In this document: positions 1 through 64,000 of the stretch, in pieces | How positions within the stretch are numbered: the stretch's first letter is position 1 | Layout: every line of letters begins with the position of its first letter | Assembly: GCA_949751835.1 (NCBI GenBank) | Contig: CATKHK010000048.1 | Span: 186,001 to 250,000 of the forward strand | From: Blepharisma japonicum | Lineage: Eukaryota; Ciliophora; Heterotrichea; Heterotrichida; Blepharismidae | Reading direction: 5' to 3' | DNA length: 64,000 nt | Made by a program: the position numbers and the translations under genes | The notes under the pieces: generated by a model | What the model saw: only the letters and a program-made list of their open reading frames with translations | The model's database searches: none | Told to the model about the DNA's origin: nothing

Positions 1-2172
1 TCTCCTTATAAAACGCCATATAAAACAGATCCTGGAAAGCATGTAGTCGTTTCTGGGACTTTTAATGGAATTACTCTATATAGATTTTTAAGAGAATTTT
101 ATCACCCAGACCATGACATGCCAATGAAAAAGTGTAAAATTTTAATTGTGAGAAATGAGCAGCCATCAAAACAAATTCTTTCTATATTGAATCATCCTCT
201 ATACGAAGAAGCAGTTAGTTATTTAGAAGCTGATTTTATGAATGAGCAAACCTTAATTGATGCTGCAGTTTCTGTAAGTAAAGGCGTATTTATTCTAACC
301 AATCAATATCAAGATGATATTGGTGCTAGCGATACTTACGCAATTCTCGCATCAAGTGCTGTTAAAGAGCACTCAAGCGAGATTCCAGTGTTTTTGCAGT
401 TAATTAGGCCTGACCTCTTAATTCACCACTATTGAGCTGGCTGGGAAACTGGATTCAGCTCATGGAAACTAAAGTTATGCATGCTAGCAGCCAACGTATT
501 TATTCCTGGCTTCAGCACTCTAATGTCAAATCTAGTGACATCAAGCTCAAATACAATGAAAAAAGAAGCCGAAAATAATCATTGACTTTACGAATACGTG
601 ATGGGACTATCAAATGAAGTTTATTTAACTCCTTTCCCCAAACATATTTATGGAGAAAAATTTTCAGAAATTGCCAAAAATCTTTATCTAAAGCATAATT
701 CCTTGCTCATTGGGGTTCAAACCAAAATGACAGACTCAGAAACATTAGAAATTCGTTATGAAATTTTATTAAATCCTACTGATTACAAGATCCAAGAAGG
801 CGATAACGCATTTATAATTGCTGCTGATATAGAAGATGCCAGAGGCATTGAAGACAGCACAATTACTGAAGTTCATGTCCCTGTATTTAGTGATGAAATA
901 TATGCTGAATTTTCTCTATTTAAAACTCCAATAACTAAAAAGAGCGTCTGCAGGGATCTTGAAGAAAAACACCTAATAATGTGGGAACATGATTTAAGAG
1001 GATCACTGTGGGACCATATTTTAATTTTTGGCAGAATTGAGCATTTGGAAATATTTTTAGATATTTTTACAAAAATCACTGAGCAGACTATATGCTATGT
1101 GTCAGATCAGCCTCCTGATGAGAGATGAGAAAGGATTAACCAGTCATATAAAGAAGCCTTTTATCTAGAGTGCTCTTTAATTGATGTCGAAGAGTTGTCA
1201 CATACTGCTATAAATTTTGCCTATCATGTTATTCTTTTAAGTACCAGAATTTCAGGATCAGCTATGGATGATAGTGGAATCTTACCTATTGTTAATATTA
1301 TTGAAGGAAATTTCAGCTGTAAATTCACAGTTGAATTAGTTGATGAAATCAATATGAAATACCTCGAAAAAAAGCCATCAATTGAGCTTGAATCAATGCC
1401 CTTCATCACTTGGCCAAGATATGCAGCATCCCACGTTTTTCTTTCAAGTACCTTAGATTACATTATCGCTCAAGGCTTCCACAATAACTATATTATTGAT
1501 CTAATCCAAAGACTAATAATTTATGAAGATATTTATGCAGAAACTGGGATTGATGAAAACTATCAAATTAACTCAATTGACCTTCCAATCTCCTTGAGCG
1601 GGAGAATTACATTTGGAGAAATATTCATATATTTCATAAATCTGCCAAGGCCTATCATAACATTAGGAATATACCGGGGTGTTGGATATTTAAATAACGA
1701 AATTCCATATGTCTATACAAAGCCAGACCCAAATACCCCACTTTTCGATAGTGATAAAATCTTCGTAATGGGGGAGCTAAATAACAGAGAAAATAGCCCT
1801 TTCCTTCAAGATGTCAGAAGAAAAAAGAGAAAAGACACAATAATTGACCTCGGCCGAAAAAAATCACTTACAAAAGCAGCCCAAAGCTTGCTTGTAAGAA
1901 AAGAAACTGCTGCTGAGAACGCAATAAAGCTAGTTGAAGAAGAAGATAAAGACCCAAATCAGATGCTTGAAGACGAAGTCATTATGGAGATGGTAAGAAG
2001 CTTTCTCTCCAAGACTCGAAATGAAAGAGAAATAATCAAGGTAATTTTTATTTAGAAACAAAATGAAACTCTACTAAACCTTGCCAACGAGTACTCGTCA
2101 GTCCAAAAACTCCTTTTAGGCTTCAACTCAGCTGAAATAGACACTTCTTCAAAATCATTCGAAAGCCCTTAA
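1..2172 (+). CDS. Slo/BK-type potassium channel, C-terminal RCK tandem (5' partial)
   Basis: The reading frame is open at the left edge, so the membrane pore lies outside the window. What remains is the cytosolic gating ring. The first RCK (Rossmann) domain begins HVVVSGTFNGITLYRFLREF and ends in the FIPGFSTLMSNL segment typical of Slo channels. The second RCK covers roughly 1195-1800 and contains VFLSSTLDYIIAQGF, matching the Slo signature after the calcium bowl. In-frame TGA codons at 433, 586 and 1126 read as Trp. A 15-nt intron (2041-2055) is followed by 38 codons and TAA. The Asp-rich calcium bowl expected just before the STLD segment is absent: the stretch reads EKKPSIELES. Family assignment is strong; the exact Slo subtype is not resolved. 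Confidence 0.85.
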
Positions 2173-2217
2173 TGTAATTTTTAGTATTTTCTATCACTTT
2201 TACAATTAATTATATAA

Positions 2218-3477
2218 ATGGACCCTTCACCTCCATTCAAGCGACTTCCTGAGCCTCAAGAAGAGGACAAACTTTTGAAAAGAGCCCGTGTTGACCCGAA
2301 GTCCAACACTGAGTATGAGCCGACTCGGGTTCTTTTTATTCGCGGTCTGAATCAAAATGTAAAAGAAAAAGATGTAGTTGATCTTTGTTCTCAGGTCGGA
2401 GTTGTTGAACAAGTGTTTTTGCTTCGTAATAAAGGTCAAGCTTTCGTTGAATTTGATTCGCTTGAGGCTGCTGATTTTTGTCTGCTGCACTTTTCGAGAG
2501 CACCTGCTTTTTTGAATGGGAATCGGCTCTTTTTTTCATATTCAGGCAGACAAGTGATCACTCGGAAGCCTCATGAGCCTGCGCAGCCTTCTAAAGAATT
2601 ACTTCTTACGATCACTCAAGCCCGCTACCCTGTTACTGTTGATGTCATTGGGAAAATCTTGATACCATACGGCAGAGTGGTTAAAACTCGGATCTTCCCG
2701 AGGAATTTTGGATATCAATGTATAATTGAAATGGATTCATTAGAATCTGCCACTGCTGCTCGAGCTGCTTTGGATGGGCAGCATATATATAGTGGATGCA
2801 ACTTAATCAAGGCAGAATATAGCCCAATGACATTGCTTGTACAAGATAAAGAGGAACTTGAAGAGGAAGAAGAAAAAAGTTTAAATGAAGAAGATATCAG
2901 TAACGTCGTTTTTTTGCATAATATGGCTGATAAAGTTACACCTGACATGCTTTTCAACTTATTTTCTTTATATGGAAACGTTTTACGAGTCAAAATTTTC
3001 TTTAAACGAAGGGATATGGGACTTGTCCAGTTTGAAGATCACCAACAAGCGGTTTTAGCAATTAACAACCTGAATAACTTGCCTTTCATGGGCCAAACGC
3101 TTCTAGTTTCTATTTCACGCAACAGTTTTATTAATATGCCTTCTAGCGAGAGGAAAGCAGCTTTATGCAAAGATTTTGGAAACTCAGCTTTTCAACGTTT
3201 TAAAATTGCAGGGTCGAAGAATTTTCAAAATATATTCCCGCCTTCAAATATTTTGCATTTGTCTAACTTATCTGAAAATATGGATGAGCACTTTTTTAGA
3301 AATCTGTTTGCGGAACAAGCAGAATTAGTTGGTCTTAAATATATAGGTGAGGGCAGACGAATGGCACTTGCTAAATTCAAGAGTATTGCTGATGCAGTCA
3401 TGGTTCTTGTTTATCATCATAACGAAAATCTTAACGGCCGGCTGTTGAAAATCGCTTTTTCTAAAGCAAACTTTTAG
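2218..3477 (+). CDS. PTB/hnRNP L-like RNA-binding protein with four RRMs
   Basis: The 419-residue protein has four RNA-recognition motifs at about residues 36-112, 127-205, 228-303 and 342-418. The domain spacing and the RNP-like strands (VLFIRGL, NVVFLHNM, NILHLSNL) match the polypyrimidine tract-binding protein family, in which non-canonical RRMs bind CU-rich RNA and control splicing, polyadenylation and translation. An acidic linker separates RRM2 from RRM3. No intron or TGA codon is needed, and the ATG sits 45 nt after the stop of the upstream channel gene. The role in this organism, whose introns are about 15 nt, is inferred only. Confidence 0.85.
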   Translation: MDPSPPFKRLPEPQEEDKLLKRARVDPKSNTEYEPTRVLFIRGLNQNVKEKDVVDLCSQVGVVEQVFLLRNKGQAFVEFDSLEAADFCLLHFSRAPAFLNGNRLFFSYSGRQVITRKPHEPAQPSKELLLTITQARYPVTVDVIGKILIPYGRVVKTRIFPRNFGYQCIIEMDSLESATAARAALDGQHIYSGCNLIKAEYSPMTLLVQDKEELEEEEEKSLNEEDISNVVFLHNMADKVTPDMLFNLFSLYGNVLRVKIFFKRRDMGLVQFEDHQQAVLAINNLNNLPFMGQTLLVSISRNSFINMPSSERKAALCKDFGNSAFQRFKIAGSKNFQNIFPPSNILHLSNLSENMDEHFFRNLFAEQAELVGLKYIGEGRRMALAKFKSIADAVMVLVYHHNENLNGRLLKIAFSKANF

Positions 3478-3601
3478 GTTTCTCCTTTTCTAACTTCTAA
3501 TTTCATGTTATTACTTTAGTTAAAGCTATATTCTTTCGTTATATGTTAGTTTTAGAAGAAGAATTTAAATTATCATGCTGATAATGCATTATTCTTGCCT
3601 A

Positions 3602-4543
3602 TTATTCGATTTTTAGTAAAATCTTTCCATTTGAAAGGTTCCCTTTATATTCAGCTAAGGCCTCTTGAAAATTGATCCAGCTTTTTATAGATGCGATTTT
3701 AGGTATAAATAATGAATAATTCTGCCGCAAAATGTTTTCCCAATCACCTAAATTATCTTTATAATCATTCAGATGAAACCCTCTGATTTTTTTACTTTCC
3801 AAAATCAGGTTAGCGAGATCTACCTTTTCACATTTTTTTGCAGAGAGATTTCCTACAATAACAACAGTCCCATCCGGCTGCAAAACTTTTAATAAAGAAT
3901 TAGTAATAGTTGAGCCTATGAAATCAATAGCAATGCTTGGCTTCTCCTTTTCTGAAGCTTCTTTTAGCTTTTTTGGAAAGTCTTTGCTGCTTGAATCAAG
4001 CACATATTCTAATCCCAGCTGCCTAAGCTCTTCAATTTGAGAGCTTTTTCTAATAATCCCAATTGGCCTTTTACCTTGGAATAAAGCCAGTTTTATTAGT
4101 ATTTTTCCTAAACTTGACATTGCGGCAGTAACAATAAAGGAGCCTCTATCTTCAACCATATTAATAAGTGAAATAGCAGTCAGTGGATTTACCATTAATC
4201 CAGCTGCTTGCTCTGAAGATAAATCATCAGGGATTTCGTGCCAAAGATTAGAGATTGCAAACTGCGACCAGCATCCTTTTGGAAAATATCCAGTGACTCT
4301 TCGTCCAATAAGCCTTGCGTCTTCTCCTTGGCCTACTGACTCTATTCTGCCACTTCCTTCAAGTCCTGGAATTACTGGATATTCTGATTTCTCATCGTAC
4401 GCTCCTACAAGGGTTGCGAGGTCAGCTGGGTTTATAGTGGAATATTCCATCTTAACGAGGACTTCTCTGCTCATAGGACTTGGAATAGGGATAGGGTCCA
4501 TTATGGGTGCGCTTCTCCTCTTCAATATCCGGATCGCCTTCAT
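3602..4543 (-). CDS. MDR-family NADPH-dependent enoyl reductase/quinone oxidoreductase-like
   Basis: This 313-residue protein belongs to the medium-chain dehydrogenase/reductase superfamily. The N-terminal GroES-like part contains NPADLATLVGAY and VIPGLEGSG. The Rossmann part contains VNPLTAISLI and the AAMSSLG turn, which resemble mitochondrial trans-2-enoyl-CoA reductase (MECR/ETR). The Tyr in VGAY falls where ETR enzymes have their catalytic Tyr. No structural-zinc Cys cluster is visible, as expected for this branch. It is shorter than MECR (about 370 aa), and no clear mitochondrial presequence is seen, so a general quinone-reductase role is the alternative. It is convergent with the PTB-like gene. 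Confidence 0.7.
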   Translation of the reverse strand: MKAIRILKRRSAPIMDPIPIPSPMSREVLVKMEYSTINPADLATLVGAYDEKSEYPVIPGLEGSGRIESVGQGEDARLIGRRVTGYFPKGCWSQFAISNLWHEIPDDLSSEQAAGLMVNPLTAISLINMVEDRGSFIVTAAMSSLGKILIKLALFQGKRPIGIIRKSSQIEELRQLGLEYVLDSSSKDFPKKLKEASEKEKPSIAIDFIGSTITNSLLKVLQPDGTVVIVGNLSAKKCEKVDLANLILESKKIRGFHLNDYKDNLGDWENILRQNYSLFIPKIASIKSWINFQEALAEYKGNLSNGKILLKIE

Positions 4544-4599
4544 TTTTTAATATAATCATAATCGCTATTTTACCATAATCTCGTCCTATTTATTATAAA

Positions 4600-6150
4600 A
4601 TGTCTGAAGGCAAAGACTCGCCCAGTAAGCTTGAGCAGCGAGCTAAAGAATTTATGCAGACATTCAACCAAGAAGACATCAAGCGTCGCAAAGAAGAACA
4701 AACTGTCGAGCTCAGGAAATCCAAAAGAGCTGACCAAGCCACAAAACGCAGAAATTTCCAATCGAATGATCAAGAATGGGTCAAAGTAAATGAAAAGTAT
4801 AAAAAATATTACGTACTTGCAGACTTCCCAGAGTTACTCCAAGCAATCCGAACCACAGATCCTGAGCGTCACCTATTTGCAGCCCAAGGATTACGAAAAC
4901 TTCTGAGCATAGAACATCAGCCACCAATCCAAGAAGTCATCGATGCAGGCGTCGTCCCAATTCTTATAGAATGAATTCAAAGGTTTGAGTTTCCTCAGCT
5001 TCAGTTTGAATCGACCTGGGCACTGACAAACATTGCATCTGGAACACACCAACACTGCCAAGTCATCGTCGAAAAAGGAGCCATTCCTTTGCTTGTCAAA
5101 CTTCTAGAATCGCCCAATGAAGAAGTCAGAGAACAAGCTGTATGGGCCATTGGGAACATCGGAGGTGACGCAGCCCATTGCAGAGATATCATTTTACAAC
5201 ACAACGGGCTGCAATTGTTGATTAACTGTGTAGAAAACACAACCAAGGCTTCAATGACCAAAAATGGGAGCTGGGCTATCAGCAATCTGTGCAGAGGCAA
5301 ACCACCCCCAGCTTTTGAAATGATTAAAGACGCTATACCAATTTTGGCAAAAGTGGTCATGGAGCATCATGATACAGAACTTTTGACTGATTGCTTGTGG
5401 GCATTATCTCATTTATCAGAAGGAGGCGAGGAAAAGGTGGAAATGGTAATTGATAGCGGATGTATACCAAGAGTGATACAATTTTTAGGACATCATATAT
5501 ATAATGTCCAATTGCCAGCAATTAGGACGATTGGAAATGTAGTCACAGGAAATGATAAGCAGACACAAATTGTGCTTGGAATGGGAGGAGCAGTAGCATT
5601 GTCAAACTTATTGAGCTCCCCTAAGAAAAATATCAGAAAAGAAGCTGTTTGGAGTATCTCTAATATCTGTGCAGGGAGCAAAGAACAATTAGATGCATTG
5701 GTTGCAGCTGAGGTGTTTGGAAAAATTATTAATATCGTGCAAAAAGATGAAAAGGAAATCAGAAAAGAAGCGGTTTGGGCACTTAGCAACGCAGCAGCTG
5801 GAGGAAGAGCTGACCACGTAGCACATTTAGTCCAACAAGGAATCATCCCAGCGCTTTGCAATTTGTTTTCACTACAAGATGTGAAAATTGTGAGTGTAGC
5901 AATGGAAGGAATAAACCGAATTTTAAAGCATGGACAAGAAAACTTCAAAACTGAGCAAGGTACAAACCCATTCGCAGACATTGTAGAAGAGTGTGGAGGG
6001 TTAGACAAATTAGAACAACTGCAAGGCCATCCTAACACAAATATTTATGAAAAGGCGAGAACGATAATTGAGAGCTATTTTGAAGTGGAGGAGGATGAGA
6101 ATTCACAGCTTATTCAGTTGATAAAAGACAGTGTCCAGTTTACATTTTAA
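4600..6150 (+). CDS. Importin alpha (karyopherin alpha)
   Basis: The 516-residue protein starts with a basic importin-beta-binding segment (ERRKEEQ-like, then ELRKSKR and TKRRNFQ), followed by about ten armadillo repeats with the recurring W..N pattern (WALTNIASG, WAIGNIGGD, WAISNLCRG, WSISNICAG, WALSNAAAG) that binds classical nuclear localization signals. One in-frame TGA at 4972-4974 must be read as Trp (ILIEWIQRF); the homologous position in importin alphas is usually Trp, which makes this a clean demonstration of the genetic code. Length matches the family (500-540 aa). It acts in nuclear import with importin beta. No intron is needed. Confidence 0.95.
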
Positions 6151-6364
6151 TTGCTTTAGATAACAAATCTTTTAATATCATATCATTAAAATAAGAAGGT
6201 ATTAATTTAAATTCTTTAAAAAATAATTAATATAGGAAAGTAAAACATTTTCAACATCTTATTGGCAAAACATAAGCCAAAGTGAGCATTAATGAATTGA
6301 ATAAGAAGGAGCATATTTGAATGCCATATGCAGCGAGCATTGAAGAATCCTTTGAAAAATATGT

Positions 6365-6369
6365 AAAAA
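6365..6369 (-). terminator. Pol III T5 terminator of the tRNA-Arg gene
   Basis: Five consecutive T residues on the minus strand begin one base after the mature 3' end of the tRNA. This is the standard length of a RNA polymerase III stop. Confidence 0.6.
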
Positions 6370-6370
6370 G

Positions 6371-6443
6371 CACCCGAGATGGGACTTGAACCCACAGTCT
6401 CTTCCTTAGGAGGGAAGCGCCTTATCCGTTAGGCTACACGGGC
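6371..6443 (-). tRNA. tRNA-Arg (anticodon CCT)
   Basis: The 73-nt cloverleaf was read by hand on the minus strand: a 7-bp acceptor with one T-T mismatch, D-stem GCCT/AGGC, anticodon stem CTTCC/GGAAG around the loop CTCCTAA, a five-base variable loop, and T-stem GTGGG/CCCAT with loop TTCAAGT. The anticodon is CCT, reading AGG (Arg). The overall sequence is close to other eukaryotic tRNA-Arg(CCT). There is no intron and the CCA is not encoded. It lies alone in the spacer between importin alpha and the E2 gene. Confidence 0.92.
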
Positions 6444-6682
6444 TTCTTAATTATATTTAGATAAATTAGGTAAAATATATGATTTTAGACTATTTTTATC
6501 ATTAATCAAAAATTCTTTTATTCTCTTTTTGGTTTTTCGCGAAAATGTAGATCAAAAAGTTTTCTTTAATCTTTTGTCATACAACTTTGTTAAATTCATA
6601 TAACTTAATATTTCATTCCTGTTTTCTTTCTTTCTTAAATAATTTTCTTAATAAATCCCATTTCTAGTAATTAATTGCTCTA

Positions 6683-7675
6683 ATGGAACCTGATAGAATA
6701 ACTGAATTATTCTTCCAATGAATAGAAGCTAAGGAAGGAGAGTTGCGATTCAATGCTATGTTTGAATCTCAAGAAGGTCCAGTACTTACCTTCCGATTTG
6801 ACGACCATTTGATCAAAATCAACTTCAATACCTTTGCATTAGAATGTCGAGCTTCCAATAAACCACTACGAAGCTATGTCGAATGGGCCCAAGACACTCT
6901 AATAGAAAAGCAAGAAAGTTTGACATCAGGAGAAATTGAATTTAGTGATTTAATGAATGAATTAGCAGAAGAATATCAAAGAAAGTTCTACCCTGATGAA
7001 GAAGAGGACTTCTCAGAGGGAGACAGTGATGAATACGCTCAAGAGAACATGGACATCGCCAGACCAAGCCAAAAAGAAGAAACCAAGGTAATCGAAGAAG
7101 AAGTTAAAGTAGACCCAGCTTTAGAAGAAAAATTAAACAAATTAGAACAAGCGTTTTCTGGCCAAGGTTCTGCAACTGCAAACAAAAGGATTTTGCAAGA
7201 ATACAAATATTTGACAAATTCAAAAGAATGCAAAGGCTTGACTGTTGATTTTGAAGGGGGATCAAATATGTATGTGTGGATTGTTAAACTTGATGTAAAG
7301 ATTTTTGAAATTGATAAAGAGCTTAAAAAAGATTTCGAAAAATACGCTGCGAAGTATAATCAGAACCAAGAAATTGTGTTTGAGCTAAGGTTTGACTCAC
7401 ATTTCCCATTTAATCCACCCTTTTTAAGAGTGGTTAGGCCTAGGTTCATGTTCAGAACTGGGCATGTTACTATTGGAGGATCTATATGTATGGAATCATT
7501 AACGCCATCAGGTTGGATTCCTGTAAGGACAGTTGAAAGCATATTTGTGGAAATCCTTTTCAATATGACTGAAGGAGGTGCAAGACTAGATCCGGTCTCT
7601 GCAAATCTGGAGTATTCGTTGGCTGAGGCCCAAGAAGCATTCACTAGAGTAGCGCAACAACATAGATGGATTTAA
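6683..7675 (+). CDS. UBE2Q-type ubiquitin-conjugating enzyme (E2)
   Basis: The 330-residue protein has an N-terminal RWD-like region (about 1-100), an acidic linker and a C-terminal UBC fold (about 180-330). The catalytic cysteine is C269 in GGSICMESL, and the following TPSGWIP is characteristic of the UBE2Q branch, which lacks the HPN motif of ordinary E2 enzymes. The ATG at 6683 is preferred because it is in frame with the conserved body; the 20-codon extension contains one TGA read as Trp (FFQWIEAKEGE). It would transfer ubiquitin from E1 to substrate or E3 partners; UBE2Q relatives can act on non-lysine residues, which is family knowledge only. Confidence 0.88.
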
Positions 7676-8041
7676 TTTAGTAATCTCCTTTAAAACTTAG
7701 GAATATTTCATAGTTTCATTTTTGAATTTTAATGAATTTTATAATGCGCTGCAAACAATAACTATAGCAGATAAGAACAATTATAGCACAGCAATTTTCC
7801 AAATAAATAATTTTACCTTATTTCTTAATTTAATTTGATTTGATTAAATTCAAGACTTAAAAATGAATAACATGAGGCGTAGGTAATTTTTTGGTCATTT
7901 TATTTTTTCGTTATATTTCTTATGAGATCTTAGATTTAACTTACTTTTTATAAAATTATCCACATAGAGCTCATACATCGGTATTTTGTAACCGCTTATT
8001 ATTTAAACTTTCTATAATAAACCGCTGCTATAAAAATAAAA
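7676..8041. other. AT-rich spacer, no gene seen
   Basis: This is a 366-bp AT-rich stretch between the E2 and the tetraspanin-like gene. No open frame with coding character, RNA gene or repeat is recognisable. It probably holds the 3' end of one transcript and the promoter of the next. Confidence 0.5.
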
Positions 8042-9028
8042 ATGTGCTGCTGCAACGTCAAATGTTTACAGTACTGCCTTTACATTAGCTGCGTCCTACT
8101 ACTTGTAAGATTAATATAGGGCACAGGCGCAGTCATTATCTGGATAGGCTTCGAAGTCCAGGATAGCGAGTTCGTGAAATCAATTGACGCAGAATACGCA
8201 GGGTATGGGATCATTGGCCTCGGTGGAGGTATGATACTTTTCGCTGCTGTTGGCTTTATTGCAGGCTGTAAAAGGAGCAAATTGTTACTTTTCATTTTCA
8301 TCTTCATTTCCTTCATTATTGGGGTCCTTTTAGTTGCATTTGGTGCTGTGATAATTTATGTAAGAGAGGACTTTCTTCCTAAGTATCTGGACAACGAGTC
8401 AGATTGTCGCGATTTCAATGCTTTTGAAGATGCTGATGATGGCTTTGGCAAAGCTTTCACAACAATCTGTACAGTCTATTGTCCATGTGGCATGGACAGC
8501 GACATATACAATCAAGTGCAATATCTACTATACCCAAACCAAACTCAGCATATTCAAGGTACAACTGATATCCTTAGTTGTGACCCATGCTCAGAAGCTG
8601 CAACCTATCCAACTGCTGTCCAAGACGTTGTTTACCAATGGATCAGAGACAACTTGGATTTGCCGGTTACCTCCGCTGCCACTTGTGTAATTCCAGATGG
8701 CACTTATGAAGACGTGTACTTAAAAGATTACAAGAAATACATTCCCTTGGTCAAATGGATGGAAAAACATTTTGACTGTTCGGGATTGTGTACATATAGA
8801 CCTATTTATTTGTTCAGTGATATAAATAATGGAGTGCCTGACAATAGCTGTCGTAAAAAAGTCTATGATTGGGCTAAAGATAAGTTTTTGACTTATGGAG
8901 TAATCACAATAGTTTTCGGATGTTGGCAGGTAAGAGATATTTAGCTTTATACATTTTTGCTAGCTGCAGGGCTGTGCTGCAATTGCACAAATTCAAGATT
9001 TAAAGGAAAAAGTAATGGGAGAGCTTAA
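8042..9028 (+). CDS. Tetraspanin-like four-pass membrane protein
   Basis: The gene is split by two 15-nt introns (8105-8119 and 8930-8944), giving 318 residues. It has a Cys-rich N-terminus (MCCCN) suited to palmitoylation, four hydrophobic segments (CLYISCVLLLGTGAVIIW; GIIGLGGGMILFAAVGFIAG; LLLFIFIFISFIIGVLLVAF; and LTYGVITIVFGCWQLYTFLL), and a large extracellular loop of about 150 residues between TM3 and TM4. That loop has Cys pairs (YCPCG, CDPC, DCSGLC, NSC), giving tetraspanin topology, although the canonical CCG motif is not exact. The intron positions restore the first and last membrane segments, which supports the model. Tetraspanins organise membrane microdomains; the specific role is unknown. 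Confidence 0.75.
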
Positions 9029-9279
9029 ATAAAAACTCCATAAGATAATTTCTTGGCTATTAAATTTAAATTTAATATTTTTGGATTAGATACGAGCATG
9101 GGGCAAAAATAATTGTTATTTTTTCATTTTGGTTTTACAAAATATTTCTCAAAAAGTATTGACAATTTCTAATTTATTTTAATAAAATTAATTCAGAGAT
9201 TATATCTTGATTTTATATATAATAAATTTTATATACTTAAATCAAACATAATAATTGATTAAGTAAATTAAAGTGGCAT

Positions 9280-10320
9280 TTATTCCATTTCATATGCAAA
9301 ATGATCGATATCAGCTTGCAAATATTCTCCTCCCATCACTGGAATTTCTTTTGGAGAGTTCTTAGCGAATTCTCTCATTTCAGTTTGGATCTGTATGAAG
9401 AAGTCTTTTTGTGCCATTTCTAGCTCGCTCTTCAGCGCATTTGGGGTTTTGGCGACTATATTCTTCTTTATCTTGATAAATTTTCCTGTTTCGAGCTGGC
9501 TGCTTTGATTTCAATTATAAAAGAAATAAAATTCAATCAAGTATAGTCCTCTTTCAAGGCTTTGAATAATTGCAGTGTTTTCATAAAATAATGAAGGAGG
9601 TTCTACATTAAAATAGTTTCTAAACGTCTCTTTTGTGATTTCTAATACTTCATATTCCTCATTTATTCCTAAAAATTCATCACTAGGCGCAATTGGCTTT
9701 TCTTGACTTGGCTTAATTGGGGTGACCTGAGGGTAAGGAGGATAAGGCTCTCTATCAATTTTATTAAAATTCTGTGGAGCTGGGATTTGTGGTCCTGTAA
9801 AAGCTGTAGAAGCTAAATTTCTTGTTTCAATTTTAGTAGAATTCTGAGGAGTCGACCTTTGTTCTCTTGAGTATTTCATAGGAGATGGCTCTTGAACTTT
9901 TTTCATCCTTGATGGCTTCTTCAGCTCTTCTTCTAAAATATTTGCTGTAGAAATAAAGTCCATTACAATCATTCCCATCTTAATGAAAATTTTCTCAGGC
10001 GTTCTTTCGCTCATGGACGTAGTTTCTAAATATTTGTGCGCAAAAAGGCCTGTGCCAGTGACTTCAAAGTGATTATTTGCTTTGGTTTTTATGATATCAT
10101 TTAGCTCGGCAATTGGGACACTGGTTTGTTTAAAAATCGAATATTCTTTGACTAGAACTTGAGAAAGGTACTCATTTGTAAAAATTAGTTTGACTGCAAT
10201 CGTATATTTTTCTACTTGCTGTTTGGCGATTTTTAGAGAGCTGAAGTCTCTTGCTCGTTTTAATTTTACTGGGATGTCATTTTTGTCAGCAAATGCTTGA
10301 AAATCTCGCAAACTTCCCAT
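9280..10320 (-). CDS. Uncharacterized 346-residue protein
   Basis: No family was recognised. The frame runs through one TGA at 9511-9513 read as Trp (FFYNWNQSS) and ends in TAA at 9280. The N-terminal 130 residues look globular (alternating hydrophobic and charged residues, EYLSQVLVKEYSIF). A Pro/Ser/Thr-rich linker with PQN and PYPPYP motifs spans about 145-215, and a C-terminal segment (EYEVLEITKETFRNYFNVEPPSLFYE) is again globular. No signal peptide or membrane segment is visible. It is flanked by AT-rich spacers and converges with the tetraspanin-like gene. Confidence 0.7.
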
Positions 10321-10550
10321 TATTATAGATAATCATGGAATTATTTTTTGTAAAGATGGAAAAAGTAATCATTAGAAAGAATATGTTATATTTAATAAAA
10401 TGCCTTGAGGCCAAAGCTTTGCTTATTTATTCAATCTACTTTTGTAAACCTTAAGTTTAAATTATGATATTCTTATAACTTTGAATCCTATGTTTTCTTA
10501 AGCATGAATATGAAAAAAGCCTCCGCTCTTAAAATAATTCATCTCTTTCC

Positions 10551-10736
10551 ATGACTGTTAGAATTTCAACTGCCTCCAGCCTAAGCAAGGCTCTCTTTTC
10601 AACCCTAAATGAGGCATCTCATCCCAGGATGTCATCTCTTGTGTTCCAGAATCCTCAAAGAATCGAGGAATTTCTCACTGGACGTTTTAAGGGAGTTACT
10701 ATTGAACGGACATGCCCTTTTAAACTGCGTTTTTAA
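10551..10736 (+). CDS. Possible small protein, 61 residues
   Basis: This is a short frame with ATG and TAA whose base composition is richer in GC than the surrounding spacer. The product is basic with Ser-rich N-terminal residues (RISTASSLSKALF) and a C-terminal GRFKGVTIERT. No family was recognised. It is kept because the spacing on both sides fits the dense gene order here, but a chance frame is possible. Confidence 0.4.
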   Translation: MTVRISTASSLSKALFSTLNEASHPRMSSLVFQNPQRIEEFLTGRFKGVTIERTCPFKLRF

Positions 10737-10928
10737 ACTAAAATTGGAAATACTTTAATTTCAAATCTTTTAATGATATATAAATACCATTGAATTAAAA
10801 AAAATAACAATTTGCCTTATGCTTTCTAATGTTTTATTTATATTCATTTATAATATTCGATATTGTTTTATAGATCCAATCAATAGAAATCGGATGATTA
10901 TTGGTTGAAAATAATTTAATAAAGAAAA

Positions 10929-11741
10929 ATGGAGCAAGATTCTGATGAAAAAATAATTAAATCATTGAAACTTGCAATAATTAGCAGCATAGTGGCAACC
11001 ATAATAGTATCAGACCTTATAGCAGACTCATACATTGACACGAAATACACGCTAGCTATTATTCCAGCAATTTTTGCAATAATAACTATTCCAGTTACTA
11101 TACATTTAGCGATGAATATTTTTTGTAATAATCTGAAGTCGGTATCAAAAAACCTAGTAATTTTTTGCATATATAGTGGAGCAGTCTCAATTTTAATTTT
11201 TATGGTTTTGTGTGCTTTATCTATTGACAAAATAATAGAAATATCTTGATGGCTAATATGATTACCAGGACTTTTTGCCATATTAACTTATTTCGTATTT
11301 TGCGTTTTTTTGATTCCAGGATTGCTTGATCCAATTGTTAACTTAAAAAGATATGCTTTTCTGCTTGTTATTTGGCTTTTCACTCTGCTTATTTCATTAG
11401 GATTATTAGGGTGGTACTTAGAAAATACTGAAATATCAGACAGATTTATATATATTTGAATTCCATTGATGACTTCTTCACTAATCAATATATTCGTAAA
11501 CTATGCTTATTATAGGGAGGATGCATTTTCCTCAGAATTATTACTGATTGAAAATTTAACCTGCCTTTACATATTGGTTTTCAGCATTTTAATAATTCTT
11601 AGTCTTACTGTCTTAGAAATCCACACGACCATTCTCTCAATCCCACTTTTAGCATTTTTTGCAACATTAGTTTACTTCGAAATCTCCAACAGTGTAAGAC
11701 CAAAAAGTCCTCTACACGAACAACTATCTAATAAATTTTAA
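10929..11741 (+). CDS. Multi-pass membrane protein, unknown function
   Basis: The 270-residue frame contains three TGA codons read as Trp (11247, 11259 and 11457), all inside or beside hydrophobic segments. About seven to eight membrane helices are visible, for example LAIISSIVATIIVSDLI, LAIIPAIFAIITIPVTI, LVIFCIYSGAVSILIFMVL, FAILTYFVFCVFLIPGLL, FLLVIWLFTLLISLGLLGW, ILVFSILIILSLTVLE and ILSIPLLAFFATLVYF. The architecture is reminiscent of the TMEM185-like group found widely in ciliates, but no diagnostic motif was identified. No signal peptide; the short N-terminus is acidic. Confidence 0.7.
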
Positions 11742-11755
11742 CTAAAGAGATTAAC

Positions 11756-14587
11756 TTAAGAGGTGTATAAATACTTAGGAATTTTTTCAGATTCCTCATC
11801 TTTCATAAGGCTAGCTTCAAGATCTTCTGCTGGAATGCTATCAACTTTGTATTGCCACTCTTCATGGTCCTCAATTATGTGCTGCTCAGCTCTTTCTTGA
11901 GTAGGGTTGATATTAGGCTGACTTTTAACTCTCGATATAGCGCTAAGACTTGGCTTAGGAATTTCTACTGACTCTAAATCCCAAATTTCGTCAGCATACT
12001 CATGGATTGTGCGGTCACTTGAAAACCTTCCCATATTAAGTGCTCCACTTATAGACATTTTTAGCCATTGGTCTTGATTCTTATAGACTGCATCTGCTTC
12101 TTCTTGTTTTTCTATATAAGAATAAAAATCAGATTTAACAAGATAAATATCATGCTGCTCCAGAGATTCTACAAGCGATGATAATTCTTTAGGATTTCCA
12201 AAAGTTCCAAACTTAATAGCATCAAAAATCTTTTGCAGGCGGCTTCCAGCTGGTGCTCCACTATGCACTCTAAGTCTATCGACTTCATGCACCCTTGCTC
12301 CAAATATAAAAGCATTCTGAATGCCAATATCTTCTACAATTTCTACATTGGCCCCGTCCATTGTTCCCATAATAATAGCTCCATTCATAACAAATTTCAT
12401 ATTACTTGTCCCTGAAGCTTCAGTACCAGCAGTCGAAATTTGTTCAGTTAAATCAGCAGCTGGGATAATGACTTGTGCGCTGGATACACAATAATTAGGA
12501 AGGAAAACGACTTTCATGAGATCTCCTATATCAGGATCATTGTTAACAACGTCTCCGATACTATTGATAAGTTTTATGATCTTTTTGGCAGCAATGTACC
12601 CAGGAGCTGCCTTTCCTCCGACCATGAAAACTCTTTTGACTTGTTTTGCTCTGTCATCAACAGACATAGCTTTAAGATTAAAGTAGCGATAAATCATGTA
12701 CAAAGCAAACAAGTTTTGTCGCTTATATTCGTGAATTCTTTTGACCATGATATCAAACATTGCGTCAGTTGGGATTTTGATGCCGCATTCCTTTTCAACC
12801 CATTTTGCAAGTCTTTCCTTGTTTTGCAGCTTAGCTTGTCTGAATTCTTCTTGGAATTCTTCATTATCGATGTAGCTCATTAGGCTTTTGGTTTCATAAA
12901 GATCTGAAAGCCAGTTATTGGACTTAAGATATTTGGTGAAAATATCCGACAGTCCTTTGTTTGAACATTTTATTCATCGTCTAGGAGTGACTCCATTTGT
13001 TTTATTTTGGAATTTATTAGGGAAATATTCATGGAATCTTGCAAAGAGCTGAGTTTTAAGCAAACTAGAATGAAGAGCTGCTACTCCATTAACTGCATGG
13101 GAACTGACAATACAAAGATTAGCCATACGGACTACTTTAGGCCTTGATTCTTCAATAAGTGACATATACCCCATGATATCAAACTTCTTAGGGTCATTAG
13201 CGTATCTTTGGCCAACCTGGTTCATAAAGTGGAAATTAATCAAATAAATGATTTCTAAATGCCTTGGAAGAAGTCTTTCGAACAGCTCAACGCTCCACTT
13301 CTCCAAAGCTTCTGGCATAACTGTATGATTTGTGTAGCTGAACACTTTATAACAGATATTCCAAGCCCTTTGCCACTCAAGACCATATTTATCTACTAAA
13401 ACTCTTAGCAATTCTGGGATAGATATGGCTGGATGAGTATCATTTAACTGGATGGCAACTTTATCAGGCAGTTCTTCCCACTCCCTTGGCTTTTTCAAAA
13501 ATCTTCTAATTATATCTTGAATAGTAGCGCAACAGAAGAAATACTGCTGCCTTAATCTCAGCTCTTTGCCACTAGGTGTAGAGTCATTTGGATAAAGAAC
13601 TGATGTAATATATTCAGCTTTCTGCCTGGTCTCAATTGCTCTGAAGTAATCACCTTGATTAAAGCTTTGGAAATCAAATTCATTAGTAGGCATGGACTTC
13701 CATAATCTTAAATTAATCGTATTAAAAGTGTCGTACCCAGGAATTGGGTTATCATAAGCAATTGCTTTGACAATCTCACTAGGAATCCAATTCGATTTTT
13801 CAATTCCATTTTCCCACTTCTTTTCGACTCTTCCGCCGAAATAAATGTCATAAGTTACATCAGACCTCTCAATTTCCCAAGGATTCATCTGTGCAAGCCA
13901 ATAATCTGGCATTTCCACTTGGTATCCCTTGACTATCATTTGTCGGAATATCCCATAGTCATATCTAATTCCATAACCCCAAGCTGGGTAATCTAAAGTG
14001 GCTAATGAGTCTAAAAAGCAGGATGCAAGTCTTCCAAGGCCTCCATTGCCAAGCCCAGGGTCGACTTCTTCATCATAAAGTTCTTCAAGTTTATATCCAA
14101 CCTCTTCCAAAGCTTCTCTATATTTATCTTCTAATCCTAAATTAATCAAAGCATTTTGCATTGATCTGCCGATTAGAAATTCAATTGACATGTAGTAAAC
14201 TCTTTTTTTATCCTCAGCTGTAAACAGCTGCTGGGTGTCGTTCCAACTTTCAATTAATCTATCTCTGATTGAAAGAGCGGCAGCTTTAAAGCAAGAATTC
14301 TTATCAAAATTGAAACGAGTTCGAGCCAACGTGTATTCTACATGGGCTACAATTGTTTTTTGAATTGTGGACTTTTCAGTATCTATATATTCTGCCATCA
14401 ACTCCCAAAGTTTTTCACTGGTTGCTTCTCCTCTTGTAGCAGAATCAAATTCTGGACGATACAACTTTTGAGATCCAAGCTCAACTCTAGATGAATGTCG
14501 ACTGCCTCTTCTATGAAGGCCAGGATTCTCTTCAGTCTCACCATCGAACACTCCTGAGCTGTAATGTTTGATTGGTTGCTCCTCCAT
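11756..14587 (-). CDS. Glycogen phosphorylase
   Basis: The 943-residue enzyme would release glucose-1-phosphate from glycogen. An in-frame TGA (12971-12973) is the conserved Trp in TPRRWIKCSNKGLS. The pyridoxal-phosphate lysine lies in EASGTSNMKF, and the N-terminal half has NGGLGRLASCFLDSLATL and GYGIRYDYGIF. Length and order match the family. The N-terminal extension carries RRGSRHSS, a basic-Ser stretch placed like the regulatory phosphorylation site of animal phosphorylases; regulation by phosphorylation is inferred, not shown. The C-terminal 60 residues (SRVKSQPN... SEKIPKYLYTS) are an extra charged tail. The neighbouring CDPK is on the same strand with its own upstream spacer. Confidence 0.95.
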
Positions 14588-14733
14588 TATTTTATAACCA
14601 ATGTATGTAACATATAAATTGCCAAAAATGGTGCAAAAGCTAAAGATATTATTTTAGCTCTAAATTATAAAGACTTTATGAAAATAAAATTTATATATAA
14701 AAAATACAAAAGTGTGCTAAAATGTATATTGGA

Positions 14734-16200
14734 TTAATTTTTTGCAGTCATCAGATTTATGAACTCTTTCAAATCAATCACTCCATCACCATTTGCGTCT
14801 ACCTCCCTGACAATTTGGCTCCAATAAGCGTCCTCCACAGTCAGCTCTCTTCCTAGCACTTCTTTAAGCTCATCAGCCGTGATATCTCCGCTCCCATCCT
14901 TATCAAACAGCCTAAACGCTGTTTCTAAATTCTCCCTTGAAACCAATTTATTATAATCTGAGCAGGCTTTCAAAAACTCTGAATAATCAATATTTCCGCT
15001 ATGGTCTGAGTCAACTTCTTTCATTATTTTCTCTACCGTCTCTTGTGTGTCGGTTTCACTCATATGTTTTCTATACTCTGCATATAGCTCTGCCCTACTG
15101 ATTTTCCCATCCCCATTTTTATCAAGAGTTGTGAAGCTTTCCTTCAGCTTTTTAGTTTCCTCATGAGAAATTAGCTGAGTTGCTAAAAAGATGTGGACAG
15201 CGTTCTTTAGCTTGCTTTTAGAATGGAATTGTTTGAGATCGTCAAGAGCTGCTTCAAGGTGGCTGTTTTCGTTTGATTTATAATTTTGGACCCAAATGTG
15301 AGTAATTGCTTCACGTGCAGAAATACGGGAATTTGGGTCCACTTCTAGAAGCCTTTGAAGCAAATTGACAGCTTCGCTTGAAATTCCTGGACATCTTTCA
15401 GGGGTAATTCGTATAGGGTTATCTCTAACCTGCTTTAGGATTAAAGTTTGGTCTCTTCCCTGGTATGGAGGTCTTCCGGTTAAAAGGATAAACATAATGA
15501 TCCCGCAGCTTCATACGTCACATTTCTCGTTATAAGCTCCTGAAAGCACTTCTGGTGCCACATAATAAGCAGACCCAAAACAGCCACTTAATTTTCTGTT
15601 TTTGTCAAGAAAACAAGAGCTGCCGAAATCAGCGATTTTTATATTGAGGGAGCCTGTGCTGTCTTCTAGTAAAATATTTTCTGGTTTTAAGTCTCTATGA
15701 ATAACATTTTTCTCGTGACAATAAGAAACGGCTGAAAATACTTGACGCATTATGGAGGAGGCCTCACGCTCTGAGAATTTGCTCATTGCGATGATTTTGT
15801 CGAATAATTCTCCTCCAGCACAGAATTCAGTTGCTACGTAAAACTTCCAAGGGTCTTCGAAAATTTCATAGCATTTAAGAATGTTTGGATGATCTAAGGA
15901 GCTTAAGACGCTGATTTCTTTGAGCATATAGGTAGAATCCATTTGTTGAGAGCTTAGACCGGCTTTGTGAATAATTTTCACAGCACGATTTTGATTGCTT
16001 GGTTTGTATATGAAAAGCTTGACGTCAGCAAAGGCGCCGGAGCCAAGTTTTCGAACTTCTTGGTAGTTTTCTGAGAGCTTTCCCATGTGCCGCTGTAGGA
16101 ATGTTCCTGGTGAGAAATTTGACTCTTGATTATTGGCTTTATTGACTTTGCTTGGCACTTCAACTGAATGCTTTGATACTTTTGTAACTCCACAACCCAT
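14734..16200 (-). CDS. Calcium-dependent protein kinase (CDPK) with four EF-hands
   Basis: This is a 488-residue kinase of plant/alveolate CDPK type. It starts MGCGVTK, a consensus for N-myristoylation with a neighbouring Cys for palmitoylation. Kinase domain: glycine loop LGSGAFADV (52-60), Lys75, HRDLKPEN, DFGSSC (DFG) and the VWSCGIIMFILLTGRPPY segment, in which Trp is a TGA (15496-15498 region). An autoinhibitory junction follows, then four EF-hands with loops DKNGDGKIS, DSDHSGNID, DKDGSGDIT and DANGDGVID, all with Ca-ligating residues in place. It should be a membrane-tethered Ca2+-activated Ser/Thr kinase. Confidence 0.95.
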
Positions 16201-16425
16201 TAAAAAAATACTGTTTATCTATAATTCATGTTTTTTTGAAACCAACTTTAATTTAGTGTTAATTATTAATAAATTTCAAATAAGTGTGTTTAAATTAATC
16301 AAAAGGATTTTATAACTCAAACGTAAACAAATAAACATTGTAAGATGCTATTTATATAAATACTCCATCCATACTTGCTAATTTATTTAATTTGCAGTCC
16401 CGCCATTATAATAAATAACCCGGGA

Positions 16426-19400
16426 ATGAGAAGAAATAGACAAGCAGCCCTTGCTCAGCTTAAAGAAGCAAAGCATGGCCAAAAGAAAAGAACAGCACAA
16501 TATGAAGTCCAGGAAGAAGCTGACATCCTTATGAACGTAACAGAAGAAGAGTATCAAGAAATGAAGAAAAAGCAAGGAAACAGTAAATTCATTACCGATG
16601 ATCTTGGAATCGGCTATGATGATCATGGAGAGCTTGATTATCAAGAGGAAGAAGAAGACCCACATGAAGAGGAAGAAGAAAACCTCAAAAAACCCAAAAT
16701 TGAAAGCAAATCAATTACAACTTTTATGAAGCCCGGCGTAACTATGAAGCCAAAAGGACCGAAAAAGATAGAAAGTGCGGAAGCTTCAAAAATCATGGAT
16801 GATCTTATGGGGATGATGGATGATGATACAATTAACCCTGAAGAAGTTTTATTAATGGGAAATGCCGTTCAAAAGCCTAAAACTTTTGCAGTCAATAAAG
16901 GGACTACACAGACTCAAGCTATGGAAGAAGTTCTGAGACAAAGGTATAATAAGCCCACAGTCAGCAAACCATTAGAACAAGCTAAAAAATCAATTTCTGA
17001 AATGATAAAATTTGAAGAAAAAAATAAAGAAGAGGAAGAAAAACCTGAGATGAGAAAGAGAAAAAGAGCAGGCGATATTCTTCCTACAATAATCACTACT
17101 CCTAAAAAAGTTGATGAAGTTTATATCCATCCTGAAGAGCCTGCTTTTGAAATGGAAGAGATTCATAATGTGCCTGAACCAGTTATAACCATCCCAGAGC
17201 ACATTGAGCCTGAAAAAATGGAAATAGAGCCAGTAGTCGAATCAAAACCAGAAATACCTCTAGAAGAGAACGGTAACACTAGCATTGAGTTTCAAGCCCT
17301 TGAAACTGAGCTGCCATTCGAATCGAGCTCAGCCAAATATCTCCCTATAGAAAATGGACAACTCCAAGTTTACTGGTATGACGCAATTGAAGACAAAGAA
17401 CTCTTAAATGGCAGTGTCTTCATTTTTGGAAAAGTCTTTAATATAGAAAGCAAGCGGTTTGAAAGTATCTGCGTTATCGTCCAAGATATGCAGAGAAATC
17501 TCTTTGTCCTACCACGGGAAGAATACAAAGATCAGCCTATGGAAGTATATAAAGAGCTTGAAGAAATCCGTAAGAAATGTGGGATCACTAAATGAATGTG
17601 CAAACCAATTGAGAGAAAATATTCATTTGAGCTTCCAGATGTGCCTTTTAAAAGTAACTACATGAAAGTCCAATACAGTGCAAAATTTCCACCACTTCAC
17701 GAAAAATATTTTAATGGAAAAACATTTTCTCACGTTTTTGGGGCTGGATCAAGCTTAATTGAGCTTTTATTGGTAAAGCGAAAACTTAGAGGACCTTGCT
17801 GGATGAAGCTTAAAGATGTACAAATTCCTAAAAATAAATGCTCCCACTGCAAGCATGAAATTGTGATTGCTAGTCCAAAACAAATAACATTCACAGCTGA
17901 TGAAGCAAATTTGGTTCCTCCACCTTTATCTGTTCTGTCGCTAGCTTTAAAAAGTGTAAGAAATTCAAAAGGTCTTGAAATTTGTGCAATTTCTGGTGTC
18001 GCCCATTCACAAGTTGATCAGGTTCAGCCTACTCCTTATAATCCTAATACAGTGAGTGCTTTTTCAATAGTTAAAAAAGTTGGACCAGTTGTGGCATCTA
18101 AAAATCCGACGATTGAAATGGTTGAGTCAGAAAAAGTACTGCTCAATAGTTTTTTAGCCAAAATGATTCGGATTGATGCAGATATAATCGTTGCTCATGA
18201 ACTTTTAGGGAACTTTTTAGATATTTTGATAAGCAGACTTCAAGCTTTGAAGGTCTCAAATTGGTCTCGTATGGGCAGATTGATAAGAAATAGATTTTCA
18301 AGCCAGAAAAAAGATGATGCATTTGGAGGAAATTGGCTATACAGATCAACTACATCTGGAAGATTATTATGCGATACCTTTTTATCCACAAAAGAGCTAT
18401 CAAAACAGACCACATATACTTTAACTCATCTTGTTAAACAGATACTTCAAAAAGAAAGGCAAGAAATAATTGAATTTGAAAATTTATTAAATTCTATTCA
18501 AGGTGTTGAAAGATTAGCTAAACACACTCAGCAAGACGCCTATTTTAATTTTGAAATTACAATGCACTTATCAGTAATTCCGCTTACTAAGCAGCTGACT
18601 AATATTGCAGGAAACTTATGGTATCGGTCTTTTCTAAATCAAAGGGCTGAACGTAATGAAATGCTCCTTATACACGAATTCCATAAAAATAAATTCGTGT
18701 GGCCTGATAAAAATATCAAAAAAACTGAAGAAGCTGGCAAGAAAAACAAAAAAAAGTACTTAGGAGGATTAGTGCTTGAGCCTAAGGCAGGTCTCTATGA
18801 TAAATTTATATTACTTTTAGATTTCAATTCATTATATCCTTCTCTGATACAAGAGTATAATATTTGCTTTACGACAGTAACCAGAAATAAAGGGGTAGAA
18901 GATGATAATGAGCCAGGTGGGCTTCCATCAGAAAAAGAAGCAAGAGGGATTTTGCCTGATATTATCCGTGATCTTGTTGCAAGAAGAAGAGCAACAAGAG
19001 CTTTAATGAAGAATGAAACTGATAAAATTAAGCTAGAGCAGCTTGAAATTAAACAAAGAGCATTAAAGCTGACAGCCAATTCTATGTATGGTTGTCTTGG
19101 ATTCACACAGTCAAGATTTTATGCTAAACCGATAGCTGCTTTAATTACTATGATGGGCCGCCAAACCTTAGAAAATGCTGTAAAAATCGCAAAGGATAAA
19201 CTGGGGCTTGACGTCATTTATGGAGACACTGATTCTATTATGATAAATACAAACCTCTCCGATTTAGCAAAAACTGATGAAATTGGAAACGCATTGAAAA
19301 AGCTCATCAATAAGCAATTTAAATGCTTGGAAATTGATACCGATGGGATCTTCAAAAGTATGCTATTACTTAAGAAGAAAAAATATGCATGCATGAAACT

Positions 19401-20451
19401 TGATTTTGCTACTAAGGAATTTAAAAGAGAAGTAAAAGGGCTTGATATGGTAAGAAGAGACTGGTGCCCAATATCTAAATATGTATCAAGTGGTGCTCTG
19501 GACATCTTACTCTCTGGACAAAATAGCGAAGATATTGTAGCAAACTTAAGGGAGTTTGTGGATGGTGTTTATAAAAAAATCCAGAAAGAAGAGTATCCAT
19601 TATCTGAGTATATCATAACTAAGCAATTAACAAAAGCGCCTGAAAAATACAAAGATGGAAAATCACAGCCTCATGTACAAGTTGCCTTAAGACTAAAAGC
19701 CCAAGGAGAAAGAAATTTAGAAGGACAGTTTATTCCATATGTAATTTGCCAAGAAGAAGCTACATCTTATGCAGAAAGAGCAAGACACCCTGACGATTTC
19801 ATGAGCTCAGCTGGAGCATTAAAAATAGACTATGCATGATATATAGCCCAGCAGATTCTTCCGCCTTTACATCGTCTGTGTAGCGTAATAGATTCAGTTA
19901 CTTCTGGTGAAATTGCTACTTGGATGGGTCAAGATCCAACCAAATATAATACTGCGAATACTGGTCCAACGAATTCATATGTAAATATAAGAGGAGCAGA
20001 TAAACTGCCTATAATTTGTTATGGGTGTAATAATAGGTACGAAGCTGCTGAAAACTCATTCATATGTAAAACTTGTACAAGCGGAGGACAAATAAGTCAG
20101 GTGAAAAATGCAATAACAAGAATGATGAGAGAAAAAATGATGAAATATTACACAGCTGAAAGAAAATGCAATGAACATACATGTGGATGGAAAACTAAAC
20201 AAATTGAAACCAATTGCAAAATCAAAGTATGCAAAGGAACAATGACTCCAGAGTACACTGTAGTCCAACTTCATGAGCAATTGTATTATTTACTAGATTT
20301 GTTTACAAAAGGTTGTAAGAAGGATCCGGAAAGCTATAAAGAAATTGTAGTGAAGTTAGAAAATACATTGCGAAAGAGTGGATATCAAAGAATAGAGCTT
20401 AAAAACTTTGCGTGCTCGAAGCCAAACTTAGCAAACTTAATTGATATTTAA
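16426..20451 (+). CDS. POLA1: DNA polymerase alpha catalytic subunit
   Basis: The 1341-residue B-family polymerase has the lagging-strand/primer-extension signature of Pol alpha. The N-terminal Pol alpha region (RRNRQAALAQLKEAK, acidic repeats) precedes the exonuclease-like domain. Polymerase motif A DFNSLYPSLIQEY begins at residue 799, motif B is KLTANSMYGCLGF, and motif C YGDTDS begins at 932. The C-terminus has two Cys clusters: CYGC..CKTC, then CNEHTCGW..CKIKVC, which bind the B subunit. The frame passes two TGA codons read as Trp (17593-17595 ITKWMCK and 19837-19839 DYAWYIA). The ATG at 16426 begins the conserved N-terminus; the upstream in-frame stretch is AT-rich and lacks homology. 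No intron is needed. Confidence 0.95.
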
Positions 20452-20635
20452 TTAACATTTGAAAAATTTTTAAAGAATTGCTAAATAATTTTTCTAAAAA
20501 CTGTCTTTTATTTTTGTGAAAAATTGACATAAGATTGTAGAAAAAGAAATTTTATAAAATTATTATTAAATTATAACCCTTTATTTGTCATTAAAATCGT
20601 TAGAGTATAAACTTTTGACGTGTAATAATAATAAA

Positions 20636-21115
20636 ATGGTAAACAGTGACGAATTTATCCAAAAAGTAGTCGGATTGGCAGAAGGTATTCCAGCCATCCA
20701 GAACATCAGCAAAACAATAGGAATATCTGTCCAAACCTTAACATTTGGAACGATAACCCTTGTTCTTCTTCTCATTCTTTTTACTGTCTGTCCTAACACA
20801 ACTCTGGTACTTATTGCAGGCTCGTACCCATCTTATTACACAGTAAAGGTCCTTGAATCACAAAAGTCAAACGATGGCAAAGAATGCTTGAAATTTTGGT
20901 TCATATTTGGCCTTTTCCTTCTAATGGATCCAGTTTTGGATTTTCTTATAGCATGGATTCCTTTGTATTTCCTCATCAAAGTTGGCCTCATGGCTTTCCT
21001 GTTCTGGCCTCAAACAAAAGGAGCCTTAAAGCTATACGACATAATGAGACCTACTATAGCGAAGTATCAAACAAAATTTGATAGCTTTCTAGAAAATTTA
21101 GCTAAAAATATATAA
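20636..21115 (+). CDS. REEP/DP1/Yop1 (TB2-HVA22) family ER-shaping protein
   Basis: The 159-residue protein has hydrophobic hairpins and the family core YPSYYTVKVLESQ followed by LKFWFIFGLFLLMDPVLDFLIAWIPLYFLIKV and LFWPQTKGALKLYD. This is the TB2/DP1/HVA22 signature of REEP5/Yop1 proteins, which curve ER tubules. The ATG at 20636 is chosen because the in-frame leader before it is AT-rich and lacks similarity. Family length (150-190 aa) fits. The C-terminal amphipathic helix is short. Confidence 0.88.
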   Translation: MVNSDEFIQKVVGLAEGIPAIQNISKTIGISVQTLTFGTITLVLLLILFTVCPNTTLVLIAGSYPSYYTVKVLESQKSNDGKECLKFWFIFGLFLLMDPVLDFLIAWIPLYFLIKVGLMAFLFWPQTKGALKLYDIMRPTIAKYQTKFDSFLENLAKNI

Positions 21116-21139
21116 AAATAAGTTTAAATAACTAAGAAA

Positions 21140-22444
21140 ATGAATAGGATTAAATTTATTATTATGAGCATTCTTTCAGTTTTACTATTTCAAATTGTCC
21201 TCGCTAACAACGTAAGAATCTCTAAGGAGCCATGAAACACCTACATTACAAGAATTGCGATTGGAGGGATTAATTATGACCTACAACTGAGCATTGGGAC
21301 AAGTTTAACAATGGTCATAAGTAGAGAATGCACACATTGTGAAGAACATAGGAACCCTTACAATTTAGACTCAAGTACTTTTGGAGTAATAACAGTCAAT
21401 TCTGAACAATGCTGGTCAACTGATGTATATGAAAGCAATGAATGTGGATTTTTATATGAAGGATTTGATGAATATGAAGCCAAAGGGGCATTATCGTTAG
21501 AAACTATTCGAGTTGGGATGTTTTCGATGTCAGAAGTCATTTTTGGCAGGATTTTTCATGAAAATCAAAAACTTAATATTGATGGGATTTTTGGAATTGG
21601 GCAGCATAATTTGAAAAGAAATTATGGACCTTCATTATTGGATTTGTTAGTAGCGTAAGCGACAAGTAGGAATGAACATATAAGGGATGTATTTTCTTTT
21701 TGTATGGCAAGTGACAAGGATAAAGAAGGAGGCTTTTTAACGTTTGGGGGGTTTGATTCTGAGTATTACCATATAAGTGATTTCAAATTGTTTCCTATAA
21801 ATTATAATGATCGCTATTCTATTCCTGTTATATCAATATCTCTTAATAACTCTGAGTTTTGAAATGGAGAAATCGAAGGTATTTTGGAAACAAGAATCCC
21901 TTATATATTACTCCCTGAAAAACTATTTTCCCCTTTTATTACTTCTTTAAATAACTACTATGGCACTAATTGTGACCCTTTATTGTGCAAAAAAACAAAT
22001 AACACATTCTACGGAAATCCTATATCATCAACCCCAGCCAAATTTCCAAAAATATCTTTTACTCTATCTAATAAATCTACGCTAAAAATCGATATAAATG
22101 AAATTTTTGAAAAATGCTTAAATTCTAATGATTACTGCAGTATAATAAAATTTTTCCCCGAAGATCATATAGTACTAGGAGCACCAGTTTTGGAAAAATT
22201 TTATGTTACAATTGACACTGAATCAAGATTAATAGGTCTTGCAGAAGTGAGTGCCTGTGCTCAGCCATTGATATTATCTAGATTCAGCACATGAGAAGAC
22301 AGCTCCTGGGCTTCTAGCTTTAAGCTGACTATGATTTTGACAGCTATTGGGATGATAGCAGTTATTATATGGTAATTTCTATGCAGGTATTGTGGGAAAT
22401 CTTATGAGCTGGAATATGAAATTATACATGCAGATGACGAATAA
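21140..22444 (+). CDS. Membrane-anchored pepsin-fold protein lacking catalytic aspartates
   Basis: Two 15-nt introns (21655-21669 and 22372-22386) give a 424-residue A1-family protein. It has a signal peptide (MNRIKFIIMSILSVLLFQIVLA), a bilobed pepsin-like body (IDGIFGIGQHNL, GGFLTFGGFDSEYY, FVLGAPVLEKFYVTID-like end), a C-terminal membrane helix LTMILTAIGMIAVIIW and a short acidic tail YCGKSYELEYEII. The positions of the two catalytic DTG triads read SIG (residues 51-53 of SIGTS) and ETR (245-247), so it should be proteolytically dead. TGA is read as Trp at 21233, 21860 and 22292. The splice at 22372 extends the tail beyond an immediate TAA; that end is less certain. Confidence 0.8.
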
Positions 22445-22508
22445 AGCTTTAATTTAATCTTTACTTTCAGAAGTAATTTTTATCAATTTAATTTCTGTGC
22501 AGTTTAAT

Positions 22509-23192
22509 TTATAAATTTTGTATACCTAATGGAATGCTTCTTTTCGAGCCGCATAGTTTAATACCTGTTTTTGTTTTTCCCATTGCTTGGATTTTGTTTT
22601 GAATTGATTTGTAGTCAAAAAGCGCTTTCTTTTTGTATTCATCAGTGAAAAAATGTTTCCTCCTAAACGTTTTATTGAGAGAAGTCAAATCAAGAGAAAT
22701 TTTATCAGAAAATTTCTCTTGACATTGCTTTAAGAGCCCTGATGTGTTTTCTTTTTCTTTTTTCATTTGATTTAGTGCAAATAATACAACGTCATTAGAT
22801 TTCCCAATCATAGTATTTGCTCCTTCCCTCATAACTGATATACTCCTTGGTTCAGGCGTTGTGCTATGGCAAAAACGCTTTTCTGTAGGCAAATCCTCTT
22901 CATATAAACTGTTATTTTTTGAATGAAATCGCGCTTCTAAAAGCATTTGTTTTTTGAATGAAGGCGAAGATTGAGCTATTTTTTCATACTCTTTTTCGAT
23001 ATGACAGTGCTGAATTGGCGGCCTACGGTAAGTTGGCATTTTAGTATTATATGAAGTGCTTTGAGGAAGAAGTTTGTAAGGCAACTCTTTCATAAACCGA
23101 TAGAATATATCGGTTGGCACATTAGAAAGGTTGGTTTGTGCTTGCTCAATTAGAGTCCTGTGAAAAGCTCGTGGCATACTTTTAGACCTCAT
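22509..23192 (-). CDS. Uncharacterized basic 227-residue protein
   Basis: No family was recognised. The protein is strongly basic (Lys/Arg-rich, for example LNKTFRRKHFF and YKKKALFDYKS), has no membrane segment or signal peptide, and contains polar low-complexity stretches with a PRSISVMREGANTM segment. It could be a cytoskeletal or nucleic-acid-associated protein, but nothing decides this. The start ATG is followed by MRSKSMPRAFH. It converges with the pepsin-fold gene, 64 bp away. Confidence 0.6.
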   Translation of the reverse strand: MRSKSMPRAFHRTLIEQAQTNLSNVPTDIFYRFMKELPYKLLPQSTSYNTKMPTYRRPPIQHCHIEKEYEKIAQSSPSFKKQMLLEARFHSKNNSLYEEDLPTEKRFCHSTTPEPRSISVMREGANTMIGKSNDVVLFALNQMKKEKENTSGLLKQCQEKFSDKISLDLTSLNKTFRRKHFFTDEYKKKALFDYKSIQNKIQAMGKTKTGIKLCGSKRSIPLGIQNL

Positions 23193-23658
23193 TTGAAATT
23201 AACGGTAATTTAATTAATATTTAAAATTGAATTAATCCAAGAATTAAAATGGAAAAGGTGTGAAAAATTTTTATTGCGATTATAGTAAGCTTTATAATGA
23301 AGTTTTATATTATTATCAAATTTTAATTTTTTAAACGAAGTTAAACAGTTATTTAGCTATTTCAGAAAAATTATAGAAGCATGAAAGCATTTTCGAATTT
23401 GGTTTTTAATGAAATTTAATAGATTTTTGAAAAAAGCTGCATTTTAAATTACTATTCTATGATGCTCTAATAAACTTTAAATGAATTCAATTCTATTAAA
23501 CCCTTATGCTTTTATCTAAATTTATTAATTATGAAGGCAAATTTTATCTATATTATGTATTTTATAAATTGCTTGTAGTCCTTATATTTTGTAAAATGAA
23601 AGATTTTCTTTCTTCCGAAGACCAAAATTGATTATCTATATTATTTAAATTAATTAAA
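23193..23658. other. AT-rich spacer before the vWA cluster, no gene seen
   Basis: This 466-bp stretch is very AT-rich and lacks open frames, RNA genes or repeats that I can recognise. It marks the right-hand edge of the compact gene block and the start of the looser tandem array. Confidence 0.5.
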
Positions 23659-25823
23659 TTAAAAATTAGAAAGCTCCATCAGTTTCTGATTATTTTTAGC
23701 AAGTCATCGCTTTGATTTCATAGCCACAAGATCCCACAAGCACTTATAATCTTTACATTTTTCATAAAGCAATCCAACCATAAGGGAAGTAACTGATTTC
23801 TCATTTAGATTTGAGATATCTAAATTATGACCAAGCAAGCTATTTGCGATACCCGATAAGCTAGGAGAAAATTCCCAGTACCCTTCGGTATTTTGTAGAT
23901 GCATTATTTTTTCAACTTCGCATCCAATATCAATTGACTTTACGTCATTTGTTTCCAAGGACACTTCTGGAAAGCTGTTAATTTCTTGATTACTTATTTC
24001 TATATTCTCAATCTCAGCTTCATAGATTTTTGCTTTTTTTATAGGGGAAACAACTTTTGATTTTTTAGTTCTTCCTCTTTTGGTTTGCAAAGATAAACCT
24101 ACTCTGTTTGAGGTGCTTCTAGTACTAGGAGCATTTTTTGGAGGGATTACTATTGCAGATACAGCTTTTATGGGGGGCTCAATATTTTTAGAATCTCACT
24201 CTCCAAGTTGATTTTTTTCGTAATTTTCGAGGTTAAATGATGTATAATCTCCTTCAATTAGATACTCTTTAGATTTGGCAATTGATAATTGTCTAGTGCA
24301 TTGATGTAAGCAAGTTTTAGCTTCCAAAGCGAGAATAGAAGATGAATTTATTATTTGGCCTTCACTTATCTCTAGACTTATTTCTTTGTTTATTCCAAAT
24401 GCCTTGCATTTATATTGCAGTCCTATGCTTTTAGGAAGTTTTCCTTTTTTAAAAACACCTGAAATTTCAATTTCTTCATCAATAAACTTACTAAATATAT
24501 CTCTCGGCCAAACAATATCAAATAAACGATAATCTGGCACATGAATATTAGTAAAAGCAGGAACCAAAGCTTGCTTCAGCGAACTTAAAACCGCTGGCTT
24601 TATCTGATCTTCACTATTAATAAACTGAGAAGTTCCTTTACCATGTTTAGCAAGATCATCTAAAAAAATTTCATTTGTGTTAATGCCAACTGTGCTGATT
24701 CTTATTTCATTTATATACTCTTGAACCAAACTGCTTATCTCTTGTCTGTTTCCCCAAAATCTTCCATTAGTAATAAAAAAGATTTTTAATGGATATCCAG
24801 AAATTCTACGTTGTTTTAAAACATATTTTAAGGGATCAAGAACATTAGGAGGCCATCCTAAATTAATTTCGCACTGAAGAACAGCACGGCATGCTTCGTC
24901 AGCTGAAGATTTATCATATTTCTTACTGGTTTTAAATATTCATTTAAGCGCTCACCAAATCTTATGATGTTAAAATAGCAGTCTTCAGGAAGGGAGCGAA
25001 TAAATAATGCAGCGGCTTCTGTAATTGTTTTGACTCAATCATCCATTGAATGGCACCTGTCGAGAAAAATAATATATTCTCCAGCTTGCATTTCTTGACT
25101 GATTTCCAAAAGTGTTGGATCTGCAGGGCATGATAAATGAAAAGCATATCTATTGATTCTTAAGTCTTTTTGGACGATAAGAAAAGGAATTTGAGGAGAT
25201 TTAAAATAATAAACAAGCTCAATATCATTATTAACATCAAAATTTTGGAAGATTGCAACGTTATGTGCTTGATCAAGCGTTATTAAATTACCGTTTTCAA
25301 GAATAAAACTATTTTCCTCATTCAAATTGGTTTGAAATATATGGAATTCTGCTGAATGGGGAGCTTCTTTAAGTTTTAATGGAAAAAGAGCTTTTGGGAT
25401 TTTTAGTTTTCAATAATCTTCTGAAAGTGTTTGTTCTGCTTTACAGACATATGTTGCTTCAATTATAATTTCAGTGTTTTCGTTAATATTTGTGATATTA
25501 TAAGTCGAAATATTAGTGTCTTGCAATATTTTAAGAATATATGGTTTCTCTCCTGCATTTACTGCATCTTCATAAGATTTTATAGGTATTTGCAGCTCTC
25601 GAAGTCTAATAGTTGATAATTTATTATTTTTGGTAATTGAGAGTTTTGATAATTGCATATCAGAAATGATTGGGAAAACATACTTCGCATTGATTTTATT
25701 TGTAATGTTACTGTGATGTATCTGCTTGAAAGTAAATTCAGTATAATTATAATGGATTTTACCATAAATACGAAAATCTATAAGTCATAAATGCCCATTG
25801 CATGGACCAACGAGAGAGGACAT
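23659..25823 (-). pseudogene. VIT-vWA paralogue A, frameshifted
   Basis: This is the downstream copy of a three-gene tandem. It keeps the VIT domain (MSSLVGPCNGHLWLIDF..., ATYVCKAEQTLSEDYWK), a vWA domain and the C-terminal domain (CEVEKIMHLQNTEGYWEF ... MKSKRWLAKNNQKL), with four or more TGA codons read as Trp. The reading frame shifts by one base inside the vWA domain near 24930-24965, just before KYDKSSADEACRAVL; no 15-17-nt GT-AG intron explains the shift. The metal site is also degraded: DRCHS instead of DxSxS, and the conserved Thr and second Asp are gone. The region between vWA and C-domain has a short basic linker (LQTKRGRTKKSKVV) but no histone fold. It is either a recent pseudogene or a one-base sequence error in a diverged paralogue. 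Confidence 0.75.
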
Positions 25824-26054
25824 TTTTATTATTTATGTAATAATTTATTTTCATAAAAAATTTATAGCAATTGAAACAGTTCGTAGGAAAGGAAACATCA
25901 ATTACTTGAGATGTAAGGTAAGCATGAGATGGCTGGAGAAAAAAGGGTAAATAGATAAAATCATAGATATTATAGAATGATTAAAATATCTGGGCAAGTT
26001 TTAAACTTATTTTTATTATTAATTTATGGTCTATAGTCTTTTTGAAGATGTTTA
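25824..26054. other. Spacer between paralogues A and B
   Basis: This is 231 bp of AT-rich sequence separating the start of copy A from the stop of copy B. No gene or repeat is recognised; it probably carries the promoter of copy A. Confidence 0.4.
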
Positions 26055-28673
26055 TTAAAAATCTGAAAGCTTAAGTAATTTTTGCTTGTTTTTTGCAAGC
26101 CATCTTTTAGCTTTCATTACTACAAGATCCCACAAGCACTTATAGTCTTTACATTTTTCTTCAAGCAACGCAACAACAAAAGCTGTAGTTGATTTTTCAT
26201 TCAATATAAAAATATCGATATAATAATCAAGCAAATTATTCGCAATATCTGATAAGTTCGCAGAAGTTTCCCAATACCCATCAGTATTTTGTAGATGCAT
26301 TATTTTTTCAACTTCATATCCAACATCAATGCATTTTACCTCATTTTTTTTCTGGGCTGGTTTAGGCGAATTAGAAGCTTCTTTTTTCTTCTTTTCAATA
26401 GGTTTGGCTTCTGCTTTTTCTATTTTCGCCTTTTTTGGAGGAGGGATTACTTTTGCTTGTTTACCTCTTGTTCTTTTAGTTTGTAAGACGACTTCTGCTG
26501 ATTTAGATGTGCTTCGAGTTCTAGGAGTAGTTGCGGCTGGTGTTGAAACTTTAGTAGATGAGCTTTTAGGAGTTGCAGCTCTTCTAGGGGTAGATTTTTT
26601 AGCAGCTTTTTTAGCTTGAGGCTTAATTTGAGCAGGAGTTTTCCCTGATCTGGTTTTTCCTTGTTTAGGGCTTGCTGGTTGGTTTTGCCCTGCTTGCTGA
26701 ACATCAATAACTGCTTCTTGTATATCCACAGGTCTAACAGTCATTCTTTTATGATTTGCAGAAGCATTAACTGAAGCTTTGAACACATCAACAATATATG
26801 CTTCAGCTGCTTCATGAAAAGCCTGAAAAGCTTCTTTTTGGAATCTCATGTCCGGAATGGTATCATTGCTTATTGTCCGAACAATATTTTTGAATTTTGT
26901 TTTGGGGATTAATAAATCTGTTGAACTTTGATATTTTTTAATTTCTTGCTCTGCACGTTTTCCAGGTCTAAATCTATGCGGCTTTTTAACACCAATAGTA
27001 GGATTTATAGATCTTGCATTTACTGCTTTTTTCTTTGGAGCAAATTTAGGCTGCACTGTTTGTGGCAAGTTCGTTTTTTCATATTTTTCAGCTGCAAATG
27101 AGGTATATTCCCCTTCAACTTTATACTCTTTGGATTTTTTAATTGATAATGCTTTATCACATCGCTTTAAGTACTCTTTGGCTTCTAATACAAGAATTGC
27201 GCTAGAAGTCACTATTTGTTCTTCATTTATGGGTAATTCTATTTCTCTCATTGATCCCAGTTTTTCACTTTGAAATTGCAGTGCAATTTTTTTGGGGAGT
27301 TTTCCTTTCTTAAAAACTCCTGAAATTTCAATTTTTTCATTAGAAAAAACACTGAATGGATCTCTTGGCCATACAAAGTCAAACGGTTTATAGTCTGCCA
27401 GCTGAATATTTGTAAGTGCAGGAACTAAAGCTTGCTTCAGTGAGCTTAAAATGGCTGGTTTTATTTGATTAATGCTATTTATTTGCTGAGAAGTGCCATT
27501 GCCCATTTGTGCAAGATCATCAATAAATTTCTCATTTGTGTTTATGCCAATGGCACTTATTTTGACATCTTTATGTTTTTCTATCAGTGTTTTGAATACA
27601 TTTTTATCACCCCATATATTTCCATCAGTTACCACAAAGATGCTTAAAGGATACCCAGGGATTCTGTTGCTTTCTAAAACATATTTTAAAGGCTCCAGAA
27701 GGTCAGTTCCTCCCATATCGCTCATATACTCAAGAACGACACGATGTGCTTCGTCAGCTGAACATTTATCATATTTTTTACTCTTTTTAAACATTGACTG
27801 GTATCTACTTCCGAAGCTTACGATGTTGAAATAGCAGTTCTCTGGAAGTGAACGAATAAATAGTGCGACAGCTTCTGTTGCTAATTTTATTCTGCTGCGC
27901 ATTGATCCACTTCTGTCTAATAATATAACAAATTCTCCAATTTGTGCTCCTCCACTTGAATCCAAAAGGTCTTCGTCTGGCTTGTAGGATAAATAAAAAG
28001 CATGCCTATCTGTACCTTGATCGCATTGAACTATAATAAATGGTTCATTAGGAATTTCTTGATAGTAAGTTACTTCAAGATCGATATCAGGGCTAAAATC
28101 CTTAAAATTTACCTGGTTGTGTTTTTTATCAAGAGTTACTGCATTCCCATTTTTAACAATAACTTCGCCTTTTCGTGTTATTGATTCATTAGTGATATTG
28201 GCAAAGCAAGGAGTGTTTTCAAGTTTATTTGGAAAAAGAGTTTTGGGGATTATGAACTTCCAAAAGTTTTCTGGAAGTGCTTGTTCTGATTTGCAGACAT
28301 AAGTAGCTTCAATTTTTATTTCTGAGCTTCCTTCAACTTCTCCAATATCATAAACCATCATGTCAGAATCACGCAACTTTTCGAGCAAAAAATCGCTTTC
28401 ACCTGCATTTTTTGCCTCCTGATAAGATTTTAGAGGCTTATTAGGCTCTTCGATACTAAGCTGGTCGGAAGTATTGTCTCTTATTATTTTGAGTTCAGAT
28501 AGGTGTATGTCGGAAATGATCGGAAAAACATATTTTGCATCGATTGCAGCTTTGGAATTGTTGGAATAACACTGCACTAAAGTAAATTCAGCATAATTGT
28601 AATTAAGCCCTCCACTAATATGAAATTCGATAAGCTCTAGGTGAGCATTGTTGGAACCAACTAAAGAAGACAT
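26055..28673 (-). CDS. VIT-vWA protein with an inserted histone H3 fold (paralogue B)
   Basis: This is an uninterrupted 872-residue protein with four parts: a VIT domain (about 10-135), a vWA domain (246-410) with an intact metal site (DRSGS at 253-257, Thr323, Asp350), a histone H3-like fold (563-655), and a C-terminal domain (784-872; HLQNTDGYWE ... KRWLAKN) resembling the tail of PARP4 and VWA5A. The H3 segment begins GVKKPHRFRPGKRAEQEIKK and continues through RFQKEAFQAFHEAAEAYI and MTVRPVDIQEA, following histone H3 helix by helix. Residues 660-780 form a Lys/Ser/Thr/Pro-rich linker with TPRR, TPKS and SPKP motifs like a histone tail. There is no signal peptide, so it is probably intracellular, possibly nuclear. 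It is the only copy of the three with a complete frame and metal site. Confidence 0.93.
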   Translation of the reverse strand: MSSLVGSNNAHLELIEFHISGGLNYNYAEFTLVQCYSNNSKAAIDAKYVFPIISDIHLSELKIIRDNTSDQLSIEEPNKPLKSYQEAKNAGESDFLLEKLRDSDMMVYDIGEVEGSSEIKIEATYVCKSEQALPENFWKFIIPKTLFPNKLENTPCFANITNESITRKGEVIVKNGNAVTLDKKHNQVNFKDFSPDIDLEVTYYQEIPNEPFIIVQCDQGTDRHAFYLSYKPDEDLLDSSGGAQIGEFVILLDRSGSMRSRIKLATEAVALFIRSLPENCYFNIVSFGSRYQSMFKKSKKYDKCSADEAHRVVLEYMSDMGGTDLLEPLKYVLESNRIPGYPLSIFVVTDGNIWGDKNVFKTLIEKHKDVKISAIGINTNEKFIDDLAQMGNGTSQQINSINQIKPAILSSLKQALVPALTNIQLADYKPFDFVWPRDPFSVFSNEKIEISGVFKKGKLPKKIALQFQSEKLGSMREIELPINEEQIVTSSAILVLEAKEYLKRCDKALSIKKSKEYKVEGEYTSFAAEKYEKTNLPQTVQPKFAPKKKAVNARSINPTIGVKKPHRFRPGKRAEQEIKKYQSSTDLLIPKTKFKNIVRTISNDTIPDMRFQKEAFQAFHEAAEAYIVDVFKASVNASANHKRMTVRPVDIQEAVIDVQQAGQNQPASPKQGKTRSGKTPAQIKPQAKKAAKKSTPRRAATPKSSSTKVSTPAATTPRTRSTSKSAEVVLQTKRTRGKQAKVIPPPKKAKIEKAEAKPIEKKKKEASNSPKPAQKKNEVKCIDVGYEVEKIMHLQNTDGYWETSANLSDIANNLLDYYIDIFILNEKSTTAFVVALLEEKCKDYKCLWDLVVMKAKRWLAKNKQKLLKLSDF
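26709..26987 (-). other. Histone H3-like fold embedded in paralogue B
   Basis: These bases encode residues 563-655. The match to core H3 starts at the GVKKPHR(F/Y)RPG lead-in just before the alphaN helix and runs to MTVRPVDIQEA, where H3 has VTIMPKDIQLA. Loop 1 has the same length as canonical H3 (TIPDMRFQ against FKTDLRFQ), with no CENP-A-type insertion. The Lys pair equivalent to H3 K36/K37 is kept. Upstream residues KKKAVNARSINPTI faintly echo the end of the H3 tail. The two neighbouring paralogues have nothing similar here. Confidence 0.9.
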
Positions 28674-28854
28674 TTATATTATTAGCAAAAATGGATTTAG
28701 TTAAGATATCTATGATTAATTGCATTGTATTTTCTGATTAACTTAAAGCATCTAATCAAATTAGTGCAATAGTTAATTGTGAAAGAGCTAAAAAATTTTA
28801 AAATTATTTATAAAAATTATTAGCTTACAATTGTGGTTATAATAATGCATTAAT

Positions 28855-28905
28855 ATTTGAAAGTTTAATAGGTTTTTGATTGCCTTTTGCAAGCCATCTC
28901 TTAGC
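28855..28905 (-). pseudogene. Relic of the C-terminal domain of paralogue C
   Basis: On the minus strand this stretch reads KAKRWLAKGNQKPIKLSN, nearly the same as the last residues of copies A and B (KRWLAKNKQKLLKLSDF). It lies about 400 bp downstream of the stop of copy C, with no recognisable domain remainder between. This indicates that copy C once had the full C-terminal domain and lost it by decay or partial deletion. Confidence 0.65.
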
Positions 28906-29294
28906 TTTCTAAGTAAAGCAATAATTAAAACTATAATTAATTATCATCTAGTTTTGAGTTCGCAAGATCTCCTTACTAAAAATGAATAAACATGTTCTTT
29001 TAGTTCAATTTTATAACTTAATACGAAGAAAACTCTATCATTATTTCATTAGAATACCATTGAGGTTCCTTTCTAATTTAATAAAATAAAAAGTCTTTAA
29101 AGAAATCAAATTGTGTGAAATTTATAAATGAGAATTGCTAGAAATGTTCTAAACAAAATGAAATAAAGGTGCTGGGATTAGATATAAAGTAAAAGCTTAA
29201 GACATTGGGATTATCTGCAAGTTTTACAGATACTGTGAATTATTTACTCGATTATGACTTAGTTTCCAGCAAATTCATGTTTATAAATTTCAGT
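28906..29294. other. Degenerate spacer between the C-domain relic and copy C
   Basis: This is AT-rich sequence with no open frame. A few words near 28960 vaguely recall the coding sequence of the vWA-family C-terminal domain (GCAAGATCTCC, compare ACAAGATCCCAC), suggesting decayed exon sequence, but the match is too weak to annotate further. Confidence 0.35.
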
Positions 29295-31250
29295 TTACTT
29301 AATCTGAGCTTCATCTGTCTTGGCCTTTTTTCGAGGAGAAGTGGCGTCTAATTTCTTATTTCTTCCTCTTTTTATCTGTAAGACTGCATCTGCAGAACAA
29401 GAAGCACTTTGAGCTTGATTAGGAACTTCAGGTGATACAGCCCCAGATCGTATCTTAGGGGTTGAATTAACGCTTAAAGCAGTTTCTTTACCAGATCGTT
29501 TATTTTTTTGCTTTATTTTTGCTGCAGGCTTTAGTAAATTTCTCTCTGAGCTAGTTATTTCATGCTCCTGAAATACTGAATAACTTTGTTCTGATTGCTC
29601 TTTATCATAAACCTCTTCCCTCAACTCATTATTAGTCGTGAGCTCTTCTGCCAGCTTAACTTTTTTATATCTTTCAATTTTGAATGAGGAGTAATCTCCT
29701 TCAACTTGATATTCTTTGGATTTTCTAATTGATAACTCTTTATCACATTGTTTAATATACCTTTTGGATTCAAGCACAAGAATTGAAGATGTAATTGATA
29801 TTTGACCTTCAGTTATGCTTCAATTTATATGCTTAGGAGGTCCCACTCTATCAGTTTTAAACTGTAAATCTATATTTTTTGGAAGCACTCCTCTCTTGAA
29901 AACACCTGAGATTTCAATTTTTTCTTCCAAAGTAGCATTGAAAGCTTCATTTGGTAAAACAAAATCAAATAGTCTATCGTCTAAAAGTTGAATATCAGTA
30001 AAAGTTGGAGTCAATGATCTTAAAACTGCTTGCCCTATCTCATTTTGGCTATTAATTATTTGAGAGGTTCCTTTTCCTATTCTAGCAAGCTCTTTAATAA
30101 AAGTGAGATCTGCATCTATCCCAATTGTATTGATTTTAACTTCCTTATACTTTTTTATTAATCTAGTAATTTTGCTTTTATTATCTCAAGTATTCCTATT
30201 AGTTATAACAAATATGCTCAGTGGATATCCAGGTATCCTAGAACTTTCTAATATATATTTCAAAGGTCCAAAAATATCACTTTCTATCATATTACTATTT
30301 AATGAGCAAATTGCTTGATGTGCTTCATCTGCTGAACATTGATTATATTTTCGACTTATTTCAAATATTGGCTTTCCAAAGCTAACAACATTAAAATAGT
30401 AATTTTCTGGAAGAGAACGAATAAATAATGCAGCTGCTTCAGTAATCAATGGGATTTTATTACCAATAGAAGCAGCATTTTCATCAAGTAAAAGAACAAA
30501 TTCTCCAGCAAGCCCTTCTTCACTTAAATCCAAAAGATTTTTATCTGGCTTATATGATAAATAAAAAGCATATCTATTAATTCTTGGGTCTTTTTGAACT
30601 GTAAGATAAGTCTCCTGAGGCGTTTCGAAATAGTAAGCAACTTCGAGATCATCATCTGGACTAAAATTCATAAAGCTTGCAACTCCAAAATCTAATTCAA
30701 GTGTTATAAAATTTCCACTTTGAAGCGAAAACTTATTATATTGCCTAAGAGAATAGTCCCAAAATGAATTAATATCTGCTGTATATGGAACTTGTTGATG
30801 TCCAAATGGAAAGAGAGCCTTAGGGATTTTGAATTTCCAATAGGGCTCTAAAGGCATTTTCTCAGTTTTGCAAACAAAAACTGTCTCAACTTGAATTTCT
30901 TCATTTGCAACAATTTTTTCAACATCATATACCATCATGTCATACTCTTGAAGTTTTTCAAGAGTGTAAGAGGTTTCTCCTGCGTTTTTTGCATCTTCAT
31001 ATGATTTCAGAAGATTATAAGCTTCTTCAATTTTAAGGCTAGAATTAGATCTAGTTCGGAAAACTGAGAGATTTATGAGATTGATGCTGGGAATGACTGG
31101 AGATATATATTTTGCATAAATTTCTACATTGGAGCAATTTAAGTAGAACTGATGGAAAGTGAATTCAGCTGAATTATTATGAATCGTCCCATCAATATGG
31201 AATTTTGTAAGTTTAAGAGGCTCATTGTTGGAGCCAAATAAAATTGACAT
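29295..31250 (-). CDS. VIT-vWA paralogue C, truncated, metal site lost
   Basis: This is a 651-residue frame using two TGA codons as Trp (30186 region, RNTWDNKSK; 29820 region, HINWSITEG). It has the VIT domain and a vWA domain whose metal-binding motif is gone: DENAA replaces DxSxS, and TNRNT replaces TDG. It lacks both the H3 fold and the C-terminal domain, ending after a basic linker (RGRNKKLDATSPRKKAKTDE). The start at 31250 gives MSILFGSNN, aligned with MSSLVGSNN of copy B; an upstream in-frame ATG (31268) is less likely. It could still make protein, but probably cannot bind metal ligand. It is intermediate between a functional paralogue and a pseudogene. Confidence 0.75.
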
Positions 31251-31958
31251 TTTTATTAGAATCATCAATAAATCAACATTAGAATTCTAAAAATAGACCA
31301 ATATTGCTTATTTTAAATTAATTAATTTCTAATCTCATTGAATTTCAAAATGATACAGACTAGTTTTATAATATAGCTGTATCAAATAGCGAGTCTTATT
31401 ACAGTATTTAATAAATAGAGTATAGGCTTGGGTTTAATTAGGCATTTCTTTGAATTTTTGAGCAGTTTTTGCTAATTTCACCTTTTTTTGATAAACCAAT
31501 TATGATTGAATGAAGTAATCAGTCCCAGTTGAAGAATAAATTGCTCATTGTCTCAGAAAAAGCATCAAAAATAAAGAAACCATAAAATTTTGCATTTTGA
31601 ATCATCCATTCCACAAATAGATATGATCAAATCTAAACAGCTATTGGCGAAGCAGCAGGATATTAAATTAAATAGGATGATTTTAGCTAAAGAGTCCTAT
31701 TTAATAAAATATATATTGATTTAAAATTGCTTTTCATAAATTTTATGTCAAAATTTTTGAGTAAACAAATTATTATTCACTTGGCTAAACTAATTTTTTG
31801 TTCTAAATCTAAACTAAAAACTTGATATCCCTCTTAGCTTTCTTCTCTTTTAATATTATTTTTCTGACAATATTCATTTTTATATATTTTTTAAAATTTC
31901 AACCCTTATTATAACATCATTTTAGATTTTTCTGATTAAGTTATATTTAATAATTTAA
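31251..31958. other. AT-rich spacer, no gene seen
   Basis: This 708-bp stretch separates the vWA cluster from the phosphatase gene and is the longest spacer in the window. No open frame of coding character, RNA gene, terminal repeat or duplicated segment was recognised by eye, allowing for UGA = Trp. Confidence 0.5.
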
Positions 31959-32897
31959 ATGGAACTTCCTAAAGTTGAAGGACCTCACGATGGGCGGGAT
32001 ATCTCATATAACTATTTTTACAAGCAATGCGAGGACTTAAATGAAATCGAAGAAGGAATCCCTGTCTCCTCTTTTTCCAACCTTTCCAAAATGCGAAATA
32101 AAGATCTTGAATTCAGACTAATGCGAAAAATCACCGAAACCAAGAAGCATATGGAGTTTTTAGTCCAAAATACTCCAAAGCTTCAAGGCTTAAACAGATA
32201 TTCAGATATCCTTCCTTTCCAAGACACAATAGTTTCACTAGAAAGTGGCGATTACATAAACGCTGACTGAATAAAGCATCCTATGCCAGACCACAAACTT
32301 TTTATAGCAACACAAGGTCCTTTAGAATCTACAAGGGATTCTTTTTGGAGAATGATATGGGAATATAACGTAAGTCTCATCGTAATGATATCAGCTATAA
32401 GGGAAGCTGGAAAAGTTAAATGTGATCAATATTTCCCAATAGGAGACTCTATAGAGTTACCGAATTTTGTGATAACTCCTGTCAGCTCAGAAACTCCTTT
32501 TCCTTCTATAACAGCCCGAATTTTCCAAATCACCCACAAAACGACGATGGAAACCAGGACAGTGTCTCATTTGCAGTCGGTTGCATGGCCAGATCATGGG
32601 ACACCTGAGCTTGAAGACGAATTTGACTCTATTGATTACCTTTTAAACTTCTTAGAATCTCATAAAGAAAAACATGTCGTTATTCATTGCAGCGCAGGGA
32701 TTGGCAGGACAGGCACTCTTATAGCTCTTTTCCAAATGGTCCAGACTATCAAACTTATGAAAGAAGATGCAAGAATCAGCGTCTTCGGGACAGTCAGAAG
32801 GCTACGTGAACAACGCTGGGGAATGGTCCAAACCAAAGACCAATACGACTTCTTGTATAGATTTATGGACGAATGGATCAATAAATATCATAATTAG
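31959..32897 (+). CDS. Classical protein tyrosine phosphatase, non-receptor type
   Basis: The 312-residue protein is a single PTP catalytic domain without membrane segment or targeting domain. The order of motifs is canonical: NRYSDILPFQDT (substrate loop), DYINADWIKH (Trp is TGA at 32268-32270), ATQGPLESTRDSFWRMIW (Q-loop region), WPDHGTPE (general acid Asp) and HCSAGIGRTG with catalytic Cys244 and the P-loop Arg. Q-loop-like QRWGMVQTKDQYDFLY completes the fold. It should dephosphorylate phosphotyrosine proteins. The kinesin ATG follows after only 18 bp. Confidence 0.93.
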
Positions 32898-32915
32898 CTT
32901 AAATTATTTGATATA

Positions 32916-35087
32916 ATGGTAAAAAGTGCAGTTAAAGTTGTAGTGCGCACACGTCCAACAGCCAGTTTTGCATCTAAAAATCTTCAAATAGACTTAGATC
33001 AGAAAACAATAGAAGCGTTTATCCCTAAAGATAACACCCAAGGCCTCATAAACAATCAGCAAGAGCACTGAAAGTTTCAGTTTGATGAAATTTTGCATAA
33101 CTCCTCACAAGAAGATGTGTATGATATATGTGGCAGAGAAGTCGTGCACAGTGTTTCTGAAGGCTATAATGGAACAATTCTAGCATACGGCCAAACTGGT
33201 GCTGGGAAAACTTATACCATGCTTGGAGGGCAGCAGGCTTATAAGTTTCGAGGCGTAATTCCTAGAGCGATTTCTCAAATTTTTCATGAAGTCCAGAGCA
33301 AGCCAGAATTAAGCTATGTGATCAGAGTAAGTTATGCAGAAATTTACAATGAGCTTATATACGATTTGATTTCTCCAACCCCACCGTCAGACCAAAGTGG
33401 CTCAATCATGATCCAAGATGATCCAAAATATGGAATTACACTGAGAGGGTTGTCACAAAGCATTGTAAACACTGAAGAAGAAGCATTAAACCAGCTGTTT
33501 GAAGGCGAAACAAACCGTACTATTGCTGCACATCTGCTTAATAAAAATTCTACAAGATCCCATTGTGTGTATACAGTCCATTTAGAAAGCAGAAGTAGGG
33601 TGGAGTCAAGCGAAAAAGTGACAATTTCGAAGCTGAATTTAGTTGATTTGGCTGGGTCAGAAAGGACTAAAAAAACAGGCTCAGAAGGACTTACGCTAAC
33701 TGAAGCAAATTATATTAATAAATCTTTGAGCTATTTGGAACAGGTAGTTATCGCATTGTCAGAAAGAGGAAGAGAGCATGTCCCATATAGGCAGTCAAAG
33801 CTGACCTATATGTTAAAAGACTCAATAGGAGGAAACTCCAAAACTTTGATGGTTGCAAATATATGGCCTGAGCCTAGCCATATGGAAGAAACGATTTCTA
33901 CTTTAAGATTTGCCACTCGCATGATGCGTGTCTCAAATGAAGCCACAATTAATGTAGAACTTGACCCTGCACAGCTGATTGAAAGATATAAAAGAGAAAT
34001 TAGAGACCTAAAACAAGAACTTGCAATGCATGACACATTGGCAAATCGTGGAAGAATTGTATATGAGCCTTATACCCCTGAGCAGCAATACCAACAGCAG
34101 CAAGTTGCAGAAAGCTTTCTTGATGGAGACACAGATGAGGTCGAATTTGACAGCTTAAGGCAAGTTAGAGAACTTTTTATACAAATGAGGAATATATATA
34201 GAAGGGCGTTATCAAGACTTGGTGCTTCAGATTTCAAGGTAAGAGCTGATAAAGAAGTTGACCGCTCTGGGTCTTCACATCCAAAAGAACAAAAAAATAT
34301 TGAAGAGTCTGATGAAGGGCTTGGAGACGAAGAAAACTTCGGAGGCTTCGGCTTAGGACGAGCAAACCCAAATGCCAAACCAATGGACACATCTGCACTT
34401 GAGCCTAGAACCCACTTCATGCAAGCTGAAGAAGAAGAAATCAACGTAAATAAATCTTTATCCTTTGAAGAAAATAAGAAAAAATCGTCAGGCTCTCAAA
34501 GAAAGCAGCCAATTGATAAAAACCAAGCTTTTATGGAGTTTAAAAATGTAGACGGGAGAGATATAAATAATGCTCTAAACCAAAATAGAGAAGACCACAA
34601 AGATAAAAAAGCAAGGCTTAAAGAAGTGGGAGCCAGGATTAATAGAATTAAATCAGAAATAGACGAATGCAAAGAAAAAGTAGAGCAGATTAGGAGAAAT
34701 AAACCAAGTGAAGAAGAAGATGTGATTGATGAAGAGGAGTTTGAGTATATCAAAAGATTGAAAGATTTAAAGAAAGTATATAGAGTTGAATATGACCAGA
34801 TGAAAAATCTAAAAGAAGAAGTGAATATGATTGCGCAAAGCATTGAATTTTCCAGGGAAAGGCTTATTAATGAGTTTGAAGCTTGGTATGAAAGGAAATT
34901 TGGAGGAACTACAATGGCACTGTCAAGAGAAAACTTTGGAACTTTGTCAGAAATGCCAGCAAATATGGAAGGAATTGAGGAAATTGATGATGTAGACCCA
35001 GATGCACTTGCGTTTATTAAAGCGAAGAATAATGTTAAAACACTACATAAAGCGAAGAAGGCTTTAGGAAGTACACTTAAAAAATAG
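32916..35087 (+). CDS. Kinesin-9 family motor (KIF9-like)
   Basis: The 723-residue protein has an N-terminal motor: VRTRP start, P-loop GQTGAGKT, switch I NKNSTRSH and switch II LVDLAGSE. FQFDEILHNSSQEDVY and DGYNGT-like EGYNGTILAYGQ are characteristic of kinesin-9, a ciliary/axonemal motor group. One TGA (33069-33071) is Trp. After the motor (about residue 350) come a neck, an acidic linker and a long coiled coil to about residue 690 (ARLKEVGARINRIKSEIDE ...). In this family the motor acts in motile cilia, which fits a ciliate. Only 18 bp separate it from the phosphatase stop, so promoter elements must overlap the upstream gene. Confidence 0.9.
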
Positions 35088-35391
35088 CTTGGCTTATCAT
35101 TAAACTATTTAAGAATGATAGATTTCAAATATATAGTTATTGAGCTTAAATTTAAAAATTTGAAAAAATATTTCTGAAAGTCTAGCTAAGCGATGCAGCT
35201 TGTATTCAGAAAAAAAGTAATATATAAGGTAAGAGCTGCAATATAATTTTTGGAGCATTCTATTCTATTTTAAATTTTTAGTTTCAGACCGTTTTATCAT
35301 CCCTTATATTGCTATTATATTAAAAAACGGATAATTTTTGAAATTTACGGACTTTTTATCACTTATATCAAGCAATTGAAAATAAATCAAT
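35088..35391. other. Spacer between kinesin and ACP genes, no gene seen
   Basis: This is 304 bp of AT-rich sequence between two convergent genes. It should hold both 3' ends; nothing else is recognised. Confidence 0.4.
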
Positions 35392-35790
35392 TTATTTAAA
35401 CTTACTTATGATGAGCTTGACTAAATCAGCAACACTTCTGACCTCGTCTGTATCATCCCCAGTCAATGTAATGTTAAATTTTTCTTCCAAAGTAGTAAAA
35501 ACTTCTATTTCAGCGAGTGAATCTAAGCCAATTTCATCAAACAGGCTTTTATTCGTCACTTTTGCTCCTTGCACACCTTCTCTGCTTTTAATTTGCTCTA
35601 TTACTACAGATTCAATTGAAGCTAGACTGGAGGTAAAATATCGATAATTATTGACAGTCCAATTGCTAACTGAAACAGGCTGCCACATGCAGCGAAGATT
35701 TGGTTGTATTGGTCTAGAAAGAAACTTTAGTCTACTCCACATTTTATTATAACTTACATATGATGTCATATTTAAATCATTGTCTGACAT
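35392..35790 (-). CDS. Mitochondrial-type acyl carrier protein
   Basis: The 132-residue protein has an N-terminal extension of about 55 residues rich in Arg/Lys and hydroxylated residues (SRLKFLSRPIQPNLR), consistent with a mitochondrial presequence. An ACP domain follows. The phosphopantetheine attachment site is Ser91 in DEIGLDSLAEIE, and the TLEEKFNITLT and VADLVKLI helices are typical. It would serve mitochondrial fatty-acid/lipoate synthesis and possibly complex I (NDUFAB1-like). It is single exon and small, matching family length. Confidence 0.9.
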   Translation of the reverse strand: MSDNDLNMTSYVSYNKMWSRLKFLSRPIQPNLRCMWQPVSVSNWTVNNYRYFTSSLASIESVVIEQIKSREGVQGAKVTNKSLFDEIGLDSLAEIEVFTTLEEKFNITLTGDDTDEVRSVADLVKLIISKFK

Positions 35791-35924
35791 ATTCTCATTT
35801 TTATTTTTACTATTTTTATATAAATATTTATAACTTGGAAAATTATTTATAAGTTTTATTGAAATTTTTGAAGCTATTTTATGTCTTTATTTTAATTTTA
35901 AAGTAAATTTGTCAGATATTAATA

Positions 35925-37076
35925 ATGGAAATATCTTGCGAAACAAACATCCTTGATTATTTGCCAGGTGCAAAAGAATTCTTAAAAAAAGATATAACTC
36001 TTGTATATCTCGCATTGCTTGTTTATTTCCTACTAATGGTTACAGTTATATAGGTAAACTTATTTGGACTGATAGCAGTTCTCCTTATGCATTTACTTCC
36101 TTTTTTGATTTTATGATTTGTCAGTAGGAAGGTTTCGCAGGTTCATGCTAAAGGTGTTATTAATTACATGCCAGCCCCACTCCAAGAGCTATTACTTCGA
36201 AGATCAATATTTGATGTTTTATGTGAAATCTGGTTTGTGCCAAAAATTACTTTATACTTAAAGAGATTTGCATTGCCGTTCTTCATTAAGATGGACAGAG
36301 AAGAAGCTTATGCAATGTTTGATGAACTAGATCCAGATTTTGCCAAAGCTTTAGATACTAAAGGTGTCATTAATATTCTTCCACAACCGCTCTACAGCAT
36401 TATAATGCCAAAAGACTCAACAGTTGAAAACGAGCTTCCATCTTTAAGGGAGCCTGAGCCAGTAGCAGAGCCTCTTCCAGCCCCAGAATCGGGTTTAATC
36501 CAAGTTATGAGTTTTGACCACAACGACCAAGTTGTAAGAATTACCAGCAAACGAACTGAGCTTTTAGGCTCGGGAAGCAGAGCTGACAGGCCAAAACCAG
36601 AAATTCACAGTAAAATTGACGAAAAAATAAAAGAAATCACCCAAAAAATCCCAACGCTCCAACCAGTGATGAGCAAAATTCTTGGGAATAAATTCAGGGC
36701 TTTAATGGAATTAGTCAGCCAAAAGTCATTAATAAGCTGTACAGTAGGGTCTGGGCTAGCAATTTTACTGCAAATTATTTTTTCCAGGCAGTCGAGAGCG
36801 ATGTCTTTGGTTGGGATAAAAGTCGCATTATTTATAGGCGCATTTTCTGCTTTAGGGTTTTCACTATTAGGTCTTTTTATAAAGTACCTACATAAACAAG
36901 TAGAAGAACCAAAGAAAAATGAAGAAGCAGAGGCCCAGCAGAATGAAGAGCAAGAACCTTTTCAATATCCAAGTGTAAGAAGACTATTAGAAGACAGAAC
37001 TAAAATTAAATCGAGGTTCAATACCAAAGGGGACAAGAATAGTTTCTTCAGCCCTGATTTAAATATGGCTATTTAG
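35925..37076 (+). CDS. Membrane protein of unknown function, three to four helices
   Basis: A 15-nt intron (36039-36053, GTTACAGTTATATAG) lies inside the first hydrophobic hairpin; splicing yields 378 residues. The N-terminal hairpin is LVYLALLVYFLLMV / LFGLIAVLLMHLLPFLILWFV (Trp is TGA). A conserved-looking soluble stretch (LQELLLRRSIFDVLCEIWFVPK, MFDELDPDFAKALDTKGVINILP) follows, then a charged linker and a second hairpin near residues 270-335. The C-terminus is acidic then basic. No family was recognised. The hairpin-loop-hairpin plan recalls ER membrane-shaping proteins, but this is only a resemblance. Confidence 0.7.
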
Positions 37077-37135
37077 CCTTTTCGTTGGAAATATTAATCA
37101 ATGATTTTCTCAATTAAGACTTATATCTAACTTAT

Positions 37136-40100
37136 TTAGTCGTCAAATATGTTAGGCTTGTTTCTCAAATTATCAAACCTTGTTGAGTGAATATCAATGT
37201 TTTCTTCTTCATCAGGCTGATTTCGAGTCGCCATTTCGATATTTTCATATTTTTGAGAGCCTTTGCTCTTTCTGTATTTATTAATCAAGTACAATAGTGC
37301 TGCTCCTAAAGCTAAATATCCTAAACAGTAGAAAATTGTGCCCCAGAGTGATTCCTCATTATTTGTAAACAAGTTATCAATTTTACTTTCTTTCAAAACA
37401 CAGCTATTAATCTCATTTTTTTCATATCCTATATCACAAATATAGCAGCCTTCGCCTGCATATCCTTTATTGCAGACACATTTATTATCTTTAACTTTGC
37501 CATTCTCTGAGCATTTAACAGCTTTTTCTTCATTGTTTCCATCTCCCAATACAAATGTTGGAGGAATTACTGTAGGAGCAGTAAATATTTTCCCTTTATT
37601 TGTGTATAAAACTCCTTTTACTTGGACGAACTTATATGTTGCCCCACTTTCTAAGTCAGCTTTATTGAACTGAAATTCCCATCTCAGTCCTTGCTTATCT
37701 AAAGAAGCCACATTTTTTGGCCTGATGAATTTTTTTGATTTTAGCTTCATTAATACGAATGCTTTGCCTATTATATCAAAATTTGTAAGCTTATCGATGA
37801 TTAAGCCTTCACCTGTATAAGCTTGCTGAGAAAGCTCAATTGATACAGCAAAGTTTTCTTGTGTAATAATTTGTTTACCTTCAGGCGAAATGCTGGTAAC
37901 AATTGCAGAAGGATCAGATTCAGCTTGTTGGCCTGGCTCTACAACTTCAGGCGCTTTAGCTTTTTCACATTTATCAGAATCATTTCTTATATATTCTTTG
38001 TCACATAATTCACATAAATCACCTGTATATCCTTCAAAGCATATACATCTATTTAATAAATCCAATGTTCCATTTGGTCCACAATCCTTATTAAAAGTTT
38101 TTATTGGGCTATCTGGCTTTGGCTCTACTTTAAACTGAGGCAAAGATGCATTTACTTGAAATTCATTTCCTTCATCATCATATAACGAGCTTTTTGCAAT
38201 TTTAACTGAATAAGATGCCCCATAAGCTAAATCTTCCGAGTCAAATTCCAGTTTCCACTTAGTTTCACCTTTATTTAAAGGAATTGCTGAGTTTGCTTTA
38301 ACAATTTGTTGAGTAACATCATTAAAAACATAGACTGAATCAATCATAGCTTTATTATTTTTAAGGGTTGTGATTTTACCTTTTTGGGAGTTATAAGGCG
38401 CTGAGCTGAAAGTAACAAAAGCTTTTAAAATTTGATCTTTTTTCATTGGGGAAGTAATACTTATTGTTACTTCAGATATAGAAGCTGATTTATCGACTAT
38501 GTCTTCAACACAGATCCCATCTACTGGTGAAAAATTAGTAATGCATTCATGGCAAGTTATCCCTGTATAAGGTTCTGGGCAGACACATTTGAGTGCCTCA
38601 TTACAAATTGCGTTTGCTTTGGGATTGCAAATGCAGCCCATAGTACAATAGCTATGCTTAAGTCCATCTGATAACAATTGAAACCCTGAAGGTGTTATAG
38701 TTTTGTCATCAATTTTTAGCTGATAGCAGGTGCTTTCTCTCAGTTTTGCAGCTTCAAATTTAAATTTCAGCTTATTAGGGTTGTTTGGAGACACTTGCAT
38801 TGAGCCAGCTATTACCTTTACATATTGATCACTTTCTAAAGTTACCAATTTTCCTATTTCTTTGGGGTTTTCAATAGGTACATCAAAAACGAGTAGAATA
38901 TTTAAATCTTCGTTAGGGTTATGATGGGTCAAAGTTCCAGGGTCAGCCAAAGTTATCATATAGCTTTTAGCCTTTTTTTCTTCTACTATAGGGATATATT
39001 CTATATTAAATGAGAAAGGAAAGCATGAATCTATATCTTTATATCGTTGCACTAAATGGTTAGAAGCTACTGTTTGTTTAAGCAGGAGCTTATATTCTCC
39101 TGGCTCCAGCTCTTCATTTTCTAAAATACTTGAAAAGTTCATAAGCTCTCCGATTTCATCATCAGTAAGGCTTTCCCATTTACTTTTACTGATCTGTAGG
39201 TCATCTTTTGTCAATATCATGCCTATATCATTTGTTAAAAAATCATAAGTAGTTTCAATTGATAATAGTGCTTTTGCTGGCAAATTCAGTGTCATTTCAT
39301 ACATAAAGTTCGAGTTTTCATTCCCATCTGATATTATTCCAGGTGGGAATTTATTTTTCTCGCCAACCATCCATTTATCAAAAATCACAAAATTATCAGA
39401 TCCATAGATTTCTTTTTCTTTCGTAAAATTAATAGTAGTCTTAGGCAGAACTTTGGTTATATCATGATCAGTTGCTTTACATTTCAAAATATTTTCGACT
39501 TCTTGGGTAGTTTCAATAACAATTTTCATTTCATAAGTTACACAAGGCTCGGCAATTTTGTCTTTTATATATGTGATTAACAAATAATAAGGGTTTTTCT
39601 GTGCTTTTATCATAAATATATAGCTTCCCATGTTTGATTTATTTTTAGAATACGCCACAGGGTCTCTGAAGTCAGCATCTCTGTAGACTGCAGTTTCAAT
39701 AAACACTTTAGGATTATGAGAAATTGTCATAATTCTTGCAATGCCGCTTTTTGGGGCAGCAATTTTGAGGACTTCTGAGTTTACTTCTTCTTTTATCTTA
39801 AAAATTCCATGAAAAGAAACAGACCCATCTCGAGCTTGAGGCCCTCCAAAAGTCCTAGAGTATTTTGAAGTCAGAGAAGGTGGTAATTCACCTCCATTGC
39901 AGATAAGGTCAGAATTAATATCTGAAGTCTTTACTGATACTTGCAAAGGCCAGCAAGCATTTGGTATTTCAGTGCCATGTGAAGAAATTACCTTTAAGAT
40001 ATAACTCCCTTTTTCTAAATCCATAATAAGCTCACTGTAGTTTTCAATTCCTATTGATCTTGCAACTACCCCGTTTTCATTCGACAGCTCAAGTGAGATA

Positions 40101-43100
40101 AACCCTGACAATGCATTTTCAAAAGAAATAATGGCTTCAAATTCGCTGTCTTTTTCAAAATCAAGAGCAATCATATGGTCGATTGCTTGAGAGTTGTGCA
40201 TGATACTGACTTCATTTATGCCTGTTTTCGCATCAAAAATGGTTGGAAGTGATGCTGGTCCTGAACATTGGTAAACTGATGCAATTTTTTGAAATTCTAC
40301 CATAGTAATAATTTGAAGGTCCATCTCAAAACTTGGACAAAGACGCATAGAAGGTAAAGCTACATCATTATAATAGCTGATTTCTAATAAATAGCTCCCT
40401 GGTTTTAGTAATGTATGCAGCCCATCATTAAGTTCTTCTACAGTCACTTTTTGGACAGTTTCAAAAATATTGCCAGTCTTCATTAAATTTATTTCAAATT
40501 TTATTTCTTTTTGAGGTACCACAAAAACCCTTATTATTGAGTCTTCTTCAATTTCAAAGTCAAATAGACTGGCACCTGCTAATACATCTAATTCTAGCTC
40601 TTTGTTCCAATGTAAATTTCCTGTTTGGAGTTGTCCTACCAAATTAAGTGATCCAGGTTGATCAATAAATGAGCAGGTTTCAGTTTTCCTTATCATGGAC
40701 TCAATGTCGTCCCATAACATCATGTCTTCTACTATAATACTTGTAGAGAATTTCACACAGGATTTATATAAAGATTTCCCAGTTTCTTTTAATACTAATG
40801 TGTAGTCTCCTTGTGCTAGTGGAAATGCTGGGAGCTCAAATCTATGGGAAGATTCAAAACTTCCGTATTCGATGATTTCTTTGTCTGTAATGACTTGTAA
40901 AATCAGTCCACCTTGCAGAAAATCTGATTGAATATGGCCAGTAAGAAGAGCACCTTCAGATGTGATTTTGAAAGGAATTTCTATATTTAATGGTTTTGCA
41001 GACTGTAAAAACTCATATTGAAGCTCATTTATTAACTGAGAATACCCTTGAGGATCATTGAAACCAAATAAAATTGGGCCAGTGTTTTCAATATAGCGTT
41101 CTGTCATTATTTCACCTGCTGGAAGCTTTTGGTTGCAATTTTTAGAAGAGCCAGCCACTAAAGAAGAAGTTGGAGCAATTTCAATTAATAAAGAATATGT
41201 ATGACATGCATCTTTAGAGTTTGGATAATAAGAAATAGCTAATCTGTAGCTCTGATGCTGCTTCAAAATTTGGTTAAATGTATAGATAGAGACATCTCTT
41301 TCTCCAGGCGCTCCATCACTTATAATTTCACTTTTTCCGAGCATTAGAGATATTCTCATAGGTGAGCCATCACTTTCAGCTGAAACCCTTATAAAGCTTT
41401 CTTCATTTAAATAAAATGCTATATCATTAGTAGCATTTGTATAGGAGTTTGGAGACATTATATTTGGCATAAAAACTTTTGTTACTGGTAAATAATCTGT
41501 TGGGGTGTCTTTTAATCCTAGCCTATCTAGTGTATTGAGTGTAGGAGGGAAAAGCTGAGCATCTTCTTGGTAACATGGCCATTTTTTCAACTTACTTTCA
41601 CTTGTTCCTACTAATTTTCCTCTTAATTGAAAAGCTCCACAATGAGGCAAAACATTATAGTTATCTAAGCCTTCAATATTTTCTATTTCATTTGTAGCAT
41701 ATGATAATTCTTTTGAGGTAGGGCCTGATTTTATACTAAAAATATAAGTCCCTGGAGCAAGTTCTCCTTGAAAAGACCTTCTATCATGCTTGCCAAGCTT
41801 CAGTGCATCAGATGTATCTCCTTTAATTATTTCTGTGTTTTCTCTTGGCAATCTTTTTTCTAAAGAAATTGTAAAATCATTTATAACGAAATCTGAATAA
41901 ATATCAAAATAACAATATGCAGTGATTGGCAAATAAAAAGTTGACTGGAATACAATTTCTTCTCCTTTTACTAATGATTTTAACGGGACTCTGAAAAAGT
42001 CACCAGGAGCTGAGCTTAAGTCAACTTTTGACTTCGTTGAATTTAAGCTTTCACTGATTTTAGCGAATTTTTCAGACAAAAATGAAGTATTTTCCTCACA
42101 TGTATTTAAACCTAAAAATTCTGAAAGACCTCTAACTGCTTCATATGGAGAAATTCCGATTTCTAATATAAAAGTTTCACAAAATTTGTGTCTAGGGTCA
42201 TCCATTACACTATTTAATGCTCCAAACTCAATTATATATTTTCCAGCTGAGAGTTCTTTAAGGATTCCTTCACTTTCCCCAATTGCGTTGCTTTTCCCAA
42301 TTTCAATACCTTGGCTGTTTTTAAGCAAAATATCTATATCAATCCCAGATGGCTCGACAGTAGCTATTCTTAGCACAGATGATTTTTCAATTTCAAACTC
42401 AGTGACTTGTTTTATATTGAGAAAATCAGCAATTACTCTATCAGAGTATCTTAAAAACCCATTTGTATCCATAAGTCCAGGACCATTCAGATTTGCAGGT
42501 ATATGTGCAGCTTCACAGTTAAACCTGTCTTCTCTTTCTATTACTGGCTCAATATTCACATGAAGAGAAAAAGGGATTTTTTCACCAATAGAGACCAGCA
42601 TATCATGCTCAGCAAGTGTCATCCCATAATAAAATACAGTAACTGCAAATTTGCCTGCCCCAAATCCTGAATATACAGTAACTGCATTTTTATCCACTCG
42701 TCTTCCAAACAAACACGACCCTTTTTTCACACAGCTCAGCTTTGAAAACTTCGTGAAATTTGTTTTTGATTTTGAAAAAAGTAGTCCAAGGCCTCCACCA
42801 GTTAAAAAATCATAATCTATATAGATTTTTACGGAGCGAAAATGTGAGTTTTCATATTCCAGTAAGCCCAATGTCTTTTAATTCTTGAGTTATCTCAGGA
42901 TTATTAAATTCAAATGTTTTTATCACTGAATCTCCTAGTGCAATATCTGATGTTTTCAACATATAAGTAGAATGAGTCCCTGTGTATGGTGCAAAGACTT
43001 CAAGTGTATCACTGGCGTCAGATAAGTCAGGAAATCCTTCTATATAATCATCTAAAGATTTTGGTAATAATTCTTGCAAATTTGCATAAGGGTGGATTGC

Positions 43101-43529
43101 TATATTGAAAAAAAGATTGGGAAGGTTGCAGTCTTTATCGTTTTTCTTATCTGCTTCATCAGTAATAATTGCATTTGCTGATGTGATAATTATAGAGTAA
43201 TTTCCTTTTGTAAGCTTATTTGAAATCATTAGAAATTCTTCTTGGACAGCGTTTGAGGATAAAATAGTGTTTGAGGATTTAAGGATTGAAATTTTGAGAT
43301 CGTGGAGACGAGGCTCTGCGGAAATTCTGTATATGGGTTACCTTATTCAGGAGTCTTCTGATAAACTGATTTCCCATGTTAAGCTGTCTTCAGGAGCTAA
43401 AAATCTTCCTGAGGTTTCTAAGTGCTTAGTGTTTTCGAATGAAGGTGAAAAATAGCTTAAAAGAGGCGGTAAATCTGGAAGATCACATGCAAGCACTGAC
43501 TTGAACAGAAAAAGAATCCAGGCCACCAT
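37136..43529 (-). CDS. Giant single-pass surface protein with PPC-like and EGF-like modules
   Basis: Two introns (43327-43341, 15 nt; 42817-42832, 16 nt) restore one frame of 2120 residues. It has a signal peptide (MVAWILFLFKSVLA), about 1400 residues of repeated beta-sandwich modules of about 110 aa (motif types GKYIIEF, GSYLLEISYY, each closed by a Cys) that resemble pre-peptidase C-terminal (PPC) domains, and then bacterial-Ig-like modules alternating with three EGF/laminin-like Cys knots (CMGCICNPKANAICNEALKC, CICFEGYTGDLCELC, CVCNKGYAGEGCYIC). One membrane helix (LWGTIFYCLGYLALGAALLYLI) is followed by a 50-residue acidic tail. TGA at 43361 region and 42850 region is read as Trp. It is probably a cell-surface or secretory-pathway type I protein; the ligand is unknown. 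Confidence 0.82.
42817..42832 (-). other. 16-nt intron in the giant surface protein
   Basis: GTAAAAATCTATATAG on the minus strand. The flanking exons are in different frames, and removing exactly 16 nt joins WKLTFSL to HYDFLTGGGLGLLF. This independently shows that the intron is 16 nt rather than 15. Confidence 0.8.
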
Positions 43530-43630
43530 GTTTGCGTTATAATTAATGAATTAAAAATCTTATTATAAAAACTTGATCCTAACTATGCTATATTTTTATT
43601 GATTTACTTTGTGAAATCAATAGATAATAA

Positions 43631-45777
43631 TTAAATATCATTTTTAACTTTTCTCTTCAAATAGCGTTCACGGGCTTGGTTTACCTTAATAGCTGGATCT
43701 TCTGCTTCTTTTTCTTCATTTATAGAAGGCTCTCTAGGTCTTTTTTGATTTTGTCGCCCAATAAGTCTTTCTAAATTAGCTTGGCTTAATTTGGGGGTAA
43801 GATCTTCAATTCATTCACTTCGGATTTTGCTGAGGACTTTTAATGATCCATGTGAAAGAGTTGATCCAGAAAGATGAGTGTATATAATTCAAGGTGGATA
43901 TTTTCCCAATATACTTATGCTTGACTGTTTATCTACATGAAGCATAGTTCCATCTGCCACACTTAAATATGATCCTTCTTGGCCATATGATACAGCTCTT
44001 GCTGCATTCATATAAAACCCAAAGCACAATGCCAGTCTTAATCTCGTTGAGGAATCCGCGCTTAAAGCTTTTTTCTCCATCAATTCATTATAAAGTTTTT
44101 CCTCTGGCAGTCCTCTAATCCTGAAATTTTTTATCATAGTTTTCAACTGTCCTCTGATATCCCTAGCTTGTCGTAAAGCTCTAGCATTAATAAAATTTTC
44201 ATAGCACCAAGCTTCACTATATTCATTATCCCTCCAGGAATCAAAAACTTTTACATAAGTGACATGGTCTCCACTTTTATCAATAAATTGCAATTGGGCT
44301 TGTTTTGCGTTTTCTGTGTTTTCTAAGTCCATTTTTGGGACATTTTGCCAGATATTTTCAGTTGAAAGCATAGCAACCAAGCTGAGCATTTCAGAATATG
44401 ATTTAAAAATCAATGAAGAAACCAAACATCGAGAATATGTCGGCTCTAATGGTAAAGATGCTAAAGATCTGCCTAGTTCTGTAATAGACCCATCCTCATC
44501 TAGAGCTCCAATTAAAAAAAGCTGTTTATGTGCCATTAAAAGTGCTTCATGGTCTGGAAGCTCAATAAACCCAAAATTTATGACATCTCGTATACCAAGA
44601 GCTTTTAAAGTTAAAATTGTACTTGATAAATTTACTCTTTTTATTTCTGCCACTGCACTTTCAGCCATCTGTTCTTCGAAAAAACTTTCTGAATAAAGCC
44701 TAAAACATTTTCCTTCTTGGGTTCTTCCAGCTCTTCCTGCCCTTTGTTTAGCTTGCTGCTTTGAGATTGGAGTGACCATAAGAGCATCTAACCCAGTTCT
44801 GGGATTATAAGCTTTTTGTTTGACATATCCACAATCGATTACAAAACCAATTCCATTGATTGTTAGAGAAGTTTCTGCGATATTTGTAGAAAAAATGACT
44901 TTTCGAGTATCCTCAGGGCATGGCTTGAAAACTTTGCTTTGTTCTTCACTTGGCATTGCTCCATAAAGTGGCAAAATCATCATTGAAGGGACTGGTTTTC
45001 CTTTTGCTACTAATTTTTGTAAAGTATCAAAGCATACTCTACAAGCTTTTTCACATTCTTCACTGCCTGTAAGAAAAACCAGAACATCTCCTGGCCCTTC
45101 ATGTAAATGTATTCTAATCGCAGCATTTACTGCAAACTCTACCCTCATATCCGATTTTACAGCACTATGCAAAACTTCTACTTCATACTGTCTTCCTTCT
45201 ATTTGTATTAACGGACAATTCCCTAAATAATTTTGAAATAATTCAATATCAAGTGTAGCTGAGGTCACAACTAATCTAAAATCTTTTCTAAGCTGAACTA
45301 CTTGCTTTAATAGTCCTAAAAGAATGTCAGTGTCTAGACTTCTTTCATGGGCTTCATCTAAAATAATGACTGAGTATCTTGATAACTTGTTATCTTGAAG
45401 GGCTTCTCTTAGTAATACACCATCAGTCATATATTTGATTTGGGTTTTAGAAGATGTGCAATCTTCAAATCGAATTGAGTATCCGACCTATTTATGTTAT
45501 ACCTGACCTCTTTTCCTAAGCCACACTTTCGTTCATAGCTGACACGCCGGGCCATTGCAATAGCAGCAACTCTTCGTGGCTGGGTTATAGCAATTTTAAG
45601 TTTGCCTGATTTTAAGATTCTCGGAAGATCTGAGCTTTCTAGTATGTATTGAGGGATTTGAGTAGTTTTTCCGCTGCCTGGCTCACCTGTGATCATTACT
45701 ATCGGATTTTCGCTAATTAATTGGAGGATATGGTCTCTATACTTGTGAATTGGCAATTCAGATATAGATTGATCCAT
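43631..45777 (-). CDS. DEAH-box RNA helicase, DHX40-like
   Basis: The 708-residue helicase has every SF2 DEAH motif: GEPGSGKTTQ (I), TQPRRVAA (Ia), DEAHERS (II), SATLD (III), FLTGSEECE (IV), TNIAETSLTI (V) and QRAGRAGR (VI), then winged-helix, ratchet and OB regions. The C-terminal SEWIEDLTPKLSQAN and ARERYLKRK match DHX40 (EWVRDLLPKL, ARARFLERK) better than spliceosomal PRP43/PRP22. Removal of 20 nt (45488-45507) is needed to join EV to GYSIRFEDCTSSKTQIKYMTDGVLL; that junction is fully conserved, so the removal is certain although the length is unusual. Two TGA codons near the C-terminus are Trp (43889-43891; 43809-43811). Confidence 0.87.
45488..45507 (-). other. Unusual 20-nt intron in the DEAH helicase
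   Basis: The DEAH family is conserved through EVGYSIRFEDCTS here. Only removal of 20 nt (GTCAGGTATAACATAAATAG, or the equivalent register) restores it; the embedded 15-mer GTATAACATAAATAG would leave the wrong frame. Splice phase is therefore fixed by protein conservation rather than by intron consensus. Confidence 0.7.
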
Positions 45778-46114
45778 TTTATTTTAAGCAATACACTCAA
45801 CATATAAAATCCTTCAATTTGTTTTATTTTTTATTCTTTAAAACTCCTTGAATTAAATAAATAATTTTTTTATTTATGTTTAATCAATTAGTGTCAATGC
45901 CTCTTCTAAATGACATATTTAAATTTCCTCAAAAATATTATATATTTCAATGTTCTTATTAAGTAATGGTAAGAAAATCGGGTCAGGATGTAAACTTCCT
46001 AATAATTTTATATTTAAATATCATAAAAAATAGCTAATCATCAATTAAGTTGCTCAAAATCTAATTATTTTAAGGAATTTTTGAATCCAAAGAGTTACAT
46101 AGTTATACTTAAAT
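45778..46114. other. Spacer, no gene seen
   Basis: This is 337 bp of AT-rich sequence between the helicase start and the next small gene. No feature was recognised. Confidence 0.4.
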
Positions 46115-46540
46115 TTAAGCAACTGTCTTCTTCCTATCTCCTCTGTGTCCTATCTCATTCAATAAATTGATTGATGACTCTTTTCTTGGCACATAGAATT
46201 TAGCCACATCATCCAAAAGCCCACTTTCGTAACTCCTCGGCATATTTTGGCCAAGTTGGGCATAAATATATGGAAGATAACTAGACCTTTTATTATACCT
46301 CGGACTAAGAAGATAATCAGGACTAGGTGATGTCAAATTGCTGTCTGTAGGTGATGCTGCTTCTAATAGCTTACTACTTCTTGTAGTCTTAATTGCTGGT
46401 AAGCGCAGAGGCAGCGATCCTTTTGTGTGATTTTTTGTGTCTTCTGTAGTTGTGTAAGGTTTGTGGTTATTTCCAACCGTAATGGGAATACTTAAGTGAA
46501 ATGAACGTAAATGTTCGCCCAAGCGAGATTTGATACTCAT
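46115..46540 (-). CDS. Uncharacterized 141-residue basic protein
   Basis: No family was recognised. It is rich in Ser/Thr/Pro/Arg and apparently disordered (SSKLLEAASPTDSNLTSPSPDYLLSPRYNKRSSYLP), with no membrane segment. Repeated SP dipeptides could be sites for proline-directed kinases. The codon pattern is clean over 142 codons and the ATG follows an AT-rich leader, so it is likely a real gene. The short length limits any functional call. Confidence 0.55.
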   Translation of the reverse strand: MSIKSRLGEHLRSFHLSIPITVGNNHKPYTTTEDTKNHTKGSLPLRLPAIKTTRSSKLLEAASPTDSNLTSPSPDYLLSPRYNKRSSYLPYIYAQLGQNMPRSYESGLLDDVAKFYVPRKESSINLLNEIGHRGDRKKTVA

Positions 46541-46908
46541 GAATTTTATTTTTGTATATTAAAATTTATCATTGGTTAGGCCTGATAAAATGGATTATCG
46601 AAGACTCTCGAAAATCTATTTGAATAAAAATCTACACCTCTTATTGGCTATTATTTTATCAAAGCAGATATTTCTATAGATAATTTTTTTCTTAACTTCC
46701 TTATCAATTCTTCAATAAAAATATTTTTTGAAAATATTTATTACAAATGACGTTAGTTTCTTGTGGATAAATATTACCTATTTTTCGTTATTTTTAATAA
46801 TAAAATTAATTATTCTTTAAAATTAAATAAAACGCTTCTTGCATTTAATTAGATAAAACTATTTAATTTCCAATAAAATTGCAGCATTTAATAATAATAT
46901 AAATTAAT
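46541..46908. other. Spacer, no gene seen
   Basis: This is a 368-bp AT-rich stretch between two minus-strand genes, with long homopolymer-like runs. No open frame or RNA gene is recognised. Confidence 0.4.
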
Positions 46909-49036
46909 TTAATTGATTTCTGCAATTAAGTGCCTTTGCTCAAGGATCTTTCTATTCATATCATCTGCATGCTTAACCCGAATAAACCCTTGTATCCTCT
47001 GCAAGCATTGAGGACAATTTATGTCGCTTTCATCTTTACATTTTGTGCACACAAGATGCCCACATGGGTCAACAGCGACTGCATCTTCAGCAGTATTTGA
47101 GCAAATACAGCACGATAAATAAGCGTCAAATGCTGTGAACATATCTTTGATTTTATCCAGCACTTTGGCTATGTTTTCTTCTTTCAAGCACAATTCATCA
47201 AACTTCAATTGAAGATTTTTAAACTGCGGGCTGTTTATTTCAGCTTTGGCTTCATCTATTTGAATTTCAAGCTGAGTTATTTGTTGGGTTTTGTTTGATA
47301 GAAGATTTTTGTGGTATTCTTGGGTCTTTATAAGCTTATCGTTTTCTTCTTTAAACTTGGCTAAGTCAGTTTCTAGATGCTGGATGCGGGTTTGGCTTCG
47401 GGAGTCATCACCTGAAATGTTGAGCTTAGAGCTTTCTTTTTCTTTTAAGACTTGCGAAGATTTTAGTCTCAAAATCTCTTGGGAATGGACTGTATTAGTA
47501 TTTTTTTCATTATTTAATTCAATTTGTAATTCACGAATTTTTGATTCTAATTGGTACTCGCTATTTCTTACTTTTTCCTTTTCTCGTTCCATTTTATTAG
47601 CAGCTTCTCCAAGACTTTTTTCTAATTTTAAGTTTCTCTGCCTAAGCTCCTTATTTTCTTCTATCAATGTTTTTGTCCTATCTTTCCATTTTGCTGTTTT
47701 ACCAGCTTTTTTATCAATTACTTCATATTGGATTTCTTTTTGATGAGTTTGATCTTTTAATTGATTTAATTCAGCAGTTAATTCTTTTATTTTTGTATCC
47801 GAAATTTCGAGTTTTTCTTTCAATTGGTTGTTGGTTATTTCAAACTCTCTCAAGCTTTCAGTAATAAATTTCCTTTGGGTGTCGCTGCTTTTATATAGCT
47901 CTTCAAGTTCTCTTATTTCTGCTTCTTTATATTTGTACTCAGTAGATATATTTTGTATCAATTTTTCATATTTAAATGTTTCTATTTGTTGATTTTTTCT
48001 CATTTCTTCGACACTGAATACAATTTCTTTTCTTGCGAGTAATGCTCTGTCAAGTTTTTCTTCAGCTTCCTGCTTGTGTTTAGCCATAAGTGACATTTGG
48101 TCAGTTAATTTATAAATTTGATCTTGTAATGCTTCTGCTTTTTTTATCCAGTCACACCCAGAAGGTATTTCTATAGATCCTAAACCTAAACAGACCTCAA
48201 TTTGTGGAGTTTCAAAATTATTAAAAAATCCAATCATCTCTGTAAATTCAGAAAACTGTTTTTTATCAGTTTCTGTCTCATCTTCTATTAATTCAATTTT
48301 TTTGCTACCTTGATCATCATTATGCATCAAAATTATTGTTGGTTTTGCTTCTTCTAATTCCTGGATCTTCTTATTTGCTTCTAATATATCTTTTTTAAAA
48401 AACTCCCCTTTAATTTGAAGCTGGACTATTTCATTCTCATACCTCTGCTTTTCATCTTTTAACACTTTTTCCAAGCCTTTTATTTTATTTTCAAGATCTT
48501 CATTTTGACTATATAAATTATTAATTTCACCGGTATACTCCAAATTCCTATTGGAAAATTACCTTATTTTCGAGCTCTTTCTTGATATTAACTAGTTCAA
48601 TTTTCAAGTTTTCATAGTCATTATTTTCTTCTGACACTACAATTCCTTCAGCTTTTTTTTTAGCTTTATATTCCTCAAAGTTTTTCCTTATAACTAAATT
48701 TTCATTCAACAAATCGAGGTTTTTTTCTTTTAATTCCTGAGTCTTGCTTTTTTCTTCCTTATACACTTTGACTAAATTTTCAAAATGCGTGGCTAAGGAA
48801 TCAAGGGCGATATTTCTTTCTTCTAGATCTTTGCGCTGGCTTTCAATTTTTACTTCAAGCTCTTTTACAAAAGCACGATCTGTTGCTGCGGGTGAGAGGT
48901 CTGGAGCTGTAGTTGAATGGAAAAAACATTTACTATGGTGAGTGCAGGTGGCTATTTTATTGAGCTTTGGAAGTGATTGAGAATAAGAAGTCTTTTTAGG
49001 AGTCTTTAGAGGCTTGGGCTTATATAAAATATTCAT
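46909..49036 (-). CDS. Long coiled-coil protein with C-terminal RING finger
   Basis: The protein (about 700 residues) begins MNILYKPKPLKTPKK, has a nearly continuous coiled coil from about residue 70 to 610, and ends in a RING-type finger (CCICSNTAEDAV...CGHLVCTKC...CPQC). It is probably an E3 ubiquitin ligase or a scaffold. The two halves lie in different frames: a canonical 15-nt intron GTAATTTTCCAATAG (48548-48562) sits at the junction, but the phase requires removal of 16 (or 25) nt. The second half therefore begins near NLEYTGEINNLYSQ. The first ATG of the longer frame (49090) is less likely because that leader is AT-rich. Confidence 0.78.
48548..48562 (-). other. Intron with unresolved one-base phase problem
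   Basis: The minus-strand sequence GTAATTTTCCAATAG is a textbook 15-mer, but splicing it leaves the downstream frame wrong by one base. Either the intron is longer (a 25-nt GT-AG intron ending after GAATTTGGAG restores the frame) or one base is miscalled in the flank (GAATTTGG). Confidence 0.5.
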
Positions 49037-49223
49037 GCGAATTATAATGAAATTCGAAATATGATAAAATATGATTGAAAAATGGCTCATTCCACAATAA
49101 AAGAGTTTTCCATATAATTTATAGTTCTGCTGTCAAATTTATTTAATAAATAAATCTACGATTATCTATATTAAAGGTACTCAATAAAGCAAGCATATTT
49201 AAAATTATCGATAGTATGTGTTT

Positions 49224-50742
49224 CTAGGTTGAATCATTATTCAGCTGCATATGAAGTTGAAAGATTGCACTGAGAAAATCTTTCGAACTCATTTCTTTGC
49301 ACTTTAACCTAGACTCGCTATGATCATTCGGCGGACTTTTATCTTCCCTCAGCCGAAACTCCTTAGAAGGTGTTTCCCTTGCAGTTTTTTGCCTCTGCAG
49401 ATATTTTTCCACTCCTTTAAAACCTTTTAGATTTACTTCATCAAACTGTGCATTACCATGGATTTTTGGTGAAAAAGTGCACTCTTTTAGATCATACTCT
49501 ATGCTCTCATCTCTTTTCCTCTGCAATTCATCATCTTTTACCTTAGCCCATCCATTTAATTTGCTAATAAATTTTTCTTGTTCTACTTTTGTTCTCTTTG
49601 GGCTATGGTCATCAAATAAAATTTTCTCGTCAAGGAAGCTTGTGGTTATGATTTTATCTTCTTTATGATGTCTCATCTCATATAAAGCTTCTCATCTTTC
49701 AGTTTTAGAAGCAGTAGAGTTATCTTTTAATCGCTGAGCAAGCCTTGATGAATTTAAATCAATATTTGGGTTGAATGTGCATTCCTTATCATCAAATGAA
49801 ATGTCGAGTCTTGGGATTTTAGTCAATCTGGAGCTAGAAGGTTCAAGTTTAGATGCAATTACTTGGCTTTTTTTCGATATATTAGGCTTGAAAGGGAATT
49901 CTTTTATAGGTGTTGACTCACGAGATTTTGTATGCCGGATAGGGGAAACTTTACGTGCAGCTGTCGGCGTTTGTGATCTATAATATTTTTCTTCTTTTAC
50001 TACAGGTATTTGTTTACTTAATAATTGATGTTTTTGCTCAATATTTTTTTCCGAAATATTTGTATTTTTTACGCTATGAGCTGTATAAGATGTGTTGATT
50101 TTTGGGCTTGAAACACTCTTCATGTCCAAATAACTCAAGACTTGTTTTGCTTTCAGCACTTTGCTTGATTTTGTTGCACTATTATACAATCTCTGTCCAA
50201 CGTCTCCTTTCCTATTAGAGCTTTGCAAAATTTTTTGAGATCCTTTGCAAGGTTTAGGACTTTTGATTAGGCTATTTTCATGCTCAGTTTGCTCTATAAT
50301 TCTCTTGTTTTGTTTTTGTTCATAAACTTTACTTAAATTATGTAAATACTCATTTCTACCTGTGTTTTTGGTTTTTTCAGGATGCTGTAGAAATCTTTCT
50401 TCTTCCAATTTCTTTTGCTCTTCATTTGCTTTGCGTTTTGTTTCTTTATTTTGAGAATAAGTGATTCCAGCTTTGATGAGCCTGTCTTCTACGCTTTCTA
50501 GTGAAATATTACCTTTCATTGGGATAGGAAAATGATTGACTGAGCGGGCTTAAATTGTCACCTTGCTTTTGTTGATTTAAATTTTTGGTGCTTTCTTTAG
50601 GACTTTTGTATTGGAGCATATCTTCGATTTTGGACCTTTTTAGCGGTGCTTTTTGTGTTTTTGGTGTCATTTCAGCTAAATTCATCTCTTCAAGCCATTG
50701 TTTCAGCTGATTTGTGACATCGTTAGAGAGATTGGACAACAT
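49224..50742 (-). CDS. Protist protein with repeated ECTF(N/S)P motif, coiled-coil
   Basis: Two exons give about 500 residues. The N-terminal segment is MLSNLSNDVTNQLKQW. The main part has VEDRLIKAGITYSQNKETKRK (coiled coil) and two copies of the motif DKECTFNPNID / LKECTFSPKIH, which is widespread in uncharacterized ciliate and trypanosomatid proteins. The TGA at 49674-49676 is Trp. The exon junction at 50494-50512 needs removal of 16 or 19 nt; a 19-mer with GT-AG ends (GTAATATTTCACTAGAAAG) restores the frame cleanly as NESVEDRL. It is probably cytoskeletal; the function is unknown. Confidence 0.75.
50498..50512 (-). other. Intron with unresolved phase (15-mer inside a 19-mer)
   Basis: GTAATATTTCACTAG on the minus strand looks like a normal 15-nt intron, but joining there leaves the second exon out of frame. 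Extending the 3' splice site by AAAG (50494-50512, 19 nt) fixes the frame with GT-AG ends. The alternative is a one-base error in the AAAG run. Confidence 0.5.
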
Positions 50743-50978
50743 ATTTAATATTGAATGCTATTTTAGCTTTCATAAATAAAATAAAGTGTTTTCCTGATAA
50801 AAGCTGCTTATTTAGTTATTATTATGTTCATTTTCATAAATTAAATCTATATAAAAACTCTTTTCATAGAGATAAAATTTTGTATTTATCTTAAATTATT
50901 TACTACTAGGCATTAAAATATTAATAATGCATACTTATATATACCTCAATTTTTATAAAAAACTAAAGTTCTTTTATA

Positions 50979-53216
50979 ATGGCTTCCCAACAATTTACAA
51001 AATATCTCTTTGATTCCCCATCTGTGCTCAGTGGGGAAGAGCCAGAACTAAAACGCTCAGACTTCACCTTTGAAAAGAAGCTCGGAGAAGGTGCATTTGG
51101 CCAAGTATGAATTGTATGTCATAAAATTTCTAAAGCGATCTATGCTCTTAAGCAAGTTCCTAAAGAAAAAGTTCTCAAAATGTTAAGCCAGTTCAAGCGA
51201 GAAGTATACATTATGTATAACCTAAACCATCCTCATATAATAAAGCTTTACAATCATTTTGAAGATGAAAAATACTTCTACCTCATCATGGAATGCTCGG
51301 ACGGAGGAAATCTTTTCCATCGCTTACAAAAACAGAGGCAATTTATTGAGGTTGAAGCTGCACAATATTTTAGAGAAATTGTACTTGCTGTGGAGTATTT
51401 GCACTCACATGTCCCAGCTATTATTCATAGAGATATTAAGCCTGAGAATATTTTATTAGATTCACAGAATCGTGTTAAGTTAACTGACTTTGGATGGTCA
51501 AATTATTATAGCAAAGAAGAGCTTGAACCGAGGAAAACAGTATGCGGGACATTGGAATATTTGCCACCCGAAATGATTGAAGAAAAAGATCACAACACTT
51601 CTGTTGATATTTGGTGTTTAGGGGTACTTCTATATGAAATGCTAGTCGGATTTACTCCTTTCAAGTCACAATCCAAAAGAAATCTACTCGTAAATATAGC
51701 AAGAAATAAGCCAAAATTCCCTTTAAGTTTTCCTCCCCTTGCGCGAGATTTGATATGCAGAATGCTTTCAAAAAACCCAAATGACCGCCCAAGTATTACT
51801 GAAGTAAAAGAAGACAGATGGCTTAAAGAACTTCCAGCCCTCAAAGAAACTACATCACAGATGCTATCCCCAATCCCTCTTCCACAATATCATGGTAAAT
51901 TTTAATCAGAAAGCATTCCAGTCGAGTTCAAATGCTACAAAGTAATCAGTGAAGTCGCCAAAGAAGAGCCAAAGCCTACAAAAGAAGAAAAAACCCCAAA
52001 AAATAATAGGTCTCCTTCAGGCTCTGAATCTGATGATCTCGATTTATCTTACAGCTCAGATGGCTCAGAAAAGAATTCTGATGTGCTCAGCAACGAGTTT
52101 TTAGATGACATTGTATGCAAAGAAAGCATTAAACAAATGAAGGACATTATTGAAGAAAGGAAAACTGTGATCAGAATCCAAAAAAGTACCATTGGAGACA
52201 TTGATAAAAACCTTAAAGAAGCAAATGAAGACCACGAAAAGCTTGAAGTCAAAGTGAAAGAAAAAAATGATGAGTTATTAGCATTGCAAAGTAAGGAAAG
52301 ACAGCTAATTAATCAAATTGCAGATATTGATGTGCAAATGCAGACTTGCCAGCATAATGTTGAAGATTCTGAGTTAATTGAGAAGATTCATACATATCAA
52401 AAACTACTTATAGAGAAATCATCAGAAACAAGTATTTATTTGAAAAAGAGAGAAGGAATTAAAGAAAAGCTTAGGGATATTGAAAGACTTCTTAACGAAA
52501 AAGAAATTGAATTCAGCAGAGCTAACTCCCAGCTTTTAGAGGCTAAAAAAGACTTAAAAGGCTCAAATAGAAACATGCAAATACAATTTACTGATCTAAC
52601 CCTCAACGCAGATATCCTGAAATCTCGCATTGATAATTTCGACCACTTTTGTAAAGCACTCGATCCTGACGAATTCGCAGTTGCAAGAGACATTCAAAAT
52701 TTCATCAGAGACAAAAAGGACGAAATTCCTGAGCTTAAAGAAAGAGAGATTTTATCAAAAATAAAATCAAGAGAAGAAATAATAACAAAAATAGAACAAG
52801 AAATAATAGAGCAGAAAATTGAACATGAAGACAAAAAATCAGAATTATTCCAGCAATATAGAAAGAAAAAAGAAGATACAATTAACAATTGCAAGTTTTT
52901 AAATGAAAAAATGTCTATTGAAATACAAGACCAAATCAATTTAGAAAGAGAAAATTTGAGTAAAAAATTAAAAATGGCAAGAGAAGAAGAGCATATGTAT
53001 CCGACTAGCCAAGAAGATATAGAAAATATGAAGAAAAAGCTGCAGTATTTAAAAAATATAAAAACCCAAACAATTTCTAAGATATCTAGAATGAGAGAGT
53101 CAAGATTTGAAGCCAAAGAAAAGATTAGGAATATTAATAAAAGCATTGAAGATTCCCTTGATGAGCTGAATACACTTAAAATAAGTTATATGATGAAGAT
53201 TGAAGGGTTTGAGTAA
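50979..53216 (+). CDS. Aurora-like Ser/Thr kinase with long C-terminal coiled coil
   Basis: The 740-residue protein (intron 51895-51909, 15 nt) has a kinase domain (about 29-290): LGEGAFGQVWIV (Trp is TGA at 51108-51110), Lys in YALKQV, HRDIKPEN and DFGWSN. DFGWS plus the activation segment KTVCGTLEYLPPEMIEEK closely match Aurora kinases. Aurora enzymes normally end soon after the kinase core. Here a Ser/Glu-rich linker (PTKEEKTPKNN, SESDDLDLSYSS) is followed by about 350 residues of coiled coil. The splice at 51895 replaces an immediate TAA and restores the tail, so the fusion depends on that intron being spliced; the downstream coiled-coil frame is intact and in phase. Confidence 0.85.
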
Positions 53217-53270
53217 AATTATTTACAAGCCAAATCATAAAATAATTCTAATTAAATAAAAAATATCTTC

Positions 53271-54521
53271 TTAATATGAGTGAATTTTTGCTCCAGGGAG
53301 AACAGCAGACTGTAGATAAATTCTATAATACTCGCCTTTTGTTGAAAAAATAATAGAGAGAAACAGAAAAGTCGCCATCTGCATAAATAGTGTTCCCCCA
53401 ATAATAAATTTCCCTCTTATATATAATGCAAAGAATTTACTTGCTATAACTAAAATTGGCATTGACATAAAGTACACACTTGAAGCTACAGTAAATTTGT
53501 ATATGAATTGGATGCTCTTTTGTGCTTTTGTCAGAGAAAATAAATATTTGGCGTTGTAGAGGAACCACCCAAACATGCAGAATCTCAATATAATTAAAGC
53601 TACTCCTGCTATTCCTTCATATTCGCTAAATTTATAAGAAGAATCATCACTGATTTTTCCAAGCCCTAGTACTACTAAATGTAAAAATGTGACTATTAGT
53701 ATAATTGGTATATAAATATCTGCGTTAGGAAAGTCACTATATTGTATAGTCCATCCCTCTGCTATTATAATAAGTAAACATGTAATTGTTAACTGTGATA
53801 CCAAAATTAGGGCCTGTTCAATGAAATCAAGAGCTCCTAGGCCTCTTCCATTTGATTCATAAATTGTGAGATTAAAATAAGAAACAATCATTGATAAAAA
53901 TTGAAAGAAAATTGCAATATTCAGCCATACCATAGTGAGCTGCACCTCTTCTTCTTTCCTGAAATATTTGATTAGTTTTCAAATATTTGCCCCTAGACCT
54001 AGCAAAAAAATGACAGCCAAAACCAAATACATACTTTTCAGGCCCATTTGTTCGACTGAAAGATGATTTTTCCCTTCATTTCTCATTGTAATTTCTACTT
54101 TTACTCTTGCATGGTCATTTAATAAATTACTGCAATCAGAAATCACAAAATACCAGACATGAGGTCTAATTGATTGAGATAATTCGCCTACAATGTCTCC
54201 TGAAAATTGCCCATCAAGTGGCAATGCTAAATCATATGTTAATTTTGCTCTTTTGTTTTTTTCTGTGCATGAGAGCGAAGAAAGGTCTTGCTCCCATTCT
54301 TCATCTAAAAATATAGAGAATTGCAAGTTGTGCTTTTTGCCTTCGAATTCCTTGGTAACTCGTAATAATCTAGCTTTCATGGAAAAATCTCCAACTCCAA
54401 TATCCATTCCAAACTTCGACACGTATTGCCAATTATTATTTCTCGTCATTGTCAATGTTGTTCGTATGTATTTTCCTTGTGCCAGCACAAACAATATGAA
54501 CAATAAGATTTGGACTTTCAT
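53271..54521 (-). CDS. GPR180/TMEM145-type seven-pass receptor (GOST family)
   Basis: The 416-residue protein has a signal peptide (MKVQILLFILFVLAQG), an ectodomain beginning KYIRTTLTMTRNNNWQYVSKFG and containing SIRPHVWYFVISDCSN, then seven membrane helices. The ectodomain start and the WYFVISDC segment match GPR180/TMEM145, with the first helix MYLVLAVIFLLGLGANI. The TGA at 53979-53981 is Trp (ANIWKLIKYF). The GOST family includes trafficking-related receptors of the secretory pathway. No G-protein motif is visible. Length matches family members (about 420-490 aa). Confidence 0.8.
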
Positions 54522-54703
54522 ATTGCTTTTATACTAATCCATACTTTTTTTAATAATTGTTTTCCAATATCAACCGAAATTATATAGAAATTATTGTGTT
54601 GGTTAGCTCTATATTTTATTAAAATTTACGAAATAGTTGCGAATATAAAGCAAATTAATGAGAAAAAAATAATGGATTATTATTTTAAAAAACAAGGATT
54701 TAA

Positions 54704-56092
54704 ATGGGTTGTTGTAATTCCTATCCACTTAGTAACTTTTCTAGGAGATATAGGAAAATATCTTCTGAAGATCAGTTTCTAATAAGCTACACCGACTCTA
54801 TAGCTTTCTCAAGTTTTGATTTTCATGAGCTTTATGTCAAACTGGCAAAGTTCTCTGAGGTGAAAATAAATCAAGAGGACTTGGAAAGCTTTTTTACGGA
54901 TGCTAACATAGGACCATCATTGTTAAAAATTAACTCATCAACGTCAGCCATTTTACAGAAAATATGCAAAAATAGCCTCTATGATTTGAAGAGCCTGAAG
55001 CTAACTGTAATTTTACTCGGAAAAGGAAATTACTACGATAAATGCTTAAAGATCTTTGAAGTATATGATTTATGCCTTAAATCATCATACTTAGATAAAA
55101 GAAACTTACTCCTAATTCTATATGATTTAGTGAGTATAATCGAGATGATAATTCCAGAAAGAAGTTTAGATGATTCTCCAGACATTGTGAAATCATGCAT
55201 AAAGGATTATTGCGAAAGATTTCTTGATGAAAAACTAAGAGTTTTCGACAAAATTCTAAAACTTGTTTTTAAGCACGAAAAAGAAATTCTCTGTGTACAG
55301 TTTCTCAAAATGCTAGAAATCAATCACTCTTTGTGCTCTTTATTCAATGCGAATAGTCTTCGTCTTTTGCTGATCGATGAAGTGATTTCACATGAAACAA
55401 GTACCTTATTCCAAGAAATGTATCCAAAAATAGACAATAGCCCAGTACAACAAAGATCATTTAGACCAGCATTTAACAATTGTAGAATTGAAGGAAAGGT
55501 CTTTCCCAATCAAATTAAAAATTATTCAATTCAAGTCCAAAATCCGGTCTCAAACCCAAAAAGTATTTTCGAAACGGATTGGGAAAAAAAAAGTATTGAA
55601 GTTCCAAAAATTAATTTAATCCTGCCTGAGACTAAACCAGTGATTATGTCTGATTGTGAAAGAGATAGCACCGAATCTATGTCTAGCGAAACCTGTGATA
55701 TGAATTCGAGCTTTTTAGGCTTACCTTTAAGTAAATCAAGAGAAAGATCATCTTCATCTTCAGAAGATTTGGCAGATTTGCAATTAATTCCACAGATTAA
55801 AAGAAAAGGAGGAATTCTTAAGCGTAGTTCTACTGATAAAGCAAAAAGTAAGAAAAAATCATCCAAAAAATCTGTTTCATTTTCAATAGAAAGCATAGGC
55901 AATAAAAAGCAATCTGCTTTAGAGCCAATTATATTAAGAGTGAACTTAGGCAAAAATAAGTTTGAAAATGTTCAACTAAAACCTGGAGAAAATCCATCAG
56001 TAGCCGCTTCAGCGTTTGCAATAAAAAACCGACTCTCAAAATACGAAAGAGAAGAATTAGCCAAAAGTCTGAGATCTTTAATAGAAGATTAA
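54704..56092 (+). CDS. Dual-acylated protein with SILK and RVxF-type PP1 motifs
   Basis: The 462-residue protein starts MGCCNS, a strong signal for N-myristoylation plus palmitoylation, so it is likely tethered to membrane. The N-terminal 230 residues are helical and recall EF-hand-like calcium-binding proteins in outline (FDFHELYVKLAKFSE, KCLKIFEVYDL), but no canonical EF loop is evident. The C-terminal half is Ser-rich and disordered, with GILKR at 370-374 and KSVSF at 389-393. These are the SILK-type and RVxF-type docking motifs used by regulators of protein phosphatase 1, in the usual order with a 15-residue gap between them. A role in targeting PP1 to membrane is inference. Confidence 0.7.
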   Translation: MGCCNSYPLSNFSRRYRKISSEDQFLISYTDSIAFSSFDFHELYVKLAKFSEVKINQEDLESFFTDANIGPSLLKINSSTSAILQKICKNSLYDLKSLKLTVILLGKGNYYDKCLKIFEVYDLCLKSSYLDKRNLLLILYDLVSIIEMIIPERSLDDSPDIVKSCIKDYCERFLDEKLRVFDKILKLVFKHEKEILCVQFLKMLEINHSLCSLFNANSLRLLLIDEVISHETSTLFQEMYPKIDNSPVQQRSFRPAFNNCRIEGKVFPNQIKNYSIQVQNPVSNPKSIFETDWEKKSIEVPKINLILPETKPVIMSDCERDSTESMSSETCDMNSSFLGLPLSKSRERSSSSSEDLADLQLIPQIKRKGGILKRSSTDKAKSKKKSSKKSVSFSIESIGNKKQSALEPIILRVNLGKNKFENVQLKPGENPSVAASAFAIKNRLSKYEREELAKSLRSLIED

Positions 56093-56118
56093 TTGTTGCT
56101 ATCATAATTTATTTATAT

Positions 56119-58736
56119 ATGAAAATAGTGTATTTTCTTTTACTTTTATATTTAGGCTTCTGCTTTGAATACATTCTACACTTCAATTATTATGACACTC
56201 GCAATAGCTTGCTATCAAAACTCCCTCCACTAATACAAACAACAATTATTGTAGAGCATGACCCATCTCAAATGGAAGCTGTCTCAGACTTTCTCCTCAT
56301 AATTTCAGATCAAGAACTAGACTCATCAATTTTGCCAGATCTAAAAGGCATTTATCTTCAAAAGAAAATTAATAGAAAAACCCTTGCTTCTCAGTCACAT
56401 GGAAAAAGCCGGCGATTAGAAGAAGTTTTACCGATAAAATATTTATGGGATCAGAATAAGAAAGGAAACGGCGTAAAAATAGGGATTCTTGATTCGGGGA
56501 TTAATAGTGCTGATATTGGTAAAATACTTATTAAAGAATGCATAAATTTTACAAATGATCTTGATTGTGAAGACAGCACAGGGCATGGAACTTTTATGGC
56601 ATCACTTATATCAAGCACACAAGAAGGGTGTTTGGGGATTGCTCCAGAGTCAATTTTATATATTTTAAAGGTTTTTGAGGATTCTGAAGAGTCATATACA
56701 TCATGATTTCTAGAAGCTTTTAATTATGCAATACAAAATGATATAAAAATTCTCAGCTTATCAACTGGAGGTATAGATTTTTCTGACACACCTTTTGTAG
56801 TGAAAATAAAGGAGCTTGTAGAGAACGGGATTACCATTATATCAGCTGCAGGAAATGATGGGCCAGGATTTGGAACATTAAGTAACCCTGGAGATCAGCC
56901 TGAGGTAATAGGAGTTGGTGGATTAGACGAATCTGGAGAAAAAGTAGCTGACTTTAGTAGCAGAGGACCTACATTGTGGGAAATGAGAGGTGGAATGGGA
57001 AGGTTTAAGCCTGATATAGTAACTTATGCATCAAATATAAGAGGCTATGTCGGTGGGAAATGCTCATCAAGTTCTGGGACATCAGTTGCAACACCAATTG
57101 TTGCTGGAAGCCTTGCTTTAATCTATAACGAAACTTATTCTCCTGGGTTAATAAAGCAAGCCTTAATCCATTCTGCTGAAAAAATTCCTAAATTTTCTAT
57201 ATTTGAGCAAGGTGCTGGAAAACTTGATATTTTAAATGCAGAAGAATATTTCCAAAAACCAAAAAATATCTCATCATTTCCTTCCAATTTCAACAATAAT
57301 GATGAATATTTTTACCCATATAATTTACAAGGACTGTAATTTCTACTTAGACATGCAGATGGGTCTGCTTTAATTTTAAATTTCACAATATTCCATCCTT
57401 ATGAATCATCTTCTCCTTTATCTTTATTTTCAATTGAAAGAAGCTCATATGACCTAGAAATAAATATAGAAATTGCCAATTTTTCTGCATATACTGCATC
57501 AGTAGGTGTTTTTGTATTTTTAAATCATTATCATGCTGATTCTTTGCATGCTACAATTAATTTACAAAGTGATGATTTTAATTTATCAATCCCCCTTCAT
57601 TTTAAAACAAGCTTGGTTCCTGAAAAGGAGTTTAGAATTTTATGAGACTTAAGTCATAATTTAAAGTACCCAGAAAATGGGATTGTTATAAGAGATGAAG
57701 AAGAAGACAACTATTTATTTGATTGAAGAGGAGACCATCCTTTTACCAATCATTTGCAGCTATATGACTATATAGTTTCTTTAGGCTACACTATCGATTT
57801 TTTATATACAGATTTTTCTGGAGTAAAATCTAATTTATATTCCACATATCTAATAATTGACCCAGAGCTCCCATTTACTGATTATGAAATAAAAAAAATC
57901 AGATATGACGTTGACATTTCTGGGATTTCCCTCATAATTTTTGCAGACTGAGGAGACCATAAATCTCTTTCACATCAGCTAAAAAAAGCAAATTTAACGT
58001 CAGGAATACCAGGATCGAACATTTTTACAATCAATGAGCTTTTATCTCCATATTTCATGGAGTTTGGAGCATCGCGGAGCTACTCAGGCGAGGGTTTTTA
58101 CACATCTAAACATTTCTCAGTAAGTTTTCACTATAGTTTATGCAAGGATCTGAAATCACAAGATTCCCCGCTGACGGATATTTGATATCCCAATCATTTC
58201 TAGACCCAAAAACAAGCAAATCAAGAGAAATGGGTGTGATTGGTCTAATTGATTTTGATGTCAGCCGTATTGCAATTGTAGGGGATTCCAGCTGTTTGGA
58301 CCCATATTTATCGACTTATGACTGTTTATGGCTTATGGAAGAATTACTGGAGTTTACAGCACAAGGTAACTCAGTAGTTGATAATTGGTTTAAGCTTCCT
58401 TATGATTATGATATTCATATTGAAGAAGATGATTATGTTACTTGGGTATACCCAGCACCAATTTCTGAAGAAAGGGTAAGAAATCTTAAGTCTTTAGGGA
58501 TCGAAGAAGAAAAAGTGGTAAATCATGAAACTGAATGACATGAAATGACTCAGAAAAAATTGAGGACTTGGAGCCCATTTAGACCTGATGCAGATAATAT
58601 AGATTTAGTAAAGGTCGTCCAATTTATTGTGTCAGGAATTTTAATATTACTGCTTGGAGTTCTGTATTTTTCAAGAAAAAAGCCTGTCCAGCACTCATTG
58701 AGAAGACTTAAACCAATTTCAGTAGCCTCAGTTTAA
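56119..58736 (+). CDS. MBTPS1: Site-1-protease-like subtilase (MBTPS1/S1P family)
   Basis: The 861-residue protein is assembled over two introns (57336-57350, 15 nt; 58120-58136, 17 nt). It has a signal peptide, a prodomain with a basic RRLEE stretch near residue 100, and a subtilisin domain with Asp125 (ILDSG), His156 (GHGT), Asn (AAGNDGPG) and Ser (SSGTSVATP). The long luminal C-terminal region matches MBTPS1: RILWDLSHNLKYPENG, FDWRGDHPFTN, GYTIDFLYTDFSG, FADWGDH, GDSSCLDPYLSTYDCLWLMEELL. A terminal membrane helix (VVQFIVSGILILLLGVLYF) ends in a basic tail. Four or more TGA codons are Trp. Known family members cleave membrane-bound transcription factors in the Golgi. Confidence 0.9.
58120..58136 (+). 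other. 17-nt intron in the S1P-like gene
   Basis: GTAAGTTTTCACTATAG. Flanking exons differ in frame by two, and removing exactly 17 nt joins YTSKHFS to FMQGSEITRFPADG, aligned with MBTPS1 (MYYASGCSIAKFPEDG). This shows that introns here may be 17 nt. Confidence 0.8.
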
Positions 58737-58811
58737 TTTATTATCATTTTGTTAATATATAAATGTCTGCTCAAAATATATGATTTTCATATAATAAACC
58801 CCCTTTTTACA

Positions 58812-59765
58812 ATGGAACAGTCCGCTAGAGCAGAATTCAAAAGCAGAAATTCTCAGCTGACTCTTGAATCTGAACAAGAAATAATTCATTTGAAAAAAGA
58901 AAACTCAGAGCTCATAAACACACTGACTGAGCTCAGATGCCGAGTTCAATCATTGCAAAAACAAAATGAAAATTTGCAGAAATCAAATACAGGTTTTCAA
59001 GAGCAAATTAATAAACTTATATATGAAGAACAAGAAAGTTTTAATGCAAAAATCCAAATTACTATGGAACTTACTGAATGCAGAAAAGAGCTAGCAGAAA
59101 AATGCAAAGAAAATGAAGCGTTTAAGCAAGGAAATTTAGATGCAAAAGAAATAATCGAGAAGTTAAAAGAAAGAAATGAGGAGATAAGGAAGAGAAATGC
59201 AGAACTAGAGGAGTTTTGTATTCGAAAACAAAGCAAACAGCTGGAAACAAAAAATGAGCTGTTTGAAAAACAAACAAAAGGATTAAAAGAAGATTGCTAT
59301 TTTAATGATTTTAATTTGAAAAGATCACTGAATTTTCAAGATAATGATAAAAGTGCTAAAAGAATTAAAAAATCTGAAATTCAAAGGTTTATTTTTGATT
59401 CCCCAATATCAGATAGGCCATCTCCTGATTTACAAAATTTGCTTGATTCTTACAAATGTGAAATAATCCAAGCAAAGAAAACCATCAAAAATATGAAAAA
59501 TGACGTAAAACGCCTACTCGGATGGAAAATCAATTATTTTGACAACATAATAAGCCTCACTCTCCTATATTCCCAACAAACCATCTCTTTAGAAAAAGAG
59601 TTAAAAAATGGCGAAAACACTTACACTCTCTTATATACAGAATACATAAACAACGTCCTCTCAGTCTCAGAAATTTCTGATTACTTGTACCGACACACAA
59701 CTTACCCAGCCTTTTTTTCAGCGATTACTCTTCACTCATATAAAATCGGTTTTGCTTTCCATTAA
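58812..59765 (+). CDS. Mad1-like protein: coiled coil plus C-terminal RWD domain
   Basis: The 317-residue protein has a coiled coil (about 20-175), a basic linker (KRSLNFQDNDKSAKRIKK), and a C-terminal part beginning VKRLLGWKINYF, then SLTLLYSQ, LLYTEYINN, YLYRHTTYPAFFSAITL. This resembles the Mad1 C-terminal domain (RLTGYQI, LLETEFS, SIPAFLSSLTLELF), which binds kinetochore partners in the spindle checkpoint. It is far shorter than vertebrate Mad1 (about 718 aa), and the Mad2-interaction motif is not obvious. The ATG at 58812 is chosen over one at 58749 because the intervening leader is AT-rich. Confidence 0.65.
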   Translation: MEQSARAEFKSRNSQLTLESEQEIIHLKKENSELINTLTELRCRVQSLQKQNENLQKSNTGFQEQINKLIYEEQESFNAKIQITMELTECRKELAEKCKENEAFKQGNLDAKEIIEKLKERNEEIRKRNAELEEFCIRKQSKQLETKNELFEKQTKGLKEDCYFNDFNLKRSLNFQDNDKSAKRIKKSEIQRFIFDSPISDRPSPDLQNLLDSYKCEIIQAKKTIKNMKNDVKRLLGWKINYFDNIISLTLLYSQQTISLEKELKNGENTYTLLYTEYINNVLSVSEISDYLYRHTTYPAFFSAITLHSYKIGFAFH

Positions 59766-59800
59766 TGCCATAATTAATTTTAATTAACTGCAATTAATAA

Positions 59801-60406
59801 ATGAAGTTTTCACAGCTAGAGCCACTTACTCTACAAAAAACTGGACAAGTACATAACTTATGAAAAGACATGCTGAGTCAAGAAGAAAAGTCTTATTTAA
59901 AGTAAAATTTTATTAGTTCTATTGACCGTGGACTATTGAAAAATACATTTTCACCAAATTGCTTATCAAAACTAGCAATATCTGATCATCAGACTATTGA
60001 GACGAAGACTTATGAAACTTGTTCTAAGGAGTATGGAGTCCATATATTGGATAGGGCAAGGCTTTATCAAAGTGAGCCCACAAGTCCTGATTTTTTTCGG
60101 TGAAAAAGGTTCCATAACTGTCCTTGGGCTAATAGTTCTATTGCTCTAAGTCACAATCCTACACCGACTAATGAATTAAGTAAAAAAATACTTAAAGATT
60201 CAAGTAAATTTTATATAGAGATAAGGCACCAAAAATATAAAAGTCAACAGCTAAGCTGTGGAAGGTTATCAACTTTAAAAAAAGCTGAAGAGATAGAGTT
60301 TCATAGAAAAATTGAGCTTGAAAAAGAAAAATCCAGGTGAACCTTATTTAGGGGCTTAAATAGAAATTGCTCATTACCTAGACTCTATGCTAAAAAACCA
60401 TTTTAG
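59801..60406 (+). CDS. Uncharacterized 196-residue protein, intron-split
   Basis: This gene is visible only when TGA is Trp (59861, 60102, 60339) and a 15-nt intron (59902-59916) is removed. The spliced product is MKFSQLEPLTLQKTGQ...ETKTYETCSKEYGVH...FFRWKRFHNCPWANS...RLYAKKPF, basic and Ser-rich, with no membrane segment. No family was recognised. Both exons are open and in phase with a terminal TAG, so the model is self-consistent, but there is no homology support. Confidence 0.55.
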
Positions 60407-60562
60407 TAAGAAATTATTAATAATATCAATTATTACCCATGATATTAATTTCTTCATTCCATCTCTACTAAATTTTGCATCAATGATCTTAAATTAATAA
60501 TTTTCTTTATATTTATTAATTATAATTATTTTCCGCATAAATTACAATAGATTAATGTATAG

Positions 60563-61624
60563 TTACATATTGATGAAAGTCTTGGGGTCAAAATATTTCA
60601 TTAAAGACTGCACCGAGGTTATGTAGCTTTGGTAATGCTTTGACGATTTTGAAGGATCGATATGATTTATATAAGGATCGATTAAATTTTCCAGCTCAGG
60701 GTAATATAATGGGCCTCTATTCAATCTTAAATATGCTAAAATAGGCTCAAATCTAACTGCAAAATTTAAATAAGAAATTGAATGTGTGTACATCCCTTGG
60801 AGCTCTCAATTACTATTAAATACACCTGACCCAGGCAAAAACTTCTCATTTCTTCCTGCAGTAAAACAAAACTGTTTTTGGTCAATATTCACTACATTCA
60901 TATCAGCCCAAGGATCTTGGTCAATCATTTTCACCACACTTCTTTGTATAAGGCTAAATGGGGTCCTTATATCTTCATAATTTTTTGAAAAATTTGCAAC
61001 AGAAAAAATGGTAAAATCCAAATTTTTATTAGAGATAAAAGTTTTTTCTTTGATAATAGAAATAGGACGATTGTTAAAAGTTTTGATAGATACTTCAGAC
61101 TGTTCTGAATAAATAATAGAATTTGATGTAATTAATAAATCTCCTGATAATAAAATAGCGTGACCAATAGGTCTCTTTACAAGTTTATCTTGATCTGCTA
61201 TTGAAAAGATGTTTACTTGGGTTTCTATAGCATGATTTGGAGGATCAGGATGTCGTAATGATGCCAATCCTCTTGGCCTTGGAGATTCATCTATTTTTTG
61301 ATATTTTTGTCTTTGGGAATCTTGATATCCATCAAGTTCTTTTAATAGTGAATTATTTCCAAGATTAGCGACCCGGAACCCATGTATATGCTCTATTCCA
61401 TAGGTGGGGTCTTTTAATACAATCCCTTCATTTTTATTATCTTCCACTATTGAGCTTCTTACTCCTTTGCCATTTTTGAGATTTTGTGACTTATTTTGAG
61501 AAGAATTTGGAGTAATTACACTTGCACCTAATTTTGCAAATAAATTTGATCTGTCGCCTTGATTTATTTTTAAAGCACTTTTAGAAGCTGAAGAATCTGT
61601 AAATAATGAACTAGTTTCATTCAT
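60563..61624 (-). CDS. Trypsin-fold protein, probably catalytically altered
   Basis: The 353-residue protein (TGA at 60806-60808 = Trp, NSNWELQGM) has a disordered N-terminal third followed by a trypsin/HtrA-like domain. GHAILLSGDLLITSNSII corresponds to the strand containing the catalytic His in related peptidases (usually LLTNNHVI or TAAHC), but here the His is replaced. DFTIFSV may hold the Asp. GRNEKFLPGSGVFNSN resembles the G(N/D)SG segment with Ser preserved. It is more likely a regulatory or pseudo-protease than an active enzyme. The fold call is by motif order only. Confidence 0.5.
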
Positions 61625-61664
61625 AATTTTATAAATTTATTATAAACGTTACAATTAATAAAAA

Positions 61665-64000
61665 ATGCTTTTAGGCTCTATTTTAAATGGGCTTCAACCT
61701 ACTCAACTTCAAAATGAAGAATCCAAGCAAGAACAGTATATTGGATTACAAACCAAATCCATGATATCAGAAGAAGAGGGCCTACTGCAAGCCCAATCCG
61801 CAATCCCTTCTCCAAGACCTGAAGAGAAGTTTAAAAAGATGGAGGAAAATCAAGAAATAATTGCTTTGCTTGATGCAATTGAAGCTTCTGATGAAAATCT
61901 TGCCAAACAAATTGCACTTATTCAAAGCTTTATAGAAAGAAATAAAGAATTTGTGGAGTCTGGCAAAGCGATTGTTAAATCACTCAGCTGTGGCTTGGAA
62001 AACCTAGCTCTTGAGCTCTTTAATAATGGCTATTTAGTTCCAGACGCAGAAATTATTAATGCTGTTCAAGCAGGGAAAGATAATTTAGCCCTTGAAATTA
62101 TTCGTAAAAGAATGCATAATAATGAATATCGTGAGCTCGTTTTATGGTATTTAGCATATAAAGATTCGTTTTATGCCTTAGACGAATTTTTAATCCAAAA
62201 TCAAGATTTAAGAATATATGCAATAGGCGGGATAACAATTCCAGAAGAAAGGAAAAAAATATATTCAGACCCTTCATTGGTATCAATTTCTCTTGGACAG
62301 TCGATTTCTGCAAGCTTAGATTATGTAGCTTGCTATTTACTTATGCTGTCTCCATCATCGCTTACTATAAGCTCCTTTAATGAAGCTATTCAGAATTGCT
62401 GCATGGGAGTCTTAAAAAGGTTATGGACAGGGGATGTCTATCAGTCTAATATTTCACTTATAAAGGCAAGGAAAAAGAAATCAGCAATTTGGAATTCGTT
62501 GAAGAATCAAGCAGTTACAGTCGAAGAAAGGAAAATTTTATCAAGAGGGCTAAGACTTTCAAAAATCATTGATGCTTTGGCAGCAAAAAATAAGCTTCAT
62601 GAGATGAAAGAGCTAGTTAATTGGCCCGGTGCAGCAAATGATGATGGAGTTATACAAAAGTTAATTAATTTAAGACAAGAAGAAATTGCAAAAGAAGCTG
62701 CTAAAAAGTGCACAATTGCAAGCGCAAAAGATTTTGTTGTTGCATGGGAAGCAGAATATTACGATGTTTGTGTGCTTTGCTTGAAATCGGAAGGTTCAAT
62801 AAGACAACTTGAAATAAATGAAATACAAGAAAAGCTTGTATCATTGCTAAATAAAGGAGAAACTTGCCTGCCTGCAATTAAAATGCTAAGCAGAATTACT
62901 CCTATAGCCTGAAAATATAGCTTAACAAAAGATCTCTGCTTAAACATTCAAAACATAGCTAAACGTCACAACGAAATCATTTTCTGTCCAGCGCCTTTAC
63001 TTTTCTGTGCTCTTGCAGCTGAGTTTTTATCAGTTCTTGGGAGATCTTCTCTGCAATATGAAAACCGATGCTTCTCAGCAGCAGAAAATATAAAGGATTT
63101 AGGAGTGTGTATAGAAGAATCACTTAAGGATGAAAATGAATTAAGATATTTTCTACTACAAACTGACACTTTGGATAGGACAACACTAAATATAATTACA
63201 GTAAATGGTTTTACTAATATGCTGGAAAGTGATGAAATAGGAACCATTATTACAAAACTCTGGGTAGGGCCTAATAAAAATTATGGATTAATAGGTGCTT
63301 CAGGACTTTATACATCACTTAAGTCCCCTTCTGGGTCAGACGATGCAATGGGATTTTCAAGAAGCATGGACAAAACTAAGCCATATTTATTTCATTATAT
63401 ACAATGGATCGACTCATGCAGCTTAAGATTTAATTCCCAAGCCTTATCTACCGTTTGCCTTGTGGTTATTTATCAAATTTTGATTTACAGCGCAATTCAA
63501 GCAGACGCATTTACAGATGTCGCTAGTGATCCTACAAGTAAAGTTTTTTTAAGAATAGCTCAGTTTTGAATAGGAGGGATTCTTCTTGAGCATGTTTTGC
63601 ATTTTCTTTTTTCGTTTAAAACTGGAAGAGTATATGAAATGGGCTTTAAAGTATGGCTTGATATTTTTATGTTTATAGATATGATTTTGATAATAATAGG
63701 CTTTCAAAACTATTTGGCTGGGGATGGGAATAAATTAGACTATATAGATCCTGCATTGTGCAATGCATGCTTGCATTCGATAATGATGATACTGATCTGG
63801 ATAAGGTTTATGTCAATTTTAATTACTACGAAGACTTTTGGGCCGTTTTTAAAAATGCTGATGCTTATGATTGGAAGAATTATTAACTTTTTTGTTGTCT
63901 ATTTTTGCTTGATAGTCTGCTCAGCAGCCATTTTTACTGCGCTATTTAATGAATCCAACCCGAATTTTTTGAGTTTTTCGACATCAATTAGATCATTATG
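61665..64000 (+). CDS. TRP-like cation channel (3' partial)
   Basis: The open frame continues past the window edge (778 codons visible). The N-terminal soluble region of about 500 residues contains ankyrin-like helical pairs (NLALELFNNGYLVPDAEIINAV) and RTTLNIITVNGFTNML, typical of the TRPM/TRP linker. At least five hydrophobic segments follow (ALSTVCLVVIYQILIYSAI, VFLRIAQFWIGGILLEHVLHFLF, WLDIFMFIDMILIIIGFQ, SIMMILIWIRFMSIL, and GRIINFFVVYFCLIVCSAAIFTALF). TGA codons at 62910 and 63567 are Trp. The pore and C-terminus lie outside. The subfamily is uncertain. Confidence 0.75.

What the first reader, a model, noticed from the sequence alone, without database searches (positions are those of the whole stretch)
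26055..28673. Histone H3 fold inserted in a VIT-vWA protein
The frame is intact over 872 codons and reads VIT, vWA, H3-like fold, basic linker, PARP4/VWA5A-like C-domain. The H3 segment matches core H3 from the GVKKPHR(F/Y)RPG lead-in through the histone-fold helices to VRPVDIQEA, with unchanged loop-1 length, so it is not a chance basic stretch. I know of no described family that combines these domains. It might place a metal-dependent adhesion-type domain on chromatin, or act as an H3 mimic competing for chaperones or histone-modifying enzymes.
Basis: partly seen in the sequence, partly recalled or inferred. Interest (0 to 1): 0.9.

Follow-up and report, generated by a model that had tools for sequence, protein, structure and literature searches.

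The report
Histone H3 inside a VIT-vWA protein
A ciliate gene carries a genuine but altered histone H3 domain in the middle of a protein related to the vault protein PARP4, a combination not found in the searches made here; if expressed, it could tie that protein family to chromatin.

Summary
The minus-strand frame 28673..26055 is open over 872 codons and encodes VIT, vWA with a complete MIDAS motif, a true histone H3 domain (Pfam Histone E 1.1e-23; the 60 PDB rows shown of 173 are H3, best E 1e-24), a lysine-rich linker and a small C-domain. The VIT-vWA part is closest to human PARP4 in PDB (E 1.9e-15). The genome reads TGA as Trp and fits Blepharisma. Two tandem sister copies lack H3, keep 2 of 5 MIDAS residues each and are damaged, so H3 was most simply gained by the middle copy. 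The H3 alignment is gapless from G34 to A127. Of 20 buried positions none has a negative-scoring change, but the surface joining two H3s in a nucleosome is largely altered (2 of 8 positions kept; L126 is E) (P 0.043 or 0.009 by pool). I therefore favour an H4-pairing chromatin tether over a nucleosomal H3 variant. The C-domain's link to PARP4's MVP-interacting domain is only suggestive (for; negative). Expression, orthologues and partners are untested. Novelty: a new domain architecture within a known family.

The parts
26055..28673 (-). Intact 872-codon gene (copy B): VIT - vWA - ITIH-like region - histone H3 - basic linker - C-domain
   Evidence: open frame; Pfam
28299..28628 (-). VIT domain, residues 16-125
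   Evidence: Pfam PF08487 E 8.4e-13; PARP4 621-755
27486..27935 (-). vWA domain, residues 247-396, with D253/S255/S257, T323, D350 of the MIDAS
   Evidence: Pfam PF13768 E 1e-23; PARP4 852-1029; positions
27054..27485 (-). Region after the vWA, residues 397-540, shared with copies A and C
   Evidence: alignment A2; TIGR03788 best stretch 195-520
26709..27035 (-). Histone H3 domain, residues 547-655; gapless H3 alignment G34-A127 = residues 561-654
   Evidence: Pfam PF00125 E 1.1e-23; PDB H3 chains E 1e-24; class test
26343..26690 (-). Lysine/arginine-rich linker, about residues 662-777
   Evidence: 26.5% K+R over residues 659-790
26418..26486 (-). Nuclear-localisation-like basic block LQTKRTRGKQAKVIPPPKKAKIE (residues 730-752), recognisable in all three copies
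   Evidence: copy comparison; NLS reading by inspection
26058..26342 (-). C-domain, about residues 778-872
   Evidence: 67% identical to copy A over the 103 columns of A1; AF2 best of five models all helical, mean pLDDT 72, the other four 42-50; weak similarity to the start of the PARP4 MVP-interacting domain
23659..25823 (-). Tandem copy A: VIT-vWA-basic block-C-domain, no H3, one frameshift around 24930-24970, 2 of 5 MIDAS residues
29295..31250 (-). Tandem copy C: VIT-vWA-basic block, no H3, stops before the C-domain, 2 of 5 MIDAS residues
28852..28908 (-). Remnant of the end of the C-domain belonging to copy C
   Evidence: tblastn with code 4, 68% over 19 aa, E 8.5e-6 against the 627-base stretch searched

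Best explanation
Copy B is a real gene of a Blepharisma-like ciliate, a PARP4/VWA5A-type VIT-vWA protein whose linker gained a histone H3 domain. Shown by sequence: H3 identity, domain order, complete MIDAS motif, a basic block shared by all copies, tandem sisters without H3. Inferred: the protein enters the nucleus by its basic block; the H3 domain folds by pairing with H4 (buried core kept), while the H3-H3' surface is altered so that it does not enter a normal (H3-H4)2 tetramer; the lysine-rich linker adds DNA affinity. The vWA and C-domain are thereby held on or near chromatin, or H3-H4 is held by the VIT-vWA body, so that a metal-dependent vWA ligand and a C-domain partner meet chromatin.
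For: Pfam and PDB matches; ITIH1 is the best fold match of the low-confidence model. Buried H3 positions: 10 of 20 identical, 0 of 20 with a negative BLOSUM62 score; H3-H3' interface positions: 2 of 8 identical; of the six changes C110A, H113N, A114H, L126E, I130D and R131V the last four score negative; permutation P 0.043 against positions 44-131 and 0.009 within buried plus interface (position lists from PMC3017104, passages). Human CENP-A keeps 7 of 8 (sequence recalled). H3.3 L126A-I130A still binds H4 and DAXX but does not enter nucleosomes (PMC5662737, passages). B keeps 5 of 5 MIDAS residues, A and C 2 of 5 each. pN/pS 0.27-0.65 between copies.
Against: No RNA, protein, localisation or orthologue evidence. 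The interface argument is modest: P 0.043 on the wider pool; positions 130-131 lie beyond the end of the phmmer alignment, and without them 4 of 6 positions differ but only 2 of 6 score negative. 'Buried better than random' reaches only P 0.074. Whether Blepharisma's own H3 shares these changes is unknown. Purifying selection on the H3 part cannot be tested, since no second copy carries it. The MVP-type role of the C-domain rests on one chosen comparison with four negative searches. The nuclear role rests on a basic block read by eye.
Confidence: 0.45

Rival explanations
1. A true nucleosomal H3 variant with a large attached body, the H3 counterpart of macroH2A: it enters nucleosomes and displays the VIT-vWA body on the surface.
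For: Gapless H3 fold; 8 of 15 DNA-contact positions identical (R40, R42, K64, R72, R83, K115, R116, T118), list recalled; D123 and A127 of the H3-H3' surface kept.
Against: H113N and L126E on the H3-H3' surface, positions where alanine is lethal in yeast (PMC3017104, passages); R49, R63 and R69 changed; H3 is internal, with a body of about 545 residues on its N side.
Confidence: 0.15
2. A soluble H3 mimic: binds free H4 or H3-H4 chaperones, or offers H3-like lysines to modifying enzymes, and so titrates histone supply or signalling.
For: An H3.3 with L126A-I130A is still held with DAXX and H4 in pre-deposition complexes (PMC5662737, passages); K36, K37 and the GVKKPHRF lead-in are kept.
Against: H3 tail residues before about 15 do not align and K79 is I; the Asf1 surface overlaps the altered interface.
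Confidence: 0.15
3. An evolutionary accident: H3 landed in the linker of one copy of a decaying tandem cluster and has no role.
For: Both sister copies are damaged; only one H3-bearing copy was found; the synonymous codon score of the H3 part is small and is exceeded by one antisense frame.
Against: 46 of 84 core positions differ from canonical H3, yet there is no stop, no gap and no negative-scoring change at 20 buried positions; the other domains of B are intact, including the MIDAS.
Confidence: 0.2
4. Assembly chimera or wrong gene model: the H3 part belongs to another transcript.
For: No read data were available here.
Against: One frame without stop over 872 codons, with coding-type codon usage in every part; introns in B. 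stoltei are predominantly 15-16 nt (PMC9942806, passages), so splicing out about 330 nt would be abnormal; on both sides of H3 the frame continues into stretches shared with A and C.
Confidence: 0.05

Closest known systems
PARP4 (vault PARP), ITIH-like VIT-vWA region plus C-terminal MVP-interacting domain
   Same: VIT and vWA in the same order, E 1.9e-15; later a C-terminal domain with a similar LQxxDGxW start
   Different: No BRCT, WGR or ADP-ribosyltransferase match in B; H3 and a basic linker stand between vWA and C-domain
VWA5A
   Same: A VIT-vWA protein without a PARP part (recalled); the only other human protein reported with a domain like PARP4's MVP-interacting one (PMC10450202, passages)
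   Different: No histone fold known in it (recalled); no VWA5A sequence was compared here
ITIH1 and bacterial VIT-vWA proteins (TIGR03788 type)
   Same: Best fold match of the low-confidence model (ITIH1 6fpy, E 2.3e-19); TIGR03788 E 1.2e-31, 109.9 bits against a cut-off of 551.65
   Different: Secreted or cell-surface proteins (recalled); no histone
macroH2A
   Same: A histone fold joined by a lysine-rich linker to a large globular domain (recalled; only a search listing seen)
   Different: H2A instead of H3, histone at the N-terminus, macro domain instead of VIT-vWA; forms nucleosomes (recalled)
Fused histones of giant viruses and archaea
   Same: A histone fold fused to other domains; Hodarchaeales have histone-Roadblock fusions (PMC10919886, passages)
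   Different: Those are histone-histone fusions or archaeal histones; here a eukaryotic H3 sits in a VIT-vWA protein

Membership tests
Histone H3 fold | Significant match to the core histone profile, with H3 the best class | tested here: met
   PF00125 E 1.1e-23; the 60 rows shown of 173 in PDB are H3; class z 44.3 against 2.3-3.2
Histone H3 fold | Gapless alpha1-L1-alpha2-L2-alpha3 with conserved buried core | tested here: met
   no gap G34-A127 in the three alignments printed; 10 of 20 buried positions identical, 0 of 20 negative
Nucleosomal H3 (tetramer-forming) | H3-H3' four-helix interface kept | tested here: not met
   2 of 8 listed positions identical, 4 of 8 negative; without positions 130-131, 2 of 6 identical and 2 of 6 negative; P 0.043 or 0.009 by pool
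Nucleosomal H3 (tetramer-forming) | Incorporation into nucleosomes | not testable with these tools
   needs reconstitution
CenH3 | Longer loop 1 and divergent N-tail (recalled features) | tested here: not met
   loop 1 of canonical length and GVKKPHRFRPG kept
VIT-vWA (ITIH-like) family | VIT followed by vWA | tested here: met
   PF08487 E 8.4e-13, PF13768 E 1e-23
VIT-vWA (ITIH-like) family | MIDAS residues DxSxS, T, D (recalled motif) | tested here: met
   D253 S255 S257 T323 D350; 2 of 5 in A and in C
PARP4 | BRCT, WGR and ART domains | tested here: not met
   none among the 6 Pfam families with E up to 1
PARP4 MVP-interacting domain | Homologous C-terminal helical domain | tested here: inconclusive
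   targeted comparison with PARP4 1579-1724: shuffles reach the score in 6 of 2000 (B, 19 aligned residues) and 0 of 2000 (A), hhalign probability 75%; Pfam, PDB profile, Foldseek and phmmer negative

The most novel reading that the evidence does not exclude
A vault-to-chromatin adaptor: the C-domain docks on the major vault protein as PARP4's does, while the H3 domain, paired with H4, and the basic linker dock on chromatin or carry H3-H4 as vault cargo, giving the vault family a direct histone link.
Probability: 0.1. Interest if true: 0.85.

Novelty: new variant of a known kind. Interest (0 to 1): 0.6.

Why it matters
[quoted passage not shown] Here an H3 fold sits inside a VIT-vWA protein, with its core kept and its tetramer surface altered. 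It offers a natural test of what an H3 can do without nucleosome assembly and, if the C-domain is vault-type, a possible link between chromatin and vaults, whose function is still unknown (PMC13174449, passages).

Tried and rejected
No own genome was held, so Blepharisma's own H3 and other VIT-vWA genes could not be compared. The B H3 segment, an H3.1 core and the C-domain alignment found no confirmed relatives in viral contigs (3 of 8 scans used), and the VIT-vWA part found none in genome contigs (1 of 2 scans used); phages gave no match to the H3 segment; plasmids gave 11 records for the whole protein, all bacterial and all under 60% identity, 10 matching only from residue 247 to 423-427 (the vWA) and one (Pontibacter) 74-454. 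No orthologue with H3 was found, but none of these is a collection of eukaryote genomes.

H3 remnants in the linkers of A and C: none detected (A 966 of 1000 and C 567 of 1000 shuffles reach the score). The weak tblastn hit of C to B 650-757 (low-complexity filter off) I take for a basic-region match. Copy A's break as a 15/16-nt intron: the only GT..AG candidate in the 161 bases scanned did not join the frames; treated as a frameshift, though a sequencing error is not excluded. Whole-protein AF2 model: mean pLDDT 45, about 25-35 over residues 541-660, so the H3 part is not usable and the model served only for the VIT-vWA fold search; PARP4 is not among the 50 rows shown there. The C-domain fold search gave 31 matches up to E 10, none up to 0.001. 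Archaeal histone (E 0.0012) is far weaker than H3. The start of the PDB histone match (residues 545-553, APKKKAVNA) lies opposite PPIKAVSA of copy A in the alignment, so this first bit may be native linker rather than H3 tail.

Full report
What is there. The minus strand from 28673 to 26055 reads one frame of 872 codons without TAA, TAG or TGA (0 TGA and 6 TGG codons). Pfam finds VIT (residues 16-125, E 8.4e-13), vWA (247-396, E 1e-23) and core histone (547-655, E 1.1e-23, 84.2 bits against a cut-off of 26.4). Against PDB the whole protein matches H3 best (E 1e-24); the 60 rows shown of 173 are all H3, and the three alignments printed are gapless from GVKKPHRF to DIQEA. In a class test the segment scores 230 with H3 and 35-38 with H4, H2A and H2B (reference cores recalled). 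Identity to the canonical H3 core is 38 of 84 over positions 44-127 (reference recalled). Overall codon usage is best in the coding frame for all four parts tested; on synonymous choice alone the H3 part scores 0.029 per codon, less than one antisense frame (0.056), so that measure is not decisive for H3.

Which organism. All 7 in-frame stops inside the two neighbouring copies, as I delimited them, are TGA, and 3 of the 7 stand opposite a Trp of copy B. The window is 33.5% GC. 15/16-nt candidate introns that restore frames turned up in 3 of 6 stretches scanned, four candidates in all, without a chance control. This fits Blepharisma stoltei, whose somatic genome is 66% AT, reads UGA as tryptophan and has predominantly 15 and 16 bp introns (PMC9942806, passages). 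The species is an inference. Such tiny introns make it unlikely that the roughly 330-nt H3 part is spliced out.

The family. Residues 1-545 match human PARP4 with E 1.9e-15 (VIT 621-755, vWA 852-1029) and ITIH1 at 0.012. A low-confidence AF2 model (mean pLDDT 45; blocks of 43-83 over residues 1-130) finds ITIH1 first by Foldseek (E 2.3e-19). PARP4's corresponding part is called ITIH-like, followed at 1570-1724 by an MVP-interacting helical domain whose only other human likeness is VWA5A (PMC10450202, passages). B ends in a domain modelled as helical (best of five models mean pLDDT 72, the other four 42-50). Pfam, PDB profile, Foldseek and phmmer did not connect it with PARP4. A direct comparison with PARP4 1579-1724 gave shuffles reaching the score in 6 of 2000 (B, 19 residues aligned) and 0 of 2000 (A), a profile score of only 4.6 bits, and an hhalign probability of 75%. 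I count this as suggestive; it was one chosen comparison, prompted by a recalled motif.

The tandem copies. Copy A (25823..23659) and copy C (31250..29295) share VIT, vWA and a basic block (LQxKRxR...KKAK) with B, and A also the C-domain; neither has H3, and no H3 remnant was detected in their linkers. A has one frameshift; C stops before the C-domain, of which a 19-residue remnant lies at 28908..28852. Pairwise pN/pS lies between 0.27 and 0.65 in seven comparisons, lowest in the C-domain, at dS 0.85-1.21, so the copies probably evolved under constraint for much of their history. The MIDAS is complete in B (D253, S255, S257, T323, D350), while A and C keep 2 of 5 each. Gain of H3 by B is the simplest reading; loss from both others is not excluded.

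What the H3 part can do. Using the residue lists of a published H3 stability study (PMC3017104, passages), the buried set is 10 of 20 identical with 0 of 20 negative BLOSUM62 changes, while the H3-H3' interface is 2 of 8 identical with 4 of 8 negative: C110A, H113N, A114H, L126E, I130D, R131V; D123 and A127 kept. Permutation gives P 0.043 for the interface against positions 44-131, 0.009 within buried plus interface, and 0.074 for the buried set being better than random. Positions 130-131 lie past the phmmer alignment end; without them 4 of 6 differ and 2 of 6 are negative. Human CENP-A keeps 7 of 8 (sequence recalled). H3.3 L126A-I130A in mouse cells still binds H4 and DAXX but does not enter chromatin (PMC5662737, passages). 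So the H3 part probably pairs with H4 but poorly, if at all, with a second H3. Of 15 recalled DNA-contact positions 8 are identical and 3 score negative (T45K, R63P, K122V). K79 is isoleucine here.

Mechanism. I favour a nuclear protein in which H3 (with H4) and the lysine-rich linker (26.5% K+R) hold the VIT-vWA body and C-domain at chromatin. Shown: sequence identities and conservation. Inferred: nuclear entry, H4 pairing, failure to tetramerise, ligand binding by the vWA. I give about 0.95 to the domain identities (VIT, vWA, H3) and gene reality, and 0.45 to the mechanism as a whole.

Novelty. Text searches for Blepharisma with histone and von Willebrand (0 papers), histone fusions (20 of 29 listed), VIT domain with histone H3 and vWA domain, heterotrich and H3-variant terms (12 of 481 listed) and histones with non-histone domains listed no paper recognisably about such a protein; these cover open PMC papers only, and I saw listings and, for six papers, passages (PMC9942806, PMC10450202, PMC5662737, PMC13174449, PMC3017104, PMC10919886), none whole. 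The survey of eukaryotic chromatin evolution by Grau-Bove and colleagues (recalled) was not among the listings and was not read; it may list histone fusions. The domains are all known; the architecture is what appears new.

Noticed in passing
23659-25823 and 29295-31250 (-): Two further tandem copies of the VIT-vWA gene without H3, one frameshifted and one truncated, each with 2 of 5 MIDAS residues.
   Followed up: yes
23659-31250: All 7 in-frame stop codons inside the neighbouring copies are TGA, 3 of them opposite Trp of the intact copy, pointing to TGA=Trp in this genome.
   Followed up: yes
26418-26486 (-): A basic block LQTKR..KKAKI is recognisable in all three copies, suggesting that the whole cluster, not only the H3 copy, may be nuclear.
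   Followed up: partly
26227-27393 (+): A 388-aa antisense frame is open over the H3 and linker part when TGA is read as Trp (8 TGA codons); probably a by-product of the coding strand's composition.
   Followed up: no
27054-28673 (-): A Trypanosoma brucei flagellar doublet-microtubule chain (9e5c_4s) is rank 4 of the fold matches of the low-confidence model, so VIT-vWA-like proteins may also sit in axonemes.
   Followed up: no
42697, 42832, 57336, 21655: Candidate 15/16-nt GT..AG introns that restore reading frames in other genes of the window.
   Followed up: partly
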